Assembly (NCBI GenBank): GCA_015060925.1
Contig: SUXM01000001.1
Coordinates: forward strand, 1-64,000
DNA length: 64,000 nt
From: Parabacteroides distasonis
Lineage (GTDB): Bacteria > Bacteroidota > Bacteroidia > Bacteroidales > Tannerellaceae
Direction of reading: 5' to 3'
Shown here: piece after piece, positions 1 to 64,000 of the stretch
Layout: each line of letters starts with the position of its first letter
Position numbering within the stretch: the first letter of the stretch is position 1
Program-made: the position numbers and the translations under genes
The notes under the pieces: generated by a model
Told to the model about the DNA's origin: nothing
The model's database searches: none
What the model saw: the letters and a program-made list of their open reading frames with translations, nothing else

Positions 1-1
1 T

Positions 2-26
2 ACTGGTGTCAAAAACTGGTGTCAAA
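2..26. repeat. short tandem direct repeat
   Basis: ACTGGTGTCAAA occurs twice with a 13-bp period (2-13 and 15-26). No gene overlaps it. It could be the edge of a larger repeat or element lying to the left, but the window ends there. Confidence 0.6.
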
Positions 27-89
27 TTACATTCGTTAACAAAAATACTAAAAAACCTTCCTGAGAGCACTGGAGGCTATATATCAACG

Positions 90-124
90 AAATAGCCCCG
101 ACTTTTTAGAGTCGAGGCTATTAA
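90..124 (-). terminator. terminator after guaA
   Basis: AATAGCCCCGACT and AGTCGAGGCTATT form a 13-bp stem with one G-U position and a short loop, 26 bp downstream of the leftward guaA gene. Confidence 0.7.
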
Positions 125-149
125 AATTATGCTTTAAAAAGGGCTTATT

Positions 150-1457
150 TTATTCCCACTCGATTGTCGCACTTGGTTTCGGAGACATATCGTAACAAAC
201 ACGGTTGATGTTTGGTACTTCTTTCAAGATACGGTCTGTAATCTTCATCAAGATAGCCCAATCAATCTGTTCGATTGTTGCTGTCATAGCATCGATGGTG
301 TTCACCGCACGGATGATTACAGGCCAATCATAAGAACGAGCATTGTTACGTACACCTACACTTTTGAAGTCAGGAACTATAGTAAAATACTGCCATACTT
401 TTTTGTCCAAACCTGCTAATGCAAATTCTTCACGTAGGATAGCGTCTGATTCACGAAGAGCCTCCAAGCGATCACGAGTGATAGCTCCTAAACAACGTAC
501 ACCCAAACCTGGTCCTGGGAACGGCTGACGATAAACCATTTCGTAAGGTAAGCCAAGTTCTACGCCACACGCACGAACTTCGTCTTTGAAGAGTTGTTTC
601 AACGGTTCAACCAATTCAAATTGTAAATCTTCAGGCAGACCTCCTACGTTGTGGTGAGATTTCACCATCTTAGCTGTTTTAGTACCGCTTTCTACGATGT
701 CCGGATAAATTGTTCCTTGTCCTAAGAAGTCAATACCGTCTAATTTACGAGCTTCTTCTTCGAATACGCGGATAAATTCAGTACCGATAATCTTACGTTT
801 CTGTTCCGGATCAGCTACATCTTTTAAAAGATCAAGGAAACGATCAGTAGCATCTACATAAACCAAGTTTGCACAAAGTTGGTTACGGAATACTTCCACC
901 ACGTTTTCAGATTCACCTTTACGCATTAAACCATGGTTTACGTGAACGCAAACAAGGTTTTCACCGATTGCTTTTAAAAGAAGTGCAGCTACAACTGAAC
1001 TGTCAACTCCACCTGAAAGGGCGAGTAACACTTTTTTGTCACCTACCTGACGGCGAATCAATTCCACCTGGTCAGCAACAAAGTTTTTCATATTCCAATT
1101 GGCTTCTGCCTTACAAGTATCGAAAACAAATGACTTTACAGCTTCTTTAATAGCTTCCTCGTCATTAGTAAACTGAGCGAGTTTTACTTCACAAAGAGCC
1201 TTGTCGTGGCCAGCAGCCATTACAGGGAATCCTGCTTCGTAAATTTCCGGAAGAACGTCAATTTCAACCCCGTCAATTACGTTGTTTTCACCACCGTTGA
1301 TGATAATCCCTTTTACATTGGGTAACGCTTTTAATTCTTCAACTGTGATATCATGAGGATAGATTTCACTATAAACACCTAATGCGCGGATAGCACGTGC
1401 TACCACAGTGTTCTCATGACTGCCTAAGTCTAAAATAACAATCATATCTTGCTTCAT
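150..1457 (-). CDS. guaA: GMP synthase with eroded glutaminase domain
   Basis: XMP amination, the last step of GMP synthesis, in the cytoplasm. The ATP pyrophosphatase half is intact: PP-loop SGGVDSS at residues 148-154, then the dimerisation domain with RQPFPGPGLGVR and the C-terminal KPSATIEWE. The protein is 435 aa, against about 510-525 aa for ordinary GuaA. The missing part is in the class-I glutamine amidotransferase half (residues 1-125). It starts normally (ILDLGS, IIINGG), but where the GxCxG nucleophile elbow should be it reads PVMAAGHDKA, and the later His-Pro-Glu triad segment is absent. The glutaminase is therefore probably dead, so the enzyme may use free ammonia or a partner glutaminase. 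An AAAGG-like site precedes the ATG. A second, complete guaA elsewhere in the genome is possible. Confidence 0.93.
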   Translation of the reverse strand: MKQDMIVILDLGSHENTVVARAIRALGVYSEIYPHDITVEELKALPNVKGIIINGGENNVIDGVEIDVLPEIYEAGFPVMAAGHDKALCEVKLAQFTNDEEAIKEAVKSFVFDTCKAEANWNMKNFVADQVELIRRQVGDKKVLLALSGGVDSSVVAALLLKAIGENLVCVHVNHGLMRKGESENVVEVFRNQLCANLVYVDATDRFLDLLKDVADPEQKRKIIGTEFIRVFEEEARKLDGIDFLGQGTIYPDIVESGTKTAKMVKSHHNVGGLPEDLQFELVEPLKQLFKDEVRACGVELGLPYEMVYRQPFPGPGLGVRCLGAITRDRLEALRESDAILREEFALAGLDKKVWQYFTIVPDFKSVGVRNNARSYDWPVIIRAVNTIDAMTATIEQIDWAILMKITDRILKEVPNINRVCYDMSPKPSATIEWE

Positions 1458-1493
1458 AAGACCTTTGATGTATTAATAGTTTATATTGGGGGG

Positions 1494-1501
1494 CAAATAT
1501 A
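1494..1501 (-). promoter_or_regulatory. -7 element for guaA
   Basis: Read leftward this is TATATTTG, matching the Bacteroidales -7 consensus TAnnTTTG, 37 bp before the guaA ATG. No clear TTTG -33 box is seen. Confidence 0.5.
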
Positions 1502-1561
1502 GAAAAAAGCTTTTTATTTTATTTTAGTCTTGGCTATTTTTTTATACTTAACGAGGTCAAA

Positions 1562-1624
1562 AAATTCCTCGGACTTAATCTGGTATTACGTCCGATGTAA
1601 TTGGAAATAAGTCCGAGGGAATTT
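1562..1624 (-). terminator. terminator after M28 peptidase gene
   Basis: AAATTCCTCGGACTTA (1562-1577) pairs with TAAGTCCGAGGGAATTT (1608-1624), with one bulge and a 30-nt loop. Leftward it is followed by a T-rich run, just downstream of the peptidase gene. Confidence 0.65.
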
Positions 1625-1629
1625 CTTTT

Positions 1630-3174
1630 TTATTCATATAAACCTTCTCTGGAAAGTTGGTGGTCCAAATTGGCAACACCTAAAGAGACAATTGCCATGA
1701 TTGTAGCAGCTTGTTCTTGGTATTCAGGGATGCTTTTGGTATAAGTATCTCGTTCGGTATGCCAGATCTCATAGTAACTGAAATTATACCCTTTGAAATC
1801 TTCTTCTCTGAAACTGATTGCCGGTACACCTTCCATTGCGAAGACAGAAGCATCACTACCTCCTAAACGAGTCGGTTTTTTGGACGGTTTGCTCTCTTTA
1901 ACTTCGAATGTATAATCCGGACGGATCTTTTTAATAGGTTCACATATCTTCACGAAATCTTGATACATAGCCTTGGGTACATTGATTCCTACCGGAGGAA
2001 GAGGACCGCCATCACGGTTGAACACGTTTGATATTTTGCCTAATTTGTCCTTGTTTGCTTTTGCCCATGCAAGCGCTCCTAATAGACCAAACTCTTCTCC
2101 TGCAAAGGCGCAGAATAACATGGTTCTTTTGGGCTTTGCTCCTGATTTTTTAATCATGCGAGCCGCCTCCATCACTGATGTTAATCCTGAACCACAGTCT
2201 ACACCTCCTGTGGCTACATCGAAAGCATCTAAGTGTCCGCTTGCAATTACATATTCATCCGGATATTTGGAACCTTTAATCTTGCCGATGACATTGTGAT
2301 ATTTAACCGGTCCCATTCGAAAGTGGTTGCGGATTTCAAATTCCAAGAAGAATGTCCGACGTTCTTTTACCATCTTTTTAATAATGTCAAACTGGTTTTC
2401 GTCCAATTTGATGTCACAGACAGTAGGAAGATTGTCGAAAGTAAAGTTTGGGTCACTCATGATGGTACGGTCATAAAGACCACATAAAGGAACAGGAGCT
2501 GACTGGATAAAACCTAACACTCCTGCTTCACACATCTCTTTATAGAAAAGAGCCGGAACGTTGTCTTTTAGTTCCAAAAGAGGATTCTTGGTTCTGTTTT
2601 TTCTGTTTTCCCGCATGATTTCACGATTCTTTTTGACAATCTCTTCATTTTCAGCAATGATTGATGCACGCATGGAATCACCTCTGGAAGAACGGTCGAT
2701 AGCCCAACCAACACTCTCTCCGTTTACAAGAACCCAAGCTCCTTTTAGTTGGCCTTTGATTCGGTTGAATTCCTCCTTTGTCAGAGGCTCTTGTAGGACA
2801 TGCCCACGTTGAACACCTTGAGTTCCTGCTGTATAAGAAGGAGTTACAAAGTGTAAGTCCATGCTGTTCTCTCCAAGGAGTTTGCCAAACCATGGCCCCC
2901 GATTGAAACCTACGGGAAGTGTACCGGCCTCTTGTATCTCAACCTCTAATCCCCATTCCTTGAATGTATGTGCAACCCATTCTACAGCATTGTCGTATGC
3001 ATTAGAACCGATTACACGGCCACCGATACGATTGGTCAAGATGTCTAAGTGGTTCATCACCTGGTTGTCTGTTTGTCCGATTTCAATGATTTTATTTGTC
3101 GCTGCATCCTGTGCAGAGATAAAATTTGTAGCAATGCAAAGGAATGCTACCCAAATAAGTAAAGTCCGTTTCAT
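1630..3174 (-). CDS. secreted M28-family zinc aminopeptidase
   Basis: Exported metallopeptidase of 514 aa with a cleavable signal peptide (residues 1-22, ending ISAQ). The C-terminal half holds the two-zinc M28 centre: SGHLDAF (His314, Asp316), an Asp near 326 in GGVDCGSG, FAGEEFGLLG (Glu360/361) and a late GGSDASVF...WHTERDT segment. The N-terminal part contains the protease-associated insert expected of the carboxypeptidase Q/PGCP-like branch. The family removes N-terminal residues or splits dipeptides in the periplasm or outside the cell; the substrate cannot be read from sequence. It is monocistronic, with its own terminator, and divergent from the ferredoxin gene. Confidence 0.88.
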   Translation of the reverse strand: MKRTLLIWVAFLCIATNFISAQDAATNKIIEIGQTDNQVMNHLDILTNRIGGRVIGSNAYDNAVEWVAHTFKEWGLEVEIQEAGTLPVGFNRGPWFGKLLGENSMDLHFVTPSYTAGTQGVQRGHVLQEPLTKEEFNRIKGQLKGAWVLVNGESVGWAIDRSSRGDSMRASIIAENEEIVKKNREIMRENRKNRTKNPLLELKDNVPALFYKEMCEAGVLGFIQSAPVPLCGLYDRTIMSDPNFTFDNLPTVCDIKLDENQFDIIKKMVKERRTFFLEFEIRNHFRMGPVKYHNVIGKIKGSKYPDEYVIASGHLDAFDVATGGVDCGSGLTSVMEAARMIKKSGAKPKRTMLFCAFAGEEFGLLGALAWAKANKDKLGKISNVFNRDGGPLPPVGINVPKAMYQDFVKICEPIKKIRPDYTFEVKESKPSKKPTRLGGSDASVFAMEGVPAISFREEDFKGYNFSYYEIWHTERDTYTKSIPEYQEQAATIMAIVSLGVANLDHQLSREGLYE

Positions 3175-3195
3175 ATTTTTTTGTTGTTAGAGCGG

Positions 3196-3233
3196 CAAAT
3201 GTATAATATATAATTGAATTATAACTACTTTTG
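3196..3233. promoter_or_regulatory. divergent -7 elements
   Basis: Leftward TACATTTG (3196-3203) serves the peptidase gene and rightward TACTTTTG (3226-3233) serves the ferredoxin gene. The rightward element lies only 4 bp before a TTG codon at 3237, so translation more likely starts at the ATG at 3255. Confidence 0.55.
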
Positions 3234-3254
3234 TAGTTGAAACGATTTGTAAAT

Positions 3255-4031
3255 ATGGTATTTTATTTCACAGGGACAGGTAATTCACTTTGGGTAGCCA
3301 AAGTATTGGGAGAAACTTTTCAAGAAAAACTCGTTCCGATAGCGGAAGAATTGAATAAGAAACAAGAAGAATGTTTCGTTTATTCGTTACGTGCAGATGA
3401 GAAGGTTTTCTTTGTTTATCCGATTCATTCATGGGGACCGGCTGTTCCGGTCATGCGGTTTATCGCTCGTTTGAAATTGGAGAATTATCAGCATCAACCT
3501 ATTTATTCGGTTTCAACGTGTGGGGATGAGTGTGGGCATGCCAATCGTTTGTTTGAAAAAGCTTTGTCTAAGCGACATTTGGTGTTGAAGGCAGCCTATT
3601 CTGTAACGATGCCGAACAATTATATTTTACTGCCGGGATTTAATGTGGATAGTAAGACCGTGGAGAAGATAAAATTGGGGCAAGTACCTCAACGATTAGC
3701 TGAGGTTATAAAGGCTATCCAGGAGGGGAGTCTTTCGGATTTGTATCATAAAGGAGGAATGCCTTGGATTAAAACTTATTTAGTTTATCCTCTATTTGCG
3801 AATCTGGCGATAGGGAAAAACTCTTTTAGGGTAACGGATGCCTGTATCTCTTGTGGTTTGTGTGAACGTATTTGTCCGACCCGGACAATTAGCATGAGAG
3901 AGGGGAAACCGGTTTGGGCAGATACATGTGTGCAATGTGTAGCTTGTATCCACCGTTGTCCGGTTCGTGCCATTGAATATGGAAAGGAGACAATAAAGAA
4001 AGGTAGATACCATCATCCGGAAATTAAATAA
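3255..4031 (+). CDS. EFR1-type flavodoxin/ferredoxin fusion protein
   Basis: Cytoplasmic electron-transfer protein of 258 aa. The N-terminus (MVFYFTGTGNS) is a flavodoxin-like FMN phosphate-binding loop. The C-terminus carries two [4Fe-4S] motifs with Cys at 197/200/203/207 and 225/228/231/235 (CISCGLCERICP, CVQCVACIHRCP). This is the architecture of the EFR1 family, whose partners are mostly unknown. The ATG at 3255 is preferred over an upstream TTG because it starts directly on the flavodoxin strand and lies a sensible distance from the -7 box. The next gene is 14 bp downstream and may be co-transcribed. Confidence 0.85.
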   Translation: MVFYFTGTGNSLWVAKVLGETFQEKLVPIAEELNKKQEECFVYSLRADEKVFFVYPIHSWGPAVPVMRFIARLKLENYQHQPIYSVSTCGDECGHANRLFEKALSKRHLVLKAAYSVTMPNNYILLPGFNVDSKTVEKIKLGQVPQRLAEVIKAIQEGSLSDLYHKGGMPWIKTYLVYPLFANLAIGKNSFRVTDACISCGLCERICPTRTISMREGKPVWADTCVQCVACIHRCPVRAIEYGKETIKKGRYHHPEIK

Positions 4032-4045
4032 TAAACAAATAGATT

Positions 4046-5026
4046 ATGAAGCGATTATTAGTTGCAGCGTTGGCTGTTTTTATGTTGGCAAGTTGTCAAG
4101 AGAGTCCGAAAGGATATGTGATTAATGGGGAAGTAGAAGGACTGACTGAAGGAAAGGTTTACTTGAAGTCTTTCCGTAATAAGATGTTTTTTGATGTTGA
4201 CTCGGCAGAAGTCAAAGATGGAAAGTTTACTTTTAAAGGTCAGGTCGACCAGCCGTTGTTGTTTGCAATTGTCATGGAACAGCGTTATCCGGCACAGTTG
4301 TTTATTGAGAATACAACTATGGCTGTCAAGATGAACAAAGATGGAAAAATCTTATCGGTGGATAATTCTCCGGTAGATGCAGTTTTTCGTGAAAATGCAA
4401 AGAAGTACTCCGCTAAAGGGTTCAGTATTGATAGTTTGGTGACTAAATACCCGAGCAATCCGGCAGCGGCGTTTTATTTGTATCGTTACTTTACTTATGA
4501 GTTACCGTTGGAAGAGTTGAAAGCGACACGTGCTAAGATTTCTTCTGAATTGGCCGAATGTCCGTACGTGAAAGATTTGGACGGTATCATCAAACAGTTG
4601 GAAAATGTTCAGATTGGAAAGGCGGCTCCTGAGTTTTCTTTACCAGACACAGCTGGAATTTCTGTTTCTTTGTCAAGTTTCAGAGGCAAATATGTTTTGT
4701 TGGATTTCTGGGCTTCTTGGTGTCCTCCTTGCCGTCGTGAGAATCCGAATGTGGTAAAGGTATTCAATGAATTTAAAGACAAGAACTTCACGATTATTGG
4801 AATCTCTTTGGATCAAGACAAACAGAAGTGGTTAAAGGGTATAGCTGATGACAAGTTGACTTGGACACATCTTTCTGATTTGAAGTATTGGGACTCAGAA
4901 ATACCAGCTTTGTATGGTGTGCGTGGCATTCCTTCCAACGTTTTGTTAGATCCGAACGGAGTGATTATTGCTCGAAACATCATGGGTGATGATTTACGTA
5001 ACACATTATTGGAGGTTATTAAGTAA
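4046..5026 (+). CDS. TlpA-like thiol-disulfide oxidoreductase lipoprotein
   Basis: Envelope thioredoxin-fold protein of 326 aa. It has an SPaseII signal (LASC17), an N-terminal DUF4369-type beta domain (about residues 24-115), a helical linker, and a C-terminal AhpC/TSA-thioredoxin domain from about 190 with active site WASWCPPC (Cys226, Cys229). Bacteroidales carry many paralogues that reduce or isomerise disulfides in exported proteins; the client here is unknown. The stop codon directly abuts the next ATG, so the two genes are translationally coupled. Confidence 0.88.
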   Translation: MKRLLVAALAVFMLASCQESPKGYVINGEVEGLTEGKVYLKSFRNKMFFDVDSAEVKDGKFTFKGQVDQPLLFAIVMEQRYPAQLFIENTTMAVKMNKDGKILSVDNSPVDAVFRENAKKYSAKGFSIDSLVTKYPSNPAAAFYLYRYFTYELPLEELKATRAKISSELAECPYVKDLDGIIKQLENVQIGKAAPEFSLPDTAGISVSLSSFRGKYVLLDFWASWCPPCRRENPNVVKVFNEFKDKNFTIIGISLDQDKQKWLKGIADDKLTWTHLSDLKYWDSEIPALYGVRGIPSNVLLDPNGVIIARNIMGDDLRNTLLEVIK

Positions 5027-5650
5027 ATGTATCGCAAATATCAATGGATAACCTTTTTATCCCTTCTTTTCTGCCTCTCTTTGCCTGCGGCGGAAAAGGG
5101 GGATTTCAATAAGGCTGTACGGGAGGCTGTTTCCCGTCAAATGCGTCTTTATCCTAAATCTACATTAAAAGATTTATATAAGAACTTCTTTCAGGATAAG
5201 TTTGGACCGGGACATATTATCAGTGATACGACTCAAGCAGGCAGATACCTTCGATGGGAATTGGCCTCTTATGAAGATTGTACAGGGGAAATAAGTGAAC
5301 CTACCGGTTGGGAAGGAAACTTTGTTCGGGTCAATCTTTCTGTTATCAAAAAAGGACAAATCCCTTATCAGGTATTTTTTGATGCGTTTATTCGTAGTGT
5401 AAATGGGGTTAAACCCATCACGGTAGAGGAGTGGAAAAAAGAATGGTCAGAGATTGAACGGGTGATTTGTTCTATGCATTTGGATTTGCCCAACTATGAA
5501 ATAGAACTTAAAGAGATAGAGGAACGGTTGGAGAGAGGAGAATATGTCGGACATCATAGTCAAATATTCGAAGAGAATTATTCTCCCCATTACCGTATCA
5601 TTAGTCAGGATATTTTTGAACAGGAATTGTTGCCGCTATTGGAGAAATAG
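5027..5650 (+). CDS. exported protein of unknown function
   Basis: 207 aa with an N-terminal hydrophobic signal (about residues 7-22) and no lipobox, so probably periplasmic. I do not recognise a named domain. Visible features are a charged helical start, a conserved-looking NFFQDKFGPGHII stretch, Trp-rich middle (GWEGNFVRVNLS) and a Glu-rich C-terminal helix. The TAA of the TlpA-like gene is immediately followed by its ATG, suggesting a joint envelope role. Confidence 0.7.
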   Translation: MYRKYQWITFLSLLFCLSLPAAEKGDFNKAVREAVSRQMRLYPKSTLKDLYKNFFQDKFGPGHIISDTTQAGRYLRWELASYEDCTGEISEPTGWEGNFVRVNLSVIKKGQIPYQVFFDAFIRSVNGVKPITVEEWKKEWSEIERVICSMHLDLPNYEIELKEIEERLERGEYVGHHSQIFEENYSPHYRIISQDIFEQELLPLLEK

Positions 5651-5665
5651 AAGGTATGTACATTC

Positions 5666-6100
5666 TCATTCATCTGACTCTTCATCATCGAAATCAAAAT
5701 CAAAGTCAAATCCATCTCCCATTGCACTGTATGAAGTGAACTGTTCCAAGTCACGACGTTCCTTTTTGGTCGGTCGTCCCAATCCTCTTGCTCGATCAAC
5801 AAATCCTGATATTCGATTCATCTCAAGGATTTCATATTGATCCGGAGTGGTGACATTCTCCAGATAATTAGGGACAAGTTTGGCTCCCATACGGTGCTCA
5901 GACAGGTCAAGCACCTTGAATGAAAAGGTTATAGGAGGTTTACGAACCTGAATGACCTCACCAATCTTAATCATACGTGAGGGCTTGACTGTGACCCCGT
6001 TTATCATGATTCGTCCTTTCTTACAGGCATCTGCTGCTATAGTACGGGTCTTAAATATACGGGTTGCCCACATCCATTTATCTATGCGTACTTCATTCAT
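5666..6100 (-). CDS. S4-domain RNA-binding protein (Hsp15/HslR type)
   Basis: 144 aa. The N-terminal S4 fold is typical (RIDKWMWATRIFKTRT, then NGVTVKPSRMIKIGEVI, residues 5-50). HslR relatives bind 50S subunits carrying stalled nascent chains and help recycle them. The C-terminal end is a strongly acidic Asp/Phe tail (FDFDFDFDDEESDE) not present in E. coli Hsp15. It lies 2 bp behind pth, another gene acting on stalled peptidyl-tRNA, which fits a ribosome-rescue pair. Confidence 0.85.
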   Translation of the reverse strand: MNEVRIDKWMWATRIFKTRTIAADACKKGRIMINGVTVKPSRMIKIGEVIQVRKPPITFSFKVLDLSEHRMGAKLVPNYLENVTTPDQYEILEMNRISGFVDRARGLGRPTKKERRDLEQFTSYSAMGDGFDFDFDFDDEESDE

Positions 6101-6102
6101 GG

Positions 6103-6666
6103 TTATTTGTTGTTGTATTGGTTCATAGTGATTTGTATACCGGCCAAACAGAAACTTTTAATAATTTCAACTGCACGTTTTAGTTTTTCCGGCATCTCTT
6201 GTAACTCTTCGGGTGGAAATTGTCCGAGAACAAAATCGACTTGTCTGCCACGAGGAAACTCATTTCCGATACCAAAACGGAGGCGGCTATAGACTTGGGT
6301 GCCTAATAATTGTTGGATGTTTTTTAATCCGTTATGTCCGGCATCACTACCTTTCGGTTTCAAACGGAGTGTCCCAAAGGGAAGAGCCAAATCATCGACT
6401 ACGACAAGTAGATTTTCTACTGGGATATTTTCTTTTTGTAACCAGTAACGAACAGCGTTCCCGCTTAGATTCATGAATGTATTGGGTTTGAGTACAACTA
6501 ACTCACAATTCTTTATTCGCATACGGGCAATAGCACCATAACGCTCTTCTGTGAAAGAGGCTCCTAAATCTTCTGCTAACGCATTTACTACACGAAAGCC
6601 GATGTTATGACGAGTCCCTAAATATTCAGAACCAATATTTCCCAGTCCGGTGATTAGATACTTCAT
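6103..6666 (-). CDS. pth: peptidyl-tRNA hydrolase
   Basis: Releases peptides from peptidyl-tRNA that drops off the ribosome. 187 aa, normal family length. The conserved residues are in place: [19 protein letters not shown] (Asn10, catalytic His20), [21 protein letters not shown] with the assisting Asp, and [11 protein letters not shown]. It lies between rplY and the S4-protein gene on the same strand; the first base of the S4 gene is 2 bp downstream. Confidence 0.96.
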
Positions 6667-6689
6667 AGTTTCTATATGTGTGATATGAC

Positions 6690-6724
6690 AAAGGGAAGAA
6701 TACTCTTTGAATATTCTTCCCTTT
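6690..6724 (-). terminator. hairpin between rplY and pth
   Basis: Perfect 13-bp stem, AAAGGGAAGAATA / TATTCTTCCCTTT, with a 9-nt loop. The T-run is short, so it may only attenuate read-through from rplY into pth. Confidence 0.6.
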
Positions 6725-6745
6725 CATTATTTGATTTGTTATGAA

Positions 6746-7333
6746 TTATTGTGCTTTTGCTTGAGCACCACGAGCGGCACGAGTCAATTGAACAGCGCAA
6801 ACAACAGCGTTCTTTGCGTTCATCAATTCAAGACCTTCGAAGTGTAATGCACCAACCTGCATACTCTTACCTAATCCCAAGTTGTCAACGTTGATAAACA
6901 ATTTTTCTGGGATTGCAGTGTAAATAGCTTTCACTTTAAGTTTTCTCATCTGTAAGCTCAACTTACCACCGGCTTTAACACCTTCTGCGTGACCTTCCAA
7001 AACAACAGGAACTTCCATTACAACAGGTTTGTTATCGAAGATTTCCAAGAAGTCCATGTGTAAGATAGCATCACTTACCGGCTGGAATTGGATGTCTTTT
7101 ACGATAGCCATTGTTTTGTTTCCGTCAATAGTCAATTCTACAGCGAAGATTTCCGGAGTATAAACTAACTTACGAACGCTTTCTTTTGTTACAGTGAAGT
7201 GGGTAACTTTTTCACCGCCGTACAATACAGCAGGGATTTCGTCGTTTTTACGCATTGCTTTCAATGCTCTTTTTTGGTCAGCTGAAGAAGCAGCTACTTC
7301 TCTTGATTTTCCTTCTAATTGAAAAGTTTTCAT
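6746..7333 (-). CDS. rplY: 50S ribosomal protein L25/general stress protein Ctc
   Basis: Binds 5S rRNA in the large subunit. 195 aa, the long Ctc/TL5 form: an N-terminal L25 domain (residues 1-95, with IPAVLYGG) and a C-terminal beta domain (VMEVPVVLEGHAEGVKAGG). It ends in an Ala/Gln-rich tail. A full Bacteroidales promoter lies upstream. Linkage to pth is common in bacteria. Confidence 0.94.
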   Translation of the reverse strand: MKTFQLEGKSREVAASSADQKRALKAMRKNDEIPAVLYGGEKVTHFTVTKESVRKLVYTPEIFAVELTIDGNKTMAIVKDIQFQPVSDAILHMDFLEIFDNKPVVMEVPVVLEGHAEGVKAGGKLSLQMRKLKVKAIYTAIPEKLFINVDNLGLGKSMQVGALHFEGLELMNAKNAVVCAVQLTRAARGAQAKAQ

Positions 7334-7413
7334 TTCTTTAATTTTTTGTGTTACTCAAAATTAGATATTTCGCTTTCTAATTTCCCATCACACGTACGGG
7401 GTTAAAAGCGGCG

Positions 7414-7444
7414 CAAAGGTAAGAAATATATTTAGATTTGCAAA
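7414..7444 (-). promoter_or_regulatory. rplY promoter
   Basis: Leftward TTTG (7441-7444), a 19-bp spacer and TACCTTTG (7414-7421): a full match to the Bacteroidales sigma-ABfr consensus. Confidence 0.75.
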
Positions 7445-7483
7445 ACCTATCTATGTGATTTTATGATTCAATGCTTATGAAAT

Positions 7484-7531
7484 AAAAAATCCTTGGGCAT
7501 GAAAATAAAATTCAATGCCCAAGGATTTTTT
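7484..7531 (-). terminator. terminator of the reductase operon
   Basis: AAAATCCTTGGGCAT and ATGCCCAAGGATTTT form a strong 15-bp stem followed leftward by T residues, 16 bp after the SDR stop. No comparably strong terminator is seen upstream until 17 kb. Confidence 0.85.
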
Positions 7532-7546
7532 TACCGATGCTGATGT

Positions 7547-8401
7547 TTATAAATGAAATCCTTTGTCTCGGATAAGTCTCTCTGTATCTTCCCATAATTG
7601 TTTCTGGAGAGGATGGTTCTGCATCCGTTTGGATTGTTTTTTTTCTTTGCAATTAACGTAACAACATCCGTTCTTTCTTTCAGCCTCTTCTGATAATGCC
7701 AAATGGACAGCGGTGGCAGCACCTTGTGCAGGTGTTTTTATAAATGGGCGGAAAAGAACGTCCGTAATCGGGTCAAACCATGCTTGCATGGTAATCATGT
7801 TGGTATCCACAATTCCTGGGTCGGAAGCATTGGCCGTAATTCCTCTTTCTTGGATCTGTTTTGCCAGCTCTTGGGTAAACAAATGCAAGGCTAACTTGGA
7901 GTTCCCATATACCGGGATTCGGAAGAATGAACCGCTCTTCCCTTTCTCGAAGAATACTTTGGGTTCGATTTTTCCTATGATGCTGGAACAAGAGACCGTA
8001 TTGACAATCCGGCTACCCGGACGCATAAGAGGTAAAAGCTGGCGGGTGAGCATATAAGGCCCAACATAATTGACACTTATGATGGTTTCAAGCCCATCTT
8101 CTGTTTTTCGTATCGGAGTAGTCAATATCCCGGCATTGTTCATTAATCGGCTGATAGGACGTCCTTCTTTTAATAGTTGGCTTGTGAAAGCGTTCACAGA
8201 AGCCAAAGAAGCCAAGTTGATTTCTCTGATTTCAATTTGTACATTCTCGGTCTCTTTTTTAATTCGTTCACAGAGAGATACCGCCTTTTGCGGATTTTTG
8301 CAGGCCATGATGACCGGATAACCTGCTCGTGCCAGCTCTTTGGTTATCTCTTGTCCCATGCCTCCATCGGCTCCGGTTATAATGGCTAATTCCTTTTCCA
8401 T
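7547..8401 (-). CDS. SDR oxidoreductase, candidate hydroxysteroid dehydrogenase
   Basis: NAD(P)-dependent short-chain dehydrogenase of 284 aa. Visible are the TGADGGMG cofactor loop (9-16), NNAG (88-91), a Ser near 139-140, and YGNSK with Tyr165/Lys169, followed by a C-terminal lid (TAQ-like substrate loop DPGIVDTNM). The start codon overlaps the stop of the OYE gene (TAATG), so translation is coupled. Next to a SRD5A-type 5-alpha-reductase and an OYE reductase, it fits the 3-beta-hydroxysteroid dehydrogenase of an isoallo-bile-acid pathway. The SDR sequence alone does not prove the substrate or the stereochemistry. Confidence 0.8.
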   Translation of the reverse strand: MEKELAIITGADGGMGQEITKELARAGYPVIMACKNPQKAVSLCERIKKETENVQIEIREINLASLASVNAFTSQLLKEGRPISRLMNNAGILTTPIRKTEDGLETIISVNYVGPYMLTRQLLPLMRPGSRIVNTVSCSSIIGKIEPKVFFEKGKSGSFFRIPVYGNSKLALHLFTQELAKQIQERGITANASDPGIVDTNMITMQAWFDPITDVLFRPFIKTPAQGAATAVHLALSEEAERKNGCCYVNCKEKKQSKRMQNHPLQKQLWEDTERLIRDKGFHL

Positions 8402-9627
8402 TATTTATTCTCTAATTGTTTAATTTCCTTGATAATCTTATTGGGTAAATTCTGCATGTGCTTGTGGCAAGCCATTTCTAACGTATACATGCGAGCGATA
8501 CAGTAATTGCTATGTCCACAATCGCAACGAGCATTTTTATCCTCTTTCATCTTATTGACAAATGCAGGGTCATTTACCAAGGCACGTGCCATGCTGACAA
8601 ATTCAAAACCTTCTCCTAAAACCTCATCTATTTTGGCTCTGGAGGTTAATCCTCCTACATAGACAAGCGGCATTTTTAATGCTGCTCTGAATTTTAAAGC
8701 GTCTTCTAAGAAATAAGCCTCTTTGAATGGTTCAGTTGGAATCATGAATCGTCCGGCTAATTTTACACAAGGAGGTAACCAGCCAGCGGGCATGTAATGA
8801 GTCATGGTCGTGATTGGCATGGCTCCACGCATTACATACATAGGGGCTTTGCTGACAAATCCTCCACTGAGGATTAGGGCTTGTGCGCCACATTCGTCTT
8901 GTAAAGTACGGGCAACTTCAAGGCTTTCTTCTAATTCCATTCCTCCCTTAAAACCATCTCGCATGTTCATTTTAACTAAAACGGCCATATCTGTCCCGGC
9001 TGCTTTCATTACTTCGTCCATGCACATCTTCATGAAACGCATGCGGTTCTGCAGACTGCCTCCGTATTCATCTTTACGATGGTTGGTATAGGGTGATAAG
9101 AATTGGCTGATCAAGTAACCATGCCCGGCATGTATTTCTACTGCATCCATTCCAGCTTCTCTTGCCAAATTGACTGCCTGTCCGAAGGCTTTTGACATGG
9201 CTATGATTTCGGAACCTTTCATCCCTCGAACAAAAGTGGGAGAGTAAAGGTTGAAACCGGTAGAAGCAGAAATAGGAGTACATCCACAAATATTCTTATG
9301 AGACATGTTTCCGCAATGGCCAAGCTGGACAGAGGCGGCAGCCCCCTCTTTATGGATTGCATCTGTGATTCGTCTCAATCCGGGTATAATCTCTGGACGC
9401 ATCCATAATTGTCGTTCAAAAGATAGCCCGCTTTGGGCAACAGCAGCATAGGCCAATGTTGTCATACCTATACCGCCTGCTGCAACAGACTTATGATAAT
9501 TATACAACATGTCTGATGGTGCATTCCCCGGACACATACTTTCAAATGCTGCTGCTCGTATCGTACGGTTTCTAAGTGTTAAAGGCCCAATCTTACCTGG
9601 CGTAAAAAGTATTGATTCTTTTTCCAT
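8401..9627 (-). CDS. Old Yellow Enzyme-type reductase, candidate 3-oxo-delta4-steroid 5-beta-reductase
   Basis: FMN enzyme of 408 aa with the OYE barrel: QLGHCG (101-106), HAGHGYLISQFLSP (166-179), the YGGSLQNR phosphate segment, GGLTS and FVSMARALVNDP. It has only the FMN barrel, not the C-terminal FAD/NAD domains of BaiCD/BaiH or DCR enzymes (about 640-670 aa). The C-terminal cysteine cluster is atypical: CDCGHSNYC plus a Cys 11 residues later, instead of CxxCxxxC or CxxCNxC. By family and neighbours it could saturate the steroid delta-4 bond to the 5-beta form; other enoate substrates remain possible. It lies 19 bp behind the 5-alpha-reductase gene. Confidence 0.78.
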   Translation of the reverse strand: MEKESILFTPGKIGPLTLRNRTIRAAAFESMCPGNAPSDMLYNYHKSVAAGGIGMTTLAYAAVAQSGLSFERQLWMRPEIIPGLRRITDAIHKEGAAASVQLGHCGNMSHKNICGCTPISASTGFNLYSPTFVRGMKGSEIIAMSKAFGQAVNLAREAGMDAVEIHAGHGYLISQFLSPYTNHRKDEYGGSLQNRMRFMKMCMDEVMKAAGTDMAVLVKMNMRDGFKGGMELEESLEVARTLQDECGAQALILSGGFVSKAPMYVMRGAMPITTMTHYMPAGWLPPCVKLAGRFMIPTEPFKEAYFLEDALKFRAALKMPLVYVGGLTSRAKIDEVLGEGFEFVSMARALVNDPAFVNKMKEDKNARCDCGHSNYCIARMYTLEMACHKHMQNLPNKIIKEIKQLENK

Positions 9628-9646
9628 GATCTCTGAAATGAATAAA

Positions 9647-10408
9647 TCAGTATATAAAAGGAATAACCCGTTTCCGGTTACCTAATTCTTTTCCGAACAT
9701 TGTTTTGTATTTATGGTAAATGGTATTGGCACGAGGTACTAAGTTGGCAAATGTCCACCATGCAAAAACCGCACCACTAGCACTCCATGTCAAAATGGCA
9801 AAACCACACCATTCTACTATCTCTCCAAAATAGTTTGCCGATGTGACATAGTTGAAAACACCCCCTTTGGGTAAGTAGTGGTTTGTGTCTCCCGGTTTAC
9901 GCAGATGGCGTACGATATGGTCTGAATGGATGTTGATTCCCATTCCTGTAAAAAATAAAAGAGTACCAATAATAAACTGAGGAGTATACAACCACGCTTT
10001 TGTGTACATATCAGCAGGGGCTAAATGGAATAACCATTGTCCTTGCATATAGCCGTTCAGCACATTAAATGTGATCCCCATCAACATGATTCCTATCGGC
10101 ATCTTACTCTTACCCTTCATGAGTAAGGGGAAAATAAAGGAACGTTGGAAATAGTGTAGTTCAAAAAATAGGAATATTAGGAATGGAACGGTGTCGAATT
10201 GACGATCTGAGCTACACCAAAGAAGGAACATTACGATAAAAACCGGCGCTTCCATGCAGACCCATGCAACTTTATTTGAAATAGGGAATCCCCATTTTTT
10301 ATCGAATAACATGCCGTATCCGGCTTCAACAAAATAAAGGGCTATGAAAACAATGACAGCAATTGCTGCCATTGTAATTAGAAAAATATTGAAGTGTTCG
10401 ATACTCAT
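9647..10408 (-). CDS. steroid 5-alpha-reductase family membrane enzyme
   Basis: Integral membrane NADPH-dependent reductase of 253 aa with six or seven hydrophobic segments. It closely resembles animal SRD5A1 in length and C-terminal signature: HSDHIVRHLRKPGDT, then LPKGGVFNYVTSANYFGEI and EWCGFAI, ending in a basic VIPFIY tail. These segments form the NADPH and steroid site, including the conserved Asn and Glu of ANYFGE. Expected reaction: saturation of the delta-4 bond of a 3-oxo-steroid with 5-alpha stereochemistry. The ATG overlaps the stop of the response regulator by 4 bp. With the flanking OYE and SDR genes this is the expected gene set for making isoallolithocholate-like bile acids. 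Confidence 0.88.
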   Translation of the reverse strand: MSIEHFNIFLITMAAIAVIVFIALYFVEAGYGMLFDKKWGFPISNKVAWVCMEAPVFIVMFLLWCSSDRQFDTVPFLIFLFFELHYFQRSFIFPLLMKGKSKMPIGIMLMGITFNVLNGYMQGQWLFHLAPADMYTKAWLYTPQFIIGTLLFFTGMGINIHSDHIVRHLRKPGDTNHYLPKGGVFNYVTSANYFGEIVEWCGFAILTWSASGAVFAWWTFANLVPRANTIYHKYKTMFGKELGNRKRVIPFIY

Positions 10409-11103
10409 TCTTCCGGTTGTGTTTGTAGTTTGTATCCTTTACCGTGGACATTTATAATTTGTATGCTCGGGTCATCTTTCAGTAATTTACGAAGTTTGGT
10501 GATGTAAACATCCATGCTTCGTGCGCTGAAATAGGTATCGTTTCTCCAAATCAAATGGAGCGCATGAGCTCTATCTATCAATTGATTGGCATTTCTACAA
10601 AATAAAGTCAATAAGTCTGCCTCTTTGGTCGTCAGTTTGATTGATTTATCCTCAATAGATAAAAGCTGCTTTTGCAAATCAAATCGGAATTTCCCAAAAA
10701 GAAAAACTTTAACATCTTCCTTTTTTATAGGTTGATAACGGTTTAAAATTGAGTTTATGCGCACAGAGAGAATATCAAAATCTAAAGGCTTACGGATTAT
10801 GTCGTCTGCGTGAAGAGAAAATAAAAAACTGATATCATCTCTTGTTGGATGGTCGCAGAGGAAAATAACGGGAATAGCTTTCTCTGAACTCTTAATCATG
10901 ATAGCAAGGTGTTGGGCCTTGTTATCTTCTGGAATATAATCAATCAGACAAATATTAAAATTACCCGTTTGGAATCTTTGAGAAGCCATTGTCTCCTCTT
11001 CGAATATTTCAATGTGGGACGTGCCCGTTTTAAAATATTCTTGTATGATAACTCCTGTGTTTTTATCTTTACTATAATAAAGAATGTTAAAGTTGTTACT
11101 CAT
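10405..11103 (-). CDS. OmpR-family response regulator with atypical receiver
   Basis: 232 aa: receiver (about residues 5-122) plus a winged-helix DNA-binding domain (132-228, ending HGKGYKL). The phospho-acceptor Asp55 (LIDY) and Lys105 (RKP) are present. The N-terminal acidic pocket is eroded (SKD at 11-13 instead of EDD), and the switch Thr is Cys (FLCD). No histidine kinase gene is nearby. It may therefore be regulated without standard phosphorylation. The 4-bp overlap with the 5-alpha-reductase gene places it in that operon, probably as its regulator. Confidence 0.85.
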   Translation of the reverse strand: MSNNFNILYYSKDKNTGVIIQEYFKTGTSHIEIFEEETMASQRFQTGNFNICLIDYIPEDNKAQHLAIMIKSSEKAIPVIFLCDHPTRDDISFLFSLHADDIIRKPLDFDILSVRINSILNRYQPIKKEDVKVFLFGKFRFDLQKQLLSIEDKSIKLTTKEADLLTLFCRNANQLIDRAHALHLIWRNDTYFSARSMDVYITKLRKLLKDDPSIQIINVHGKGYKLQTQPEE

Positions 11104-11109
11104 TTGATA

Positions 11110-11403
11110 TTAGATTGTTTGTTCGATGTTCCAGACAAAAGCCCGAAGTCCTTGAGCCTCCGTTTTCTTGTCCAGTTCATGTAAAAGATCAAGGAAGTGA
11201 TTGACTTTCTCGTCTTCTATCATGGTTAAGATAGCAGAATTTAAAGTCGGCCATGCATGATTCCCGTAATGAGGATCACCTGTTTTACTACCACGTCCTT
11301 GCACTACATCCCAATAAGTAAATCCACGTAGGTTGTTACGGTCTAAAAGATTGACAATTGTATCGTAATATGCTTGGTTGAATGATATAAATACAGCTTT
11401 CAT
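11110..11403 (-). CDS. small PII-like protein
   Basis: 97 aa, cytoplasmic. The fold pattern suggests a GlnB/PII-like or related ferredoxin-like trimer: MKAVFISFNQ strand, a helix (YYDTIVNLLDRN), GFTYWDVVQGRGS, an HAWPTLNSAILTMIED strand and a helix up to GLRAFVWNIEQ. This is inference from pattern only. The ATG at 11403 is chosen over an in-frame start 27 bp upstream because the protein then begins on the first strand. It lies between the RND pump gene and the response regulator (6-bp gap). Confidence 0.65.
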   Translation of the reverse strand: MKAVFISFNQAYYDTIVNLLDRNNLRGFTYWDVVQGRGSKTGDPHYGNHAWPTLNSAILTMIEDEKVNHFLDLLHELDKKTEAQGLRAFVWNIEQTI

Positions 11404-11449
11404 ATAGATGTTTTTAATCATGCGAGGCATGTCTTTACAGACTGCCCCG

Positions 11450-11457
11450 CAAATATA
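11450..11457 (-). promoter_or_regulatory. possible internal -7 element
   Basis: Leftward TATATTTG, 46 bp before the PII-like gene and at the end of the RND gene. It could give the PII-regulator-reductase genes their own transcript. No -33 TTTG is seen. Confidence 0.4.
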
Positions 11458-14400
11458 TTAATTATTTTTGAATAATTTTTTGAATTTACGATGTTTGCGT
11501 TTAATGCCGTTGCCTGCAAATACAGCATATACTGTAGGAACAATGATTAATGTTATCAAGGTTGATACAGAAAGCCCCCATGCTACGGTCATACCCATTG
11601 AACGCCACATCTCAGCTCCTTCACCTGTACCGATAGCCATCGGAACCATACCTAATACGGTTGTCAATGTAGTCATCAATACCGGGCGGAGACGTGATTT
11701 ACCTGCTGTTACTACGGATGATATGATACCCATTCCTCGTTCACGGCATAGTATAGTGTAGTCAATCAATACAATACCATTCTTTACCACAATACCCATC
11801 AACATGATAACACCGATTAAAGCCATTACACCTAATGGGGTTTGTGTGATTGCTAATCCAAGGATTACACCTGTAAAAGCAAATGGTACGGAGAACATGA
11901 TGACAAATGGGTAAACCAATGATTCGAACTGAGCTGCCATCACGATAAATACCATGATGATAATCAAGGCCATCAAAATACCTAAATCTTTAAATGTATC
12001 TTGTTGGTCTTCAAATGTACCGGCTAACTGCCAGCTGATTTCTGAAGGAATATCCATTTGGTTCAATTCTTCGCGTGCAGCTGCAACCAAATCACTTAAA
12101 ACGGCACCTTTACCTGCTACTGCAGATACGGTGATGATACGTTCACGGTCTTTACGCTCGATTGTTGGAGGTGTTAGACGTTCTACGACCTCTCCTAAAT
12201 CCCGGATACGAATACCTTTTCCTTCATTATTAATGATTAAAATGTTTTCAAGGTCTTCTACTGATTCACGGAACTCAGGTGCATATCGAACAGTAATATC
12301 ATATTCATCTCCATCTTCGCGATATTTGGAGGCTGTAGAACCATTGATGCGGTTACGCAAGTACATAGAAGCTGTTGTTACGTTCAATCCATTGATCGCT
12401 AACTTCTCACGGTCAAAGTCTACTTGATATTCAGGAATATAATCCTCACGACTGATGTTTACTTGAGCACAACCATCCACATTACGCATACGGCGAGCGA
12501 TTTCGTTGGCAACAGCATCGGTTTGTTCAAAATCAAAACCGAAGATTTCTATATCGACAGCCGTTTCACCCCCCATTGAACCTTGTTGACCTCCGGCGAG
12601 AACTTCATATTTCTTAATTTCACTATATTTAGCTAAATCTTCACGCATCATCTGGCAAATCTCAATCAAACCACGTTCACGGTCGCCGACACTACTCAAA
12701 TTTATATTAAACGAGATAATGTGTGTACCATTGTTGCTTAATTGGGCAAAGGTATTGTCAGTATCAGCCACACCTTCTGTAAAGTTAGAAACTAAGATTT
12801 CCGGATATTTTTCACGGAATTTCTTATCTATATCAATAGCCAATTGGCGTGTGATTTCTTGACGTGTTCCGATTGGTAATTCGATTTTGATACCGATACG
12901 GGCATTATCTTGTGTGGGGAAGAATTCTGTTTTAATGAACGGCAATAACATCATACTACCAAAGAAGATCAAAGCAGCGAAAGTAATCGTTGTTTTACGA
13001 TGGCGGACTGCCCAATTTAGGAAGCGAGCATAAGCTACATCTAATGCATCCAATCCCTTTTCGATAGGTGTGAAGAATAAGATATAAAACTTACCTTTCT
13101 GAGGCTTTAATCTTAACATTTGCGAACAAAGCATCGGGGTTAAAGTTAAAGCTCCTACCGTTGATACGATCATAATAATGCTGACAATCCATCCTAATTG
13201 TTTAAACAAGATACCAGCCATACCGGTTACCATGGTCAATGGTAGGAATACTGCCAACATGGTCAAGGTAGAAGCTACTACAGAGATTGCCACTTCGTTG
13301 GTAGCATGGATAGCAGCCTGCTTCGGATGGCTACCACGTTCGATATGGGTCGTAATGTTTTCCAAAACTACGATCGCATCGTCTACAACCATACCGATTG
13401 CGATGGATAGAGAACTTAAGGATATGATGTTCAGCGTGTTTCCTGACGCTAAAAGATATGCGAATGAGGCAATCAATGAGATAGGAATAGTCAAGATAAT
13501 GATGAAAGTCGCTCTCCATCGTCCTAAGAAGATGAATACAACCAACATCACGATCAAGAATGTAATCGCTATCGTATCTTTCAAACTATCAATGGTGTTT
13601 AAGATGTTGGTGGATGTGTCAACGATCACCCCTAATTTAACATCTGACGGTAGGCTGGCTTGGATTTCAGGAAGCTTTTCGTGTACCTTCTTTGCGATGT
13701 TAACAGAGTTTGCTCCTGATTGTTTTTGGATAACAATCATCCCCCCCTTAGTCCCATTGTTGAATGTTTCTTGGGCACGTTCTTCGATACTATCTTCGAC
13801 ACGAGCCACATCACGCAGATAGATATTTTTGCCATCTTTGCTACCAATAACCAGATTCAACATTTGTTTGGCATCGGTAAATTCACCTTGGACACGCAAG
13901 GAGTAGGTATTCGAACCAATATCTATGCTACCACCCGGAGTGTTTCGGTTTTCTTGGGCAATAATTGCGGAGATTCCTTCAATTGTTTGTTCATAGGCTT
14001 CTAACTTGTAAGGATCACAATAAACCTGTAACTCTCGTATGGGAGTACCTGAAATAGATACAGCTCCTACACCGCTGATACGAGCCAAAGGGTTGGCTAC
14101 TTTTTCATCCAATATTTTATAAAGGGCATTGGTGCTCTCTTTAGCAGTAACAGAAAGAAGCAAGATTGGAATATCATCCGTGCCGAATTTAAAGATAATC
14201 GGGTTTTCAACATCATCGGGAAGAGCCGATTCTACCATATCTAATTTGTCTCGGACGTCATTTGTGGCGACATCAATGTCGATACCATAATTAAACTCCA
14301 ATGTAACAATAGAAATGTTCTCACGAGACTGCGAAGTGATATGTTTTAAGTCACTCACACTGTTTAATACGTTTTCCAAAGGTTTGGAAACGTTCATTTC

Positions 14401-14577
14401 AATATCAGAAGCACTTGCACCCGGATAAGCTGTCATCACCATGATGGTGTTGGTCTCAATCTCTGGAAGTAGGTCTACTGATAATCTGCTTAAAGAAAAA
14501 AGTCCGAATATAACGATGGCTACAAATATGAGCGCAGTTGAGACGGGCTTTTTAACCGCTGTTCCGTATAAACTCAT
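11458..14577 (-). CDS. RND multidrug efflux pump, inner-membrane subunit (AcrB/MexB type)
   Basis: Proton-driven exporter of 1039 aa. A first transmembrane helix (about 12-30), a large periplasmic loop, helices 2-6 with the proton-relay motif GMVVDDAIVVLENI, a central cytoplasmic link, a second periplasmic loop and helices 8-12 (GIVVKNGIVLIDY) match the HAE1 family in order and length. It forms a tripartite pump with the adaptor and TolC homologue encoded just upstream (10-bp gap). The substrate is not readable; hydrophobic or amphipathic compounds such as bile acids are typical. Confidence 0.94.
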   Translation of the reverse strand: MSLYGTAVKKPVSTALIFVAIVIFGLFSLSRLSVDLLPEIETNTIMVMTAYPGASASDIEMNVSKPLENVLNSVSDLKHITSQSRENISIVTLEFNYGIDIDVATNDVRDKLDMVESALPDDVENPIIFKFGTDDIPILLLSVTAKESTNALYKILDEKVANPLARISGVGAVSISGTPIRELQVYCDPYKLEAYEQTIEGISAIIAQENRNTPGGSIDIGSNTYSLRVQGEFTDAKQMLNLVIGSKDGKNIYLRDVARVEDSIEERAQETFNNGTKGGMIVIQKQSGANSVNIAKKVHEKLPEIQASLPSDVKLGVIVDTSTNILNTIDSLKDTIAITFLIVMLVVFIFLGRWRATFIIILTIPISLIASFAYLLASGNTLNIISLSSLSIAIGMVVDDAIVVLENITTHIERGSHPKQAAIHATNEVAISVVASTLTMLAVFLPLTMVTGMAGILFKQLGWIVSIIMIVSTVGALTLTPMLCSQMLRLKPQKGKFYILFFTPIEKGLDALDVAYARFLNWAVRHRKTTITFAALIFFGSMMLLPFIKTEFFPTQDNARIGIKIELPIGTRQEITRQLAIDIDKKFREKYPEILVSNFTEGVADTDNTFAQLSNNGTHIISFNINLSSVGDRERGLIEICQMMREDLAKYSEIKKYEVLAGGQQGSMGGETAVDIEIFGFDFEQTDAVANEIARRMRNVDGCAQVNISREDYIPEYQVDFDREKLAINGLNVTTASMYLRNRINGSTASKYREDGDEYDITVRYAPEFRESVEDLENILIINNEGKGIRIRDLGEVVERLTPPTIERKDRERIITVSAVAGKGAVLSDLVAAAREELNQMDIPSEISWQLAGTFEDQQDTFKDLGILMALIIIMVFIVMAAQFESLVYPFVIMFSVPFAFTGVILGLAITQTPLGVMALIGVIMLMGIVVKNGIVLIDYTILCRERGMGIISSVVTAGKSRLRPVLMTTLTTVLGMVPMAIGTGEGAEMWRSMGMTVAWGLSVSTLITLIIVPTVYAVFAGNGIKRKHRKFKKLFKNN

Positions 14578-14586
14578 AATCTTTTC

Positions 14587-15612
14587 TTACTTATCTATTT
14601 CTACTTCCATTCCATTCGTTAGACGGCTTTGTCCTGTAGTCACGACTTGTGAACCATTTTCTATACCAGAAATGATTTCATATCGATCACCCATACGGCG
14701 GCCTAAAATAACCTTTTTATAATCCACTTTGCCATCTTTGTATATATATATGTATCGGTCTCCGGATCCAGATTGCTTGATGATAGAACGATCTGGTGCT
14801 ACTACATGGTTTTGAGTACCGAAGTTCATGATTACACGGGCAAACATACCTGGACGGATACGTTCGTTACTATTAGCTATTTTGATTTCGACGGGGAAGG
14901 TACGGGTTGCCGGGTCGATGGTCGGGTACACTAAACTAACTTTCCCTTTGAAAATTTCATCACCATATACATCTAATTTAATATCGACATCGTTTCCTTT
15001 CTTTACCTTAGTAAAAAGGCTTTCGGATACGTTTACTTTCAATTTGACAGGTCGGATTTCTTCGATGGTATAGATAGGATTTCCACCATTATACATATCT
15101 CCGCTATCATAATTACGGGCAGTCACTACACCTGTAATAGGACTTAACAATTGAGTGTTCTCTTGTAAGTTTTTGTAGATGGCACGACTGATTTCCAATT
15201 GTGTTTTTTGGGCATCCCAAGCTGATTTGGAGGCACCCCCAACTTTGTACAATTCATCTATGCGTTTGAATTCCAATTCTTGATTTTCTAATTGGATACG
15301 AGTTTGTTTGAGGTTGGTTTCGTCCATTTTGACCAATACTTGACCTGCCTTCACGTGATCTCCCACCTCTACCATTAGTTTAGAGATACGGACAGGTGTT
15401 TGAGGCGCTATATTGTTGGAAATATTAGCTTCGACAGTTGCTGTGAATTCTCCGATTTGGTCAACCTCTTGAACGGTTACTTGTTCGACTTTGACCAATA
15501 CTTTATTATTTGTTTTTTCAACTTGTACATCTTCTTTCTTTTCTCCAGAGCAAGAGAGGAGTATAGGTAAAGCAAGAAGAGATATAATGTGCTGTTTCTG
15601 AATCTTTTTCAT
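14587..15612 (-). CDS. RND efflux periplasmic adaptor lipoprotein
   Basis: 341 aa. Lipoprotein signal with LLSC21, then the membrane-fusion-protein layout: lipoyl/barrel-sandwich halves (VRISKLMVEVGDHVKAGQVL and SPITGVVTARNY), an intervening helical hairpin (about residues 100-135), a beta-barrel domain and the membrane-proximal domain (VVTTGQSRLTNGMEV). It couples the RND pump to the TolC-like channel. Confidence 0.92.
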   Translation of the reverse strand: MKKIQKQHIISLLALPILLSCSGEKKEDVQVEKTNNKVLVKVEQVTVQEVDQIGEFTATVEANISNNIAPQTPVRISKLMVEVGDHVKAGQVLVKMDETNLKQTRIQLENQELEFKRIDELYKVGGASKSAWDAQKTQLEISRAIYKNLQENTQLLSPITGVVTARNYDSGDMYNGGNPIYTIEEIRPVKLKVNVSESLFTKVKKGNDVDIKLDVYGDEIFKGKVSLVYPTIDPATRTFPVEIKIANSNERIRPGMFARVIMNFGTQNHVVAPDRSIIKQSGSGDRYIYIYKDGKVDYKKVILGRRMGDRYEIISGIENGSQVVTTGQSRLTNGMEVEIDK

Positions 15613-15640
15613 AAATGGATGTAATATTTATATGTTCTTC

Positions 15641-17029
15641 TTAAAATTCTTCTTGTCCTAAGACCTTTTCTAAATCGGATTTAGCCACCATATAGTCATA
15701 AATGGCTTGGTTGAAATTCAATTTAGCTTGAGTCAATGCCAACTGGGCATCGTTTAGTTCGAGTAAAGTACCGGTACCTACATCATACCGTTTCTGGGCG
15801 ATCAAGTATCCACGATCAGCCTGTTCAACTCCCTTTTGAGAAGCGTTAAAACGTTTGACACACGTGCTCATGTTGTCCATCTGTTGTTTGATAGCCAATT
15901 TAAGCGAACGTTGTGTATCTTCTCTTTGGAGCCTGAGCTGTTCGATAGAACTTCTGGTCTCTTTGATTTTATGGTATTTATTTCCTCCGGAGAAGATTGG
16001 AATAGCCAATGAAACACCAATAACAGAATAGGGATTCCAACGGTAATTTTTGAACTTGAAGTCATTATTCATAGCATTCCACATATAGGAACCGGAGAGA
16101 GACAAAGTTGGCAGGTAATCGAATTTCTGCATTTTCAATGTATAGTCCAACTGTTTGGTCTGTAAGTCAATTTGCTTGAGGTCACTGTTGTTAACCAATG
16201 TTGTATCGGTAGCCAAATAGTCACCAAACAATTCCTTTTCAAAGTCAATTAATTGACCTTTACATTCGATGTCTGTTTCAAGGTCCATTCCCAATAATGC
16301 TTTCAACTGCCATTCAGCAAGAATCAATGCATTTTCAGCTTGAAGTACGTTTGGTTCTCTGTTTTGGACAGTAACATCTGCACGAATTAAATCATATTCA
16401 GCAACAGTCCCCTGCTCATATTTACGTTTAATATCGTTATAATTCTCAATGGCATTATCGTAGCTATCTTTGAATACTCGGTAAGAATCGTTGGCGAGTA
16501 ATACGCTGTAGAATCCTTTCTTTACCAAGTTGACCATGGCAATTTTGGAAGAACGAGCCTGTTCGACCGCCAATTCTACACCTATAGCTGAGATATCCAA
16601 ACTTTTCCACAAGGAGGCATTAATCAAAGGCATTCCGGCGCTGAATCCCATACTCCAGTTATTATCACGACCGACCTCAATACCTTTACTCATATCGGGC
16701 ATTTCTGTTCCTTCAGGCAGAGCTGATTCTGACCCGCCCATGTCGAAACCGTCCATATACATGACCTGCTTTTTCAAGGTACGGCTGTAGTCCGCACTGA
16801 AGTTGATTTGGGGAAATAAGGCTGCATAGGCGCCTTTCTTAGCATACTTCTTCTTTTGGATTTCTTTGTCCGCAACTTTTACGGTGGGGTTTTCGCTCAA
16901 TGCAATTTCCAATGCTTGTCCGATATCAAGCACCAAGGTCTCTTGCGCTTGGATCGGTTTTAAAGCAAAAGAAGGTAGCACGGCCATCAAGACCCACATC
17001 ATCTTCTTTCTCGATAGAATTTGTTTCAT
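15641..17029 (-). CDS. TolC-family outer-membrane efflux channel
   Basis: 462 aa from the ATG at 17029. Signal peptide of about 29 residues ending PIQAQ, then two tandem outer-membrane-efflux repeats with long coiled-coil helices (e.g. YEQGTVAEYDLIRADV and YDVGTGTLLELNDAQ, the conserved turn motifs). The in-frame start at 17077 is rejected because it overlaps the -7 element at 17075-17082 and would put 16 polar residues before the signal. First gene of the efflux operon. Confidence 0.9.
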   Translation of the reverse strand: MKQILSRKKMMWVLMAVLPSFALKPIQAQETLVLDIGQALEIALSENPTVKVADKEIQKKKYAKKGAYAALFPQINFSADYSRTLKKQVMYMDGFDMGGSESALPEGTEMPDMSKGIEVGRDNNWSMGFSAGMPLINASLWKSLDISAIGVELAVEQARSSKIAMVNLVKKGFYSVLLANDSYRVFKDSYDNAIENYNDIKRKYEQGTVAEYDLIRADVTVQNREPNVLQAENALILAEWQLKALLGMDLETDIECKGQLIDFEKELFGDYLATDTTLVNNSDLKQIDLQTKQLDYTLKMQKFDYLPTLSLSGSYMWNAMNNDFKFKNYRWNPYSVIGVSLAIPIFSGGNKYHKIKETRSSIEQLRLQREDTQRSLKLAIKQQMDNMSTCVKRFNASQKGVEQADRGYLIAQKRYDVGTGTLLELNDAQLALTQAKLNFNQAIYDYMVAKSDLEKVLGQEEF

Positions 17030-17074
17030 TGAATGATAAATTTGACTTTTCGATAATACACATTTAAAACGGTG

Positions 17075-17228
17075 CAAAATTATTTTAAATGGTTCAATTG
17101 GAAAGGTTTATACTATTACTGTATTCGTCTAAATCTATAATAGATGAGAATCACTTTTAGAAAAAAAGGGTTAATCATTGGTAAAAAATGAAACAAATTT
17201 ATAGTTTTGGGAAAATTATGTATTTTTG
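17075..17228. promoter_or_regulatory. divergent promoter region of efflux operon and AraC gene
   Basis: Leftward TAATTTTG (17075-17082) and rightward TATTTTTG (17221-17228) match TAnnTTTG. The roughly 140 bp between them is very AT-rich, with no obvious operator repeat. It is the natural target for the AraC protein. Confidence 0.5.
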
Positions 17229-17258
17229 CTTCAAGGATTGAATTGAAATTTGAGTGAG

Positions 17259-18182
17259 ATGAAAGAACTTCCGATTATTGAGTTAGAAAGATTAAACCAG
17301 AGTATAACTGTGCGTGACAGTTTCCAAGAGTTATTCTCTATTGTGGATGTGGATGGAGGATTGGATGCTCAGCATGCCCATTCCCCTGAACGGTATCAGC
17401 CGATGCGTTTGGATGCTCTGTTGATGGTCTTGACATTGGAAGGTACTTTTGAAATCAATTTAGATTATGTTCCTTATGTGGTCAAGCCTAACAGTTTCGT
17501 GATGATTATGCCGATGCATGCGAGCCAGTTTTGTTCGATCAGCAAGGATTTTAGAGGGAGGTTGTTGATTGCCTCCAAGGAGTTTTTGGACGATTGCAAG
17601 GTGAATAACATCAACCGTCCCGGTACAATTACTAATTACATGGAAGCCCGTAAGCATCCTTATACCGAATTGACTTCACAGGAGACGGTTAAGTTAGATA
17701 ACTGTATGCAAATAATTCGGGAAAAGATTCGGGAAAAATCACATGTTTTCCATAAAGAATTGGTGCAGAATGCTTTCTTTGGTTTTTTGTTGGAGTTGGG
17801 AAATATCATGCATACCAAAAGAGAAGGATTGGTCCGCTCTACACTATCCCGTAAAGAGGAATTGTTTGAACAATTCTTGGAACTATTGTTTAAACATTGT
17901 AAAGAACAGCATGTAGTGACTTTTTATGCGGAGAAACTATTTATCACTCCTCAATATCTCTCCTTGATCTTAAAAGACTTGACCGGGAAGTCTGCCAACA
18001 AATGGATTGATGACGCCTTGATAGTGGAGGCTAAAATTATGTTGAAAGCCCCCCAGGCGACTGTTCAGCAGGTAGCTGATAAACTGCATTTCTCCGATCA
18101 ATCCACTTTTGGCAAGTTCTTCAAGAAACATATGGGAATCTCTCCAATGGAATATCGGAAGTCCAATGGAGGAATCAAGTAG
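17259..18182 (+). CDS. AraC-family transcriptional regulator
   Basis: 307 aa. An N-terminal cupin-like sensor (about residues 30-130) is followed by a C-terminal double helix-turn-helix (about 205-303: FYAEKLFITPQYLSLILKD, then VQQVADKLHFSDQSTFGKFF and GISPMEYRK). It is divergent from the TolC-RND operon and probably controls it; the ligand is unknown. The ATG at 17259 is preferred over an in-frame TTG at 17250. It converges on the DUF308 gene with only 1 bp between the stops. Confidence 0.88.
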   Translation: MKELPIIELERLNQSITVRDSFQELFSIVDVDGGLDAQHAHSPERYQPMRLDALLMVLTLEGTFEINLDYVPYVVKPNSFVMIMPMHASQFCSISKDFRGRLLIASKEFLDDCKVNNINRPGTITNYMEARKHPYTELTSQETVKLDNCMQIIREKIREKSHVFHKELVQNAFFGFLLELGNIMHTKREGLVRSTLSRKEELFEQFLELLFKHCKEQHVVTFYAEKLFITPQYLSLILKDLTGKSANKWIDDALIVEAKIMLKAPQATVQQVADKLHFSDQSTFGKFFKKHMGISPMEYRKSNGGIK

Positions 18183-18183
18183 G

Positions 18184-18702
18184 TTACCGTTGTCTAAATT
18201 TATACCAGTTAAGCAGTTCAGTGCAACCATAAACGAGGATAGCTGCTCCAAAAATCACAATTGTGTTGGCTGCTGCCCCAAACGGGTGAGCCAATATCAT
18301 GATACCTGTAACAAGGATTAATACAGGGAGAATGTAAAATCCTAATGGGACGATACTCCATTTGCGTGCAACTATCAAAGAGGATACCTGTTGGATGCCG
18401 GCTATCAGTAATATAAATCCCAAGATATACATCAAAAAGTTGACAAAGAATTGAGGAATCATTACTAAGCAGGTACCAAACAGGATGCTTCCAGCTCCGT
18501 CAATCGGAAACATCGGATCTGGTTCACCTTCATTTTTCTTCCGGGTGAGATAGCTGAGAAGTGAAAATACGCCCGGTAGAATAAAACACACACCGATGGA
18601 TATTACTAAATAGGTGACAGCCATTTCCGGCCAAAGAACTAAAACTAATCCCATCAAAATGGCGAAGAGGCTGCGGACAAATGAACTATTTAAATTTTTC
18701 AT
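18184..18702 (-). CDS. HdeD-like membrane protein (DUF308)
   Basis: 172 aa with about six hydrophobic helices arranged as paired repeats, the DUF308/HdeD pattern (FAILMGLVLVLWPEMAVTYL, then repeated GI/FLLIAG segments). HdeD is linked to acid resistance in E. coli; the role here is unknown. It has its own consensus promoter. Confidence 0.8.
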   Translation of the reverse strand: MKNLNSSFVRSLFAILMGLVLVLWPEMAVTYLVISIGVCFILPGVFSLLSYLTRKKNEGEPDPMFPIDGAGSILFGTCLVMIPQFFVNFLMYILGFILLIAGIQQVSSLIVARKWSIVPLGFYILPVLILVTGIMILAHPFGAAANTIVIFGAAILVYGCTELLNWYKFRQR

Positions 18703-18753
18703 ATCTGTACTTTTTTGAAGTTAAGCGTTGTCAAAGATGAATCTTTTTACAAG

Positions 18754-18785
18754 CAAAGATAACTCCTCTTTCTCCTATCACCAAA
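18754..18785 (-). promoter_or_regulatory. promoter of the DUF308 gene
   Basis: Leftward TTTG (18782-18785), 20-bp spacer, TATCTTTG (18754-18761): full consensus, about 50 bp before the ATG. Confidence 0.75.
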
Positions 18786-18831
18786 TCAGTGGAGAGATAA
18801 ACGTTTGAAAAATCTGTTAATATTTTCTTGT

Positions 18832-19437
18832 TTATCGGTTTTGAAGGTCTTTGAATTCTTCTATTTGAGTTAATATTTCACTTGCGACACGTTGGACTTT
18901 CCTGTATCGCTTAATACCGAATGCTCCTCCTATAATTCCTCCTGTAACACAACCTATTAAAGCTGCTTTCAGCTCATGAAAGGGTAGATGAGTTTGGTAA
19001 AGTTCATAGAAAAACCAAGCGAACCAACCAATGACAATGGGAATGCCGTAATAGATCCAAATGGAATAACGTTGTTTGATCTTGGCAACCCTTTCGCTTA
19101 CCACCATAAGGTCGTCTTTCATGAGGTCTGTGCGATTGATGTTATGATGAGTGATATAGGTGAAAATAAACGCTATCGATAAATAAATAGCAGATGTAAT
19201 GGTGAATAGTAGTGACATGCCCAAGAATTGTGTACACCAGATGATGATTGGAATACTAAGGAAGCTGGCTAAAGTTTTATATCTACCCGTCATTTTCAAG
19301 TGTCTTCCCTTTTCGTTCATGATGTGTCGTAAAGCCCTGTCGGTGATGATCGTCTCTTTTTCAAGTTTGTTTTTTAATAGGGCTATTTGTTCTTTCATTT
19401 CTGATAATTCGGATGAATATATATGCTGATTTTCCAT
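18832..19437 (-). CDS. membrane protein cotranscribed with the ECF sigma gene
   Basis: 201 aa, no named family recognised. An N-terminal coiled coil (residues 8-45) is followed by two transmembrane helices (about 57-95), a cytoplasmic helical stretch, two more helices (about 124-172, the last with a glycine zipper GCVTGGIIGGAFG) and a C-terminal helical tail. It starts 12 bp after the sigma stop, the position usually taken by an anti-sigma factor, yet it has no FecR, zinc-finger or RskA signature. It could be a non-standard anti-sigma. Confidence 0.65.
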   Translation of the reverse strand: MENQHIYSSELSEMKEQIALLKNKLEKETIITDRALRHIMNEKGRHLKMTGRYKTLASFLSIPIIIWCTQFLGMSLLFTITSAIYLSIAFIFTYITHHNINRTDLMKDDLMVVSERVAKIKQRYSIWIYYGIPIVIGWFAWFFYELYQTHLPFHELKAALIGCVTGGIIGGAFGIKRYRKVQRVASEILTQIEEFKDLQNR

Positions 19438-19449
19438 GACTAATTTGTT

Positions 19450-19929
19450 TTAATCGTTAGACATTTTTTTTAATTCTTCTTTAATTCGGAATAAGCGGAC
19501 GGAAACGTTCTTTACACTGATTCCGATGATAGAGGCTATCTCTTCGTAGCTTAAATTTTCAAGCCAAAGCAATACGATAGCTCGGTCGAATGGTTTTAGG
19601 CGACTTATCCGATGATGTAACATTTGGATTTGTTTGTTGTCTTCCCCGCTGTCTTCAAAGAGATTAATGTCCATGGATAGAGAGTGAGATTCTCTTGATC
19701 TCCTCTTCCTTTCTGCGGATATGCAGGTGTTTAGAGAGATCCGCCATATCCAAGTTGAGATATGGCTCTGTTTGCGAAAAGAACTGAATCCTTTCCACAT
19801 GTTGATTAATGTCTCTTGAAAAAGGTCGTTAACCTCTTCCGGGTCATTCGAAAACATATAACAAACGGTGTAGATTGTACTTTTGTTTTCTTTAATGATT
19901 TGTGTAAATTCTGTATCCAGTGTGTTCAT
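19450..19929 (-). CDS. ECF-type RNA polymerase sigma factor
   Basis: 159 aa. Region 2 (about residues 10-75: EVNDLFQETLINMWKGFSSF and ISTWIWRISLNTCI) and region 4 helix-turn-helix (about 108-155: DRAIVLLWLENLSYEEIASI then GISVKNVSVRLFRIKEEL). Group-4 sigma length and layout. Co-transcribed with the 201-aa membrane protein. No SusC/FecR neighbours, so it is not of the usual polysaccharide-utilisation type. Confidence 0.9.
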   Translation of the reverse strand: MNTLDTEFTQIIKENKSTIYTVCYMFSNDPEEVNDLFQETLINMWKGFSSFRKQSHISTWIWRISLNTCISAERKRRSRESHSLSMDINLFEDSGEDNKQIQMLHHRISRLKPFDRAIVLLWLENLSYEEIASIIGISVKNVSVRLFRIKEELKKMSND

Positions 19930-20049
19930 TTTTTGAATTGTTTACCCGTTAGACGATGAAAGATAATGGAAAACTACAAAATCGTCAAGATATTTTTCAA
20001 AAAATGAAAAAAGTCGGAGTTGATGACACTGAACGTTTATCTTAATGTG

Positions 20050-20133
20050 TACTCAAAAGGGTGAGAAGACTTTCTCATGCCTGTGAGAATCTTTTCTCAT
20101 GCTTATGGGAATTTTTTCTCATAGGCATGAGAA
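20050..20133. promoter_or_regulatory. four phased dyads upstream of argB
   Basis: Four 18-bp palindromes of form TTCTCA-N6-TGAGAA start at 20050, 20072, 20094 and 20116, an exact 22-bp period (two helical turns). Units 2 and 4 are perfect; unit 1 has TACTCA and unit 3 has TGGGAA. The N6 parts differ. They lie in the 302-bp gap between the divergent sigma and argB genes and look like an operator array; no matching regulator is known to me. Confidence 0.75.
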
Positions 20134-20171
20134 TTTATTTTGTATGGGGTTTCATTATACTCCCTCTTCGA

Positions 20172-20203
20172 TTTGGAGAAAGATATTTTGGGTAGTATCT
20201 TTG
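20172..20203 (+). promoter_or_regulatory. argB promoter
   Basis: TTTG (20172-20175), 20-bp spacer, TATCTTTG (20196-20203), 28 bp before the ATG: full Bacteroidales consensus. Confidence 0.75.
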
Positions 20204-20231
20204 CTTTCATTATCGAGAATTAAGAATAAGT

Positions 20232-20999
20232 ATGGAAAAATTAACACTGATAAAGGTTGGCGGTAAGATTGTAGAGGAGGAAGAAACATTACGCCGCCTC
20301 TTGGATGATTTCTCACAGGTGGAGGGGTACAAGGTATTGGTACATGGTGGAGGACGCTCTGCTACGAAAATAGCTGCCCGATTGGGTGTTGAAAGTAAAA
20401 TGGTCAATGGCCGCCGTATTACGGATGCGGAAACATTGCAGGTGGTTACGATGGTTTATGGAGGTTTAGTGAATAAAAACATCGTGGCAGGGCTGCAAGC
20501 ATTGGGTGTGAATGCTTTGGGGTTGACCGGAGCAGATATGAATCTGATGCGCTCGGATAAACGCCCGGTGGGTGAAGTTGATTATGGTTTTGTGGGGGAT
20601 GTGAAGGAGGTGAATGCCGACCTGTTGGCCTCTTTGATTCATCAAGGGGTAGTTCCTGTCTTAGCTCCATTGACACACGATAAGCAGGGGCATATGCTCA
20701 ATACGAATGCCGACACGATTGCCGGGGAGGCAGCCAAAGCTTTGTCCAAACATTTTGAGGTGACATTGATGTTTTGTTTTGAAAAGAAAGGGGTATTGAA
20801 GGATGAGAATGATGATGAGAGCGTGATTCCTGAGATAGACCGTGCGCTCTTCAAGCAGTTGGTGGAAGAGGGCGTCATTCAAGGAGGCATGATCCCCAAA
20901 TTGGAAAATGCGTTCCAAGCTATTGATGCCGGCGTGAAACAGGTGATTATCACGCAAGCTTCAGAAATACATCAAGGTAAAGGAACACGTGTCTTTTGA
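20232..20999 (+). CDS. argB: acetyl-/succinylglutamate kinase
   Basis: Second step of arginine synthesis: phosphorylates the N-acylated glutamate. 255 aa. Visible are the KVGGKIVE ATP loop near the N-terminus, VHGGGRSAT substrate loop, GRRITDAETL, NADTIAGEAAKAL and a final GGMIPKLENAFQAIDAGV segment. Bacteroides species are known to use N-succinyl rather than N-acetyl intermediates, so the succinyl substrate is likely here, but the sequence does not show it. No other arg gene is adjacent. Confidence 0.92.
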   Translation: MEKLTLIKVGGKIVEEEETLRRLLDDFSQVEGYKVLVHGGGRSATKIAARLGVESKMVNGRRITDAETLQVVTMVYGGLVNKNIVAGLQALGVNALGLTGADMNLMRSDKRPVGEVDYGFVGDVKEVNADLLASLIHQGVVPVLAPLTHDKQGHMLNTNADTIAGEAAKALSKHFEVTLMFCFEKKGVLKDENDDESVIPEIDRALFKQLVEEGVIQGGMIPKLENAFQAIDAGVKQVIITQASEIHQGKGTRVF

Positions 21000-22441
21000 T
21001 GGAAAGGAAGTTTGCCATACAACTAAGGAATGTTGTTACCCGCCTGCCGGAATTACGCTTTGAAGAACCTGTTAATTGGAATATTGAGGAGGGGCAGCAA
21101 TGGGCGGTGGTAGGTCCTAATGGAGCCGGTAAGAGTTTGCTTGCAGATCTTATACAGCGTAGGTATGCCTTAAAGGAGGGAGAGATCTGTTATGGTTGTG
21201 AGGGAAGTTCGCTTGGATGGGTACAAAGTATTGCTTTTAAGGACATTTATTCGTTGGCCGATTGTCGTAATAGTTATTACCAACAACGATGGCATGCGAC
21301 AGAAGCAGATGAGATGCCTGTAGTCGCTGATCTGTTGGAAGGGGTGGCGTCAGAGGAGGAGGCTTGCAAGATGCTTGCCCACTTCGGTATCGAAGAACTC
21401 CTATCTAAGAAAATTATTTATCTGTCCAGTGGAGAACTACGCAAATTTCTTATTGCCCGCATGCTCTTGAAAAGACCTCGTGTGTTGATATTGGATAACC
21501 CTTTTATCGGATTAGATATCGCTTCCCGCCGATTGCTGGTGGAGATGTTAGAGCGAATTACCCGTTTGGATGGGGTACAGGTGGTACTTTTGCTGGCCAA
21601 TCCTGATGAGATACCGGAGATGGTCACCCATATCTTGCCAGTCAAGCAACGTCGCTGTTTGCCGGTCTTTAGCCGTGAGGAATTCATGGAACAGTCAGAA
21701 CTGATAGAAGGTTTGTTCCCTTCGGGTGAGGCTTTTACCTTACCGCTCTTCTCTTCTGAAAAGGTTGCCACGCATATCGTTACGTTTAGAATGGAAAAGG
21801 TTTCCATAAAATATGGGAATCGTATCATCTTAAAAGAGTTGGACTGGGAGGTGAAGAATGGCGAAAAATGGGCTTTGTTTGGCCCCAATGGAGCCGGAAA
21901 ATCTACCTTGCTAAGTCTTATCTATGCTGATAACCCTCAGTCGTATGCTAATACATTTTATCTCTTCGACCGCAAAAGAGGTTCGGGAGAGAGTATTTGG
22001 GATATCAAGAAGCGAATTGGCTACGTGTCGCCGGAAATGCACCTGTATTATATGGAAAATGTGCCGGCTTTACGGATTGTAGGTTCCGGTTTTTTTGATT
22101 CTATCGGTCTATATCAAAAATGTACGGAGCAGCAGCAGGAGGTTGCTTTGGCTTGGATGCGCCTGCTGGGTATCGAGAATTTGAAGGAGCGTTCCTTCTT
22201 GACCCTCTCATCCGGGGAACAACGGCTGGTTTTATTGGCACGTGTCTTCGTTAAGGATCCAGACTTGGTTATCTTGGACGAACCTTTGCATGGTTTGGAT
22301 GTCGGTCGTAAGAAGAGGGTAGTGGCCATCATCGAACAGTTTTGTGCCCGTCCAGGTAAAACCCTTATTTATGTGACACACTATCCCCATGAACTTCCAC
22401 CATGTGTGGATAAAACTTTTGAGTTGGTAAAACAACATTAA
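20999..22441 (+). CDS. duplicated ABC ATPase (ModF/PhrA-like)
   Basis: 480 aa with two ATP-binding cassettes and no membrane segment. NBD1: Walker A GPNGAGKSLL, signature LSSGELRKF, Walker B VLILDNPF. NBD2: GPNGAGKSTLL, LSSGEQRLVL, VILDEPLHGLD. The catalytic Glu after Walker B is Asn in NBD1, so only one site should hydrolyse ATP efficiently. No permease gene is adjacent. Role unknown; ModF was named from molybdate loci. Its ATG overlaps the argB stop (TGATG). Confidence 0.85.
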   Translation: MERKFAIQLRNVVTRLPELRFEEPVNWNIEEGQQWAVVGPNGAGKSLLADLIQRRYALKEGEICYGCEGSSLGWVQSIAFKDIYSLADCRNSYYQQRWHATEADEMPVVADLLEGVASEEEACKMLAHFGIEELLSKKIIYLSSGELRKFLIARMLLKRPRVLILDNPFIGLDIASRRLLVEMLERITRLDGVQVVLLLANPDEIPEMVTHILPVKQRRCLPVFSREEFMEQSELIEGLFPSGEAFTLPLFSSEKVATHIVTFRMEKVSIKYGNRIILKELDWEVKNGEKWALFGPNGAGKSTLLSLIYADNPQSYANTFYLFDRKRGSGESIWDIKKRIGYVSPEMHLYYMENVPALRIVGSGFFDSIGLYQKCTEQQQEVALAWMRLLGIENLKERSFLTLSSGEQRLVLLARVFVKDPDLVILDEPLHGLDVGRKKRVVAIIEQFCARPGKTLIYVTHYPHELPPCVDKTFELVKQH

Positions 22442-22454
22442 ATCTAATAAACAC

Positions 22455-24203
22455 ATGAACTATCGGCTTGTCATATACGGATTGTTGGTTTGGGGCGTTT
22501 TGTTTGCCCTTTTACAAATCGGATTCCAATATCATTTTTATTACATCGAACAGAGCCAATTGTTTCTGTTTTCCCAAGCATACGTGGAAGGGAAGTTATT
22601 TCAAGTAGGTGGTGTGGCTGATCTGCTTTCTGAATACTTGGTGCAATTCTTTATTCATCCTTATGCCGGTGCGGCTATCGTGTCTGGTTTGTTGGTTGCC
22701 ATAGGGATGACTCTTTGGGGAGTTCTCAAGCGGGTTGGGGTAGCCCATTTTCAGTATGCCTGGCCACTCATTCCGTTGTTGGCTTTATTGTTTATGCATT
22801 TGGATACCTGTTACCGTCTACAAGGTACTGTCAGTTACCTGTTTATGCTCCTTCTTTTGCTTGGTTATTTGAAGGTTGCCCATCCTCTTTGTCGTTTATT
22901 GTTGGGTTTAGTGATGATTCCTCTTTTGTTTTGGATAGGAGGCTCTATCTCATTTCTGTTTGCACTGTTGCTTGTAGGATTTGAGGTAGTGCGAAAAAAT
23001 CCAAAGTGGTATCTCTCTTTTATTGGGGTGGCAGAAGCGTTTATGCTGGCTGTTTTTTCGGTTTATGCAGCTTGGGTTGGTGAGTTTCGGTTGGCTTTAT
23101 TGCCAGACCTGTACTATCATCATAAACTTGTCCCTTCATCTATTATTTATCTTTCATGGGGTGTCTTACCTTGTATCTTTTTGATCGCTTTCTTGTTGGA
23201 AAGGTGGGGCGCGGTATGGAAAGGTTGGAAATACGGGGGAGGGTATCTTCTTCTGTTTCTGCTGATAGGAACTTTGGGCACTTGGGGTATTCCTCGTTAT
23301 GGCGATCTGAAGATGTTAAAGTTGAAGGAGTTGGATTATTATGCCCGTACCGGACAATGGGAGCAAACGATTGCCGCTTGCCAAGGGAAACTGACGAACT
23401 ATTTATATGTATGCCACTTAAATATGGCATTAGCTAACCAAGGGAAACTACTTGATGAAATGTTCCATTATAACCAAATGGGAATAGAAGGCCTGATTGT
23501 CCCTTGGAACAAGCAGGAAAATGTCTCTTGTCTCTTAAGTGATGTCTATTTCACGATGGGAGCAATTGCCTCTTCGCAAGAGATGGCGTTTGAAGCTTAT
23601 GTGAGTGCGATGGGAGAGGGCAGTCCTCGTATGTTGAAGCGATTGGTGCAAACCAATCTGATTTATGGCGCTTATCCTGTGGCGGAGAAATATATAGCGC
23701 TCTTGGAAAAGAGTCATGGTTACCGGGAATGGGCCTCTTCGCAACGCAGGTTCTTATATCAGGAAGAAGAATTGCTTGCAGATCCTCTTTTGGGCGGACG
23801 TAAACAGATGTTGCCCCGTTTAAACACTTTGACTGTTTTAATGGATTTGGCAGATGAATTGGAGCATTTGTTGGAGAATGGGACTGGCAACCGGGCATCC
23901 TTACAGTATTTGGGGGCTATTTATCTGCTATCCAAAAATCTGGAGAAATTTAAAATCTTGGTGGAGAAGTATTATGGGACGGAGGTGTTGCCGGCGTTAC
24001 CTGTTCATTTTCAAGAGGCGGTGATTGTCCTGTCGGAAAAAGATCCAGACTATTGGAAGCGCTTTGGGTTGTCTGAAGCGATAGTATCCCGTTTTGCGGA
24101 ATATAAGAAACAGGTTTTGGCAAATCGTAACAACAGTGCTGTCGCCGGCCTATTGAATCGGGCGTATGGCAATACCTATTGGTTTTATTATATGTTTAAA
24201 TAG
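22455..24203 (+). CDS. DUF6057-type membrane protein
   Basis: 582 aa. The N-terminal half (residues 1-285) has about eight to ten hydrophobic helices; the C-terminal half is soluble and helical with TPR-like spacing (RTGQWEQTIAACQGKLTNYL, then repeated helix pairs). I recognise the Bacteroidota DUF6057 pattern from memory; no function is known. It lies 13 bp after the ABC gene and 11 bp before the CxxCH lipoprotein gene, so the three probably form one operon with argB. Confidence 0.7.
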   Translation: MNYRLVIYGLLVWGVLFALLQIGFQYHFYYIEQSQLFLFSQAYVEGKLFQVGGVADLLSEYLVQFFIHPYAGAAIVSGLLVAIGMTLWGVLKRVGVAHFQYAWPLIPLLALLFMHLDTCYRLQGTVSYLFMLLLLLGYLKVAHPLCRLLLGLVMIPLLFWIGGSISFLFALLLVGFEVVRKNPKWYLSFIGVAEAFMLAVFSVYAAWVGEFRLALLPDLYYHHKLVPSSIIYLSWGVLPCIFLIAFLLERWGAVWKGWKYGGGYLLLFLLIGTLGTWGIPRYGDLKMLKLKELDYYARTGQWEQTIAACQGKLTNYLYVCHLNMALANQGKLLDEMFHYNQMGIEGLIVPWNKQENVSCLLSDVYFTMGAIASSQEMAFEAYVSAMGEGSPRMLKRLVQTNLIYGAYPVAEKYIALLEKSHGYREWASSQRRFLYQEEELLADPLLGGRKQMLPRLNTLTVLMDLADELEHLLENGTGNRASLQYLGAIYLLSKNLEKFKILVEKYYGTEVLPALPVHFQEAVIVLSEKDPDYWKRFGLSEAIVSRFAEYKKQVLANRNNSAVAGLLNRAYGNTYWFYYMFK

Positions 24204-24214
24204 AGGAGGAAGAT

Positions 24215-25678
24215 ATGGCTAAGTGGCTTTTTACTTGTATGATATGTATTGTGATGTGGGCTTGTACTGAAGAGATTAAGGTTGCTCGGAAGTTCAATCA
24301 AACTCCAGAGATATTCCCTGACTATATAGGGGTTGTAATCCCTCCCAATATCGCACCTCTGAACTTTAAATTAAAAGGAGAGATTGGGAAGTGTCGGGTT
24401 TCATTTGTTTTTGAATCCTATCAGTTTGAGGTCAAAGGGAAGGAGGGATGTTGTGTAATCCCTGAATCGAAATGGAAAAAGTTATTAGAAAAAGCTGCCG
24501 GTCAATCTTTTCAGGTAAAGGTTGTAGCTGAAATGAACCATGAATGGATAGAATATGAACCATTCTCCATCCGAGTGGTATCAGAGAAGGTTGATTCCTA
24601 TTTGGCCTATCGTTTGATTGCTCCGGGATATGAACTTTGGGATGAGATGGGTATCTACCAACGGGATTTGGAATGCTTTGCTCAAAGTGCTATCATAGAA
24701 AATAAAATGGTTGGAAGTAATTGCATGAATTGCCACTCCTTTTGCATGCAAAATCCGGAGCAGATGCTCTTCCACATGCGTGAGGGGTTTGCTTGTACAA
24801 TCTTGGTGGATGGGGATAAAATCCAAAAACTTAACACCAAGACAAAAGAGACCATATCTCCTTTGGTCTATCCCTCCTGGCATCCTTCCGGGGATTATGT
24901 TGCTTTTTCTGTAAATACGACCAAGCAGGCTTTCCATCTGCATGATAAGAACCGTATAGAGGTCTATGATGAGGCTTCCGATGTGGTTGTTTATGATATA
25001 AGGAAAGGAGAGGTTATAACCTCTTCCTTGCTTTTCTCGAAAGAGGCCTTTGAAACATTTCCGACTTTCTCCCCTGATGGAAAGACCCTGTATTTCTGTT
25101 CAGCAGATGCTCGTAGGATGCCGCAAGCATATTCCGATGTAAGATATAATCTCTGTTCTATCTCTTTTGACCCGGAGTCTCGGGTCTTTGGTAACCGGGT
25201 GGATACTCTCTATAATGCAGGCGAACAGGGGATGAGTGTCTCTTTCCCTCGTGTCTCTCCTGATGGGCGTTATCTGTTATATACCCTTTCCGGGTATGGA
25301 AACTTTTCTATATGGCATAAAGATGCCGATTTGTATATGATAGACTTGCATACAGGGGATAACCGCCCGTTGGTAGAGGTGAATAGTGATGATGTGGAGA
25401 GTTATCATTCATGGAGTAGTAATAGTCGTTGGTTTGTATTTAGCAGCCGCCGGATGGATGGATTATATACAAGTCCCTATATCGCCTATATCAGTGAGGA
25501 GGGTGAGGTCGGAAAGCCTTTCTTGTTGCCTCAAGAGGATCCCTGTTTTTATCATTCCTTTATGAAGTCTTTCAATATTCCGGAGTTTGTTACCGGCAAG
25601 GTGGATATTCAAGCGAGGAAGTTAGCAATGAAAGCTAAAAAGGAACAAGGGACGGATGTACGGTTTGTCTTTCCTTAG
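24215..25678 (+). CDS. lipoprotein with CxxCH motif and TolB-like propeller
   Basis: 487 aa. SPaseII signal (VMWAC17). Residues about 30-130 form a beta domain; residues 170-175 carry CMNCH, a cytochrome c heme-attachment motif. From about 210 there are WD40-like/PD40 repeats (YPSWHPSGDYVAFS, FPTFSPDGKTLYFC, FPRVSPDGRYLLYT, YHSWSSNSRWFVFS), giving a beta-propeller. A heme-bearing propeller lipoprotein is plausible, but one CxxCH could also be a plain cysteine pair. Paired with the DUF6057 gene. Confidence 0.75.
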   Translation: MAKWLFTCMICIVMWACTEEIKVARKFNQTPEIFPDYIGVVIPPNIAPLNFKLKGEIGKCRVSFVFESYQFEVKGKEGCCVIPESKWKKLLEKAAGQSFQVKVVAEMNHEWIEYEPFSIRVVSEKVDSYLAYRLIAPGYELWDEMGIYQRDLECFAQSAIIENKMVGSNCMNCHSFCMQNPEQMLFHMREGFACTILVDGDKIQKLNTKTKETISPLVYPSWHPSGDYVAFSVNTTKQAFHLHDKNRIEVYDEASDVVVYDIRKGEVITSSLLFSKEAFETFPTFSPDGKTLYFCSADARRMPQAYSDVRYNLCSISFDPESRVFGNRVDTLYNAGEQGMSVSFPRVSPDGRYLLYTLSGYGNFSIWHKDADLYMIDLHTGDNRPLVEVNSDDVESYHSWSSNSRWFVFSSRRMDGLYTSPYIAYISEEGEVGKPFLLPQEDPCFYHSFMKSFNIPEFVTGKVDIQARKLAMKAKKEQGTDVRFVFP

Positions 25679-25736
25679 TTTCTATTTATTTTTTTAAAAA
25701 AATAATCATTTTATTTTTATATAATAATATATTTTT

Positions 25737-25744
25737 TAACTTTG
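25737..25744 (+). promoter_or_regulatory. -7 element of the susC1 operon
   Basis: TAACTTTG in a very AT-rich region, about 100 bp before the susC ATG, leaving a long leader. The -33 TTTG is not exact. Confidence 0.5.
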
Positions 25745-25843
25745 GGGGAAGTAAAAAGAGGGGAAATGTAAGTGAAAACCTCGTTATTCTTGATAAATAC
25801 TTTTAAAACTAAATAGTTACTTAAATTAAAAAAACAAATTTCT

Positions 25844-28800
25844 ATGAAAAACATCTCAAGAATTCTGATGACACTCTTGTTGATGCTCCCGTTTACTTTT
25901 TTACGGGCGGAATCGGACGCGATGGTTCCTCAGCAAGCTGGAAAGAGAATTACTGTTCTCGTCTCCGATGCAATGGGTGCAATGCCTGGTGCTAACGTGG
26001 TAGTTAAAGGTACTACCTTAGGTAATATCACTGATATGAATGGGGTGGCGGTCTTGGAAGGTGTTCCAAGAGGTGCAACCGTTGTTATTTCCAGTGTCGG
26101 TTATGTGACACAGGAAGTTGTTGTGGGAAATAACAACGATTACAAAGTCCTATTACAAGAAGATGTAGAGGCTTTGGATGAAGTTGTTGTTGTAGGTTAT
26201 AGCACACAGAAGAAGGTGAATTTGACCGGTTCTGTTGCTACTGTTAGCTTTGATGAAATGGAATCAAGACCACTTACAGATGCTTCACAGGCTCTTGCAA
26301 GTGCATCTCCAGGTCTTCAAGTAATGCAAAGCTCGGGTGAACCAAATGCGGAAAGTTTCTCTTTCAATATCCGTGGTGTCGGTACATTGAACTCTTCTGG
26401 TCCGCTAATCCTTGTGGATGGTATGGAACAGAGCTTAAGTTATGTGAACCCTTCTGATATTGCCAGCGTATCCGTTTTGAAGGATGCGGCTTCTTGTGCT
26501 ATCTATGGTAACAGAGGTGCAAACGGTGTTATCTTGGTAACTACTAAGAATGGTCAAGCTGGAAAGGTGAGCGTGACTTATGATGGTATCTTCTCTTATA
26601 ACGAACCTTCTAAAATCATCCATACGGTTTCTGACTATCCTACTTATATGAAATTGATGAATGAATCTGCTAACAACTTGGGTAATGCTGATTTGTTCTC
26701 TCAGAGTACAATCGATATGTGGGAAGCTGCTAAGGCTGATCCGAATGGTATCGCTGCTTCCGGTTATCCGAACTATGTGGCTTATCCGAACACTGACTGG
26801 TGGAATGAAATCTATACTAAGCAATGGATGCAGAAACATACTGTTTCTATCAATGGTAAGGAAAAGAGAACTGGCTATTCTATGAGTTTCTCTTATGTGG
26901 ATAATCCTGGTGTAATCAAGAATTCCGGTTACTCAAGATATATGGGTCGTATCAATTTGTATTCAGATATCAAGGATTGGTTAAGAGTGGGTACCCGTAC
27001 TTCTGCTAATATCACAGATCGTCCGGTCTCTTATGTAAGTTATGATGGTTTCTTCAATACATTGAATACCCAGAAGATGCTTCCTTGTACCTATCCGTAT
27101 TATGATGGTAAATATGGTGGACCGGAAGGACCGGAAGATGACCCACAGTCTCACAACCCGCTTTGGGATATGTTAGGTAAAGGTGTTGACAAATATCAAC
27201 AAATTTATACCAACTGGTATGCACAGGTGAAGTTCTTGAAACATTTCTCTTATAACTTCGACTTCTTCTATAAAGACCTTCGTCAGGAAAAGAAATATTC
27301 AGGTGACCCGACCGGTAAGTATAGCTTCTCTAAAGGTGCTTGGATTGCTGGTGCTGCTGACCCTGCTACTCTTTATTCTTATATGGATTATACAAGAGAA
27401 ACTTCTTCTAAGATTAACCACCTTTTGAACTATAGCCAGACAATTGCTAAAGATCATGACGTAGCTGCAATGTTCGGTTATGAAGAACAAAAATGGAACT
27501 ATAGAGAAACTAAGGTGAGCAAGTTAGGTCTTACTGATGCGAATGTAAATGACTTGGATGCAGCGACTACTCCTTATAAGACTGCCGGTTATGAAAAAGC
27601 GTATACCAGCCGTTCTTATTTCGGTCGTGTAAATTATGCATATAAGGGTAAATATTTGTTTGAATTCAATATCCGTCATGATGGTTCTTCAAGATTTGCT
27701 CCTGATTATCGTTGGGGTACTTTCCCATCATTGTCTGCTGGTTGGCGTATGAGTGAAGAATCTTGGTTGAAACCTATTGATTGGGTAAACAACTTGAAGA
27801 TACGTGCTTCTTGGGGTAAGTTGGGTAACAACTCTATTGACAACTATGAATGGCAATCTTTGTATGCTGCTTCTAACTATTCTATTGGCCAGGCTTTGTC
27901 AAGTGGTATTGCTATTAAGGAAATTGCTAATGCCGCTTTGAGCTGGGAAGAAACAGCTGTTACTAACGTGGGTGTTGATTATGGTTTCTTGAATAACCGC
28001 TTGATCGGTACAATTGACGTGTATAACAAGTTGACAAGTGGTATCTTGTATCGTCCGGATATGTTCATGGTAATGGGTTCTGCTGATGCTCCAAGACAGA
28101 ACATTGCTGAAGTAACTAACCGTGGTGTTGAATTTGAAATCGGTTGGAGAGATCGAATTGGTAAAGACTTCTCTTATAATGTAAAGGCTAACTTCGCTTA
28201 CAATAAGAACTATGTCAGCAAATATAAAGGTGAATTAGAAAGAGGTTGGAACGAAGACCATACAGAATATACTTCTAACATCGGTGATGTATCAACAGGT
28301 TCTTCTACCAGAGTATTGGAAGGTCATATCATCAATGAATACTATATGATTGATCCGTATAAAGGTAATGGTTCTTATTTCAATGCGGATGGTTCTGTAA
28401 ACATCAATGGTGGTCCGAAGGATGGTATGATCCGTACAGAACAGGATATGCAATGGTTGCAGGCTATGCAGGCTGCCGGTTATTCTTTCCAACCGTATAA
28501 TAACATTGCACAGAACGGACTTTGGTATGGTGAGTATATCTATGCGGATGCAAATGGTGACGGTGTTTATGGTAACACGCATGATGCTCAGTTCCAAGGC
28601 ATGTCAAATGTTCCTAAATATAACTTCGGTTTGTATGCAAATGCTGAATATAAAGGATTTGACTTGGCTATGAACTGGGGTGGTTCTGCGGGATTCGGTA
28701 TTTACTACTATCGTGCATCTACTAACTCAAGTAATACAATTTACGGGTATGCTATTCCTGATGATGTAGCGAATGACCACTATTTCTTTGATCCGGCTAA

Positions 28801-29113
28801 TCCGTCTGACCCAAGAACTAACTTGACTTCAGAACGTCCTCGTTTGGTGAATGTGTCAAGCTCTCAGAGTTCTGCAACATCTTCTCTTCATTTGGAAAAA
28901 GGAAACTTCTTGAAGCTTAGAAACTTGACAATCGGTTATACGCTTCCGAGTGAGATTACAAAGAAATTCTTTGTGGAAAGATTACGTGTATATGCATCTG
29001 GTGAAAACTTATTTACAATAACTAATTTCTCTGGACAAGACCCAGAAATGCGTAGATCAATTGGTTATTCAACTTTACGCCAATACGCATTAGGTGTTAG
29101 TGTGACATTCTAA
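25844..29113 (+). CDS. SusC/RagA-family TonB-dependent receptor
   Basis: Outer-membrane importer of 1089 aa. Signal peptide (about 1-22), carboxypeptidase-D-like regulatory domain (about 33-105), TonB box region and plug (DEVVVVGYSTQKKVNLTGSV, NIRGVGTLNSSGPLILVDG, ASVSVLKDAASCAIYGNRGA), then a 22-strand barrel ending YALGVSVTF. It works with the SusD lipoprotein encoded 29 bp downstream. The operon has a phosphoesterase but no glycoside hydrolase, so the imported ligand may be phosphorylated rather than a plain glycan; this is inference. Confidence 0.94.
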   Translation: MKNISRILMTLLLMLPFTFLRAESDAMVPQQAGKRITVLVSDAMGAMPGANVVVKGTTLGNITDMNGVAVLEGVPRGATVVISSVGYVTQEVVVGNNNDYKVLLQEDVEALDEVVVVGYSTQKKVNLTGSVATVSFDEMESRPLTDASQALASASPGLQVMQSSGEPNAESFSFNIRGVGTLNSSGPLILVDGMEQSLSYVNPSDIASVSVLKDAASCAIYGNRGANGVILVTTKNGQAGKVSVTYDGIFSYNEPSKIIHTVSDYPTYMKLMNESANNLGNADLFSQSTIDMWEAAKADPNGIAASGYPNYVAYPNTDWWNEIYTKQWMQKHTVSINGKEKRTGYSMSFSYVDNPGVIKNSGYSRYMGRINLYSDIKDWLRVGTRTSANITDRPVSYVSYDGFFNTLNTQKMLPCTYPYYDGKYGGPEGPEDDPQSHNPLWDMLGKGVDKYQQIYTNWYAQVKFLKHFSYNFDFFYKDLRQEKKYSGDPTGKYSFSKGAWIAGAADPATLYSYMDYTRETSSKINHLLNYSQTIAKDHDVAAMFGYEEQKWNYRETKVSKLGLTDANVNDLDAATTPYKTAGYEKAYTSRSYFGRVNYAYKGKYLFEFNIRHDGSSRFAPDYRWGTFPSLSAGWRMSEESWLKPIDWVNNLKIRASWGKLGNNSIDNYEWQSLYAASNYSIGQALSSGIAIKEIANAALSWEETAVTNVGVDYGFLNNRLIGTIDVYNKLTSGILYRPDMFMVMGSADAPRQNIAEVTNRGVEFEIGWRDRIGKDFSYNVKANFAYNKNYVSKYKGELERGWNEDHTEYTSNIGDVSTGSSTRVLEGHIINEYYMIDPYKGNGSYFNADGSVNINGGPKDGMIRTEQDMQWLQAMQAAGYSFQPYNNIAQNGLWYGEYIYADANGDGVYGNTHDAQFQGMSNVPKYNFGLYANAEYKGFDLAMNWGGSAGFGIYYYRASTNSSNTIYGYAIPDDVANDHYFFDPANPSDPRTNLTSERPRLVNVSSSQSSATSSLHLEKGNFLKLRNLTIGYTLPSEITKKFFVERLRVYASGENLFTITNFSGQDPEMRRSIGYSTLRQYALGVSVTF

Positions 29114-29142
29114 CTTTTACAGAACAATCTAAATTTTGAATC

Positions 29143-31035
29143 ATGAAAAATATATTTAAAAAGATAACAGCTGTATTGACAATGTCTTCTATGGCATTGG
29201 GGTTTGCCGGATGTGATAGCGACCTATTAGATACAGTGCCCAATAATAGCTTTTCAAGTGCGAATGTTTGGGAAAGTACAGACTTGGCCCGTGCTGCTGT
29301 AATGGGTGTTTACAGTGGTCTATATGATAAATTCTCAAAGAACTATACCGGTGGTACGATGGGTATGCCTTTTGATACTTGGGCTTCTGTCATGGATGTG
29401 GATATGAACTGGAAGAACAACTGTTTCGTTATTGCAGGTAACTGTACCCCATCTACTGGAGCGGTGGCTACACATTATAAATTCTATTACAATATTATCT
29501 ATAGAGCGAATGATGTCATTAACAACATCAGCAATGTACCTGATATGGCTGATACTGAAAAGGCACAATATATTGCTGAATGTAAGTTCTTGCGTGCTTG
29601 GGCTTACTTTGGATTGAATGTGCTTTGGAGAGGTGTTCCTATTTATACTGAAAATGTAGAAGCTACAGAAGCTAATAAACCTCGTAACACTGAGGCTGAA
29701 GTATGGGATCAGATTGTTAGAGATTTGACTGACTGTATCAATGAAACCAACCTTCCGGCTAAGTATCCGCAAGGTAATAGCAGTTACGGACGTATTACGA
29801 AGGGTGCTGCTTATGCGTTCAGAGGTCAGGCTTATCAATTCATGGGTGACTATGCAAAGGCTTTAGCTGATTTTGAAGCAATAGAAGGTTTGGGTTATGC
29901 TTTGTTCAGCCCGAGCGGTGGTGCTAAAGGCAACGATGACGTATTCCAGTTGTTTAAACCTGCGAATGAACAGTGTGATGAAATGATCTTCTCTGTTCAA
30001 TGTGTGGAACAAACCAACCAAGGTAACCCAAGAGGTATCAACTATGGTAACCGTTGTACAGGTGGTTCTGCTTGGAACAACTATTTGCCGAACCCTGCGT
30101 ATGTAGAAATGTTTGAAAATGCGGACGGATCTACATTTGATTGGGAACAGTATTGTCCGGGATGGCATGGTATGGAACCACGTGCAAGATTGGCATTCTT
30201 CATCCGTGATGGTTTGCAGTCTGGTAATGGAACATGGGGTACAACAGAAGCTACTTCTGATTATAAAACATTGTATAAGAACATGGAAGCATACGGCGCT
30301 GATATGAGCAAATATTTGGATCAAGGCAATGAAGCTCGTATTAGAAAGGCGTATGAAAATCGTGACCCTCGTTTGATGTTGCAGATCATTACTCCGTATT
30401 CAGAATATGAAGGTAACCAGAGCGGTATTGGTAACCATGTTTGGACACTTCGTTGGCCGTACATCTTGGATGCGGGTGAACCGTTTGATATCCGTACCGA
30501 TACCAATGCGAAGTACTACTACTTATGGAGAAAATATGTGACAGAAAATGATGAATGTACAACTCGTTGGGTTTACTCACAAGACATTATCCTTTGCCGT
30601 TATGCAGAAATCTTGTTAAGACGAGCTGAATGTTTGAACGAATTGGGTAGAACAGCTGAAGCAGTTGCTTTGGTCAATAAGGTAAGACAACGTGCCGGCC
30701 ACGTATTGTTGAATGACCCAGCTTATCCGGCTACTGCTGTTGCTGGTCAAGACGATATGCGTGAACGTATTCGCAGAGAGTTCTACTATGAATTAGGTGG
30801 TGAAGATTCAATGTATTTCAATGAGCTTCGTTGGGGTACTTGGTATGACAGAAAGTTCAGAGACCGCTCTTCTGGTAAGTTTGGTGAAGTGGGAACTAAC
30901 GGTTTGATGCAGATGTGGGGTGAAACTACTTACAAACACATCAGTGTAGGCGAACACGTGAAGGTATGGCCGATCCCTGCTAAGGAAAGAGAAATGAACC
31001 CGAGCTTAACTCAGAATCCGGGTTGGGTTGATTAA
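29143..31035 (+). CDS. SusD/RagB-family nutrient-binding lipoprotein
   Basis: 630 aa, SPaseII signal ending in FAGC25, then the SusD fold with TPR helices (KFLRAWAYFGLNVLWRGVPI, GRITKGAAYAFRGQAYQF) and a C-terminal region with AEILLRRAECLNELG and WPIPAKEREMNPSLTQNPGW. It forms the surface lid of the SusC1 channel. Confidence 0.94.
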   Translation: MKNIFKKITAVLTMSSMALGFAGCDSDLLDTVPNNSFSSANVWESTDLARAAVMGVYSGLYDKFSKNYTGGTMGMPFDTWASVMDVDMNWKNNCFVIAGNCTPSTGAVATHYKFYYNIIYRANDVINNISNVPDMADTEKAQYIAECKFLRAWAYFGLNVLWRGVPIYTENVEATEANKPRNTEAEVWDQIVRDLTDCINETNLPAKYPQGNSSYGRITKGAAYAFRGQAYQFMGDYAKALADFEAIEGLGYALFSPSGGAKGNDDVFQLFKPANEQCDEMIFSVQCVEQTNQGNPRGINYGNRCTGGSAWNNYLPNPAYVEMFENADGSTFDWEQYCPGWHGMEPRARLAFFIRDGLQSGNGTWGTTEATSDYKTLYKNMEAYGADMSKYLDQGNEARIRKAYENRDPRLMLQIITPYSEYEGNQSGIGNHVWTLRWPYILDAGEPFDIRTDTNAKYYYLWRKYVTENDECTTRWVYSQDIILCRYAEILLRRAECLNELGRTAEAVALVNKVRQRAGHVLLNDPAYPATAVAGQDDMRERIRREFYYELGGEDSMYFNELRWGTWYDRKFRDRSSGKFGEVGTNGLMQMWGETTYKHISVGEHVKVWPIPAKEREMNPSLTQNPGWVD

Positions 31036-31051
31036 TCGATAGATAAAAGAA

Positions 31052-31091
31052 AATAGCATGTCGGGATTTTCCTGGCATGCTATTTTTTTAT
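31052..31091 (+). terminator. hairpin after susD1
   Basis: AATAGCATG / CATGCTATT stem extended by partial pairing, followed by seven T residues. It separates susD1 from the phosphoesterase gene. Confidence 0.75.
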
Positions 31092-31143
31092 CTGTAAATC
31101 AGAGAAACATACTTTTAACAAGACAAAAACTTAATTGAATATC

Positions 31144-32214
31144 ATGAGAAAATATGTAATGTTAGGGCTAAGTGCATGGTTTGCCTTGATGCCTCTTACT
31201 GCCCAACATCGGGCAGACCAACAGAAATTATATGATGAAAACTCCTTCTCTATGATCCTGTTAGGAGACCCGCAAGGATATACAAAATACGATATTAATC
31301 AGCCGTTGTTTGACCTTTGTACGGCATGGATTGCGGATAATATCGACCAATTGAATATTAAAGCGGTACTATGTACGGGTGATATCGTAGAGCAGAATGA
31401 GAATATCGTGCGTAACCGTAAGATGTTAAACCAGACAAGTGAAGAGATGTGGGAAGCGGCTTCTCATGCCTTTAAGCGTTTGGACAACAAAGTACCTTAT
31501 ATCATCTCTGCCGGTAACCACGACTATGGCTACCGAAGTGCCGAATGTGGGATTACCCATTTTCCTGACTATTTCCCATTTAAACGAAATTCTACTTGGC
31601 GTGACATTTGTGTAAGTGTATGTCCGAATAGAAATGGGGTAGAATCTTTGGAGAATGCAGCATTTGAGTTTACAGATCCTAACTGGGGAAAACTGTTAAT
31701 CATAACCTCCGAGTTTGCCCCTCGTGATGAGGTGCTGAATTGGGCTAAAGAGTTAGTTGCTAAGGAACGATATAAGAACCATAGAGTATTCTTTATGACC
31801 CACTCTTTCTTGACCCATAAAGGAGAAAGAATAAAAGAGGAAGGATATAAGATTACTCCCCGTAATTGGGCACAGGCGATTTGGGAAAAGCTGATTGAAC
31901 CGTCTGATAATATTTCGATGGTGATTTGTGGCCATACAGGCATACCGGAATCATTTGAAACCTCTGTTGCTTATCGGGTAGATAAGAACCATAAAGGAAA
32001 GAATGTCCATCAGATGATGTTTAATGTGCAGATTCTTGGCGGTGGCTGGGAAGGTAACGGTGGTGATGGTTGGTTGCGTATATTGGAGTTCATGCCGGAC
32101 GGAAAGACTATCAAAGTCAGAACCTATTCTCCATTGTTCGGAATCTCACCGGCAACTAAACACTTGGCACATCGTACCGATCCCTATGATCAGTTTGATA
32201 TCGTACTGGAATGA
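31144..32214 (+). CDS. exported calcineurin-like phosphoesterase
   Basis: 356 aa with a signal peptide (about 1-20, ending LTAQ). Metallophosphoesterase metal motifs in order: LLGDPQG, CTGDIVEQNE, SAGNHDYGY, MTHSFLTH and CGHTG. It acts on phosphomono- or diesters in the periplasm or at the surface. The ATG at 31144 replaces an upstream TTG because it starts directly at the basic signal-peptide end. It follows the susCD1 pair, and a terminator lies between, so expression may be separate or lower. Confidence 0.85.
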   Translation: MRKYVMLGLSAWFALMPLTAQHRADQQKLYDENSFSMILLGDPQGYTKYDINQPLFDLCTAWIADNIDQLNIKAVLCTGDIVEQNENIVRNRKMLNQTSEEMWEAASHAFKRLDNKVPYIISAGNHDYGYRSAECGITHFPDYFPFKRNSTWRDICVSVCPNRNGVESLENAAFEFTDPNWGKLLIITSEFAPRDEVLNWAKELVAKERYKNHRVFFMTHSFLTHKGERIKEEGYKITPRNWAQAIWEKLIEPSDNISMVICGHTGIPESFETSVAYRVDKNHKGKNVHQMMFNVQILGGGWEGNGGDGWLRILEFMPDGKTIKVRTYSPLFGISPATKHLAHRTDPYDQFDIVLE

Positions 32215-32231
32215 TGAAGATTTAAAGCATA

Positions 32232-32267
32232 AAAAAAACTCACTCTCGTGAAAGAGTGAGTTTTTTT
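32232..32267. terminator. bidirectional terminator
   Basis: Perfect 15-bp stem (AAAAAAACTCACTCT / AGAGTGAGTTTTTTT) with a 6-nt loop between the convergent phosphoesterase and left-cassette lipoprotein genes. Confidence 0.92.
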
Positions 32268-32286
32268 ATTTGTAGTGGTTTCACTA

Positions 32287-33051
32287 TTATTGCATTTCAA
32301 ATGCTTCAACATATGCACCGAATGAACCAACGCCCGGAACGTGGAAGTTCAAAGCAAACAGGTAGTTATTACCCTCAATCTTATATTGTTCTAATGCAAT
32401 CCAAATCATGCCGTATGTAGAATGTACATAACCACATTCTTGGTCACTCATAACAACATTTCCTGCTTCATCGATAGAGAATACAAGAGGATAACCTGAG
32501 AAATAAACATCCGGTAAACGATAAACGTTAGCTTCTTCTGCTTTTTCAAGAGTCTGTTCCCAGCTTTCTCCAAAGAATTCAGAAGTAAATACGCCTGTAC
32601 CAATTGTTTTGAAAGTCAACTTACGTTGAGCAGAAACTGTGATTGAATTAACCTTTGAAGGAGAAGCATTTTCTTCAGCAAAGCTTAAAGTCAATTTGTA
32701 AGTAGTACCGGCTGCCAAGGCATTGATGTCATCGTAGTTGATCACAATGTCAGTAGAAGCTTTACCATCTTCAAAAGTAGCAGTTGTATTAGCCAAAGTA
32801 AACAAGCCTTCTACATTTGCTGACATTTCGATGTTTACACTGCTTGTACCGGCTGTTGTATTACGATAGATAGGCACGATAATCTTGTTTCCATCTGTCG
32901 GTAACATTTCTACTGATTGCAAAGTACTTGCAAAGGCATACTCTGTCTTAGTCACGTCATACATGGTTTTGTCAGCATCTGTATCACATGAACTGAAGAA
33001 GCTTAAACTGATAACAGCTAAAGCGAATAGTTTGAATATATGCTTTTTCAT
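32287..33051 (-). CDS. left-cassette surface lipoprotein
   Basis: 254 aa, SPaseII signal with FFSSC22. Two beta-rich domains: an immunoglobulin/BACON-like part (about residues 30-140) and a C-terminal domain (about 145-254) with a GTGVFTSEFFGE start. No enzyme motif. Its place as third gene of susC-susD-X resembles SusE/F-type surface binding proteins. The right cassette carries a lipoprotein of similar size at the same position (42669-43445). Confidence 0.75.
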   Translation of the reverse strand: MKKHIFKLFALAVISLSFFSSCDTDADKTMYDVTKTEYAFASTLQSVEMLPTDGNKIIVPIYRNTTAGTSSVNIEMSANVEGLFTLANTTATFEDGKASTDIVINYDDINALAAGTTYKLTLSFAEENASPSKVNSITVSAQRKLTFKTIGTGVFTSEFFGESWEQTLEKAEEANVYRLPDVYFSGYPLVFSIDEAGNVVMSDQECGYVHSTYGMIWIALEQYKIEGNNYLFALNFHVPGVGSFGAYVEAFEMQ

Positions 33052-33071
33052 TTCTCTAATCTTTTATGAAA

Positions 33072-34610
33072 TTATTGATAAATTGGGTTCTGATCTGCAT
33101 CAGAGATGTTTTCATTACCATCAATTTCAGACTGTGGCAAAGGGAAGATGAACAAGATAGAACCTGCTGTAGTCGGCTTTGTTTGGACAGTCTGAGTGTG
33201 GTTAGAACCTTCGTATGCACGGTTGAAACCTAATCCTAAACGTTGCAAGTCAAAGATACGGCCTGCTTCACCCCAAAGTTCCACACGACGTTGGAACAAG
33301 ATTTCGTCCATCAATGTAATCAACGGAGCGTTGGTGTTTTCGTTGTAGGTGTTTGCATCTGTACGTTGAGCCAAACGAGCTTCAAAATTGCTGTCACGAA
33401 CAGCTCCCAACTGTTTGATGGTTTCACGTGCCTGGCTGTATTGTCCCTGATGACATTCAGCTTCCGCTTTGATCAAGACCATTTCTTCTGCACGCATGAA
33501 AAGGTAGTCACCTGTACGAGTGGTATAGTCAGCCATTTTGAACTTTAACTGGCAATAGCTTACGTTAGAACCTGCACCATCTTCAGCCAATGCACCACGG
33601 AACCATGCCAAACGGCTGTCAGTTGCCGGAATCAAGTTGTAAAGACCGGTACTGATACACTGAGGAGCCTTGCTACCATACATACCTGGAGCATCAGAGT
33701 CCATGTGAGAGAAGAAGCTGTTGAAATGTGTACTTTGGTCTGCGATGATTTCCACACCCCACATTACGTCATCAACACCTACATTGTTGTTACCTCCTAA
33801 CTGTTCTACAGTCGCTAATTTCAAACCGCTCTTGGTCAATGCTTCAGTAGCAGCAGCAGCAGCTGTTGCATAGTCATGCATAACCAATGCCACACGTGCT
33901 TGGATACCTTTTACGATGTAGTAGTCGATATGAGAGATATGTTTCTGAGTCAAACCTTGCAACAAGTTAGCTGCTTTGTCCAAGTCTGCATTGATTTGGT
34001 CATATACACCCTGTACAGTACCACGAGGTTTACCTTCAGAACCTGCTACAGTCGGTTCAGAATACAAAGGAACACCCGGAGCATTCTGGTTGTTGAAGTA
34101 GGTCTGTTGATACAACTGGATCAAATAGAAGTAACAGTATGCACGTACAGCGTATGCCTGGCCGACTACGCTTTTAATCGCATCCGGATCACCACCCATA
34201 GTTTCTTCAGCTGCAATGATATAGTTGGCATTGCTGATCATGGTGTAGTAGAAGTTCCAAACTGAATATGAACGACCTGATTTACCCGCGAAGTCACCAT
34301 GTACATTGAAACGGTAGTCTTCATAGAACCAACCCTGTCCCTGTGAGTACATCAAATGGTCTTCACCCATCAATTCAGCCAAAAGGTTGATAGAGGTGAT
34401 ACCGAAGTTTTCAGCAGCCCAGTTAGCACTCCAACCGGATACATACATCATACGGTAGATACCGTTGATTGCAGATTCTGCGCTTGTCGCATCTGCGAAC
34501 ACTTGTGAACCTGACACCTGGTCTGTAGGTTCTGTGTTCAACTCATCGGAACATGAACCAAACATCATAAGTCCGGCCAATGAGCATATATATAAAAGAT
34601 TCTTTTTCAT
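33072..34610 (-). CDS. SusD-family lipoprotein, left cassette
   Basis: 512 aa, SPaseII signal (MMFGSC20), SusD TPR fold (QAYAVRAYCYFYLIQLYQQT, PGVPLYSEPT) and C-terminal RRVELWGEAGRIFDLQRLGLG. Partner of the SusC encoded 22 bp upstream. It resembles the right-cassette SusD in motif order (RRIELWGEGFAFYDLKRLNKG there), showing that the two cassettes are paralogous. Confidence 0.93.
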   Translation of the reverse strand: MKKNLLYICSLAGLMMFGSCSDELNTEPTDQVSGSQVFADATSAESAINGIYRMMYVSGWSANWAAENFGITSINLLAELMGEDHLMYSQGQGWFYEDYRFNVHGDFAGKSGRSYSVWNFYYTMISNANYIIAAEETMGGDPDAIKSVVGQAYAVRAYCYFYLIQLYQQTYFNNQNAPGVPLYSEPTVAGSEGKPRGTVQGVYDQINADLDKAANLLQGLTQKHISHIDYYIVKGIQARVALVMHDYATAAAAATEALTKSGLKLATVEQLGGNNNVGVDDVMWGVEIIADQSTHFNSFFSHMDSDAPGMYGSKAPQCISTGLYNLIPATDSRLAWFRGALAEDGAGSNVSYCQLKFKMADYTTRTGDYLFMRAEEMVLIKAEAECHQGQYSQARETIKQLGAVRDSNFEARLAQRTDANTYNENTNAPLITLMDEILFQRRVELWGEAGRIFDLQRLGLGFNRAYEGSNHTQTVQTKPTTAGSILFIFPLPQSEIDGNENISDADQNPIYQ

Positions 34611-34632
34611 GTTTTGTTCGAATTTATGATAA

Positions 34633-37600
34633 TTAGAATGTTACATCAACACCGAAAGAAACGGTTCTTACAGGCACATAACCGAAGTTTGTACCACCTG
34701 TGAAGTTGTATTGTGGGTCCATACCTTTCAAGCAGTTGAACAATACCAAGTTGTCACCGGTTGCAGTGAAGCGAACATTTTGCATTTTAAGAGACTGCGC
34801 AATCTTTTTAGGCAATGAGTAACCCAAAGTGATATTCTTGATTGCCAAATAAGAGGCATTGATCAAATCTGCATCTGTTACGATGTAGCTCTTACCTACT
34901 TCGATGCGAGGGATGTCAGTGATGTCACCCGGTTGTGTCCAAGCACGTCCTAAGTGAGCGTGTTTAGCCTGACCGATGTAGTTACCATATAACAAAGTAC
35001 GATAAACACTATCATATACCTTACCACCGATAGAGTAGGTACAAAGGATGTTCAAGTCGAAATCTTTCCATCTGAATTCGTTAGAGAATGAACCATACAA
35101 GTTCGGGATACGGCTACCCTGGATTTCTTTGCATTTGGTTGCTTCAGACTGGTTGTTAGTGATGTATCTTTCACCTACTTGGTTACCGTTTTCATCTTTT
35201 TCCCAAGCCCAATACAACTGCTGTCCGGTAGCAGGGTCCACACCTGCAGAATTAGCTGTGTAGAATGAGTTCAAGGTTTCACCCTCTTTGATGATGTAGC
35301 TACCAGAGATGATTTCCGGTTTGTCAGCCAATTTCAAGACCTTGTTCTTCACTGTAGATCCCATCAAAGTCAATCGCCAGTTGAAATCTTGTAACTTGAT
35401 GATGTCACCGGCAAGTGTGATATCCCAACCTGTATTGCGCATACTACCGATGTTCTTGTTGTAACCGTCGAAACCTAAAGAGGATGCCATCGGGAAAGAC
35501 ATCAACATGTCACTTGTTTTACGGCTGTACCATTCTACAGACACAGAAAGACGATCAAATACACGACCTTCGATACCTACGTTCAAGTTACCGTTCTTTT
35601 CCCATTTCAAGTCTTTATTTTCCAAAGAAGAAAGACCAACTCCACTCATGCTGGCATTCGGCCAACCTAAATCATAGAATGACTGCCATGCGTAGTATGT
35701 TCCTAAGTTGTCATTACCCTGTACACCGTAACTTGCTTTTACAGACAAGTTGTTCAACCATTCTTTGTCTTTCAAGAATTCTTCTTGAGAGATACGCCAG
35801 TTACCACCGACAGACCAGAAGTGACCCCAACGGTTGTCTTCGTGGAAACGAGAAGAACCGTCTGTACGATAAGAAGCTGACAAGTAGTATTTGTCATCAT
35901 AGTCATATTCCACGCGAGACAAGATAGATTCCACTGCGTAGTTGTCTTGGTATGAAGATGCATCAGAAATAGTAGTTGCTGCATCCAATTCAAACAAACC
36001 TCCAAATGGGAAACCGGTCTTGGTTGCACCTAAATACTGATAGTTGTATTTGTAGAACTCGTGACCTACCATTGCAGATACATGATGTTTACCAAATTCA
36101 CGGTCGTAGCTTAAAATCTGGTTGAAAGTATAACTTGATTTACGAGTTGTATATTTGTCGATAGTACCCTTAACAGCTACAGAGTTACCGTTGTACGGGT
36201 TGTAGTAGGTCATACCTGCATTGTTAACCAAGTCGATACCATAGTTTACAGAAAGTTTCAAACCTTCTAACGGACCCTCTTTCAAGTCACCGATGGTTGC
36301 ATACATACGAGCACTCAAGTTGTCACTTGCAGAAGAGTATTTGTCATCATACAATGTAGCGATGGTGTTCCAGTCTGCGTTAGCACCAGCCGGACGGTTT
36401 GTACCGTAGTCAAATACCGGTTCGCCAAGTGCATCCATTACAGTAGCACCGGTAGCATCCTTTTCAAATACCGGGAAGATCGGAGCCATTAATTGAGCAG
36501 TGTACCATACGTTAGAGTTACCAGAAGAGTTTTCAACAGCAGTGTTGCTTTCGTTGCGTGAGAAGCTGGCGTTCATACCTGCCTTCATCCATTTAGCAAT
36601 TTCAGAGTCGATGTTCATACGTCCGTTGAAACGTTCGAAGTTTGTTGTTTTCAACATACCTTCTTCGTTCAAATAACCTACAGAGAACATATACTTGGTC
36701 TTTTCAGAACCACCGTTCAAAGATACATTGTATTCTTGGCGTAATGGGCTGTCAGCCATCGCTTCATCCATCCAGTCTTCAGAATATTTCAAAGTAGCAT
36801 CGCTACGTACTTTACCGGTAGTCGGGTCGATCAATTCAGTGATAGAGTAGTTGAACGGGTTGTACTGTTCGTTCTTACCAAAGATAGCAGTAGCACCGCT
36901 CTTCATGTTGTTCAATGCACCTACAGCAGCATCAGCATAGCTCAAACCGCTGTTAAGCATCAAGTCGTTTTTGTAAGATTGGAATACAGTTTCAACGTAA
37001 CCCTTTTCATCCATTGTTTCGTAACGAGGGATAGAACGAGAAGCGAAACCCCAGTTTGCTTTCAAGTTTACTTTGATCTTACCCTGGTTACCCTTCTTGG
37101 TTGTGATCATAACCACACCGTTTGCACCACGAGAACCATACAATGCACCGGCAGAGGCATCTTTCAAGATAGTCATTGATTCGATGTCGTTCGGGTTGAT
37201 AGATACGATGTTACCATCGTAAGGGATACCATCCACTACATACAACGGAGTTTGACTTGCGTTGATAGAACCGAAACCACGGATAACTACAGATACACCT
37301 GAACCCGGCTGACCTGAACCTGAAGTAGTCTGTACACCTGATGCCAAACCTTCCAATGCTTTGGTTACGTTGGCAACCGGTCTTTGAGCAATCTTTTCAG
37401 ATTTGATGATTTCAGCAGAACCGGTGAATGATTCTTTTTTCGCTGTACCGTAAGCAACAACCATGACTTCGTCCAATAGTTTGCTATCTGGATACATGAC
37501 AATTTGTAGGTTTCTCTTTACCTGTACTTCTTGGGTCTTTAAACCTAAGTAAGAAACCATAAGAGTTCTTGCAGAACTCGGCACTTCTAAAGAGAAGAAA

Positions 37601-37770
37601 CCATCTAAGTCGGTCACTGAACCAATTGTTGTACCTTTCACAACAATTGATGCGCCGATTACCGGCTCATTGTTCTCAGCAGAGATAACCGTACCGGTTA
37701 CCTTTGTTTGAGCGTGAGCCATTCCAATACCTATTAATAGGCAGAACAAAAGGGATGTTAACCTTTTCAT
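34633..37770 (-). CDS. SusC-family TonB-dependent receptor, left cassette (ON in this orientation)
   Basis: 1045 aa from the ATG at 37770 (an upstream GTG is disregarded). Signal peptide 1-20 (ending AHA), carboxypeptidase-D-like domain 22-95, plug (DEVMVVAYGTAKKESFTGSA, VIRGFGSINASQTPLYVVDG) and barrel ending VSFGVDVTF. Codons 65-74 (SSARTLMVSY) carry the inverted repeat shared with the right-cassette susC. The promoter, leader, signal peptide and first 64 codons thus lie on the invertible segment. In the given orientation this gene is complete and expressible. Confidence 0.94.
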   Translation of the reverse strand: MKRLTSLLFCLLIGIGMAHAQTKVTGTVISAENNEPVIGASIVVKGTTIGSVTDLDGFFSLEVPSSARTLMVSYLGLKTQEVQVKRNLQIVMYPDSKLLDEVMVVAYGTAKKESFTGSAEIIKSEKIAQRPVANVTKALEGLASGVQTTSGSGQPGSGVSVVIRGFGSINASQTPLYVVDGIPYDGNIVSINPNDIESMTILKDASAGALYGSRGANGVVMITTKKGNQGKIKVNLKANWGFASRSIPRYETMDEKGYVETVFQSYKNDLMLNSGLSYADAAVGALNNMKSGATAIFGKNEQYNPFNYSITELIDPTTGKVRSDATLKYSEDWMDEAMADSPLRQEYNVSLNGGSEKTKYMFSVGYLNEEGMLKTTNFERFNGRMNIDSEIAKWMKAGMNASFSRNESNTAVENSSGNSNVWYTAQLMAPIFPVFEKDATGATVMDALGEPVFDYGTNRPAGANADWNTIATLYDDKYSSASDNLSARMYATIGDLKEGPLEGLKLSVNYGIDLVNNAGMTYYNPYNGNSVAVKGTIDKYTTRKSSYTFNQILSYDREFGKHHVSAMVGHEFYKYNYQYLGATKTGFPFGGLFELDAATTISDASSYQDNYAVESILSRVEYDYDDKYYLSASYRTDGSSRFHEDNRWGHFWSVGGNWRISQEEFLKDKEWLNNLSVKASYGVQGNDNLGTYYAWQSFYDLGWPNASMSGVGLSSLENKDLKWEKNGNLNVGIEGRVFDRLSVSVEWYSRKTSDMLMSFPMASSLGFDGYNKNIGSMRNTGWDITLAGDIIKLQDFNWRLTLMGSTVKNKVLKLADKPEIISGSYIIKEGETLNSFYTANSAGVDPATGQQLYWAWEKDENGNQVGERYITNNQSEATKCKEIQGSRIPNLYGSFSNEFRWKDFDLNILCTYSIGGKVYDSVYRTLLYGNYIGQAKHAHLGRAWTQPGDITDIPRIEVGKSYIVTDADLINASYLAIKNITLGYSLPKKIAQSLKMQNVRFTATGDNLVLFNCLKGMDPQYNFTGGTNFGYVPVRTVSFGVDVTF
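37549..37578 (-). repeat. left inversion site (inverted repeat L)
   Basis: 30 bp inside susC, identical except one base to the reverse complement of 38171-38200. It contains the palindrome AGTTCTTGCAGAACT (37564-37578), a suitable tyrosine-recombinase crossover site. Confidence 0.88.
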
Positions 37771-37893
37771 AGACACACTTTTTTTGTTTAACGTATATAA
37801 ATAAAAATATTTATTCTATTTCTTATGTGAAAATCAAACGTTTAAGTCTGATAAACTAATACCTGATAACCTAAAAACTTTCCAAAGAAGCCG

Positions 37894-37901
37894 CAAATAT
37901 A
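37894..37901 (-). promoter_or_regulatory. -7 element of the invertible promoter
   Basis: Leftward TATATTTG, 124 bp before the susC ATG, inside the invertible segment. The -33 box is not an exact TTTG. Confidence 0.55.
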
Positions 37902-38011
37902 AGCATAAATTTGTTATTATATCTAAAATATGTGTGTTTTTTTAAAGAAAATAGGTACTTCTCAAGCTGTTAAAGAGTTTTTTCTAACACCGAACTATTT
38001 TTTATTTCATC

Positions 38012-38091
38012 TATTACGGAACAATTAGTTCATATATTATGAAACAAAAGTTTCACATATTATGGAACAGATGTTTCGTATATTATGAAAC
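38012..38091. promoter_or_regulatory. phased dyad array in the invertible segment
   Basis: Units beginning TATTAY start at 38012, 38035, 38058 and 38081, an exact 23-bp period. Three contain a dyad of form GRAAC-N4/5-GTTYC (e.g. GAAACAAAAGTTTC); the fourth is a half unit. They lie 110-200 bp upstream of the invertible promoter and 80 bp from the right crossover site, so they may bind a regulator or an accessory recombination protein. Confidence 0.7.
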
Positions 38092-38155
38092 TTTTTATAC
38101 CTACATGGAAATATTTATTAGTCGCCTATTTTATTTCCCTCATATGTATTAATGT

Positions 38156-41125
38156 ATGAAGGATATGCGTAGTTCTGCAAGAACTCTGATGGTTTCTTAC
38201 ATCGGTATGAAAACGCAGGAAGTTGAAGTGAAACGCAACTTGCACATTGTCATGCATCCGGATAACCAGATGTTGGACGAAGTCATGGTTGTTGCTTACG
38301 GTACAACGAAAAAGTCTTCTTTTACCGGTGCTGCTTCAACCGTTCGTGGTGAAAAGATTCAGAAAATGCAGGTTTCTGATATCTCTAAATCTTTAGAAGG
38401 TACGATTGCTGGGGTACAAATTGCCGCAGAATCAGGTACTCCGGGTTCAAGTGCAAGTATCCGTATTCGTGGTATTGGTTCTATCTCAAGTAGCCAAGAA
38501 CCGTTGATCGTAGTGGATGGTGTTCCTTATGAAGGTTCTTTGAACTCTATCTCTACTCAAGATATTGAAACATTGACTGTATTGAAGGATGCAGCTGCTA
38601 ACTCTATGTATGGTGCACGTGGATCTAATGGTGTAATCATTGTGACAACTAAAGGTAGCAAATCTGGTAAAGCGAAAATCAATTTTGAAGCTCGTTATGG
38701 TTTCAATGCTCGTGGTGTAAAACCGTATGACGTTATTACAGATGCTGGTGAATATTACGAAATGATGTATGAATCTTATCGTAACAGTTTGATCCCTTCT
38801 AAAGGTTATGCTGGTGCAAGCCAATATGCTGCTCAAAACTTGATTTCAGGTCTTTTGAAATACAATAAATTTGTAGGTGTTGCTGACAATGAATTGATTA
38901 ATCCTTTGACAGGTAAATTGAATCCGGCAGCGACCACTTATAAATGGACTGATGACTGGACTAAAGATCCGTTTGAAAATGGTTCTCGCCAAGAGTACAA
39001 TATCAACATTTCAGGAGGTAACGATATGACGCAGGCTTATGCCTCTTTGGGTTATTTGAAAGATGAAGGTTACATGGTTGGTTCAAACTTTGAACGTATA
39101 TCAGCTCGTGTTAAAGTGGATCAGAAGATTGGTAAGTTTGTGAAAGTCGGTGGTAACATTGCTTATGCGAATACAAACAGAAGATCATTCGGTGATGAAG
39201 GTAGCAACTATTCAAATATTTTTATGTTCTCTCAGAACATAGGTCCGATTTATCCAATTTACTTGTATGATACAAATGGTCAATTGATGTATGACGAAAA
39301 GGGTAATGTTCGTTATGACTTTGGTTCTGAATACAACCGTCCTTATTCTTCTGAACAGAACCCGTTGGCTGTAGCCAAAGAAAACATCAATAGTGTTTTG
39401 CGTGACAACTTAAGCTCACGTGGATATTTGGAAGCTAACTTCTTGAAAGACTTTAGATTTACATTCAATATTGCGTATGATGTATTTAATACGAACCAGA
39501 CTGAATTTGCAACACCGATTGGTGGTGATGCATTCAATGTTGGTGGTCGTGGTTATAAATACAACACTCGTCGTGGTGCTTTGAACATCAACCAGTTGTT
39601 GAATTGGACACGTCAGTTTGATGCGCACAATGTGACAGTATTGTTGGGTCATGAAACAAAGAATGACAAGTACAGTTATATGTATGGTCACATGACTAAT
39701 TTTGCTGATCCGACTAACCCTGAATTTAGTAATGCTTCACAATATCAAGGTTTGAGCAGTTATACTGCTGAATATGCATTGGAAGGTTATTTCGCAAAGG
39801 CTGAATATAACTACGATAACAGATATTATGTAACCGGAAGTTTCCGTCGTGATGGTTCTTCTAAGTTCCATGAAGATAACCGTTGGGGATCATTTTGGGC
39901 AGTAGGTGCTTCTTGGAGAATCAAGGAAGAGGCGTTTATGAAGAATGTTGATGTGATCGACAATTTGAAATTAAAAGCCAGCTTTGGTACACAGGGTAAT
40001 GATAATATATTGAATGACGGTTATACTATTTGGAAGGCTTATTCTGATTTGTACACTGTGGAACGTGTAGATGGTGATGCTGCATTTACCAAAGTGTTGC
40101 GTGGGAATAAGGATTTGACTTGGGAAAAGAGTAACAACTTCAACGTGGGTGTTGAAGCAGGTTTGTGGAACCGAGTGGATGTGAATTTTGATTTCTTCAT
40201 CAAAGAAACAAAAGATATGTTGTATAAAAGTCCTTTGGCAACATCAGAAGGTAGTCCGACTTTCATTTATCGCAATGAAATGGATATGAAGAATACCGGT
40301 ATCGAATTTGATATCAATGCCGATTTGGTTGATACAAAAGATTTGAAATGGAATATCTCATTGAACGGTACTCATTACAAAAACAAATTGACAAAGTTAC
40401 CGGTATCTAAACCGGCAGAAGAATATCCTGATGGATACAACTATGGTTTGTATTGGAGAAAGTTAGGTGGCTCTTTGTATGATTTCTATACGTATGAATA
40501 TGTAGGAGTTGAAGCTGAAACAGGTAAACCTATGTATAATAAGTATGAAGAAGATGAAAATGGGAATGAAGTAGTTTCTACAACTACAGACATCAACGAA
40601 GCTACAAGACGCCAAAGTGGTAAAAGTTCTATTCCTAAATTCGTAGGTGGTTTGGCTACTACATTGGAATCTCATGGATTCGATTTGACTATCCAAACTG
40701 CATTCCAATTGGGAGGTTATGTATATGATAGCTCATACGCAAGTTTGATGAATTCAGGTGATGCCGGTCAGAACTACCATAAAGATATGTTTAACCGTTG
40801 GACTCCGTCAAATACAAACACCGATATTCCGATGTTGAGTTACCAAACTCAGAACCAGACTATCAACAATGGTAACTATGTGGATTATTTCTTGACAAGC
40901 GCATCTTATTTCAGTTTGCGTAATATAACATTAGGTTACACATTACCTTCTGTTTGGATGAAGAAAGCCAATATTGATAAGTTACGTATTTATTTGACAG
41001 GTGACAACATCTGGTTGCAGTCAAAACGTAAAGGTTTGGATCCACGTTTGTATTTTAATGGTGATACAAACTTCTCATACTCAGCTTTGAGTACTTATTC
41101 TATCGGTGTAAACCTAACATTCTAA
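38156..41125 (+). CDS. SusC-family receptor, right cassette (silent, lacks export signal)
   Basis: 989 aa as written. From codon 6 it aligns with residue 65 onward of the left SusC (SSARTLMVSYIGMKTQEVEV), so signal peptide and most of the carboxypeptidase-D domain are missing. Plug (DEVMVVAYGTTKKSSFTGAA, RIRGIGSISSSQEPLIVVDG) and barrel (ending YSIGVNLTF) are intact with no frameshift, which argues against decay. The ATG at 38156 (MKDMR) is fortuitous and no promoter is visible. Plug and barrel differ substantially from the left copy, so inversion would change ligand specificity or antigenicity. Confidence 0.9.
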   Translation: MKDMRSSARTLMVSYIGMKTQEVEVKRNLHIVMHPDNQMLDEVMVVAYGTTKKSSFTGAASTVRGEKIQKMQVSDISKSLEGTIAGVQIAAESGTPGSSASIRIRGIGSISSSQEPLIVVDGVPYEGSLNSISTQDIETLTVLKDAAANSMYGARGSNGVIIVTTKGSKSGKAKINFEARYGFNARGVKPYDVITDAGEYYEMMYESYRNSLIPSKGYAGASQYAAQNLISGLLKYNKFVGVADNELINPLTGKLNPAATTYKWTDDWTKDPFENGSRQEYNINISGGNDMTQAYASLGYLKDEGYMVGSNFERISARVKVDQKIGKFVKVGGNIAYANTNRRSFGDEGSNYSNIFMFSQNIGPIYPIYLYDTNGQLMYDEKGNVRYDFGSEYNRPYSSEQNPLAVAKENINSVLRDNLSSRGYLEANFLKDFRFTFNIAYDVFNTNQTEFATPIGGDAFNVGGRGYKYNTRRGALNINQLLNWTRQFDAHNVTVLLGHETKNDKYSYMYGHMTNFADPTNPEFSNASQYQGLSSYTAEYALEGYFAKAEYNYDNRYYVTGSFRRDGSSKFHEDNRWGSFWAVGASWRIKEEAFMKNVDVIDNLKLKASFGTQGNDNILNDGYTIWKAYSDLYTVERVDGDAAFTKVLRGNKDLTWEKSNNFNVGVEAGLWNRVDVNFDFFIKETKDMLYKSPLATSEGSPTFIYRNEMDMKNTGIEFDINADLVDTKDLKWNISLNGTHYKNKLTKLPVSKPAEEYPDGYNYGLYWRKLGGSLYDFYTYEYVGVEAETGKPMYNKYEEDENGNEVVSTTTDINEATRRQSGKSSIPKFVGGLATTLESHGFDLTIQTAFQLGGYVYDSSYASLMNSGDAGQNYHKDMFNRWTPSNTNTDIPMLSYQTQNQTINNGNYVDYFLTSASYFSLRNITLGYTLPSVWMKKANIDKLRIYLTGDNIWLQSKRKGLDPRLYFNGDTNFSYSALSTYSIGVNLTF
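38171..38200 (+). repeat. right inversion site (inverted repeat R)
   Basis: Counterpart of 37549-37578 with one mismatch (38188). Core AGTTCTGCAAGAACT at 38171-38185 is a 6-3-6 palindrome read in frame as Ser-Ser-Ala-Arg-Thr, exactly as in the left susC. Confidence 0.88.
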
Positions 41126-41153
41126 TAAAACAACCTATTTAAAATAGAAGAAT

Positions 41154-42647
41154 ATGAAATTTTCAAAATATATTGCAGCAAGTATGATTGCTATGGGTTT
41201 GACAGCTTGTGGTGATTCGTATCTTGATACCGAATATACAGAATATTTGGATGAAACGGCTGCAGCTGAAGCAGCCGGTAAAAATCCGGATGTATTCTTG
41301 AATGGTGCATGGTCTTGGATGGTGACATTTGGTCAAACAAGTACTTCTCATGATGACTTTGGATATATGGGTTCTTTGCATGCCACTGACATGATGGGAC
41401 AAGATATCTGTATGGCAGCCTCTCACTGGTTTAACTATGATTATCAGTTGGATAATCGTTTGGAATCTTATCGTCGTACAAAATGCCACTGGACCAATTA
41501 TTATACCATGGTTGCAAAGGCAAATGAAATTATCAATTTGTATCCGGAAGGTGGTGAAACTGTATCGCAGAAAGGTTTGTTGGGACAGGCTTATGCAATG
41601 CGTGGTTTGGCTTATATGCACTTGATACAGTTGTACCAGTTTACTGTAAAGGCTGATGGTTCGGTGAATAGTGAAGCTCCCGGTATCCCATTGATGTATG
41701 TGGCAGCTGATGGTAAGACTGAAGAGGAAATTGCAGCAGCAAAGGCTCGTAATACTGTTGCTATTGTTTTTGACCAGATTGAAAGTGACCTTTTGAAGGC
41801 TGTTGAAAATTTGGAAGCAGGTTATGTTCGTCCAAATAAGAATTACATTGATGCAAGTGTAGCCAATGGTTTTTTGGCTCGTTATTATTTGTTGAGCCAG
41901 CAGTGGGAAAAGGCTGCTACAACTGCCAACAAAGCACGTAACGGTTACAGTATGATGGATAATAGCACAAGCGGTTTGTTTGATGGTTTCATGACTGTCA
42001 ACAATAAGGAATGGATGTGGGGGTTTGCTCATACAACTGAAACACAGACTACTTTCGCTTCATTCTTCTCTATGATTTCAAACTTTGCTCCGGGTTATGC
42101 CGGTATCGGTTATGCTCCTCGTTTGATTGATGCGAAGTTGTATTCTCAGATTCCTGATACAGATTATCGTAAAGGTTTGTTTAATGGACCGGATGGAGAT
42201 GCAAACCAGTCAACAACTGCGGCTAAGTTACCTTATGCAAGTTTGAAATTTGGTGACACCGGTGACTGGACTATGCATTATGTTTATATGCGTGCAGCTG
42301 AAATGGTTTTGATCGAAGCTGAAGCATACGCACACATGAACCAGGGTGCTAAAGCTGCAGAAGTATTGAAAGTGTTGATGTCTGCTCGTCAACCGAACTG
42401 GAATAGAGCTTCTGTTACAGTTGATGATGTTTATTTGCAGCGTCGTATCGAATTGTGGGGTGAAGGTTTTGCATTCTATGATTTGAAACGTTTGAATAAG
42501 GGTATTGACCGTACATACGAAGGCAATAACCACTTGCCAAGTTATGACCTTAAGGTGGATGCACAGGATGTAAGATGGACATATCAGATTCCATTGTCTG
42601 AAATCCAGGAAAACAAATTGATCAACGAAGAAGATCAGAATCCATAA
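41154..42647 (+). CDS. SusD-family lipoprotein, right cassette
   Basis: 497 aa. SPaseII signal (GLTAC19), SusD fold (QAYAMRGLAYMHLIQLYQFT, APGIPLMYVA) and RRIELWGEGFAFYDLKRLNK near the C-terminus. 28 bp behind the silent susC; presumably expressed only after inversion. Confidence 0.93.
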   Translation: MKFSKYIAASMIAMGLTACGDSYLDTEYTEYLDETAAAEAAGKNPDVFLNGAWSWMVTFGQTSTSHDDFGYMGSLHATDMMGQDICMAASHWFNYDYQLDNRLESYRRTKCHWTNYYTMVAKANEIINLYPEGGETVSQKGLLGQAYAMRGLAYMHLIQLYQFTVKADGSVNSEAPGIPLMYVAADGKTEEEIAAAKARNTVAIVFDQIESDLLKAVENLEAGYVRPNKNYIDASVANGFLARYYLLSQQWEKAATTANKARNGYSMMDNSTSGLFDGFMTVNNKEWMWGFAHTTETQTTFASFFSMISNFAPGYAGIGYAPRLIDAKLYSQIPDTDYRKGLFNGPDGDANQSTTAAKLPYASLKFGDTGDWTMHYVYMRAAEMVLIEAEAYAHMNQGAKAAEVLKVLMSARQPNWNRASVTVDDVYLQRRIELWGEGFAFYDLKRLNKGIDRTYEGNNHLPSYDLKVDAQDVRWTYQIPLSEIQENKLINEEDQNP

Positions 42648-42668
42648 TTTTATAAAGAATAAGTAAAG

Positions 42669-43445
42669 ATGAAGAATATATTTAAAACTTTAATCCCTTG
42701 TCTTGTTTTGGCTTTCGGTGTAACCAGCTGTTATGACGAAATGGAAGATAAGTCAAGTATTGACTCACAGTACGAAAAGGCAAGTAATGTGACTGTCTCT
42801 TTAGGTGAAGTTTCTGTTGTTAGTTTCTCTGAAATTGCGGCAAATGTAAGTGTCAGTGATACCATTGGCGTATTAGAAGTTGGTGTAATGGTTTCTAATA
42901 CCCAGGATTTTTCGAGTTATACGGCTTATGCAGAAGAGAATTTGGCATTGTCTTTCAAAAAAGCTATTACAGGTTTGTCTGAAGAAACAACCTATTATGT
43001 ACGTGCTTATGCTTATACTGTAGCAGGTGGTACGGTTGTGAGTGAACCTGTATCTGTGAATACTCCAGCTGCTCCTATCTTTGATTTGAATGGTACTTAT
43101 ACTTGTGTTGAATATGATGAATCAGGAACATTGAATGGTTCTTATAAAGTAGCAATCGCATTTGTAGCAGGAAGTACAACAGAGGTGGAAATTACCAATA
43201 TTTGGGAAGGAGGTATGACTGTTTCCGGTACATTTGATCCTGCTACTGGTAAATTGACTATTCCTGCTAACCAAGTTATTCTTGTCCATCCTTCTTATGG
43301 GGATGTATGGATTGAAGCAGAAGATGGTGTCGCACTTGTTGGTCAGTTTACTGCAAAAGGAGGGTTCTTGAATACAGGTGTGTTCGGAGCTGTATGTAGT
43401 GCTGGTTATTTTGGCTATCAATATTTGAAGATGACTCATGATTAA
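42669..43445 (+). CDS. right-cassette surface lipoprotein
   Basis: 258 aa, SPaseII signal (GVTSC21). An N-terminal fibronectin-III-like domain (about 40-135, TGLSEETTYYVRAYAYT) and a C-terminal beta domain (about 140-258, FDLNGTYTCVEYDESGT) are visible. It occupies the same third position and size class as the left-cassette lipoprotein but is diverged in sequence. Likely surface ligand-binding accessory. Confidence 0.75.
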   Translation: MKNIFKTLIPCLVLAFGVTSCYDEMEDKSSIDSQYEKASNVTVSLGEVSVVSFSEIAANVSVSDTIGVLEVGVMVSNTQDFSSYTAYAEENLALSFKKAITGLSEETTYYVRAYAYTVAGGTVVSEPVSVNTPAAPIFDLNGTYTCVEYDESGTLNGSYKVAIAFVAGSTTEVEITNIWEGGMTVSGTFDPATGKLTIPANQVILVHPSYGDVWIEAEDGVALVGQFTAKGGFLNTGVFGAVCSAGYFGYQYLKMTHD

Positions 43446-43472
43446 GAATATTCTTATTGTGATAAGAAGGCT

Positions 43473-43501
43473 AAAGGGAGGACTAAACGTCCTCCTTTTT
43501 T
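43473..43501 (+). terminator. terminator of the right cassette
   Basis: GGAGGAC-TAAAC-GTCCTCC stem followed by six T residues, 30 bp after the lipoprotein stop and before the recombinase gene. Confidence 0.85.
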
Positions 43502-43632
43502 GTGTATTTGGGTGGTTATGCCTATTTGTTATCCTTGAAGTATAACTTATATACGAAACCTTGTTTACTGGATTTAAACTGTTAAAAATGGAATCTGTCA
43601 TAATATTATATTAATCTTAAATTAAATGTACT

Positions 43633-44805
43633 ATGGAAAAGATTCTTTATAATGTCGTGTTTAATCGTACTAAGAAATTGAACGCAGAAGGGAAAGCAGT
43701 AGTCCAAGTAGAGGCTTATCTAAACAAACAAAAGAGATATTTTTCTACGAAAATATATGTGAAACCTAATCAGTGGGACAATGAGCGGAGGAGAATAGTC
43801 CGGCATCCGAATAAAGATGAGTTGAACCAATATATTGCTGATTTTATCTCAGATTTGGAACGGAAGGAATTGACTTTTATTCGAAAGGGGTATCCTTTGT
43901 CGTTAAGTCTTTTAAAAATGAAAAATGGTTGTTTGCCTGATTCTTTTATATCTTTTATGCGGAGGGAGATCCCTAAGAGCCATTTGAAAGCTTCAACTTT
44001 GAAGAACCACTATTCTACTCTACAATTGATAGAGCAATATAAACCGAATCTTCTATTCGAAGAGGTCTCATTTGATTTCCTTTGCGATTTTGAAGATTAC
44101 TTATTAGGCATTGGATATCATCGGAATACCATTGCTAAACACATGAAACATCTTAAACGTTATATCAATTTGGCAATCAATAAGGAGCTGTTTTCTCTTG
44201 ACAAATATCCATTTCGTAAATACCGGTTGAAATATGTGGAGACTCAGAAGGAGTCTCTGACTCCGGAGGAGTTGGAGCGGTTGGAACTTTTAGCTCCAAC
44301 TTTACATGGTGTTATCCGGAAAATCCTTGATATGTTTTTGTTTTGTTGCTATACCGGTCTCCGTTTTTCTGATGCAACCATGATAAAAGTGGATGATTTC
44401 CATTTTATTGATGATCGGCTATGGTTGATTTATACGGCAATAAAAACTGATGTAAACATACGTCTTCCTCTTTTCTTGCTGTTTGAAGGTAAAGCAATCT
44501 CAATTTATCGACAATATTGTGAGAGAGGGTATGATACATTGTTTGGTATACCTATGACAGCTAACTCCTATGTCAACCGTATGTTGAAACGGGTAGGGAT
44601 GTTATCTTGTATTGAAAAGAGGATAACTTTCCACACCGCTCGCCATACCAATGCTACCTTATTGTTGTATAATGGGGCTAATATTACAACAGTCCAAAAA
44701 TTATTGGGGCACAAGAGTGTAAAAACAACAGAAATTTATAGTAATATTATGGATATGACGTTGGTGCGTGATTTGAAAAATATCCAGATTAAATTTAAAC
44801 CTTAA
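43633..44805 (+). CDS. tyrosine recombinase, candidate susC invertase
   Basis: 390 aa. An N-terminal arm-binding/SAM-like part (residues 1-200) precedes the catalytic domain with all key residues: Arg244 (TGLRFSD), Lys271, His334 and Arg337 (HTARH), His360 (LGHK) and Tyr369 (EIYSNI). This is the Bacteroidota integrase type found in conjugative elements and in DNA-inversion loci. It lies directly behind the right susC-susD cassette, with no transfer genes, tRNA or att site nearby. It is therefore the obvious candidate for inverting the segment between 37564 and 38185. Confidence 0.9.
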   Translation: MEKILYNVVFNRTKKLNAEGKAVVQVEAYLNKQKRYFSTKIYVKPNQWDNERRRIVRHPNKDELNQYIADFISDLERKELTFIRKGYPLSLSLLKMKNGCLPDSFISFMRREIPKSHLKASTLKNHYSTLQLIEQYKPNLLFEEVSFDFLCDFEDYLLGIGYHRNTIAKHMKHLKRYINLAINKELFSLDKYPFRKYRLKYVETQKESLTPEELERLELLAPTLHGVIRKILDMFLFCCYTGLRFSDATMIKVDDFHFIDDRLWLIYTAIKTDVNIRLPLFLLFEGKAISIYRQYCERGYDTLFGIPMTANSYVNRMLKRVGMLSCIEKRITFHTARHTNATLLLYNGANITTVQKLLGHKSVKTTEIYSNIMDMTLVRDLKNIQIKFKP

Positions 44806-44846
44806 AAACTTTTGATAAATAAATAAAATATGCGACTTTTGTCTAT

Positions 44847-46121
44847 ATGATGAGTCAACCGTTAGCAGAAAGATTACGTCCGAAGACATTGGATGATTAT
44901 ATCGGGCAGAAACATCTGGTAGGGCGTCAGGCAGTTCTACGGAAGATGATTGAGGCAGGACGTGTCCCCTCTTTTATCTTATGGGGGCCTCCGGGGGTCG
45001 GTAAGACGACCTTGGCGCAAATTGTATCCAATAAGTTAGAAGCTCCGTTCTATACGTTGAGTGCCATTAGTTCCGGTGTGAAGGATGTCCGGGAGGTGAT
45101 TGATAAGGCGAAAAGCAATCGTTTTTTCAATACCGTTTCTCCAATCTTGTTCATTGATGAGATTCATCGCTTTAGTAAATCCCAGCAGGATTCTTTGTTA
45201 AATGCGGTGGAGACCGGTGTAGTGACTTTGATTGGTGCAACGACTGAGAATCCCTCTTTTGAAGTGATTCGCCCTTTGTTATCTCGATGTCAGGTCTATG
45301 TTTTGAAACCTTTGGAAAAGAGTGATCTGTTGTCTCTATTGAATAAAGCCCTTACGGAAGATGTGGTATTGAAGGAGAAGCAGATTGTTTTGACGGAGAC
45401 GGATGCCATATTGCGTTATTCGGGTGGTGATGCACGGAAATTACTGAACATCTTGGAATTGGTAGTGGCTGCGGAAGAGGAATGCGATACGATTGAGATT
45501 ACTGATGAAAAGGTTGTCGAACGTTTACAAGAAAATCCTGCAGCGTACGATAAGGGGGGGGAGATGCATTATGACATTATCTCTGCCTTTATTAAATCTA
45601 TTCGGGGGAGTGACCCGGATGGGGCTATCTACTGGTTGGCACGTATGGTTGCAGGTGGGGAAGACCCGGAATTTATTGCCCGCCGGTTAGTTATTTCGGC
45701 TTCGGAGGATATCGGATTAGCGAATCCGAATGCATTGTTGTTGGCTAATGCCTGTTTTGAAGCTTTGAAAAAGATAGGTTGGCCGGAAGGACGTATTATT
45801 TTGGCTGAGACAACAGTCTATTTGGCTTGCAGTCCTAAGAGTAATTCGGCTTACAAGGCTATCAATTCGGCTTTGGATTTTGTGAATCGTACAGGTAATT
45901 TGTCGGTACCTCTTCATTTGCGTAATGCTCCTACCCAATTGATGGCAGAGTTGAATTATGGGAAAGATTATAAATATGCCCATGATTATGAGAACCATTT
46001 TGTCAAACAGGAATTTTTACCAAAAGAGGCTTTGGCAGAACGGTTTTGGATAGGACAGGAGAATCCGGCCGAACAGAAATTAGTTGACTATATGAGGCGC
46101 TTATGGGGTGGACGGTTTTGA
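44847..46121 (+). CDS. rarA: replication-associated recombination protein A
   Basis: AAA+ ATPase of the RarA/MgsA/WRNIP1 family, acting at stalled replication forks. 424 aa. Walker A GPPGVGKTT, Walker B LFIDEIHRF, sensor region LIGATTENPSFEV, and the tetramerisation domain (SDPDGAIYWLARMVAGGEDP). Two adjacent ATGs are possible starts (44847, 44850). Confidence 0.94.
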   Translation: MMSQPLAERLRPKTLDDYIGQKHLVGRQAVLRKMIEAGRVPSFILWGPPGVGKTTLAQIVSNKLEAPFYTLSAISSGVKDVREVIDKAKSNRFFNTVSPILFIDEIHRFSKSQQDSLLNAVETGVVTLIGATTENPSFEVIRPLLSRCQVYVLKPLEKSDLLSLLNKALTEDVVLKEKQIVLTETDAILRYSGGDARKLLNILELVVAAEEECDTIEITDEKVVERLQENPAAYDKGGEMHYDIISAFIKSIRGSDPDGAIYWLARMVAGGEDPEFIARRLVISASEDIGLANPNALLLANACFEALKKIGWPEGRIILAETTVYLACSPKSNSAYKAINSALDFVNRTGNLSVPLHLRNAPTQLMAELNYGKDYKYAHDYENHFVKQEFLPKEALAERFWIGQENPAEQKLVDYMRRLWGGRF

Positions 46122-46204
46122 TTTAAATGGTTGTTGAAAGGCTTTTATAGATGACATTTTGTTAATAAATTTATATTTAGCTTTTCATTTGTCAATTTAA
46201 TTGT

Positions 46205-46212
46205 TACATTTG
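46205..46212 (+). promoter_or_regulatory. -7 element of the serC operon
   Basis: TACATTTG, 57 bp before the serC ATG; no TTTG at the standard -33 distance. Confidence 0.5.
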
Positions 46213-46269
46213 CCGCCTGTTTTTGAAAAAAAAGAAACTTGATTATATAAACATTAAACAGAGAAAGGT

Positions 46270-47337
46270 ATGAAGAAGCACAATTTTTATGCAGGTCCCT
46301 CTATTCTGAGTGAATACACAATTAAGAATACAGCAGCTGCTGTGGAAAACTTTGCAGATATGGGCTTATCCCTTCTTGAAATATCTCACAGAAGTAAAGA
46401 ATTTGTTGCTGTAAACGATGAAGCACGTGCGTTGATCAAGGAATTGCTTGATGTCCCAGCCGGATATGAAGTTGTCTTTGTAGGTGGTGGTGCAAGCATG
46501 CAGTTCTGTATGGTTCCCTATAACCTTTTAAATAAGAAAGCATCCTATTTAGATACCGGTACATGGTCTGCTAAGGCTGTCAAAGAGGCTAAATTATTTG
46601 GAGAAGTGGAGGTGGTTGCCTCTTCTAAGGATAAAAACTATACTTATATACCTAAGGAATATACCATTGCGGATGATGCTGAATATTTCCATGTTACAAC
46701 TAATAATACTATCTATGGTACTCAACTTCATGGTGATTTGGATGTAAAACAGCGTTTGGTTGCCGATATGTCGTCTGATATTTTCTCTCGCCCAATCGAT
46801 GTATCTAAGTATGATATCATCTATGCGGGTGCACAGAAGAATTTGGCTCCGGCTGGTGTTACTTTAGCGATTGTAAGGGTGGATGCTCTTGGACATGTGG
46901 ATCGTCCTATTCCTACTATGTTGAATTACAAGACCCATATTGATAAGGATTCTATGTTCAATACGCCTCCTGTGTTGCCTATTTATTCTGCTTTGCAGAC
47001 TTTGAAATGGTATAAAGAACAGGGTGGTATCGCTGCTATGGAAAAGAAAGATAAGGAAAATGCTGCTATCTTGTATGATGAAGTAGACCGTAATAAGTTG
47101 TTTAGAGGTACAGCTGCTGTAGAAGACCGTTCTATCATGAATGTTTGTTTTGTGATGAGCGATGAGTACAAAGAATTGGAAGATGAATTTAACAAATTTG
47201 CAGCAGCGGCAGGTATGGCCGGTATCAAAGGTCACCGTTCTGTAGGAGGTTTCCGTGCTTCTCTTTACAATGCAATGCCAAAGAGCAGCGTGGAAGCATT
47301 GGTAGCATGTATGAAAGAATTTGAAAGAAAACATTGA
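46270..47337 (+). CDS. serC: phosphoserine aminotransferase
   Basis: Second step of serine synthesis: converts 3-phosphohydroxypyruvate plus glutamate to phosphoserine. 355 aa. [12 protein letters not shown] start, [15 protein letters not shown] phosphate/PLP segment and the PLP Lys in [12 protein letters not shown]. The stop overlaps the neighbourhood of the serA start (2-bp gap), so the two genes are coupled. Confidence 0.96.
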
Positions 47338-47339
47338 TT

Positions 47340-48263
47340 ATGGCAAAGATATTAGTAGCAACAGATAAACCATTCGCAGCGATAGCTGTGAATGGTATCC
47401 GTGAGGTGGTTGAAAGTGCAGGTGATGAATTGATCCTATTGGAAAAATATGGAGAAAAGGCTAAATTGATCGAGGCAGTGAAAGAGGTTGATGCCATTAT
47501 TATCCGTAGTGATGTTATTGATGCGGAGGTTTTGGATGCTGCCAAACAGTTGAAGATCGTTGTTCGTGCTGGAGCAGGTTATGACAACGTGGATTTGGCT
47601 GCGGCTACTGCACATAAGGTGTGTGTGATGAATACTCCGGGACAAAACTCTAATGCGGTTGCAGAATTGGCTTTCGGAATGATGGTCATGGCTGTGCGTA
47701 ATTTCTATAATGGAACATCCGGTAAGGAATTGAAAGGTAAGAAATTGGGTATCCATGCGTATGGAAATGTCGGTCGTAATGTGGCTCGTATTGCGAAAGG
47801 CTTTGGTATGGAAATCTATGCGTTTGATGCTTTTTGCCCGGCTGACGTAATTGAGTCTGACGGAGTTAAGCCGGTTGCTTCACCTGAAGAGTTGTATGCA
47901 ACTTGTGATGTGATTTCTTTACATATACCTGCGACAGCAGAGACAAAGAACTCGATTAATTATGACTTGGTAAATAGGATGCCGAAAGGTGGTCTCTTGG
48001 TAAATACTGCCCGTAAGGAGGTTATCAATGAAGCTGAGTTGATTAAGTTAATGGAAGAACGTGCTGATTTGAAGTATGTGACGGATATTATGCCGGCCGC
48101 AAATGAAGAATTTGCGACTAAGTTTGCCGGTCGTTATTTCTCTACTCCTAAAAAGATGGGAGCTCAGACTGCTGAAGCAAATATAAATGCGGGTATTGCT
48201 GCAGCTAAGCAGATTGAAGGATTCTTGAAAGAGGGTTGTGAGAGATTCCGGGTAAACAAGTAA
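47340..48263 (+). CDS. serA: short-form 3-phosphoglycerate dehydrogenase
   Basis: First step of serine synthesis. 307 aa, the short type without ASB and ACT regulatory domains, so no serine feedback through ACT. The NAD loop reads AYGNVG, with Ala in place of the first Gly of GxGxxG. Catalytic segments RAGAGYDNVD, NTARKEVINEAEL and a late GAQTAEA are visible. ATG 47340 is preferred over TTG 47334. Confidence 0.92.
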   Translation: MAKILVATDKPFAAIAVNGIREVVESAGDELILLEKYGEKAKLIEAVKEVDAIIIRSDVIDAEVLDAAKQLKIVVRAGAGYDNVDLAAATAHKVCVMNTPGQNSNAVAELAFGMMVMAVRNFYNGTSGKELKGKKLGIHAYGNVGRNVARIAKGFGMEIYAFDAFCPADVIESDGVKPVASPEELYATCDVISLHIPATAETKNSINYDLVNRMPKGGLLVNTARKEVINEAELIKLMEERADLKYVTDIMPAANEEFATKFAGRYFSTPKKMGAQTAEANINAGIAAAKQIEGFLKEGCERFRVNK

Positions 48264-48284
48264 TAAAATCTTAAATCGAATACC

Positions 48285-49532
48285 ATGGCACAGATAAAAC
48301 CATTTAAAGGACTTCGTCCTCCTAAAGAACTTATAGAACAGGTGGCTTCGCGTCCGTACGATGTGCTTAATTCGGAGGAGGCGCGTGAGGAGGCTAAAGG
48401 TAATGAGAAATCACTTTATCATATTATCAAACCAGAAATAGATTTTCCGGTAGGTACAGACGAACATGATCCGGAGGTCTATGTGAAAGCTGCGGCTAAC
48501 TTCCAAATGTTTCAAGATAAAGGTTGGTTGGTTCAGGATGAAAAGGAATGTTATTATGTCTATGCACAAACCATGAATGGTAAAACCCAGTATGGTTTGG
48601 TTGTCGGCGCATACGTCCCGGATTATATGAATGGAGTGATAAAGAAACATGAGTTGACCCGTCGGGATAAGGAGGAAGATCGTATGAAGCATGTGCGTGT
48701 CAACAATGCCAATATCGAACCTGTCTTCTTCGCTTATCCGGATCAAGAAGAGCTGGATCAGATTGTAGCTAAATATACTGCTCGTGTTCCTGAATATGAC
48801 TTTATAGCCCCAGGAGATGGTTTCGGCCATACGTTTTGGATTGTAGATGAGGATTCGGATATCAAACGTATTACAGCATTATTTGCTGAAATGCCGGCTT
48901 TGTATATTGCAGATGGACATCATCGTTCGGCTGCAGCTGCTTTGGTTGGTGCTGAAAAGGCTCAACAGAACCTGGATCATAAAGGTGATGAAGAGTATAA
49001 TTATTTCATGGCTGTCTGTTTCCCAGCCAACCAATTGACTATTATTGATTACAATCGGGTAGTAAAGGATTTGAACGGTTTGTCTGATGAAGAGTTTCTT
49101 ACTCAATTATCTAAGAATTTTATCGTAGAAGAAAAGGGTACAGAAATATACAAGCCGGCAGCATTGCATAATTTTTCTCTTTATCTGGATGGAAAGTGGT
49201 ATGCCTTGACTGCTAAAGAGGGTACATACGATGATCATGATCCAATAGGAGTGTTGGATGTAACCATCTCATCTAATCTTATCTTGGATGAAATTTTAGG
49301 TATCAAGGATTTGCGCTCAGACAAACGGATTGATTTTGTTGGTGGAATTCGTGGTTTGGGTGAGTTGAAACGTAGGGTTGACAGTGGCGAGATGAAAGTG
49401 GCATTGGCTCTTTATCCGGTTACTATGAAGCAACTGATGGATATTGCAGATACCGGAAATATCATGCCTCCAAAGACGACTTGGTTTGAACCGAAGTTAC
49501 GTTCCGGATTGGTGATACATAAGTTAGATTAA
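48285..49532 (+). CDS. DUF1015 protein in the serine operon
   Basis: 415 aa, cytoplasmic. DUF1015 hallmarks: PFKGLRPPKE start, RPYDVL, KHELTRRDKEEDRMKHV, and DGHHR at residues 210-214 (ADGHHRSAAAAL). The DGHHR motif resembles the nucleotide-handling motif of the ParB/sulfiredoxin superfamily, which includes the serine kinases SerK and SbnI. Its place as third gene after serC-serA (21-bp gap) suggests a role in phosphoserine/serine interconversion; this is inference. No serB lies in the window. Confidence 0.85.
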   Translation: MAQIKPFKGLRPPKELIEQVASRPYDVLNSEEAREEAKGNEKSLYHIIKPEIDFPVGTDEHDPEVYVKAAANFQMFQDKGWLVQDEKECYYVYAQTMNGKTQYGLVVGAYVPDYMNGVIKKHELTRRDKEEDRMKHVRVNNANIEPVFFAYPDQEELDQIVAKYTARVPEYDFIAPGDGFGHTFWIVDEDSDIKRITALFAEMPALYIADGHHRSAAAALVGAEKAQQNLDHKGDEEYNYFMAVCFPANQLTIIDYNRVVKDLNGLSDEEFLTQLSKNFIVEEKGTEIYKPAALHNFSLYLDGKWYALTAKEGTYDDHDPIGVLDVTISSNLILDEILGIKDLRSDKRIDFVGGIRGLGELKRRVDSGEMKVALALYPVTMKQLMDIADTGNIMPPKTTWFEPKLRSGLVIHKLD

Positions 49533-49561
49533 AACTTATTTCACATATAAGAATGAGCATG

Positions 49562-49606
49562 AAAGCTCCACTTGATAGGGTTGAACCTTTTGAGTGGAGC
49601 TTTTTA
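49562..49606 (+). terminator. terminator of the serine operon
   Basis: AAAGCTCCACT (49562-49572) pairs with AGTGGAGCTTT (49593-49603), then TTTA, 30 bp after the DUF1015 stop. Confidence 0.88.
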
Positions 49607-49638
49607 TTTGTCTGTTTATTTGCTTTTGTGTACGTTTG
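49607..49638 (+). promoter_or_regulatory. promoter of the HAD gene
   Basis: TTTG (49607-49610), 20-bp spacer, TACGTTTG (49631-49638): full consensus, 18 bp before the ATG. Confidence 0.7.
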
Positions 49639-49656
49639 CAGAAAGAATAAAGAAGT

Positions 49657-50277
49657 ATGATAAAGAATATTGTTTTTGATTTGGGTGGCGTATTGATGGA
49701 ATTGGATCGTGATCGTGCTGTACGTCGCTTTGAAGAGATTGGGGTAAAGGATGCTGAAGAATTGATTGGTATGTATGGACAGAAAGGTATCTTTTTGGAA
49801 ATAGAAAATGGGCAGATTGATTTGGATACCTATTGTCAGAAATTAAGTGAACATACCGGCCAACCATTGACGTATGAACAGATTCAGTATGCTTGGATGG
49901 GATTTATTGTGAATGTCCCACAATGTCTTTTGGACTATCTTTTGGAACTGCGAAAGACCTATCAAGTGTATCTTTTAAGTAATACGAATCCGATAATTCA
50001 GGCGTGGGCAAGAAGTGAGCAATTTACGCCGGCAGGCCGACCTATTTCAGCCTATTTTGATAAGATGTACACCTCTTATGAGGTTGGAGCAATAAAACCG
50101 GATAGGAAGATTTTTGATTATATGATTCAAGATACCTGTTTGATTCCTGAAGAAACGCTATTTGTAGATGATGGAAGCAGCAATATACAAATAGGAAAGG
50201 AGTTGGGTTTTCTTACTTATCAACCTCAAAATGGGGAAGATTGGAGAGAAGCTGTCCAAGCTATTTTGGATAAATAA
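49657..50277 (+). CDS. HAD-superfamily hydrolase (YihX-like)
   Basis: 206 aa HAD phosphatase: FDLGGVLMELD at the N-terminus, SNTNP (motif II), GAIKPDRKIF with the Lys, and FVDDGSSNI (motif IV). The Asp-x-Gly-Gly form, where Gly replaces the usual second Asp, is normal in YihX-type sugar-phosphatases. It lies after the serine operon but has its own promoter, so a phosphoserine phosphatase role is possible but not indicated. Confidence 0.86.
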   Translation: MIKNIVFDLGGVLMELDRDRAVRRFEEIGVKDAEELIGMYGQKGIFLEIENGQIDLDTYCQKLSEHTGQPLTYEQIQYAWMGFIVNVPQCLLDYLLELRKTYQVYLLSNTNPIIQAWARSEQFTPAGRPISAYFDKMYTSYEVGAIKPDRKIFDYMIQDTCLIPEETLFVDDGSSNIQIGKELGFLTYQPQNGEDWREAVQAILDK

Positions 50278-50292
50278 AAATAACAAGGTTAT

Positions 50293-50329
50293 AAAAAAAG
50301 AGTTATCTCAACGAGATAACTCTTTTTTT
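50293..50329. terminator. bidirectional terminator
   Basis: Perfect 17-bp stem AAAAAAAGAGTTATCTC / GAGATAACTCTTTTTTT with a 3-nt loop, between the convergent HAD and rnfA genes. Confidence 0.95.
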
Positions 50330-50348
50330 ATATGTGTATAATCGGTTG

Positions 50349-50921
50349 TTATACAATGCCTGAAAATCCCATAAATGCCATAGCCAACAGACCGGCTGTA
50401 ATCAAAGCGATAGGTGTTCCTTTCATGCCTTCTGGTACATTGGTCATTGCTAATTGTTCTCTGACACCGGCAAAGATGATCAATGCCAAAGCAAAACCGA
50501 TAGCGGTAGATATAGCATATACAACAGATTCCATTAAGTTATATTCTTTTTGGATAACCAAAATCGCAACCCCTAAGATACAGCAGTTGGTTGTAATCAA
50601 AGGAAGGAAAACTCCTAATGCTTGGTAAAGAGCCGGAGATACTTTCTTCAAGATGATTTCTACCATCTGTACTAATGCGGCAATGATCAAGATGAAACTG
50701 ATTGTTTGCATGAAGCCTAAACCAAATGCATCCAAAACGTATTTTTGGACAAGGAAAGTCACAATCGTTGCAATTGTCAAAACGAATGTAACGGCTGCAC
50801 TCATTCCCACTGCAGTTTCTACTTTCTTAGATACGCCTAAAAACGGACAAATACCTAAGAACTGTGCCAATACAACGTTATTTACGAATACGGCAGCTAT
50901 AAATATCAAAATATATTCCAT
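50349..50921 (-). CDS. rnfA: Rnf complex subunit A
   Basis: 190 aa integral membrane protein with six helices, one of the two mirror-related RnfA/E subunits that hold the membrane [2Fe-2S] cluster (NNVVLAQFLGICPFLGVS near the N-terminus, NCCILGVA in the middle). Rnf is the ferredoxin:NAD oxidoreductase that pumps Na+ or H+. Last gene of the operon, before a strong terminator. Confidence 0.95.
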   Translation of the reverse strand: MEYILIFIAAVFVNNVVLAQFLGICPFLGVSKKVETAVGMSAAVTFVLTIATIVTFLVQKYVLDAFGLGFMQTISFILIIAALVQMVEIILKKVSPALYQALGVFLPLITTNCCILGVAILVIQKEYNLMESVVYAISTAIGFALALIIFAGVREQLAMTNVPEGMKGTPIALITAGLLAMAFMGFSGIV

Positions 50922-50932
50922 ATAACTCGTTT

Positions 50933-51517
50933 TTAAGCGTTACGCATTTTGTTAACAATTGCAACCAGATAACCCAAAGCAATAAATGCACCTGGAGCTA
51001 ATACGAATACCAAAGATCCATATTCTTCGGGCATCAAAGTGATATTGAATAATTTTCCGGTTCCTAATAGTTCACGAATTGCTCCCAATAAAGTAAGAGC
51101 CAAAGTAAAACCTAAACCGATACCGATACCATCGAACGCAGAAGGAATGATACTGTTTTTAGCAGCAAATGCCTCTGCACGTCCTAATACGATACAGTTT
51201 ACAACAATCAAAGGAATAAATAGACCTAAGCTTGCATATAAAGCAGGAACAAAGGCCTCCATACACATTTGCACTACGGTTACGAATGTCGCAATGACAA
51301 CAATGTATGCCGGAATACGAACCATATCCGGAATTAGACTCTTCAATGCCGAAATCACAATATTGGAACAAATCAATACGAACATAGTGGCAAGTCCCAT
51401 ACTCATACCATTAATGGCAGAAGAGGTCGTACCCAATGTCGGACACATACCTAACAACAATACGAATGTCGGATTCTCTTTGATGATACCATTCATCAAT
51501 ATTTTCAAATTACTCAT
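50933..51517 (-). CDS. rnfE: Rnf complex subunit E
   Basis: 194 aa, six helices, homologous to RnfA in inverted topology (NPTFVLLLGMCPTLGTTSSA, VNCIVLGRAEAF with the cluster Cys). Start overlaps the rnfG end by 8 bp, showing translational coupling. Confidence 0.95.
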   Translation of the reverse strand: MSNLKILMNGIIKENPTFVLLLGMCPTLGTTSSAINGMSMGLATMFVLICSNIVISALKSLIPDMVRIPAYIVVIATFVTVVQMCMEAFVPALYASLGLFIPLIVVNCIVLGRAEAFAAKNSIIPSAFDGIGIGLGFTLALTLLGAIRELLGTGKLFNITLMPEEYGSLVFVLAPGAFIALGYLVAIVNKMRNA

Positions 51518-52154
51518 TGTTCTCTCCTCCCTCTTTAGTTGTGTTATCTGTTGATGCAGTAGCTCCTGTTACACCGTCAGTGCCGGCATACGCACTATAA
51601 GCACGGTTGACAGCATTTAAGAATGCGCGGCTTGAGATAGTTGCAGCTGTAATGGCATCTACATCTCCACCATCTTTTGTCACCTTCAATTCACCGTTAG
51701 CCAAACTACGTCCCAAAACGCTTTGTTTGTTTTTATCAGTACGGAACCATTCTTGCATTTTAGAACCTAATCCTGGAGTTTCTGCATGTTGTAGGATGGA
51801 ATAGTTTGCGAGTTTACCTTCAGCATCAAAACCTACAATTACTTTGATTTCGCCACTGAACCCTTTCTTCGTGTTGCTTTCCACAGCAGCACCAACAAAT
51901 TCTCCCGCTTTCTTTGCCGGATAGATTTTTAATGAATCACCATCACCGGTAACAGCCATATAGGCCTCTTCGGTTGGTTTATTGTCAAATTCAGGAACAA
52001 CCTCTTTGATCGCTTTTTCCAATGCTGCAGCTTTAGATGCTGCAATCGGACCAAGTGTGAACATATTTACACCTGCTAATATGGCTCCTGCTGCGATACA
52101 AATAATCGTCAATGAAAGGAGCATATTGGGTAATGTTGATTTAAGTTTTGCCAT
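51510..52154 (-). CDS. rnfG: Rnf complex subunit G with a second flavinylation-like motif
   Basis: 214 aa, one N-terminal helix and a periplasmic FMN domain. The usual covalent FMN-Thr site is DAITAATISS (D-x-x-T-x-A-T) near residue 170. The C-terminal tail adds DGVTGATAST, which matches the flavin transferase (ApbE) target pattern at least as well and follows the normal end of the family. The tail may be a second FMN site or a relic duplication. Confidence 0.93.
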   Translation of the reverse strand: MAKLKSTLPNMLLSLTIICIAAGAILAGVNMFTLGPIAASKAAALEKAIKEVVPEFDNKPTEEAYMAVTGDGDSLKIYPAKKAGEFVGAAVESNTKKGFSGEIKVIVGFDAEGKLANYSILQHAETPGLGSKMQEWFRTDKNKQSVLGRSLANGELKVTKDGGDVDAITAATISSRAFLNAVNRAYSAYAGTDGVTGATASTDNTTKEGGENNE

Positions 52155-52156
52155 GC

Positions 52157-53116
52157 TTATTTCCCTCCGAAATGTTTAGGTTTCATATAACTGTTGATTA
52201 GCGGAGTCACACCATTCATAATGAAGATGGCAAATGACATACCTTCTGGATAAGAACCGAACAAACGGATCACTGTTGTCAAAATACCGATACCGATACC
52301 ATAAACAATCATTCCGTTTTTACTCATAGGAGAGGTTACATAATCTGTCGCCATGAAAATAGCTCCTAACATCATACCTCCTGAAAGCAAATGGACAAAC
52401 GGACTTGCATAAACAGTCGGGTCAATCAAATGCATGATACCTGCGAATACAAATACGGTTGCGAAGATTGAAACCGGAATGTGCCAAGTGATGATCTTTT
52501 TCCATAACATGTAAACCATACCCAACAACAGAGCCAATGCACTTACTTCACCTAAGCTACCGCCCATCTTTCCTAAGAACATATCACAAAGTGTAGGCAT
52601 CTGATCCAATGCTCCCTCTTTCATTAATGTAAGAACTGTTGCGCCGGTTGTTGCGTCAGCGTATGCAGTCAGTTGGCCTACTTCCGGCCAAGTTGTCATC
52701 TGCGCGGGGAAAGAGATCAATAGGAAAATACGACCTGTCAATGCCGGGTTAAAGATATTGTTGCCTAAACCGCCGAATGACATTTTTCCGATACCTATAG
52801 CTGCTAAAGAACCAATTGCTATAATCCAGATAGGAAGGTTAGATGGAACGTTAAATGCCAATAAAACACCTGTCAAGATTGCAGAACCATCACAGATGGT
52901 CGGCTCTTTTTTCATTAAGAACTTTTGAATCAAATATTCAAATAACACACAGAAGAAAACAGCGGCAGCTGTTACAATCAGTGCGCCCAATCCAAAAAAG
53001 TAAAGTGATACCAAAAACGCCGGAACAAGGGCAATCAGTACACCATACATATTTTTACTGATGCTATCGCCTCCATGAATGTGGGGCGAGGGAGATACAT
53101 ATAATTTGTTTTCCAT
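52157..53116 (-). CDS. rnfD: Rnf complex subunit D
   Basis: 319 aa membrane protein with about nine or ten helices. Covalent FMN-Thr motif TTGATVLTL is present in the large loop, as in NqrB/RnfD. Part of the quinone/cation path of the complex. Confidence 0.95.
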   Translation of the reverse strand: MENKLYVSPSPHIHGGDSISKNMYGVLIALVPAFLVSLYFFGLGALIVTAAAVFFCVLFEYLIQKFLMKKEPTICDGSAILTGVLLAFNVPSNLPIWIIAIGSLAAIGIGKMSFGGLGNNIFNPALTGRIFLLISFPAQMTTWPEVGQLTAYADATTGATVLTLMKEGALDQMPTLCDMFLGKMGGSLGEVSALALLLGMVYMLWKKIITWHIPVSIFATVFVFAGIMHLIDPTVYASPFVHLLSGGMMLGAIFMATDYVTSPMSKNGMIVYGIGIGILTTVIRLFGSYPEGMSFAIFIMNGVTPLINSYMKPKHFGGK

Positions 53117-53130
53117 ATAATTGCTCTTGT

Positions 53131-54462
53131 TTATGACTTTCTTGAACGAATAATTCCCATCACTTTACCTTTACCTGAGCGGATATAATCCAATAATGGA
53201 CGATTAGCCGGGCAGGTATAACTACAAGAACCACATTCGATACAATCTTGAATGTAATTAGCTTCTGCTAAATCCCAATCTTTATAGATGGTATATTTCA
53301 TAAGGAATGCAGGATTCAATCCCATTGGACAAACATTTACACATTTGGCACAACGGATACAGTCTTGCATCGGTTTACGGACTGATTCCTCTTTGGTAAG
53401 AAGCAATACACCGGAACTACCTTTGGTTACGGGAACTTCCGGACTGACTAATGCTTTACCCATCATCGGACCGCCACCTATAATCTTTCCGGTGTTTTCA
53501 GGAATACCACCCGCTGCTTCGATTAAGTGGGTGATAGGAGTTCCCATGCGAACCAAGAAGTTAGAAGGGTTGGATACGGCCTTTCCTGTAACAGTAACGA
53601 CACGTTCAAACAACGGTTTGTTCTTTTGTACTGCTTCATAAACAGCATAAGCAGTTCCTACGTTCTGTACGACTGCGCCGGCAGAAATAGGCAATGCTCC
53701 ACTCTTTACTTGACGGCGGATAACAGCATCAATTAACTGCTTTTCACCTCCTTGAGGGTATTGTACCTTCAATGGCATGATTTCAATACCGGCATAACTT
53801 GTTGCTAATTTTGTCAAGTGTGCAATTGCATCCGGTTTGTTGTTTTCGATACCAATCACTGCTTTGTTTACATTTACAGCTTTCATCAACAGGCTGACAC
53901 CTACTAAAATTTCTTCTCCCTTTTCCATCATTAAAGAATGGTCGGAAGTCAAGTAAGGTTCACATTCAACAGCATTGATGATGATGATTTCCGCTTTGCT
54001 TCCTGGAGGAGGCATCAATTTGACTTGGGTAGGGAAAGTGGCACCTCCTAAACCTACGATACCAGCTGCTGCAATTTTATCGACAATCTCTTTGGATGAT
54101 AATGTACATTCTTTAACCAATGTCTCACTGCGGTCGATAGTATCTTCCCATTCGTCACCATCTACATCAATGTAGATAGCCGGACGCTTGTAGCCACTGG
54201 CATCAAGTGCATGATCTATTTTATTTACTTTACCGGATACCGAAGAATGGATATTGGCAGAAACGAAACCACCGGCTTTAGCGATGAGTGTTCCTACTTT
54301 GACAAGGTCACCCTTTTTAACCACTGCCTGGGCAGGAGCTCCGATGTGTTGACTGAGCGGTATGATTACCTGCTTAGGTGTAGCCAACGCCGTAATTTTC
54401 TTACCGGCAGACAATTTATTTTCGGGCGGATGGATACCTCCGATTCGAAATGTCCTTAGCAT
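53131..54462 (-). CDS. rnfC: Rnf complex subunit C
   Basis: 443 aa peripheral subunit, site of NAD(H) and FMN binding (GLGGATFPTQVKL, homologous to complex I 51-kDa/NuoF). Two [4Fe-4S] motifs, CIRCAKCVNVCP and CIECGSCSYTCP, near the C-terminus. No long Lys/Ala-rich tail, unlike the E. coli form. Confidence 0.95.
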   Translation of the reverse strand: MLRTFRIGGIHPPENKLSAGKKITALATPKQVIIPLSQHIGAPAQAVVKKGDLVKVGTLIAKAGGFVSANIHSSVSGKVNKIDHALDASGYKRPAIYIDVDGDEWEDTIDRSETLVKECTLSSKEIVDKIAAAGIVGLGGATFPTQVKLMPPPGSKAEIIIINAVECEPYLTSDHSLMMEKGEEILVGVSLLMKAVNVNKAVIGIENNKPDAIAHLTKLATSYAGIEIMPLKVQYPQGGEKQLIDAVIRRQVKSGALPISAGAVVQNVGTAYAVYEAVQKNKPLFERVVTVTGKAVSNPSNFLVRMGTPITHLIEAAGGIPENTGKIIGGGPMMGKALVSPEVPVTKGSSGVLLLTKEESVRKPMQDCIRCAKCVNVCPMGLNPAFLMKYTIYKDWDLAEANYIQDCIECGSCSYTCPANRPLLDYIRSGKGKVMGIIRSRKS

Positions 54463-54474
54463 ACGATTAGATTT

Positions 54475-55383
54475 TTATTTTTGATTTGTTTCTTCTTTTG
54501 TTTCTACTTTTTGCGCTTCAGCCTTAGGTGCTGCTGCTTCAGTTTTTGCTGCTGCAGGAGCTGCTTCCTTACGAGGAGGGAAGTTTAATTCATGGATAGC
54601 ACCTGTCGGACATACAGCTACACATTTACGACATAGGCGGCATTTGGTGTAGTCGATGTAAGCCACATTGTTCTCAACTGTGATTGCTTCGAATGCACAT
54701 TCTTTTGCGCATTTACCACAACCAATACAAGCGTTTGCGCAAGCTTTGCGAGCCACTGCTCCTTTGTCTTTGTTAATACAGCTGACGAATACGCGGCGGG
54801 ATTTCGGCCCTTTTTTGCGTAATTCTATCACGCTCTTTGGACAAGCTTTCACGCAAGCACCACATGAAGTACATTTTTCCTCGTCCACTTCAACCAATCC
54901 TGTTTCCGGATTGATATGGATGGCGTCAAAATTACATGCTGCCACACAGTCGCCATAACCCAGGCAACCGAATGAACAACCTGTTTCCCCACCATACAGG
55001 GTAGAGGCGATCGCACAACTCTTCACTCCGTCATATTGGTTGTTGCGAGGACGTGCAGCGCAAGTCCCGTTACAACGAACGACAGCAACCATCGGTTCTG
55101 CACTGGCAGCTTCCATTCCTAAGATAGATGCGATTTGCCCCATAACCGGTGCACCACCTACCGGACATAACATTCCGTCCAGTGAACTGGCTTTCACACA
55201 GGCAGAGGCAAAACCTCCACAACCGGGGTATCCACATCCTCCACAGTTAGCACCGGGCAAAACCTCTTGTACTTGTGCGATACGAGGATCTTCGATTACT
55301 TCAAACTTCTTGGAGGCGGCGTATAGTAACACTGCGCCGATAGCTCCAATCGCTCCTAATGAAATAACGGCAATTAAAATCAT
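54475..55383 (-). CDS. rnfB: Rnf complex subunit B
   Basis: 302 aa. N-terminal helix (1-20), then the four-Cys domain CGGCGYPGC and several ferredoxin motifs (CTSCGACVKACP, CIGCGKCAKECA, CRLCRKCVAVCP): the electron entry site for reduced ferredoxin. A roughly 33-residue Ala/Lys/Glu-rich C-terminal tail follows the last cluster and is probably disordered. Confidence 0.95.
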   Translation of the reverse strand: MILIAVISLGAIGAIGAVLLYAASKKFEVIEDPRIAQVQEVLPGANCGGCGYPGCGGFASACVKASSLDGMLCPVGGAPVMGQIASILGMEAASAEPMVAVVRCNGTCAARPRNNQYDGVKSCAIASTLYGGETGCSFGCLGYGDCVAACNFDAIHINPETGLVEVDEEKCTSCGACVKACPKSVIELRKKGPKSRRVFVSCINKDKGAVARKACANACIGCGKCAKECAFEAITVENNVAYIDYTKCRLCRKCVAVCPTGAIHELNFPPRKEAAPAAAKTEAAAPKAEAQKVETKEETNQK

Positions 55384-55393
55384 GATATGTTTG

Positions 55394-55810
55394 TCAATTA
55401 AGTTTTTTCAACGTGAATACAAAACGCTTTTTAAGTTTATCTCGTAAGATATATAAGATGCAATAAAAAGGAATTAATAGCAGTAAACCGGTTAACCCGC
55501 TTGTGGTTTCTTCCCATTGCATGTAAGTCCCGAAGGCTATTGTCGTGAATACAATGATAAGCGGGATTACAAATGCCAGAAAAACAGCCTGTAAACCTAA
55601 AGAACTTTTCCCACATAAAAGTACTTCTTCATTCACTTGGAATGCTCCGGAACAATCCGATACCTCTATGATCTTTTCCTTGCTTTCGGATGCCGAACAG
55701 ATACTCTGGGCATGGCATCCAGAACAGGCTGATTTTTGGATAATCCGAACATGGATCGTATCCTCTTCGATCTTCGTTATTATCCCGTTATGATTGATAC
55801 TCTCGCTCAT
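55394..55810 (-). CDS. rseC: RseC/MucC-family membrane protein
   Basis: 138 aa from the ATG at 55810. Cysteine-bearing N-terminal part (CSGCHAQSIC, a CxxC plus Cys) and two transmembrane helices (about 75-120), the SoxR-reducing RseC/RsxC-associated family. It is the first gene of the rnf operon, as in many Bacteroidota, and may tune redox signalling or Rnf assembly. The longer in-frame start at 55843 would overlap the -7 box and is rejected. Confidence 0.85.
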   Translation of the reverse strand: MSESINHNGIITKIEEDTIHVRIIQKSACSGCHAQSICSASESKEKIIEVSDCSGAFQVNEEVLLCGKSSLGLQAVFLAFVIPLIIVFTTIAFGTYMQWEETTSGLTGLLLLIPFYCILYILRDKLKKRFVFTLKKLN

Positions 55811-55840
55811 GTTTTGTAAACTCGACTTTGCAAATCGAGA

Positions 55841-55848
55841 CAAAAATA
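55841..55848 (-). promoter_or_regulatory. -7 element of the rseC-rnf operon
   Basis: Leftward TATTTTTG, 31 bp before the rseC ATG. Confidence 0.5.
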
Positions 55849-55910
55849 CGTATTATTTAGTAATTATATGGGATTATATAGGTTAAATTTTTAAATAATC
55901 TTTTCTTCTT

Positions 55911-57458
55911 TTACCATTTATAATTAAAACCGAAACTTAACAACTCGTTGATCTGTATGTAACTGTCAAAGTCGTCTCTCTTTGTTACACCATCGTCATA
56001 ACGTAAGTTCAAAGAAAGTGTCGTAGAGAAGAAGCGGCTGATAGCCATATTTAGGCGGTTTTCAAATTCTCCTTGCACGCGATCGTAACTGGTGAAGAAG
56101 TAAAAACGAGAGTACCAACTGACATTTCGGTTGAACTGGAAGTTTAGGGTGGCATTGATGGTTGAACCGAATTTGCTCAACTTGTGTTCAAATGCTCCTG
56201 TAGCTTCATTTTTCAAAAAACCATGACGGCCTAAGTCTATGTCTTTGTCTATGCTATACATATAGGTAAAGGAAAGAGGGGCCAAGTTGGCTGAAAGGGT
56301 CAACTTCTTATGCTTGTTGCTTGTGAAGCTTTTGTTCAGATCGTATTTCATCCCCAATCCGATGTTGATGGTGAATGGAGCCATGAATGCAGCCAACTTG
56401 TTTTCCGAGTTTTCTGCGAAGTTGGTGAACATCTGTGTCTGGAATGTCGCATCAAACGTGTAGAACCAGTTACTGAAAGCTTTGTAACCGATGTTACTGT
56501 GCAGACGCAGAACGTCATCCCCAATCTTATAATCGTGAACCGTATCTTTAGGTGCAGTATAGACAGCGGTTTTCCATTCCAATTCGTTGGTGAACTGTAT
56601 CTTGTCTTTGTTATAGTTATAAACGAAGTATTGGCGGTTGGTCAAGTTTAAGGCGCTTACCCCACCTTTATGCCAGTTCGGGGAGATATAGTTTTGTGCA
56701 AACTGGATGGAGCTTTGGAAACTGGATGTCCAGTAACGGCGTTCCGGGATGAATTTGACCGGTGCGTCTACATCTTCAATCGATTTTTGCTCTTTTTCTA
56801 TTTTGATTAGTTCAGGCTTGTCCGTACTTTTCTCAATTACTTGTGCTTCGATGATGTCGGTCGGTAGATCATCTTGGGAATAACGGAAATATTCCGGATG
56901 GTTGGTACGGACGTAGCTGTATGCCATATCCTGTATCTTGTTCCTTAAAACCACATCTTGGAATAAGGTTGTGTCAAGAGCAAAACCTATTGTGTTCGGG
57001 TACTGCGGTGTGATAAGACTTTTATCGAAAATAACAGACTCTTCCGGGAGTAATTCTCCTTTTAATAATAGTGGAGTAAACAACGGATTTACAATTGCAG
57101 TATCACGCAAAGTCATCCAAGGCTTAACAACCGTTTCCGGGTCACGCTTCCAATCCACCCAATATTGTGCTTCAGGGGAAAGTCCTATTTCGTCTTTTGT
57201 CAGGATACGAAGCAACTCCTCGCTTGGTGCATCTTGGGAAGTATAAGTGCTGTTCATTTTTTCGAACTGTGCGCGTAGGCTTGGAATCTTTTCCAAGTCA
57301 GTCTCTTTTAATTGAGGGCGAGACAATGTGTCAGGAACTACAACTTGGGTAGCTCGGTTGATTGGATTGCCGTTGATGATGTTCATCTCTTGAGCCTGTA
57401 TTCGGGTGCAGAAGAGTGCTGATACGATACATAATGCTAAAAATATTCCTCTTGTCAT
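55911..57458 (-). CDS. DUF3078 outer-membrane beta-barrel protein
   Basis: 515 aa with a signal peptide (about 1-22, ending RIQAQ). A long N-terminal periplasmic region (about 25-235) is followed by a barrel domain (YWTSSFQSSIQFAQNYISPN to the terminal LLSFGFNYKW with an aromatic last residue), the DUF3078 pattern. Function unknown. A GGAG Shine-Dalgarno-like site precedes the ATG. Confidence 0.8.
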   Translation of the reverse strand: MTRGIFLALCIVSALFCTRIQAQEMNIINGNPINRATQVVVPDTLSRPQLKETDLEKIPSLRAQFEKMNSTYTSQDAPSEELLRILTKDEIGLSPEAQYWVDWKRDPETVVKPWMTLRDTAIVNPLFTPLLLKGELLPEESVIFDKSLITPQYPNTIGFALDTTLFQDVVLRNKIQDMAYSYVRTNHPEYFRYSQDDLPTDIIEAQVIEKSTDKPELIKIEKEQKSIEDVDAPVKFIPERRYWTSSFQSSIQFAQNYISPNWHKGGVSALNLTNRQYFVYNYNKDKIQFTNELEWKTAVYTAPKDTVHDYKIGDDVLRLHSNIGYKAFSNWFYTFDATFQTQMFTNFAENSENKLAAFMAPFTINIGLGMKYDLNKSFTSNKHKKLTLSANLAPLSFTYMYSIDKDIDLGRHGFLKNEATGAFEHKLSKFGSTINATLNFQFNRNVSWYSRFYFFTSYDRVQGEFENRLNMAISRFFSTTLSLNLRYDDGVTKRDDFDSYIQINELLSFGFNYKW

Positions 57459-57545
57459 TGTTCTATCTCCTCGTTGTACATTATAATAATGTGCGAATTT
57501 AGTGAAAAGTTGTGATATGGACTAATTAACTCGGAGATAAATAAA

Positions 57546-57582
57546 AATAGTCAGTAGTTGATTCAGATAAATACTGGCTATT
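57546..57582 (-). terminator. terminator of the winged-helix regulator gene
   Basis: AATAGTCAGTA / TACTGGCTATT stem (one G-U position), followed leftward by TTTTTATTT. Confidence 0.75.
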
Positions 57583-57603
57583 TTCTACTTTCTCGGCATC
57601 TCT

Positions 57604-58617
57604 TTATCTGTTGATGTCAACAGATATTGCCCCTTCTTCTTCGTTAAAGATTAGCTGGTATCCTTTTTTTCGGAACGATTTGATTTGGATGGAGGGTATT
57701 GTTTTTAGTTCTTTACGCAAACGGGTGATGGCATTTGAAATGTTTTCAATCATCTGTTCTTCTGTGAGATCCGGATTGAGTTTGTGCTTCATCCCTTGTG
57801 TATAAAGAGTTGTGTGGTTGACTATGGTTTTGCGGGATTCAAGTAGTAGGATAAACAAATTCAACTTTTGTCCGGTCAATTTGATACTTTCTGAACCTTG
57901 TGTGAGTATGCCTGTTTTTTTGTCGAAATGTATTCCATAGGGTAAAGCCCCCTTTCTACCAAAAGAACGGACTAAAGTGACTCTTTCTTTTTCTATTACT
58001 TTCTCTATCGTAATAACTTTATTCTTTTTGACATAGAGATAGATAAATAGATGAACCAATGCGATAGCCAATCCGGTGGCCAAACAAATGAGTAATATTT
58101 TGAACCACACCCTGCTTAAAATTTGATCCCATGAGGTTTGAAAATAGGCATAGAGGGTGATGGTGTCATTCGTGTTTTCTTTTCGCTTATAGACAACAGG
58201 TTCTAAGACGATAGCTTGTTTGAGAAAAACAGTGTCCTTGCAACAACAATGCTCCCTTTCTCCTTTGAAACAACGAACAGCTGTTCGAGACGTAAGTCCT
58301 ATAAGGGAAAGTTCTGCCCGGAAAATACTATCTAAAAAAAAACGGCAAGAGTCTTTATCCATGAGAAAACTTTGGTCTGCCCATTCCTCTTTCTCTTTCC
58401 GAGAGATCGGTTGCGGATTTGTTCCTGTATGAAAGAATGTGTGCATTTTTATATTGGACAGTCTAATCTCTTTTTCCTTTTCGATGGCTTTTTGAAAAGC
58501 CGTTGTCGCTTTAACATAGGTTATCCGGTATTGCTTTTTACAAAGAAATAGAATGGCAATGATTCCACATAAAGAAAGAATCAATGTGAAGAATAGTTTT
58601 AGCTGTCGAGTTCTCAT
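57604..58617 (-). CDS. membrane-anchored winged-helix transcription regulator
   Basis: 337 aa. First membrane helix (about 8-24), a periplasmic domain with paired cysteines (about 30-165, FKGEREHCCCKD), a second helix (about 173-200), a coiled-coil linker (VITIEKVIEKERVT) and a C-terminal OmpR-type winged helix (about 225-325, SFRKKGYQL). It is a one-component ToxR/CadC-style regulator with the sensor outside. It is divergent from the NVEALA cluster, which it may control. ATG 58617 is preferred over TTG 58638, which lies in the -7 box. Confidence 0.82.
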   Translation of the reverse strand: MRTRQLKLFFTLILSLCGIIAILFLCKKQYRITYVKATTAFQKAIEKEKEIRLSNIKMHTFFHTGTNPQPISRKEKEEWADQSFLMDKDSCRFFLDSIFRAELSLIGLTSRTAVRCFKGEREHCCCKDTVFLKQAIVLEPVVYKRKENTNDTITLYAYFQTSWDQILSRVWFKILLICLATGLAIALVHLFIYLYVKKNKVITIEKVIEKERVTLVRSFGRKGALPYGIHFDKKTGILTQGSESIKLTGQKLNLFILLLESRKTIVNHTTLYTQGMKHKLNPDLTEEQMIENISNAITRLRKELKTIPSIQIKSFRKKGYQLIFNEEEGAISVDINR

Positions 58618-58635
58618 TTGTGTTTTTATTTTGTT

Positions 58636-58643
58636 CAAATATA
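58636..58643 (-). promoter_or_regulatory. -7 element of the regulator gene
   Basis: Leftward TATATTTG, 18 bp before the ATG at 58617; a very short leader. Confidence 0.5.
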
Positions 58644-58689
58644 TGTTTTTTTGAGGTAAAAGTGAAAGATATGACCTCTTTTTTATCCG

Positions 58690-58839
58690 GAAATCTATCC
58701 AAACGCTATCAAAAAAGGAAAAATATCAGGAGATAAAAACTTAATATATTGTCTGTTATAGATTATTTTTTGTGTGAGTATTCCGAATGAAACTTTTATT
58801 TCAGTCCTTTGTAAAGTTCATCAATAAAAGAGAAAAAAG
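58690..58839 (+). repeat. NVEALA leader direct repeat, copy 1
   Basis: About 150 bp nearly identical to 63749-63897 (a handful of substitutions or indels), each ending at the ATG of an NVEALA gene. It must hold the promoter, although no exact TAnnTTTG is seen; TATTTTTTG is one base too long. Confidence 0.92.
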
Positions 58840-59083
58840 ATGAAAAAACAAATGATTAAAATAGTAGCTGTAATAGCTTTGATTGCTATAGCCGGTTGGA
58901 ATATTACTCAAAGTGAAAAAGAAGGCGCTTTATCAGATTTAGCTTTGGAAAATATAGATGCTTTAGCTGTGTGTGAAGTATCAAAGGAGAAGATATAAAT
59001 TTTAATGTGAAGGAGAGGGTACTTGTTCTAAAACAGTTATGGGATATACATTAACATGTGATGGAACAGAAGTAACAAATTAG
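58840..59083 (+). pseudogene. NVEALA-type peptide gene, apparently frameshifted
   Basis: The open frame from 58840 gives 52 aa: signal-like helix MKKQMIKIVAVIALIAIAG, then LSDLALENIDALAVCEVSK and an early stop at 58996. In the two other frames, coding-like sequence continues (GEDINFNVK, then GTCSKTVMGYTLTCDGTEVTN-like, ending at TAG 59081), with further cysteines as in other family members. Two small indels would restore one peptide of about 80 aa. Either the gene is decayed or the 52-aa form is real. Confidence 0.6.
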
Positions 59084-59138
59084 GAAAGAATGTAGGAAGA
59101 CGCTGTGTGATAGTCTCCTTCTTTATAAATTTGAAAAG

Positions 59139-60212
59139 ATGAAAAACATTAGCTTTTTTATTTTAATTGTTTTTTTTATGGCTTGTTCTTCTAATGAAAA
59201 TCGTGATATAGTTGTCCATACTTTAGAAGAAAATATCTTAAAGAATACAAATTATTTACAAATAGATACTATCGGTATATTTGAGGATCTGATATACGCT
59301 AAGGAATATTTAGTATATAGAGATAGTGTGTTGATTGTGATCAACAATAGACATGAGGATGTTTGTTTTGTGGAATTTTATAATTTGAATAGTAAAAAAT
59401 TAATCTCAAGGTTGTATGAATTGGGAGATGGTCCTAAAGAAATGTTAAGTGCAAAGGTCTGTTTAAATAAAAATATTTTATATGTCAATGATTATGTAAA
59501 GTCACAAGTCGCTTTTGTAAATGTAGATTCTCTTCTTTGCGATTCTATTTATTTTGTATATCCTATTCGACATCAAGTTATGGGCTCTCCTACCGCTGTA
59601 CCTTATAGGAATGTTTTTTTGTTGGAAAATCCTTATTGTTTTAAAAATAGGAAACTGGGAATAGAACAGAAGGCCTCAAGGTTTATAGTGACGGATGGGA
59701 AAGTTCCTTATGAAGAAAAAAATAAATATGAATATTATACAAGGAATGTTGCGGTAAATGGAAGTATAATTACTAATTCTATAAAGAATAGAATTTTTTA
59801 TACAAATGCGTATAATTCATCAATAGAGGTTTATGATGAGAATCTAAATTTGTTGAAAATAATTACTGGACCGGTATTTTTGGATGCTGATTATAGCATC
59901 ATGAAAGGTGAAACCTCAAGAGAAGTTGCGTTTAAAAGAAAAATTCCTTATGCTTATTTTGATTATTGTGTGGATGAGGATTATGTTTATTTGACTTATA
60001 TGGGAGATTTTTTGACAAAAGGTAAAAAGTTAAAGGATTATTCTAATTGGATTTTTAAGTTTGATTGGAATGGGAATTTTATTAGAAGTTATTTTGTTGG
60101 TAGTTATATTTTATCCATTTCAAAAGGAAATGCAAATAATACTCTTTATGTGACAGTTTTGAATGAAGACGAAATACCTCTTTTGCTAAAATTATCGGAA
60201 TATGAAAATTAA
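59139..60212 (+). CDS. BF3164-like propeller lipoprotein 1
   Basis: 357 aa, SPaseII signal (FFMAC16). Repeating beta segments suggest a six-bladed propeller (LIYAKEYLVYRDSVLIVI, FYNLNSKKLISRLYELGDGP, KIITGPVFLDADY, FKFDWNGNFIRSYFVGSY). RLYELGDGPKEM is the typical G-x-GP-x-E turn of this family. Function unknown. It follows the first NVEALA gene and is strongly AT-rich. Confidence 0.78.
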   Translation: MKNISFFILIVFFMACSSNENRDIVVHTLEENILKNTNYLQIDTIGIFEDLIYAKEYLVYRDSVLIVINNRHEDVCFVEFYNLNSKKLISRLYELGDGPKEMLSAKVCLNKNILYVNDYVKSQVAFVNVDSLLCDSIYFVYPIRHQVMGSPTAVPYRNVFLLENPYCFKNRKLGIEQKASRFIVTDGKVPYEEKNKYEYYTRNVAVNGSIITNSIKNRIFYTNAYNSSIEVYDENLNLLKIITGPVFLDADYSIMKGETSREVAFKRKIPYAYFDYCVDEDYVYLTYMGDFLTKGKKLKDYSNWIFKFDWNGNFIRSYFVGSYILSISKGNANNTLYVTVLNEDEIPLLLKLSEYEN

Positions 60213-60234
60213 ATTGAATAAAATCAAAAAAAAG

Positions 60235-60480
60235 ATGAAAAAACAAATGATTAAAATAGTAGCTGTAATAGCTTTAATTGCTACAGCCGGTTGGAATATT
60301 ACTCAAAGTGAAAAAGAAGGCGTTTTATCAGATTTAGCTTTGGAAAATATAGAAGCTTTAGCTAATGAAGAAATAACTCAAGATTGTGAGGAACGTACAA
60401 ATAATTGGTGTTATAGAGCTATATCTACTCCTGATGGAAATTTAGTAGAAAGCCATTGGGATAGAATAAACAGAATTTAA
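60235..60480 (+). CDS. NVEALA-type exported peptide 2
   Basis: 81 aa. N-terminal helix MKKQMIKIVAVIALIATAG almost identical to copy 1, then ENIEALA followed by a polar segment with two cysteines (DCEERTNNWCYRA) and an aromatic tail. ENIEALA is the family's name motif and ends in ALA, which could be a processing site. An in-frame start at 60202 overlaps the preceding gene and is not preferred. Confidence 0.8.
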   Translation: MKKQMIKIVAVIALIATAGWNITQSEKEGVLSDLALENIEALANEEITQDCEERTNNWCYRAISTPDGNLVESHWDRINRI

Positions 60481-60486
60481 GGAAAT

Positions 60487-60589
60487 AAAAGAGACCATCT
60501 TCTTATTTACAACTAAACAGTACTATATTAAGGATTTAATTCTTAATCCATGATAAATGGTAGTCTTTCTTTTTAGGATGGTCTCTTTT
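60487..60589 (+). terminator. long inverted repeat between peptide and lipoprotein genes
   Basis: AAAAGAGACCATC (60487-60499) is perfectly complementary to GATGGTCTCTTTT (60577-60589), enclosing a 77-nt loop with its own small stem (ATTAAGGATT / ATTCTTAAT). It lies between the NVEALA2 stop and the lipoprotein ATG and could attenuate transcription. Confidence 0.6.
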
Positions 60590-60606
60590 GCTAAAAGAAT
60601 AAATAT

Positions 60607-61611
60607 ATGAAAAAAAGTCTTTTGATATTATTAACCGGAATATTATCTTGTACATCTCCACAAGAACAGGAGATTTTAAAATTAGTAGAACCTGTTCCTA
60701 TAGAGTCTATGGAATATGAACAGGAGGCTATTTTTGCAAATCCATTGTCTATAGAAAAGGTGGGTGATAGATTGTATCTTTTTCAAGGGAGAGGGGATGC
60801 AGTCGCTTTAATGATGGATGTGAAAACTGGTCAGATTATAGGATCGTGGGGAGAACGGGGAAATGGTCCCGGGGAATTTATGTATGCTTTATCTTGGGGT
60901 GAAACAACAGATGGACTATTTCATTTATCAGATGTAAATCAGTTTAAAGTCCGGAAGTATATTTCGGAAAAAGATTCTCTAATCATCAAAAAAGAGTTGG
61001 CGATAAAACCTGTTATATCTTATGTTATGGGAACAGTTTTAGATAATGGCTGCATGGTTGTATCAGCTATTTATGGTACAGAATCTCCATTATTGTTGAT
61101 GAACGAACAAAGTGAAATATTATGTAGTTTTGGAGAACTACCGGATAAGGCTCATGGGTTGACAGATTTGAGAACGTATGGAGGATGTTTGGATGCTTTT
61201 GGAGAACATTTTGTTTTTGCAATGAATGATATAGGGTATATCGCATGTTATGAACAAAAGAAAGATACGATAGAAAAGAGTTGGGAACACTACTTGGAGA
61301 TACCTGTTTATAAGGGAAAACATTTAGATCGAAATGTCTTAAAGAAAGGATTTATAGATGTGAAAATGACATCGAAATATATTTATTGTGTGTATTCAGG
61401 AAGAAAGTTCGTGGAAGATACGATGGCTAAGAATTTATTAGTGTTTGATCATAAAGGGAGGTTGCTAAAAAATTTTCTACTTAATAAAGAAATTGGTAAA
61501 ATAGCAATATCAGAAGAAGAAGGTTTAATTTATGCGGTAGGATATGAACCTGATATTTGTATTTTACGGTATGAAATAGGGAAATATTTGAATGATATGT
61601 GTAAAATATAA
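60607..61611 (+). CDS. BF3164-like propeller lipoprotein 2
   Basis: 334 aa, SPaseII signal (GILSC15). Six-bladed-propeller pattern with IGSWGERGNGPGEFMYAL, the classic BF3164/NHL-like turn, and repeated blade strands (YLFQGRGDAVALMMDV, LLVFDHKGRLLKNFLL). Function unknown; partner of the NVEALA2 gene by position. Confidence 0.8.
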   Translation: MKKSLLILLTGILSCTSPQEQEILKLVEPVPIESMEYEQEAIFANPLSIEKVGDRLYLFQGRGDAVALMMDVKTGQIIGSWGERGNGPGEFMYALSWGETTDGLFHLSDVNQFKVRKYISEKDSLIIKKELAIKPVISYVMGTVLDNGCMVVSAIYGTESPLLLMNEQSEILCSFGELPDKAHGLTDLRTYGGCLDAFGEHFVFAMNDIGYIACYEQKKDTIEKSWEHYLEIPVYKGKHLDRNVLKKGFIDVKMTSKYIYCVYSGRKFVEDTMAKNLLVFDHKGRLLKNFLLNKEIGKIAISEEEGLIYAVGYEPDICILRYEIGKYLNDMCKI

Positions 61612-61704
61612 TAAATTCAACCATAAAAGAAAACGGAAAAGGTTTAAAGTCTCTTTATCTGGAAACGGATAAAAATTGAAAAGAAATAAATATAATAATT
61701 AAAT

Positions 61705-61962
61705 ATGTTTATCATGAAAAAATTAATATTAGGTATTGTTTTAATGAGTATATGTTTTGTAAGTTACAATATGTCTCCAATGGAGGATAATGTGTTAATA
61801 GAAGGATTTAGCCTCTCATCTATTGAGGCATTAGCTGCGTGTGAAACTAGTTCCGACCCCTCTGAAAATGGAGGTTATTGTGTTCGAAATTATAATAGTT
61901 CAGATGATTCATGTGTAACTCAAAGTAGTTATGATGCTGTAAGATGTTCGGGTAATATTTAA
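61705..61962 (+). CDS. NVEALA-type exported peptide 3
   Basis: 85 aa (or 82 from the ATG at 61714). Hydrophobic N-terminal helix, then FSLSSIEALAACE; the rest of the peptide has four cysteines (ACE, YCV, SCV, RCS) spaced through a Ser/Asn/Asp-rich tail. The four cysteines could form two disulfides. SIEALA replaces NVEALA. It lies 10 bp before the DUF4221 gene. Confidence 0.8.
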   Translation: MFIMKKLILGIVLMSICFVSYNMSPMEDNVLIEGFSLSSIEALAACETSSDPSENGGYCVRNYNSSDDSCVTQSSYDAVRCSGNI

Positions 61963-61972
61963 ATTATAGAGA

Positions 61973-63091
61973 ATGAAGACTAAATTAGTTATTATTGTAG
62001 TAAGTTTTTTCTTTCTTGCTGCTTGTAATCAATTTACATCTTCATCCAAAGATCGTTTGGGCAAGCAAATGTATAGTATGCAAGAACTTGCCCATAAACG
62101 ATTTCAATTGGATGATAGTACAACTCAAGTGTTGTCATATGTACAAACTTTTGCAGAAAATGATACATTAAAATTGGCATTATATAATAAGCCATTACAT
62201 AATATTTGCTTTTTTGATGTAAATAGTGGACGAGGTATTGGAAAAGTTCAATTAAAGAAAGAGGGACCTCATGCTATAGGAAATGATATCAGAGGATTTC
62301 TGTATATAAATAGGGATTCTATTTTTGTTTATCAGTATTGGAAAAAACGATTGTTATTATTGAATAACAAAGGTGAAATTTTGCGAAAGTATGAACTGTT
62401 ATCAAAAATTCTTTCGGAACCTTTACCTAATACAAATTTACCAATTAAAAAAGTTGGAGATGAAATTATATTACAAGGTCAGGGATTAATAAATAATCCA
62501 ATAGGTGTAACATCTTTATTTAATTTAAAAGAAAATAATATTCGTTGTGTAAATCCATATCCTTATTTATATTATGGGGATAATAAAGATAATATTTGGC
62601 AAACTTTTGCTTATAATGTTATTCCCTATACTTTAAATAATCATCAAGAAATGGTTTTAAGTTTTCCTGCTGATGATAGTATTAGGGTATATAATATAAA
62701 AACAGGAAAAACAGATGCCTATTTTGCGGGTTATTCAAAGGATTATCCAATTCGCCCAGCAAAATCTCCATCAGAAAAAAATGTGGAGGAGCATGTTTAT
62801 AAGCAGATACAATATGCTGGAATTTATTATGATCAATGGAATGATTTGTATTATCGTATTTTGACATTACCTCTTTTTGATTATGATGTAAATGCCAAAG
62901 AATTTTTAGATAGAAATATAGCAGTAATAATTTTGGATTCTACTTTTGAAAAAGTTGGAGAATATAATCTTATGGAAAAAACTCGATTATGTTCTCATTG
63001 TTTTGTTTCAAAAGAAGGATTACATATTAATACAATTTCAGAAGATGATGATTTTTTGACGTTTATAACTCTTAGTGTTTTTAAATTATGA
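61973..63091 (+). CDS. DUF4221-type propeller lipoprotein
   Basis: 372 aa, SPaseII signal (FFLAAC18). Beta-rich repeats with VQLKKEGPHAIGNDIRGF, NRDSIFVYQYWKKRLLLLNN and DSIRVYNIKTGKTDAYFAG match DUF4221. It is a distant relative of the BF3164-like proteins in the same array. Its stop overlaps the next start by 4 bp. Confidence 0.8.
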   Translation: MKTKLVIIVVSFFFLAACNQFTSSSKDRLGKQMYSMQELAHKRFQLDDSTTQVLSYVQTFAENDTLKLALYNKPLHNICFFDVNSGRGIGKVQLKKEGPHAIGNDIRGFLYINRDSIFVYQYWKKRLLLLNNKGEILRKYELLSKILSEPLPNTNLPIKKVGDEIILQGQGLINNPIGVTSLFNLKENNIRCVNPYPYLYYGDNKDNIWQTFAYNVIPYTLNNHQEMVLSFPADDSIRVYNIKTGKTDAYFAGYSKDYPIRPAKSPSEKNVEEHVYKQIQYAGIYYDQWNDLYYRILTLPLFDYDVNAKEFLDRNIAVIILDSTFEKVGEYNLMEKTRLCSHCFVSKEGLHINTISEDDDFLTFITLSVFKL

Positions 63092-63504
63092 GATGGTTAT
63101 TTTTTCTTTTTATAATTGTATTTATTTCATCTTGTGATACAAAGAGTAAATATGAAAAGTATCTTAAAGAACAATTAACAAGTATATATTCATTGGAAGA
63201 GTTGAATAAATATGATTTTATAGTAGCTATACCTCGAAAAGGATGTCTTTCTTGTATAAAATCAGCGGAGAATTTTTTTTATAAAAATAAAGATAAAAAG
63301 AGATTTGTTTTTATCTTTACAAGGATAGATTCTCTTAAAAAATTAAAATTAGAAATAGGAGGAGAAAATTTAGAAAAAGAAAATGTAAAAGTTGATTTGA
63401 ATAGTATTTTTTATGATAGAAGGTTTAAAGATAGTGCTTATCCTTTGTTGATAATAAATAATAAAAAGGGACAATTCAAATATAAAAAATTAGTCCATTA
63501 TTAA
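63088..63504 (+). CDS. small thioredoxin-like lipoprotein
   Basis: 138 aa, SPaseII signal (FISSC16). The mature part begins with a strand (FIVAIPRKGCLSCIKSAENF) whose CLSC matches a thioredoxin-like CxxC, then a helix, a strand (KRFVFIFTRIDS) and a final strand before PLLIINNKKGQ, which resembles the cis-Pro region. It could act on the cysteines of the neighbouring peptides; this is inference. Coupled to the DUF4221 gene. Confidence 0.65.
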   Translation: MRWLFFLFIIVFISSCDTKSKYEKYLKEQLTSIYSLEELNKYDFIVAIPRKGCLSCIKSAENFFYKNKDKKRFVFIFTRIDSLKKLKLEIGGENLEKENVKVDLNSIFYDRRFKDSAYPLLIINNKKGQFKYKKLVHY

Positions 63505-63524
63505 TAACTGTATGGCTGTACTAT

Positions 63525-63743
63525 ATGTTCAATATGCCAACTAAATGTATAATATTGTTGTTTCTTTTGTTTGTTGCATGTACGCAGAAGAGGAATAGTC
63601 TGTTGGAGACCGCTTTAGAACAGTCTTATGGCAATCGTGGGGAATGGGAAAGTGTGATCAATCATTATGCTTCCAATCCGGAGAAACAGGAAGCAGCCCG
63701 TTTCTTGATTGCCAATATGTTGGGGAAACTGGTTGGGTGGTGA
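63525..63743 (+). pseudogene. truncated lipoprotein gene fragment
   Basis: 72 aa: lipoprotein signal (LLFVAC), then LLETALEQSYGNRGEWESVI and EKQEAARFLIANM. This matches the start of a family of large Bacteroidota lipoproteins whose N-terminus reads ...NPEKLxAARFLIxNM, as I recall, before a transglutaminase-like domain. The frame then reads LGKLVGW and stops. Five bases later the direct repeat (copy 2) begins, so the gene was most likely cut by the recombination that placed the repeat here. Confidence 0.65.
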
Positions 63744-63748
63744 TGTGA

Positions 63749-63897
63749 GAAATCTATCCAAACGCTATCAAAAAAGGAAAAATATTAGGAGATAAAAACT
63801 TAATATATTGTTTGTTATAGATTATTTTTTGTGTGAGTATTCCGAATGAAGCTTTTATTTCAGTCCTTTGTAAAGTTCATCAATAAAAGAAAAAAAT
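63749..63897 (+). repeat. NVEALA leader direct repeat, copy 2
   Basis: Near copy of 58690-58839, ending at the ATG of the partial NVEALA gene. About 5.06 kb separate the starts of the two copies. Confidence 0.92.
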
Positions 63898-64000
63898 ATG
63901 AAAAAGAAATGGATTACATTCGGAGTATTTATTATTAGTGTAGGAGCTTTTTATTGTGTAGAACAACAGCAAAGTTCCGAGTTAAGTTCTTTGGTATTGG
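63898..64000 (+). CDS. NVEALA-type peptide gene, 5' part only
   Basis: 34 codons before the window end: MKKKWITFGVFIISVGAFYC, then a QQQSSELSSL stretch. The N-terminal helix and Ser/Leu-rich spacer match the other NVEALA peptides; the NVEALA motif itself would lie just beyond the window. Confidence 0.65.
   Translation, partial: MKKKWITFGVFIISVGAFYCVEQQQSSELSSLVL

Follow-up and report, generated by a model that had tools for sequence, protein, structure and literature searches.

SusC/SusD pairs are outer-membrane systems through which gut Bacteroidales take up nutrients, and they may also act as phage receptors or immune targets. Shufflons of such pairs in Bacteroides fragilis were reportedly attributed by Nakayama-Imaohji in 2009 to the recombinase Tsr0667. 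The window analysed here, a 64,000-nucleotide stretch of Parabacteroides distasonis DNA, contains two head-to-head susC-susD cassettes with a single leader between them (Table 1). We conclude that the locus is very probably a site-specific inversion switch that chooses which of two SusC/SusD uptake systems is made.

Table 1. Features of the two-cassette locus, in order of position in the window.
Feature	Position	Strand	Basis or remark
Left cassette third gene, 254 aa	32287..33051	-	lipoprotein-like by eye
Left susD, 512 aa	33072..34610	-	Pfam SusD_RagB and SusD-like_3
Left susC, complete, 1045 aa from ATG	34633..37770	-	TIGR04056, 840 bits
Left recombination site, 30-bp repeat (15-bp core 37564-37578)	37549..37578	-	codon 65 of left susC
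Predicted invertible segment, cores included	37564..38185		anatomy; homology to related loci
Bacteroidales −7 box TATATTTG	37894..37901	-	TAnnTTTG-type box
Right susC open frame, headless, 989 aa	38156..41125	+	domain and family profile matches
Right recombination site, 30-bp repeat (core 38171-38185)	38171..38200	+	codon 6 of right susC ORF
Right susD, 497 aa	41154..42647	+	profile match
Right cassette third gene, 258 aa	42669..43445	+	lipoprotein-like by eye
Terminator-like hairpin between right cassette and recombinase	43473..43499	+	1 found, shuffle mean 0.2
Tyrosine recombinase, proposed invertase, 390 aa	43633..44805	+	Arm-DNA-bind_5, SAM-like and Phage_integrase domains

The left susC is the currently leader-bearing copy (signal peptides and lipoproteins were called by eye). 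Its cassette is complete, as the sequence-only reading had stated; the extent assigned to it was too short, however, because the cassette reaches position 32287 and the whole unit spans 32287-44805. The third gene of this cassette had no family match in Pfam or NCBIfam. The right cassette proved to be intact apart from its missing head, with a full susC frame followed by susD and the third gene: its SusC lacks a signal peptide, retains only the C-terminal half of CarbopepD_reg_2 and is otherwise intact, and a promoter of its own was looked for and not found. The segment between the sites holds the promoter, the start codon, the signal peptide and the first 64 codons. When this segment was inverted computationally, the right body became an in-frame SusC of 1048 aa, the fusion that had been predicted, and the left gene was reduced to a headless remnant of 986 aa. 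Features of known shufflons are found here: several susC-susD cassettes with a promoter and a signal peptide on one only, and inverted sites at the susC 5' end with the frame kept after exchange.

All six genomes examined have a TAnnTTTG box, at a distance of 289-324 nt from the end of the segment. A generic promoter scan of positions 37400-38400 was uninformative (4 found, shuffle mean 3.9). Repeats resembling GTTTCATAATAT were considered as a conserved part of the segment and rejected, with three in the window and none in the five relatives examined. The leader-plus-site DNA (23 bases) had no matches in viral contigs, and no RNA element was found within positions 28000-50000 at the Rfam gathering thresholds.

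The two sites are inverted repeats identical at 29 of 30 positions, and both lie in codon phase 0 of susC, in agreement with the sequence-only reading; the palindrome described for the core holds for the 6-bp arms (AGTTCT-GCA-AGAACT) but not for the remainder. The core letters fit the form AGTYYY-N4-GDACT, which we take to be that of Tsr0667-type sites. None of 100 shuffles held a repeat match, under a null that ignores the coding shared by both genes. The left and right susC genes are 53% identical at the nucleotide level in a codon alignment, and a second stretch, about 100 nt downstream of the repeat, is identical between them at 30/30 positions. Because of this second stretch, the 30-bp repeat taken by itself is weak evidence, and an argument from chance is insufficient. 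It is the comparative evidence, rather than the repeat, that carries the case.

Among 20 sets of stretches examined, coding sites were present in 15 and were not found in five (G002, G005, G017, G019 and G023, the core of G019 being a variant). Exactly one leader occurs in 13 of the 15 site-bearing loci, including two (G003 and G004) with a single site-bearing row each, which are thus uninformative, and two leaders occur in none. The frame with the leader in G010 runs into a stop 10 codons from the site start, and the two cores of this genome differ. The comparison of 35 full-length cassettes yielded 18 clusters, 10 of them with multiple members, and four of these 10 include both leader-bearing and headless members. 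The window's left cassette itself carries the leader in G000, G018 and G025 and is headless in G020; in G019, the left cassette (90%) has the leader and the site at codon 65, with a core outside the search pattern. Core letters are identical within a genome in 12 of 13 genomes, which none of 20,000 shuffles reached, within the bounds set by the search pattern and the relatedness of the genomes. The arrangement recurs in related genomes and is not unique to the window.

The sequence-only reading had ascribed all catalytic residues to the recombinase gene located 3' of the right cassette, and six were indeed located (R244, K271, H334, R337, H360 and Y369), the portion from H334 to Y369 being covered by alignments with XerA and IntI4 and R244 and K271 being assigned by eye; a tyrosine recombinase with such residues is a further shufflon feature. 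The gene was matched in 24 of 38 genomes of the genus (E <= 1e-60), and directly adjoins rarA in 9 of 17 stretches. Site pairs were found in 11 of the 24 genomes with the recombinase vs 1 of the 14 without it, a weak association (p = 0.027, uncorrected for relatedness). We consider this linked enzyme likely to operate the switch. Alternatively, the same switch might be driven mainly in trans by another recombinase, the linked gene serving other sites. The genome contains seven Arm-DNA-bind_5 matches and a second tyrosine recombinase (the C33 paralog), which shares 60% identity with the linked enzyme and runs to a contig end; many distant regions are served by B. fragilis Tsr0667, according to excerpts of one account (PMC4747536); and in G032, a genome of 76% completeness, a close site pair is present and no recombinase match reaches E <= 1e-60. 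Nevertheless, the recombinase and site-bearing cassettes occur together in many genomes of the genus, and we regard action mainly in trans as unlikely. The TAnnTTTG box is absent from the 187-nt gap preceding the linked recombinase gene. The proposal that this gene is the last one of the right cassette, with feedback on switching, is weakened by the hairpin between them; transcriptional read-through from the cassette past the hairpin may occur.

A different explanation would be that related susC genes exchange sequence by homologous recombination or gene conversion, with no site-specific switch. Such exchange would be compatible with the second identical stretch in the two susC genes and with the situation in G011, where different cassettes resemble one another over the first ~45 nt past the site. 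However, the 15-bp core marks three breakpoints, and the DNA immediately upstream of them is dissimilar. Between G011 and G014, the three homology blocks stop precisely at the site, and two different cassettes share identical sequence over the 60 nt that precede it. Moreover, the near-identical genomes G004 and G005 differ by a clean inversion with a 15-bp site on either side, in non-coding DNA, unlike the coding sites of the window: the 536-bp segment has an identity of 1.000 when inverted vs 0.627 when uninverted, both 150-nt flanks are 1.000 identical, and a related recombinase lies nearby. We hold homologous recombination to be a very improbable source of these patterns. At most one leader per set, mixed states of the same cassette, breakpoints at the site and the segment inverted between G004 and G005 are consequences expected of such exchanges, and all support the two-cassette switch with a linked recombinase that the sequence-only reading had proposed.

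It is scarcely credible that the right cassette represents a duplicate in decay, without use: it has no signal peptide of its own, and its SusC body is headless in all three genomes of its cluster, with the leader on it in none, but headless cassettes keep full-length frames and low dN/dS (right cassette, 0.052 for G000 vs G013 and 0.064 for G013 vs G020, dS saturated; cluster 4, 0.017-0.033; range in six of seven headless pairs, 0.017-0.064, the remaining pair not being computable). Judging from these ratios, the headless cassettes are subject to purifying selection. In the closest relative, G019, the ortholog of the right body is absent (best match, 40%).

The sole leader resides on a 0.6-kb segment between inverted sites, which lie within the coding sequence of two susC genes that face outwards. 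Under the inversion model, the 15-bp core is the point of recombination, probably performed by the linked tyrosine recombinase; this would flip the segment and join the leader in frame to either the left or the right SusC body, whereas the body without the leader would be a silent headless gene.

The principle of such a switch is already known from related Bacteroides. Excerpts of two accounts describe Tsr0667-driven SusC/SusD shufflons in B. fragilis (PMC4747536, PMC11852207); by that description, a tyrosine recombinase and inversion select among susC/susD sets, as proposed here, whereas the window has one linked recombinase facing only two cassettes. In B. fragilis shufflon EE, as described in PMC5729914 and PMC3090145, inverted repeats at the 5' ends of ragA/susC put alternative pairs under one promoter, much as proposed for the window; those repeats reportedly overlap the start codon, whereas the site in the window is at codon 65, and large segments reportedly invert, whereas the window would need only the flip of the 0.6-kb leader segment. 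The nutrient-receptor shufflons of B. thetaiotaomicron, as excerpted (PMC12548429), resemble the switch proposed for the window in the phase-variable choice among nutrient receptors. Inversion sites (PMC5903667) and capsule phase variation (PMC12118408) have been described in P. distasonis, and represent inversion-based variation within the same genus; a susC leader switch is not among the features in the excerpts of these two accounts. On the sequence evidence, the locus is most likely an either/or phase switch and a further case of the SusC/SusD shufflon type.

We tentatively suggest a broader view, in which a Parabacteroides recombinase, often beside rarA, would maintain, at a receptor-choice locus found across the genus, one leader held in common and a library of headless SusC/SusD bodies that varies from species to species. 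Cassettes would be gained, lost and reordered across species while the leader moves among them, and the core centre would drift with the copies within a genome staying alike, so that cassette capture would extend beyond a two-state switch. In one survey, as excerpted, it was near susC/susD genes that orientations showed the largest differences between patients with bowel disease and controls (PMC10939037).

A minimal two-state locus with a linked recombinase offers a simple system for the study of switching rates and receptor selection, and an identical leader on different bodies, combined with breakpoints at the core, provides a way to recognise switches from assemblies alone. For the bacterium, the benefit would be receptor diversity in the face of changing nutrients, phages or host immunity.

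The predicted switch, in which a tyrosine recombinase would join one leader (promoter, start codon, signal peptide and first 64 codons of susC) to either of two SusC bodies, would operate at a two-cassette locus. Both susC genes match TIGR04056. As the sequence-only reading had described, the leftward cassette is complete and the rightward one headless: the right susC matches the model only from position 43 on and contains only the C-terminal half of CarbopepD_reg_2. The presumptive sites, an inverted repeat with a mismatch at 1 of 30 positions, lie at codon 65 of the left susC and codon 6 of the right susC ORF, in phase 0 in both; the one-mismatch repeat and the shared codon phase had been described originally. 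Computed inversion of the segment yields a susC of 1048 aa on the right, the fusion length that had been predicted, and a headless susC of 986 aa on the left.

Features of the two-cassette locus and of a related inverted segment (signal-peptide and lipoprotein calls were made by eye)
Feature	Position	Direction	Remark
Whole unit	window 32287-44805		
Left lipoprotein-like gene	window 32287-33051	leftward	lipoprotein call by eye
Left susD	window 33072-34610	leftward	
Left susC	window 34633-37770	leftward	1045 aa
Left repeat	window 37549-37578		
Predicted invertible segment	window 37564-38185		
Right repeat	window 38171-38200		
Right susC	window 38156-41125	rightward	headless
Right susD	window 41154-42647	rightward	
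Right lipoprotein-like gene	window 42669-43445	rightward	lipoprotein call by eye
Terminator-like hairpin	window 43473-43499		between right lipoprotein-like gene and recombinase
Tyrosine recombinase	window 43633-44805	rightward	
rarA, then serC	beyond recombinase		names assigned by eye
Segment of G004/G005	L066 18446-19011 and L064 6254-6819	opposite orientations	between divergent susC genes, stretches nearly identical

At up to three mismatches, the 30-bp repeat occurs in two copies only in the whole window, and the exact 15-bp core occurs twice in the window's own genome (G000; 2.54 Mb, 41 contigs, 88% complete), both times at the susC sites; contig C5 holds a further copy with a single mismatch. 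The near-identity over 30 bp alone is no proof of a site because, in a codon alignment of the two susC genes (nucleotide identity 53%), a second stretch, about 100 nt downstream of the site, is identical at 30 of 30 positions. On the susC strand, the palindromic arms of the core (window 37563-37579) additionally register as a terminator-like hairpin, either by chance or as a by-product of the site. Within the predicted segment lies a −7 box, TATATTTG; in all six segments compared (G000, G011, G013, G014, G018 and G020), a TAnnTTTG box, the consensus given in the excerpts of PMC4747536, is located 289-324 nt from the segment end, and two of the six contain further such boxes. The window's segment additionally holds three GTTTCATAATAT-like repeats (window 38034-38095), none of which were found in the five relatives examined.

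Comparison across the genus points to exchange of leaders among cassettes. A survey for AGTTCYGCNARRACT-pattern sites lying in frame within coding sequence covered 20 sets (19 genomes and the stretch L018) and gave 38 site rows from 15 sets and none from G002, G005, G017, G019 and G023. Exactly one leader was counted in 13 of the 15 site-bearing sets and two in none; this count covers only cassettes with a coding site, some stretches holding other complete susC genes, for example with sites outside the gene, and G003 and G004, with a single site row each, are uninformative for it. By the counting rule, G001 and G037 have no leader; in G037, a leader lies beside a site, cut before its own site by an N in the assembly. 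Exclusion of three rows (two with short frames and one truncated at the end of its stretch) left 35 cassettes, 12 leader-bearing and 23 headless, that fall into 18 clusters at 65% identity; both states are present in 4 of the 10 multi-member clusters. The window's left cassette is leader-bearing in G000, G018 (92%) and G025 (79%), but its G020 counterpart (79%) is headless; the cluster of the right cassette has members in G000, G013 (83%) and G020 (77%), all three of them headless. G011 and G014 have three cassettes in common at 96-97%, of which one is leader-bearing only in G014, another only in G011 and the third in neither. Between these two genomes, three blocks of DNA homology stop exactly at site positions, and the 60 nt upstream of the site are identical on two different leader-bearing cassettes.

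Between G004 and G005, a 536-bp intergenic segment flanked by two AGTTCTGTATGAACT sites shows full-length identity only when inverted, both 150-nt flanks being identical, and a relative of the recombinase is encoded nearby. This is a promoter-type inversion at a non-coding site pair and hence supports the site class and its neighbourhood rather than the coding-site switch itself. In G019, the genome whose recombinase is closest to the window's (75%), the counterpart of the left cassette (90%) is leader-bearing and has its site at codon 65; the core there, AGTTCT-TCC-AGAACT, shares its 6-bp arms with the window's and has another centre. Contig C376 of this genome (L089 1-348) starts within the segment predicted to invert, immediately upstream of the −7 box, which is what an assembly broken by the presence of both orientations would be expected to show.

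The cores are identical within the genome in 12 of the 13 genomes that have at least two sites, the exception being G010. In shuffled data, the mean was 4.4 and 0 of 20,000 shuffles reached 12, which is no clean probability, as the species share ancestry and the variation is limited by the search pattern. Both sites of G018 have the centre GCT vs GCA in the window's two, and the right cassette of G018 differs from that of the window (34%).

The linked tyrosine recombinase is quite probably the enzyme of the predicted switch. It possesses three domains typical of such enzymes and the expected residues, which upholds the initial identification of a recombinase with its catalytic residues. Among 40 loci retrieved with it, 16 showed at least 49% identity, 14 of these in records titled Parabacteroides or Tannerellaceae, and 24 of 38 genus genomes, the window's own counted, have a match at E <= 1e-60. 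Across 17 recombinase-bearing stretches (16 from relatives' genomes plus the window), rarA directly adjoins the recombinase gene in nine, lies one ORF away in one and further away, with other cassettes between, in four; it was not seen in three. Close opposed site pairs (<=2 kb, counted by eye) were present in 11 of 24 genomes with a recombinase match vs 1 of 14 without (p = 0.027, a value that ignores kinship and completeness). In L018 (9457-11022), from a record titled Parabacteroides sp. PH5-46, the recombinase gene itself lies inside a segment between two susC sites, and its 3′ end overlaps one of them. A 60% identical paralog is found on contig C33 of the window's genome (L092 68-1186); the match reaches only to residue 345 of the query, short of the tyrosine and near the end of the contig, possibly a sign of a further invertible locus that broke the assembly.

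The silent susC bodies seem, from their substitution patterns, to be maintained in working form. Among 13 chosen cassette pairs, dN/dS was 0.017-0.064 in 6 of 7 headless pairs (one not computable), 0.025 and 0.037 in two of three leader-bearing pairs (the third not computable), and 0.026-0.036 in three mixed pairs; these low values, approximate because dS exceeds 1 in several pairs, suggest that headless bodies stay functional.

Inversions at susC/susD driven by a tyrosine recombinase, mentioned in the sequence-only reading for Bacteroides fragilis, are indeed documented: in the excerpts of PMC4747536 and PMC11852207, Tsr0667 mediates inversions of the shufflon type, affecting three SusC/SusD clusters plus nine further regions. 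According to the corresponding parts of PMC5729914 and PMC3090145, one promoter of shufflon EE serves alternative ragA/susC pairs. The known invertible regions listed in the excerpted review include SusCD orthologs and within-gene inversions (PMC12632263), and many inversion sites are reported in P. distasonis (PMC5903667). No description of the present Parabacteroides locus was found in the search results and excerpts examined. The SusC/SusD shufflon kind is already known, and the particular form here is the predicted two-state, leader-only flip at codon 65.

Additional candidate switches were noted. On contig C5 of the window's genome, the pair AGTTCTACAAGAACT / AGTCCTACAAGAACT (L003 1501-1515 and 1718-1732) lies on opposite strands, 217 bp start to start, upstream of another susC. 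Because the TATCTTTG box between the two points away from this susC (by eye), the pair resembles an invertible promoter switched OFF. Further opposed pairs matching the core pattern occur on G008 C1 (two pairs), G012 C17, G018 C13, G028 C9 and G032 C34, mostly away from the studied locus, suggesting that the genus may harbor more such switches.
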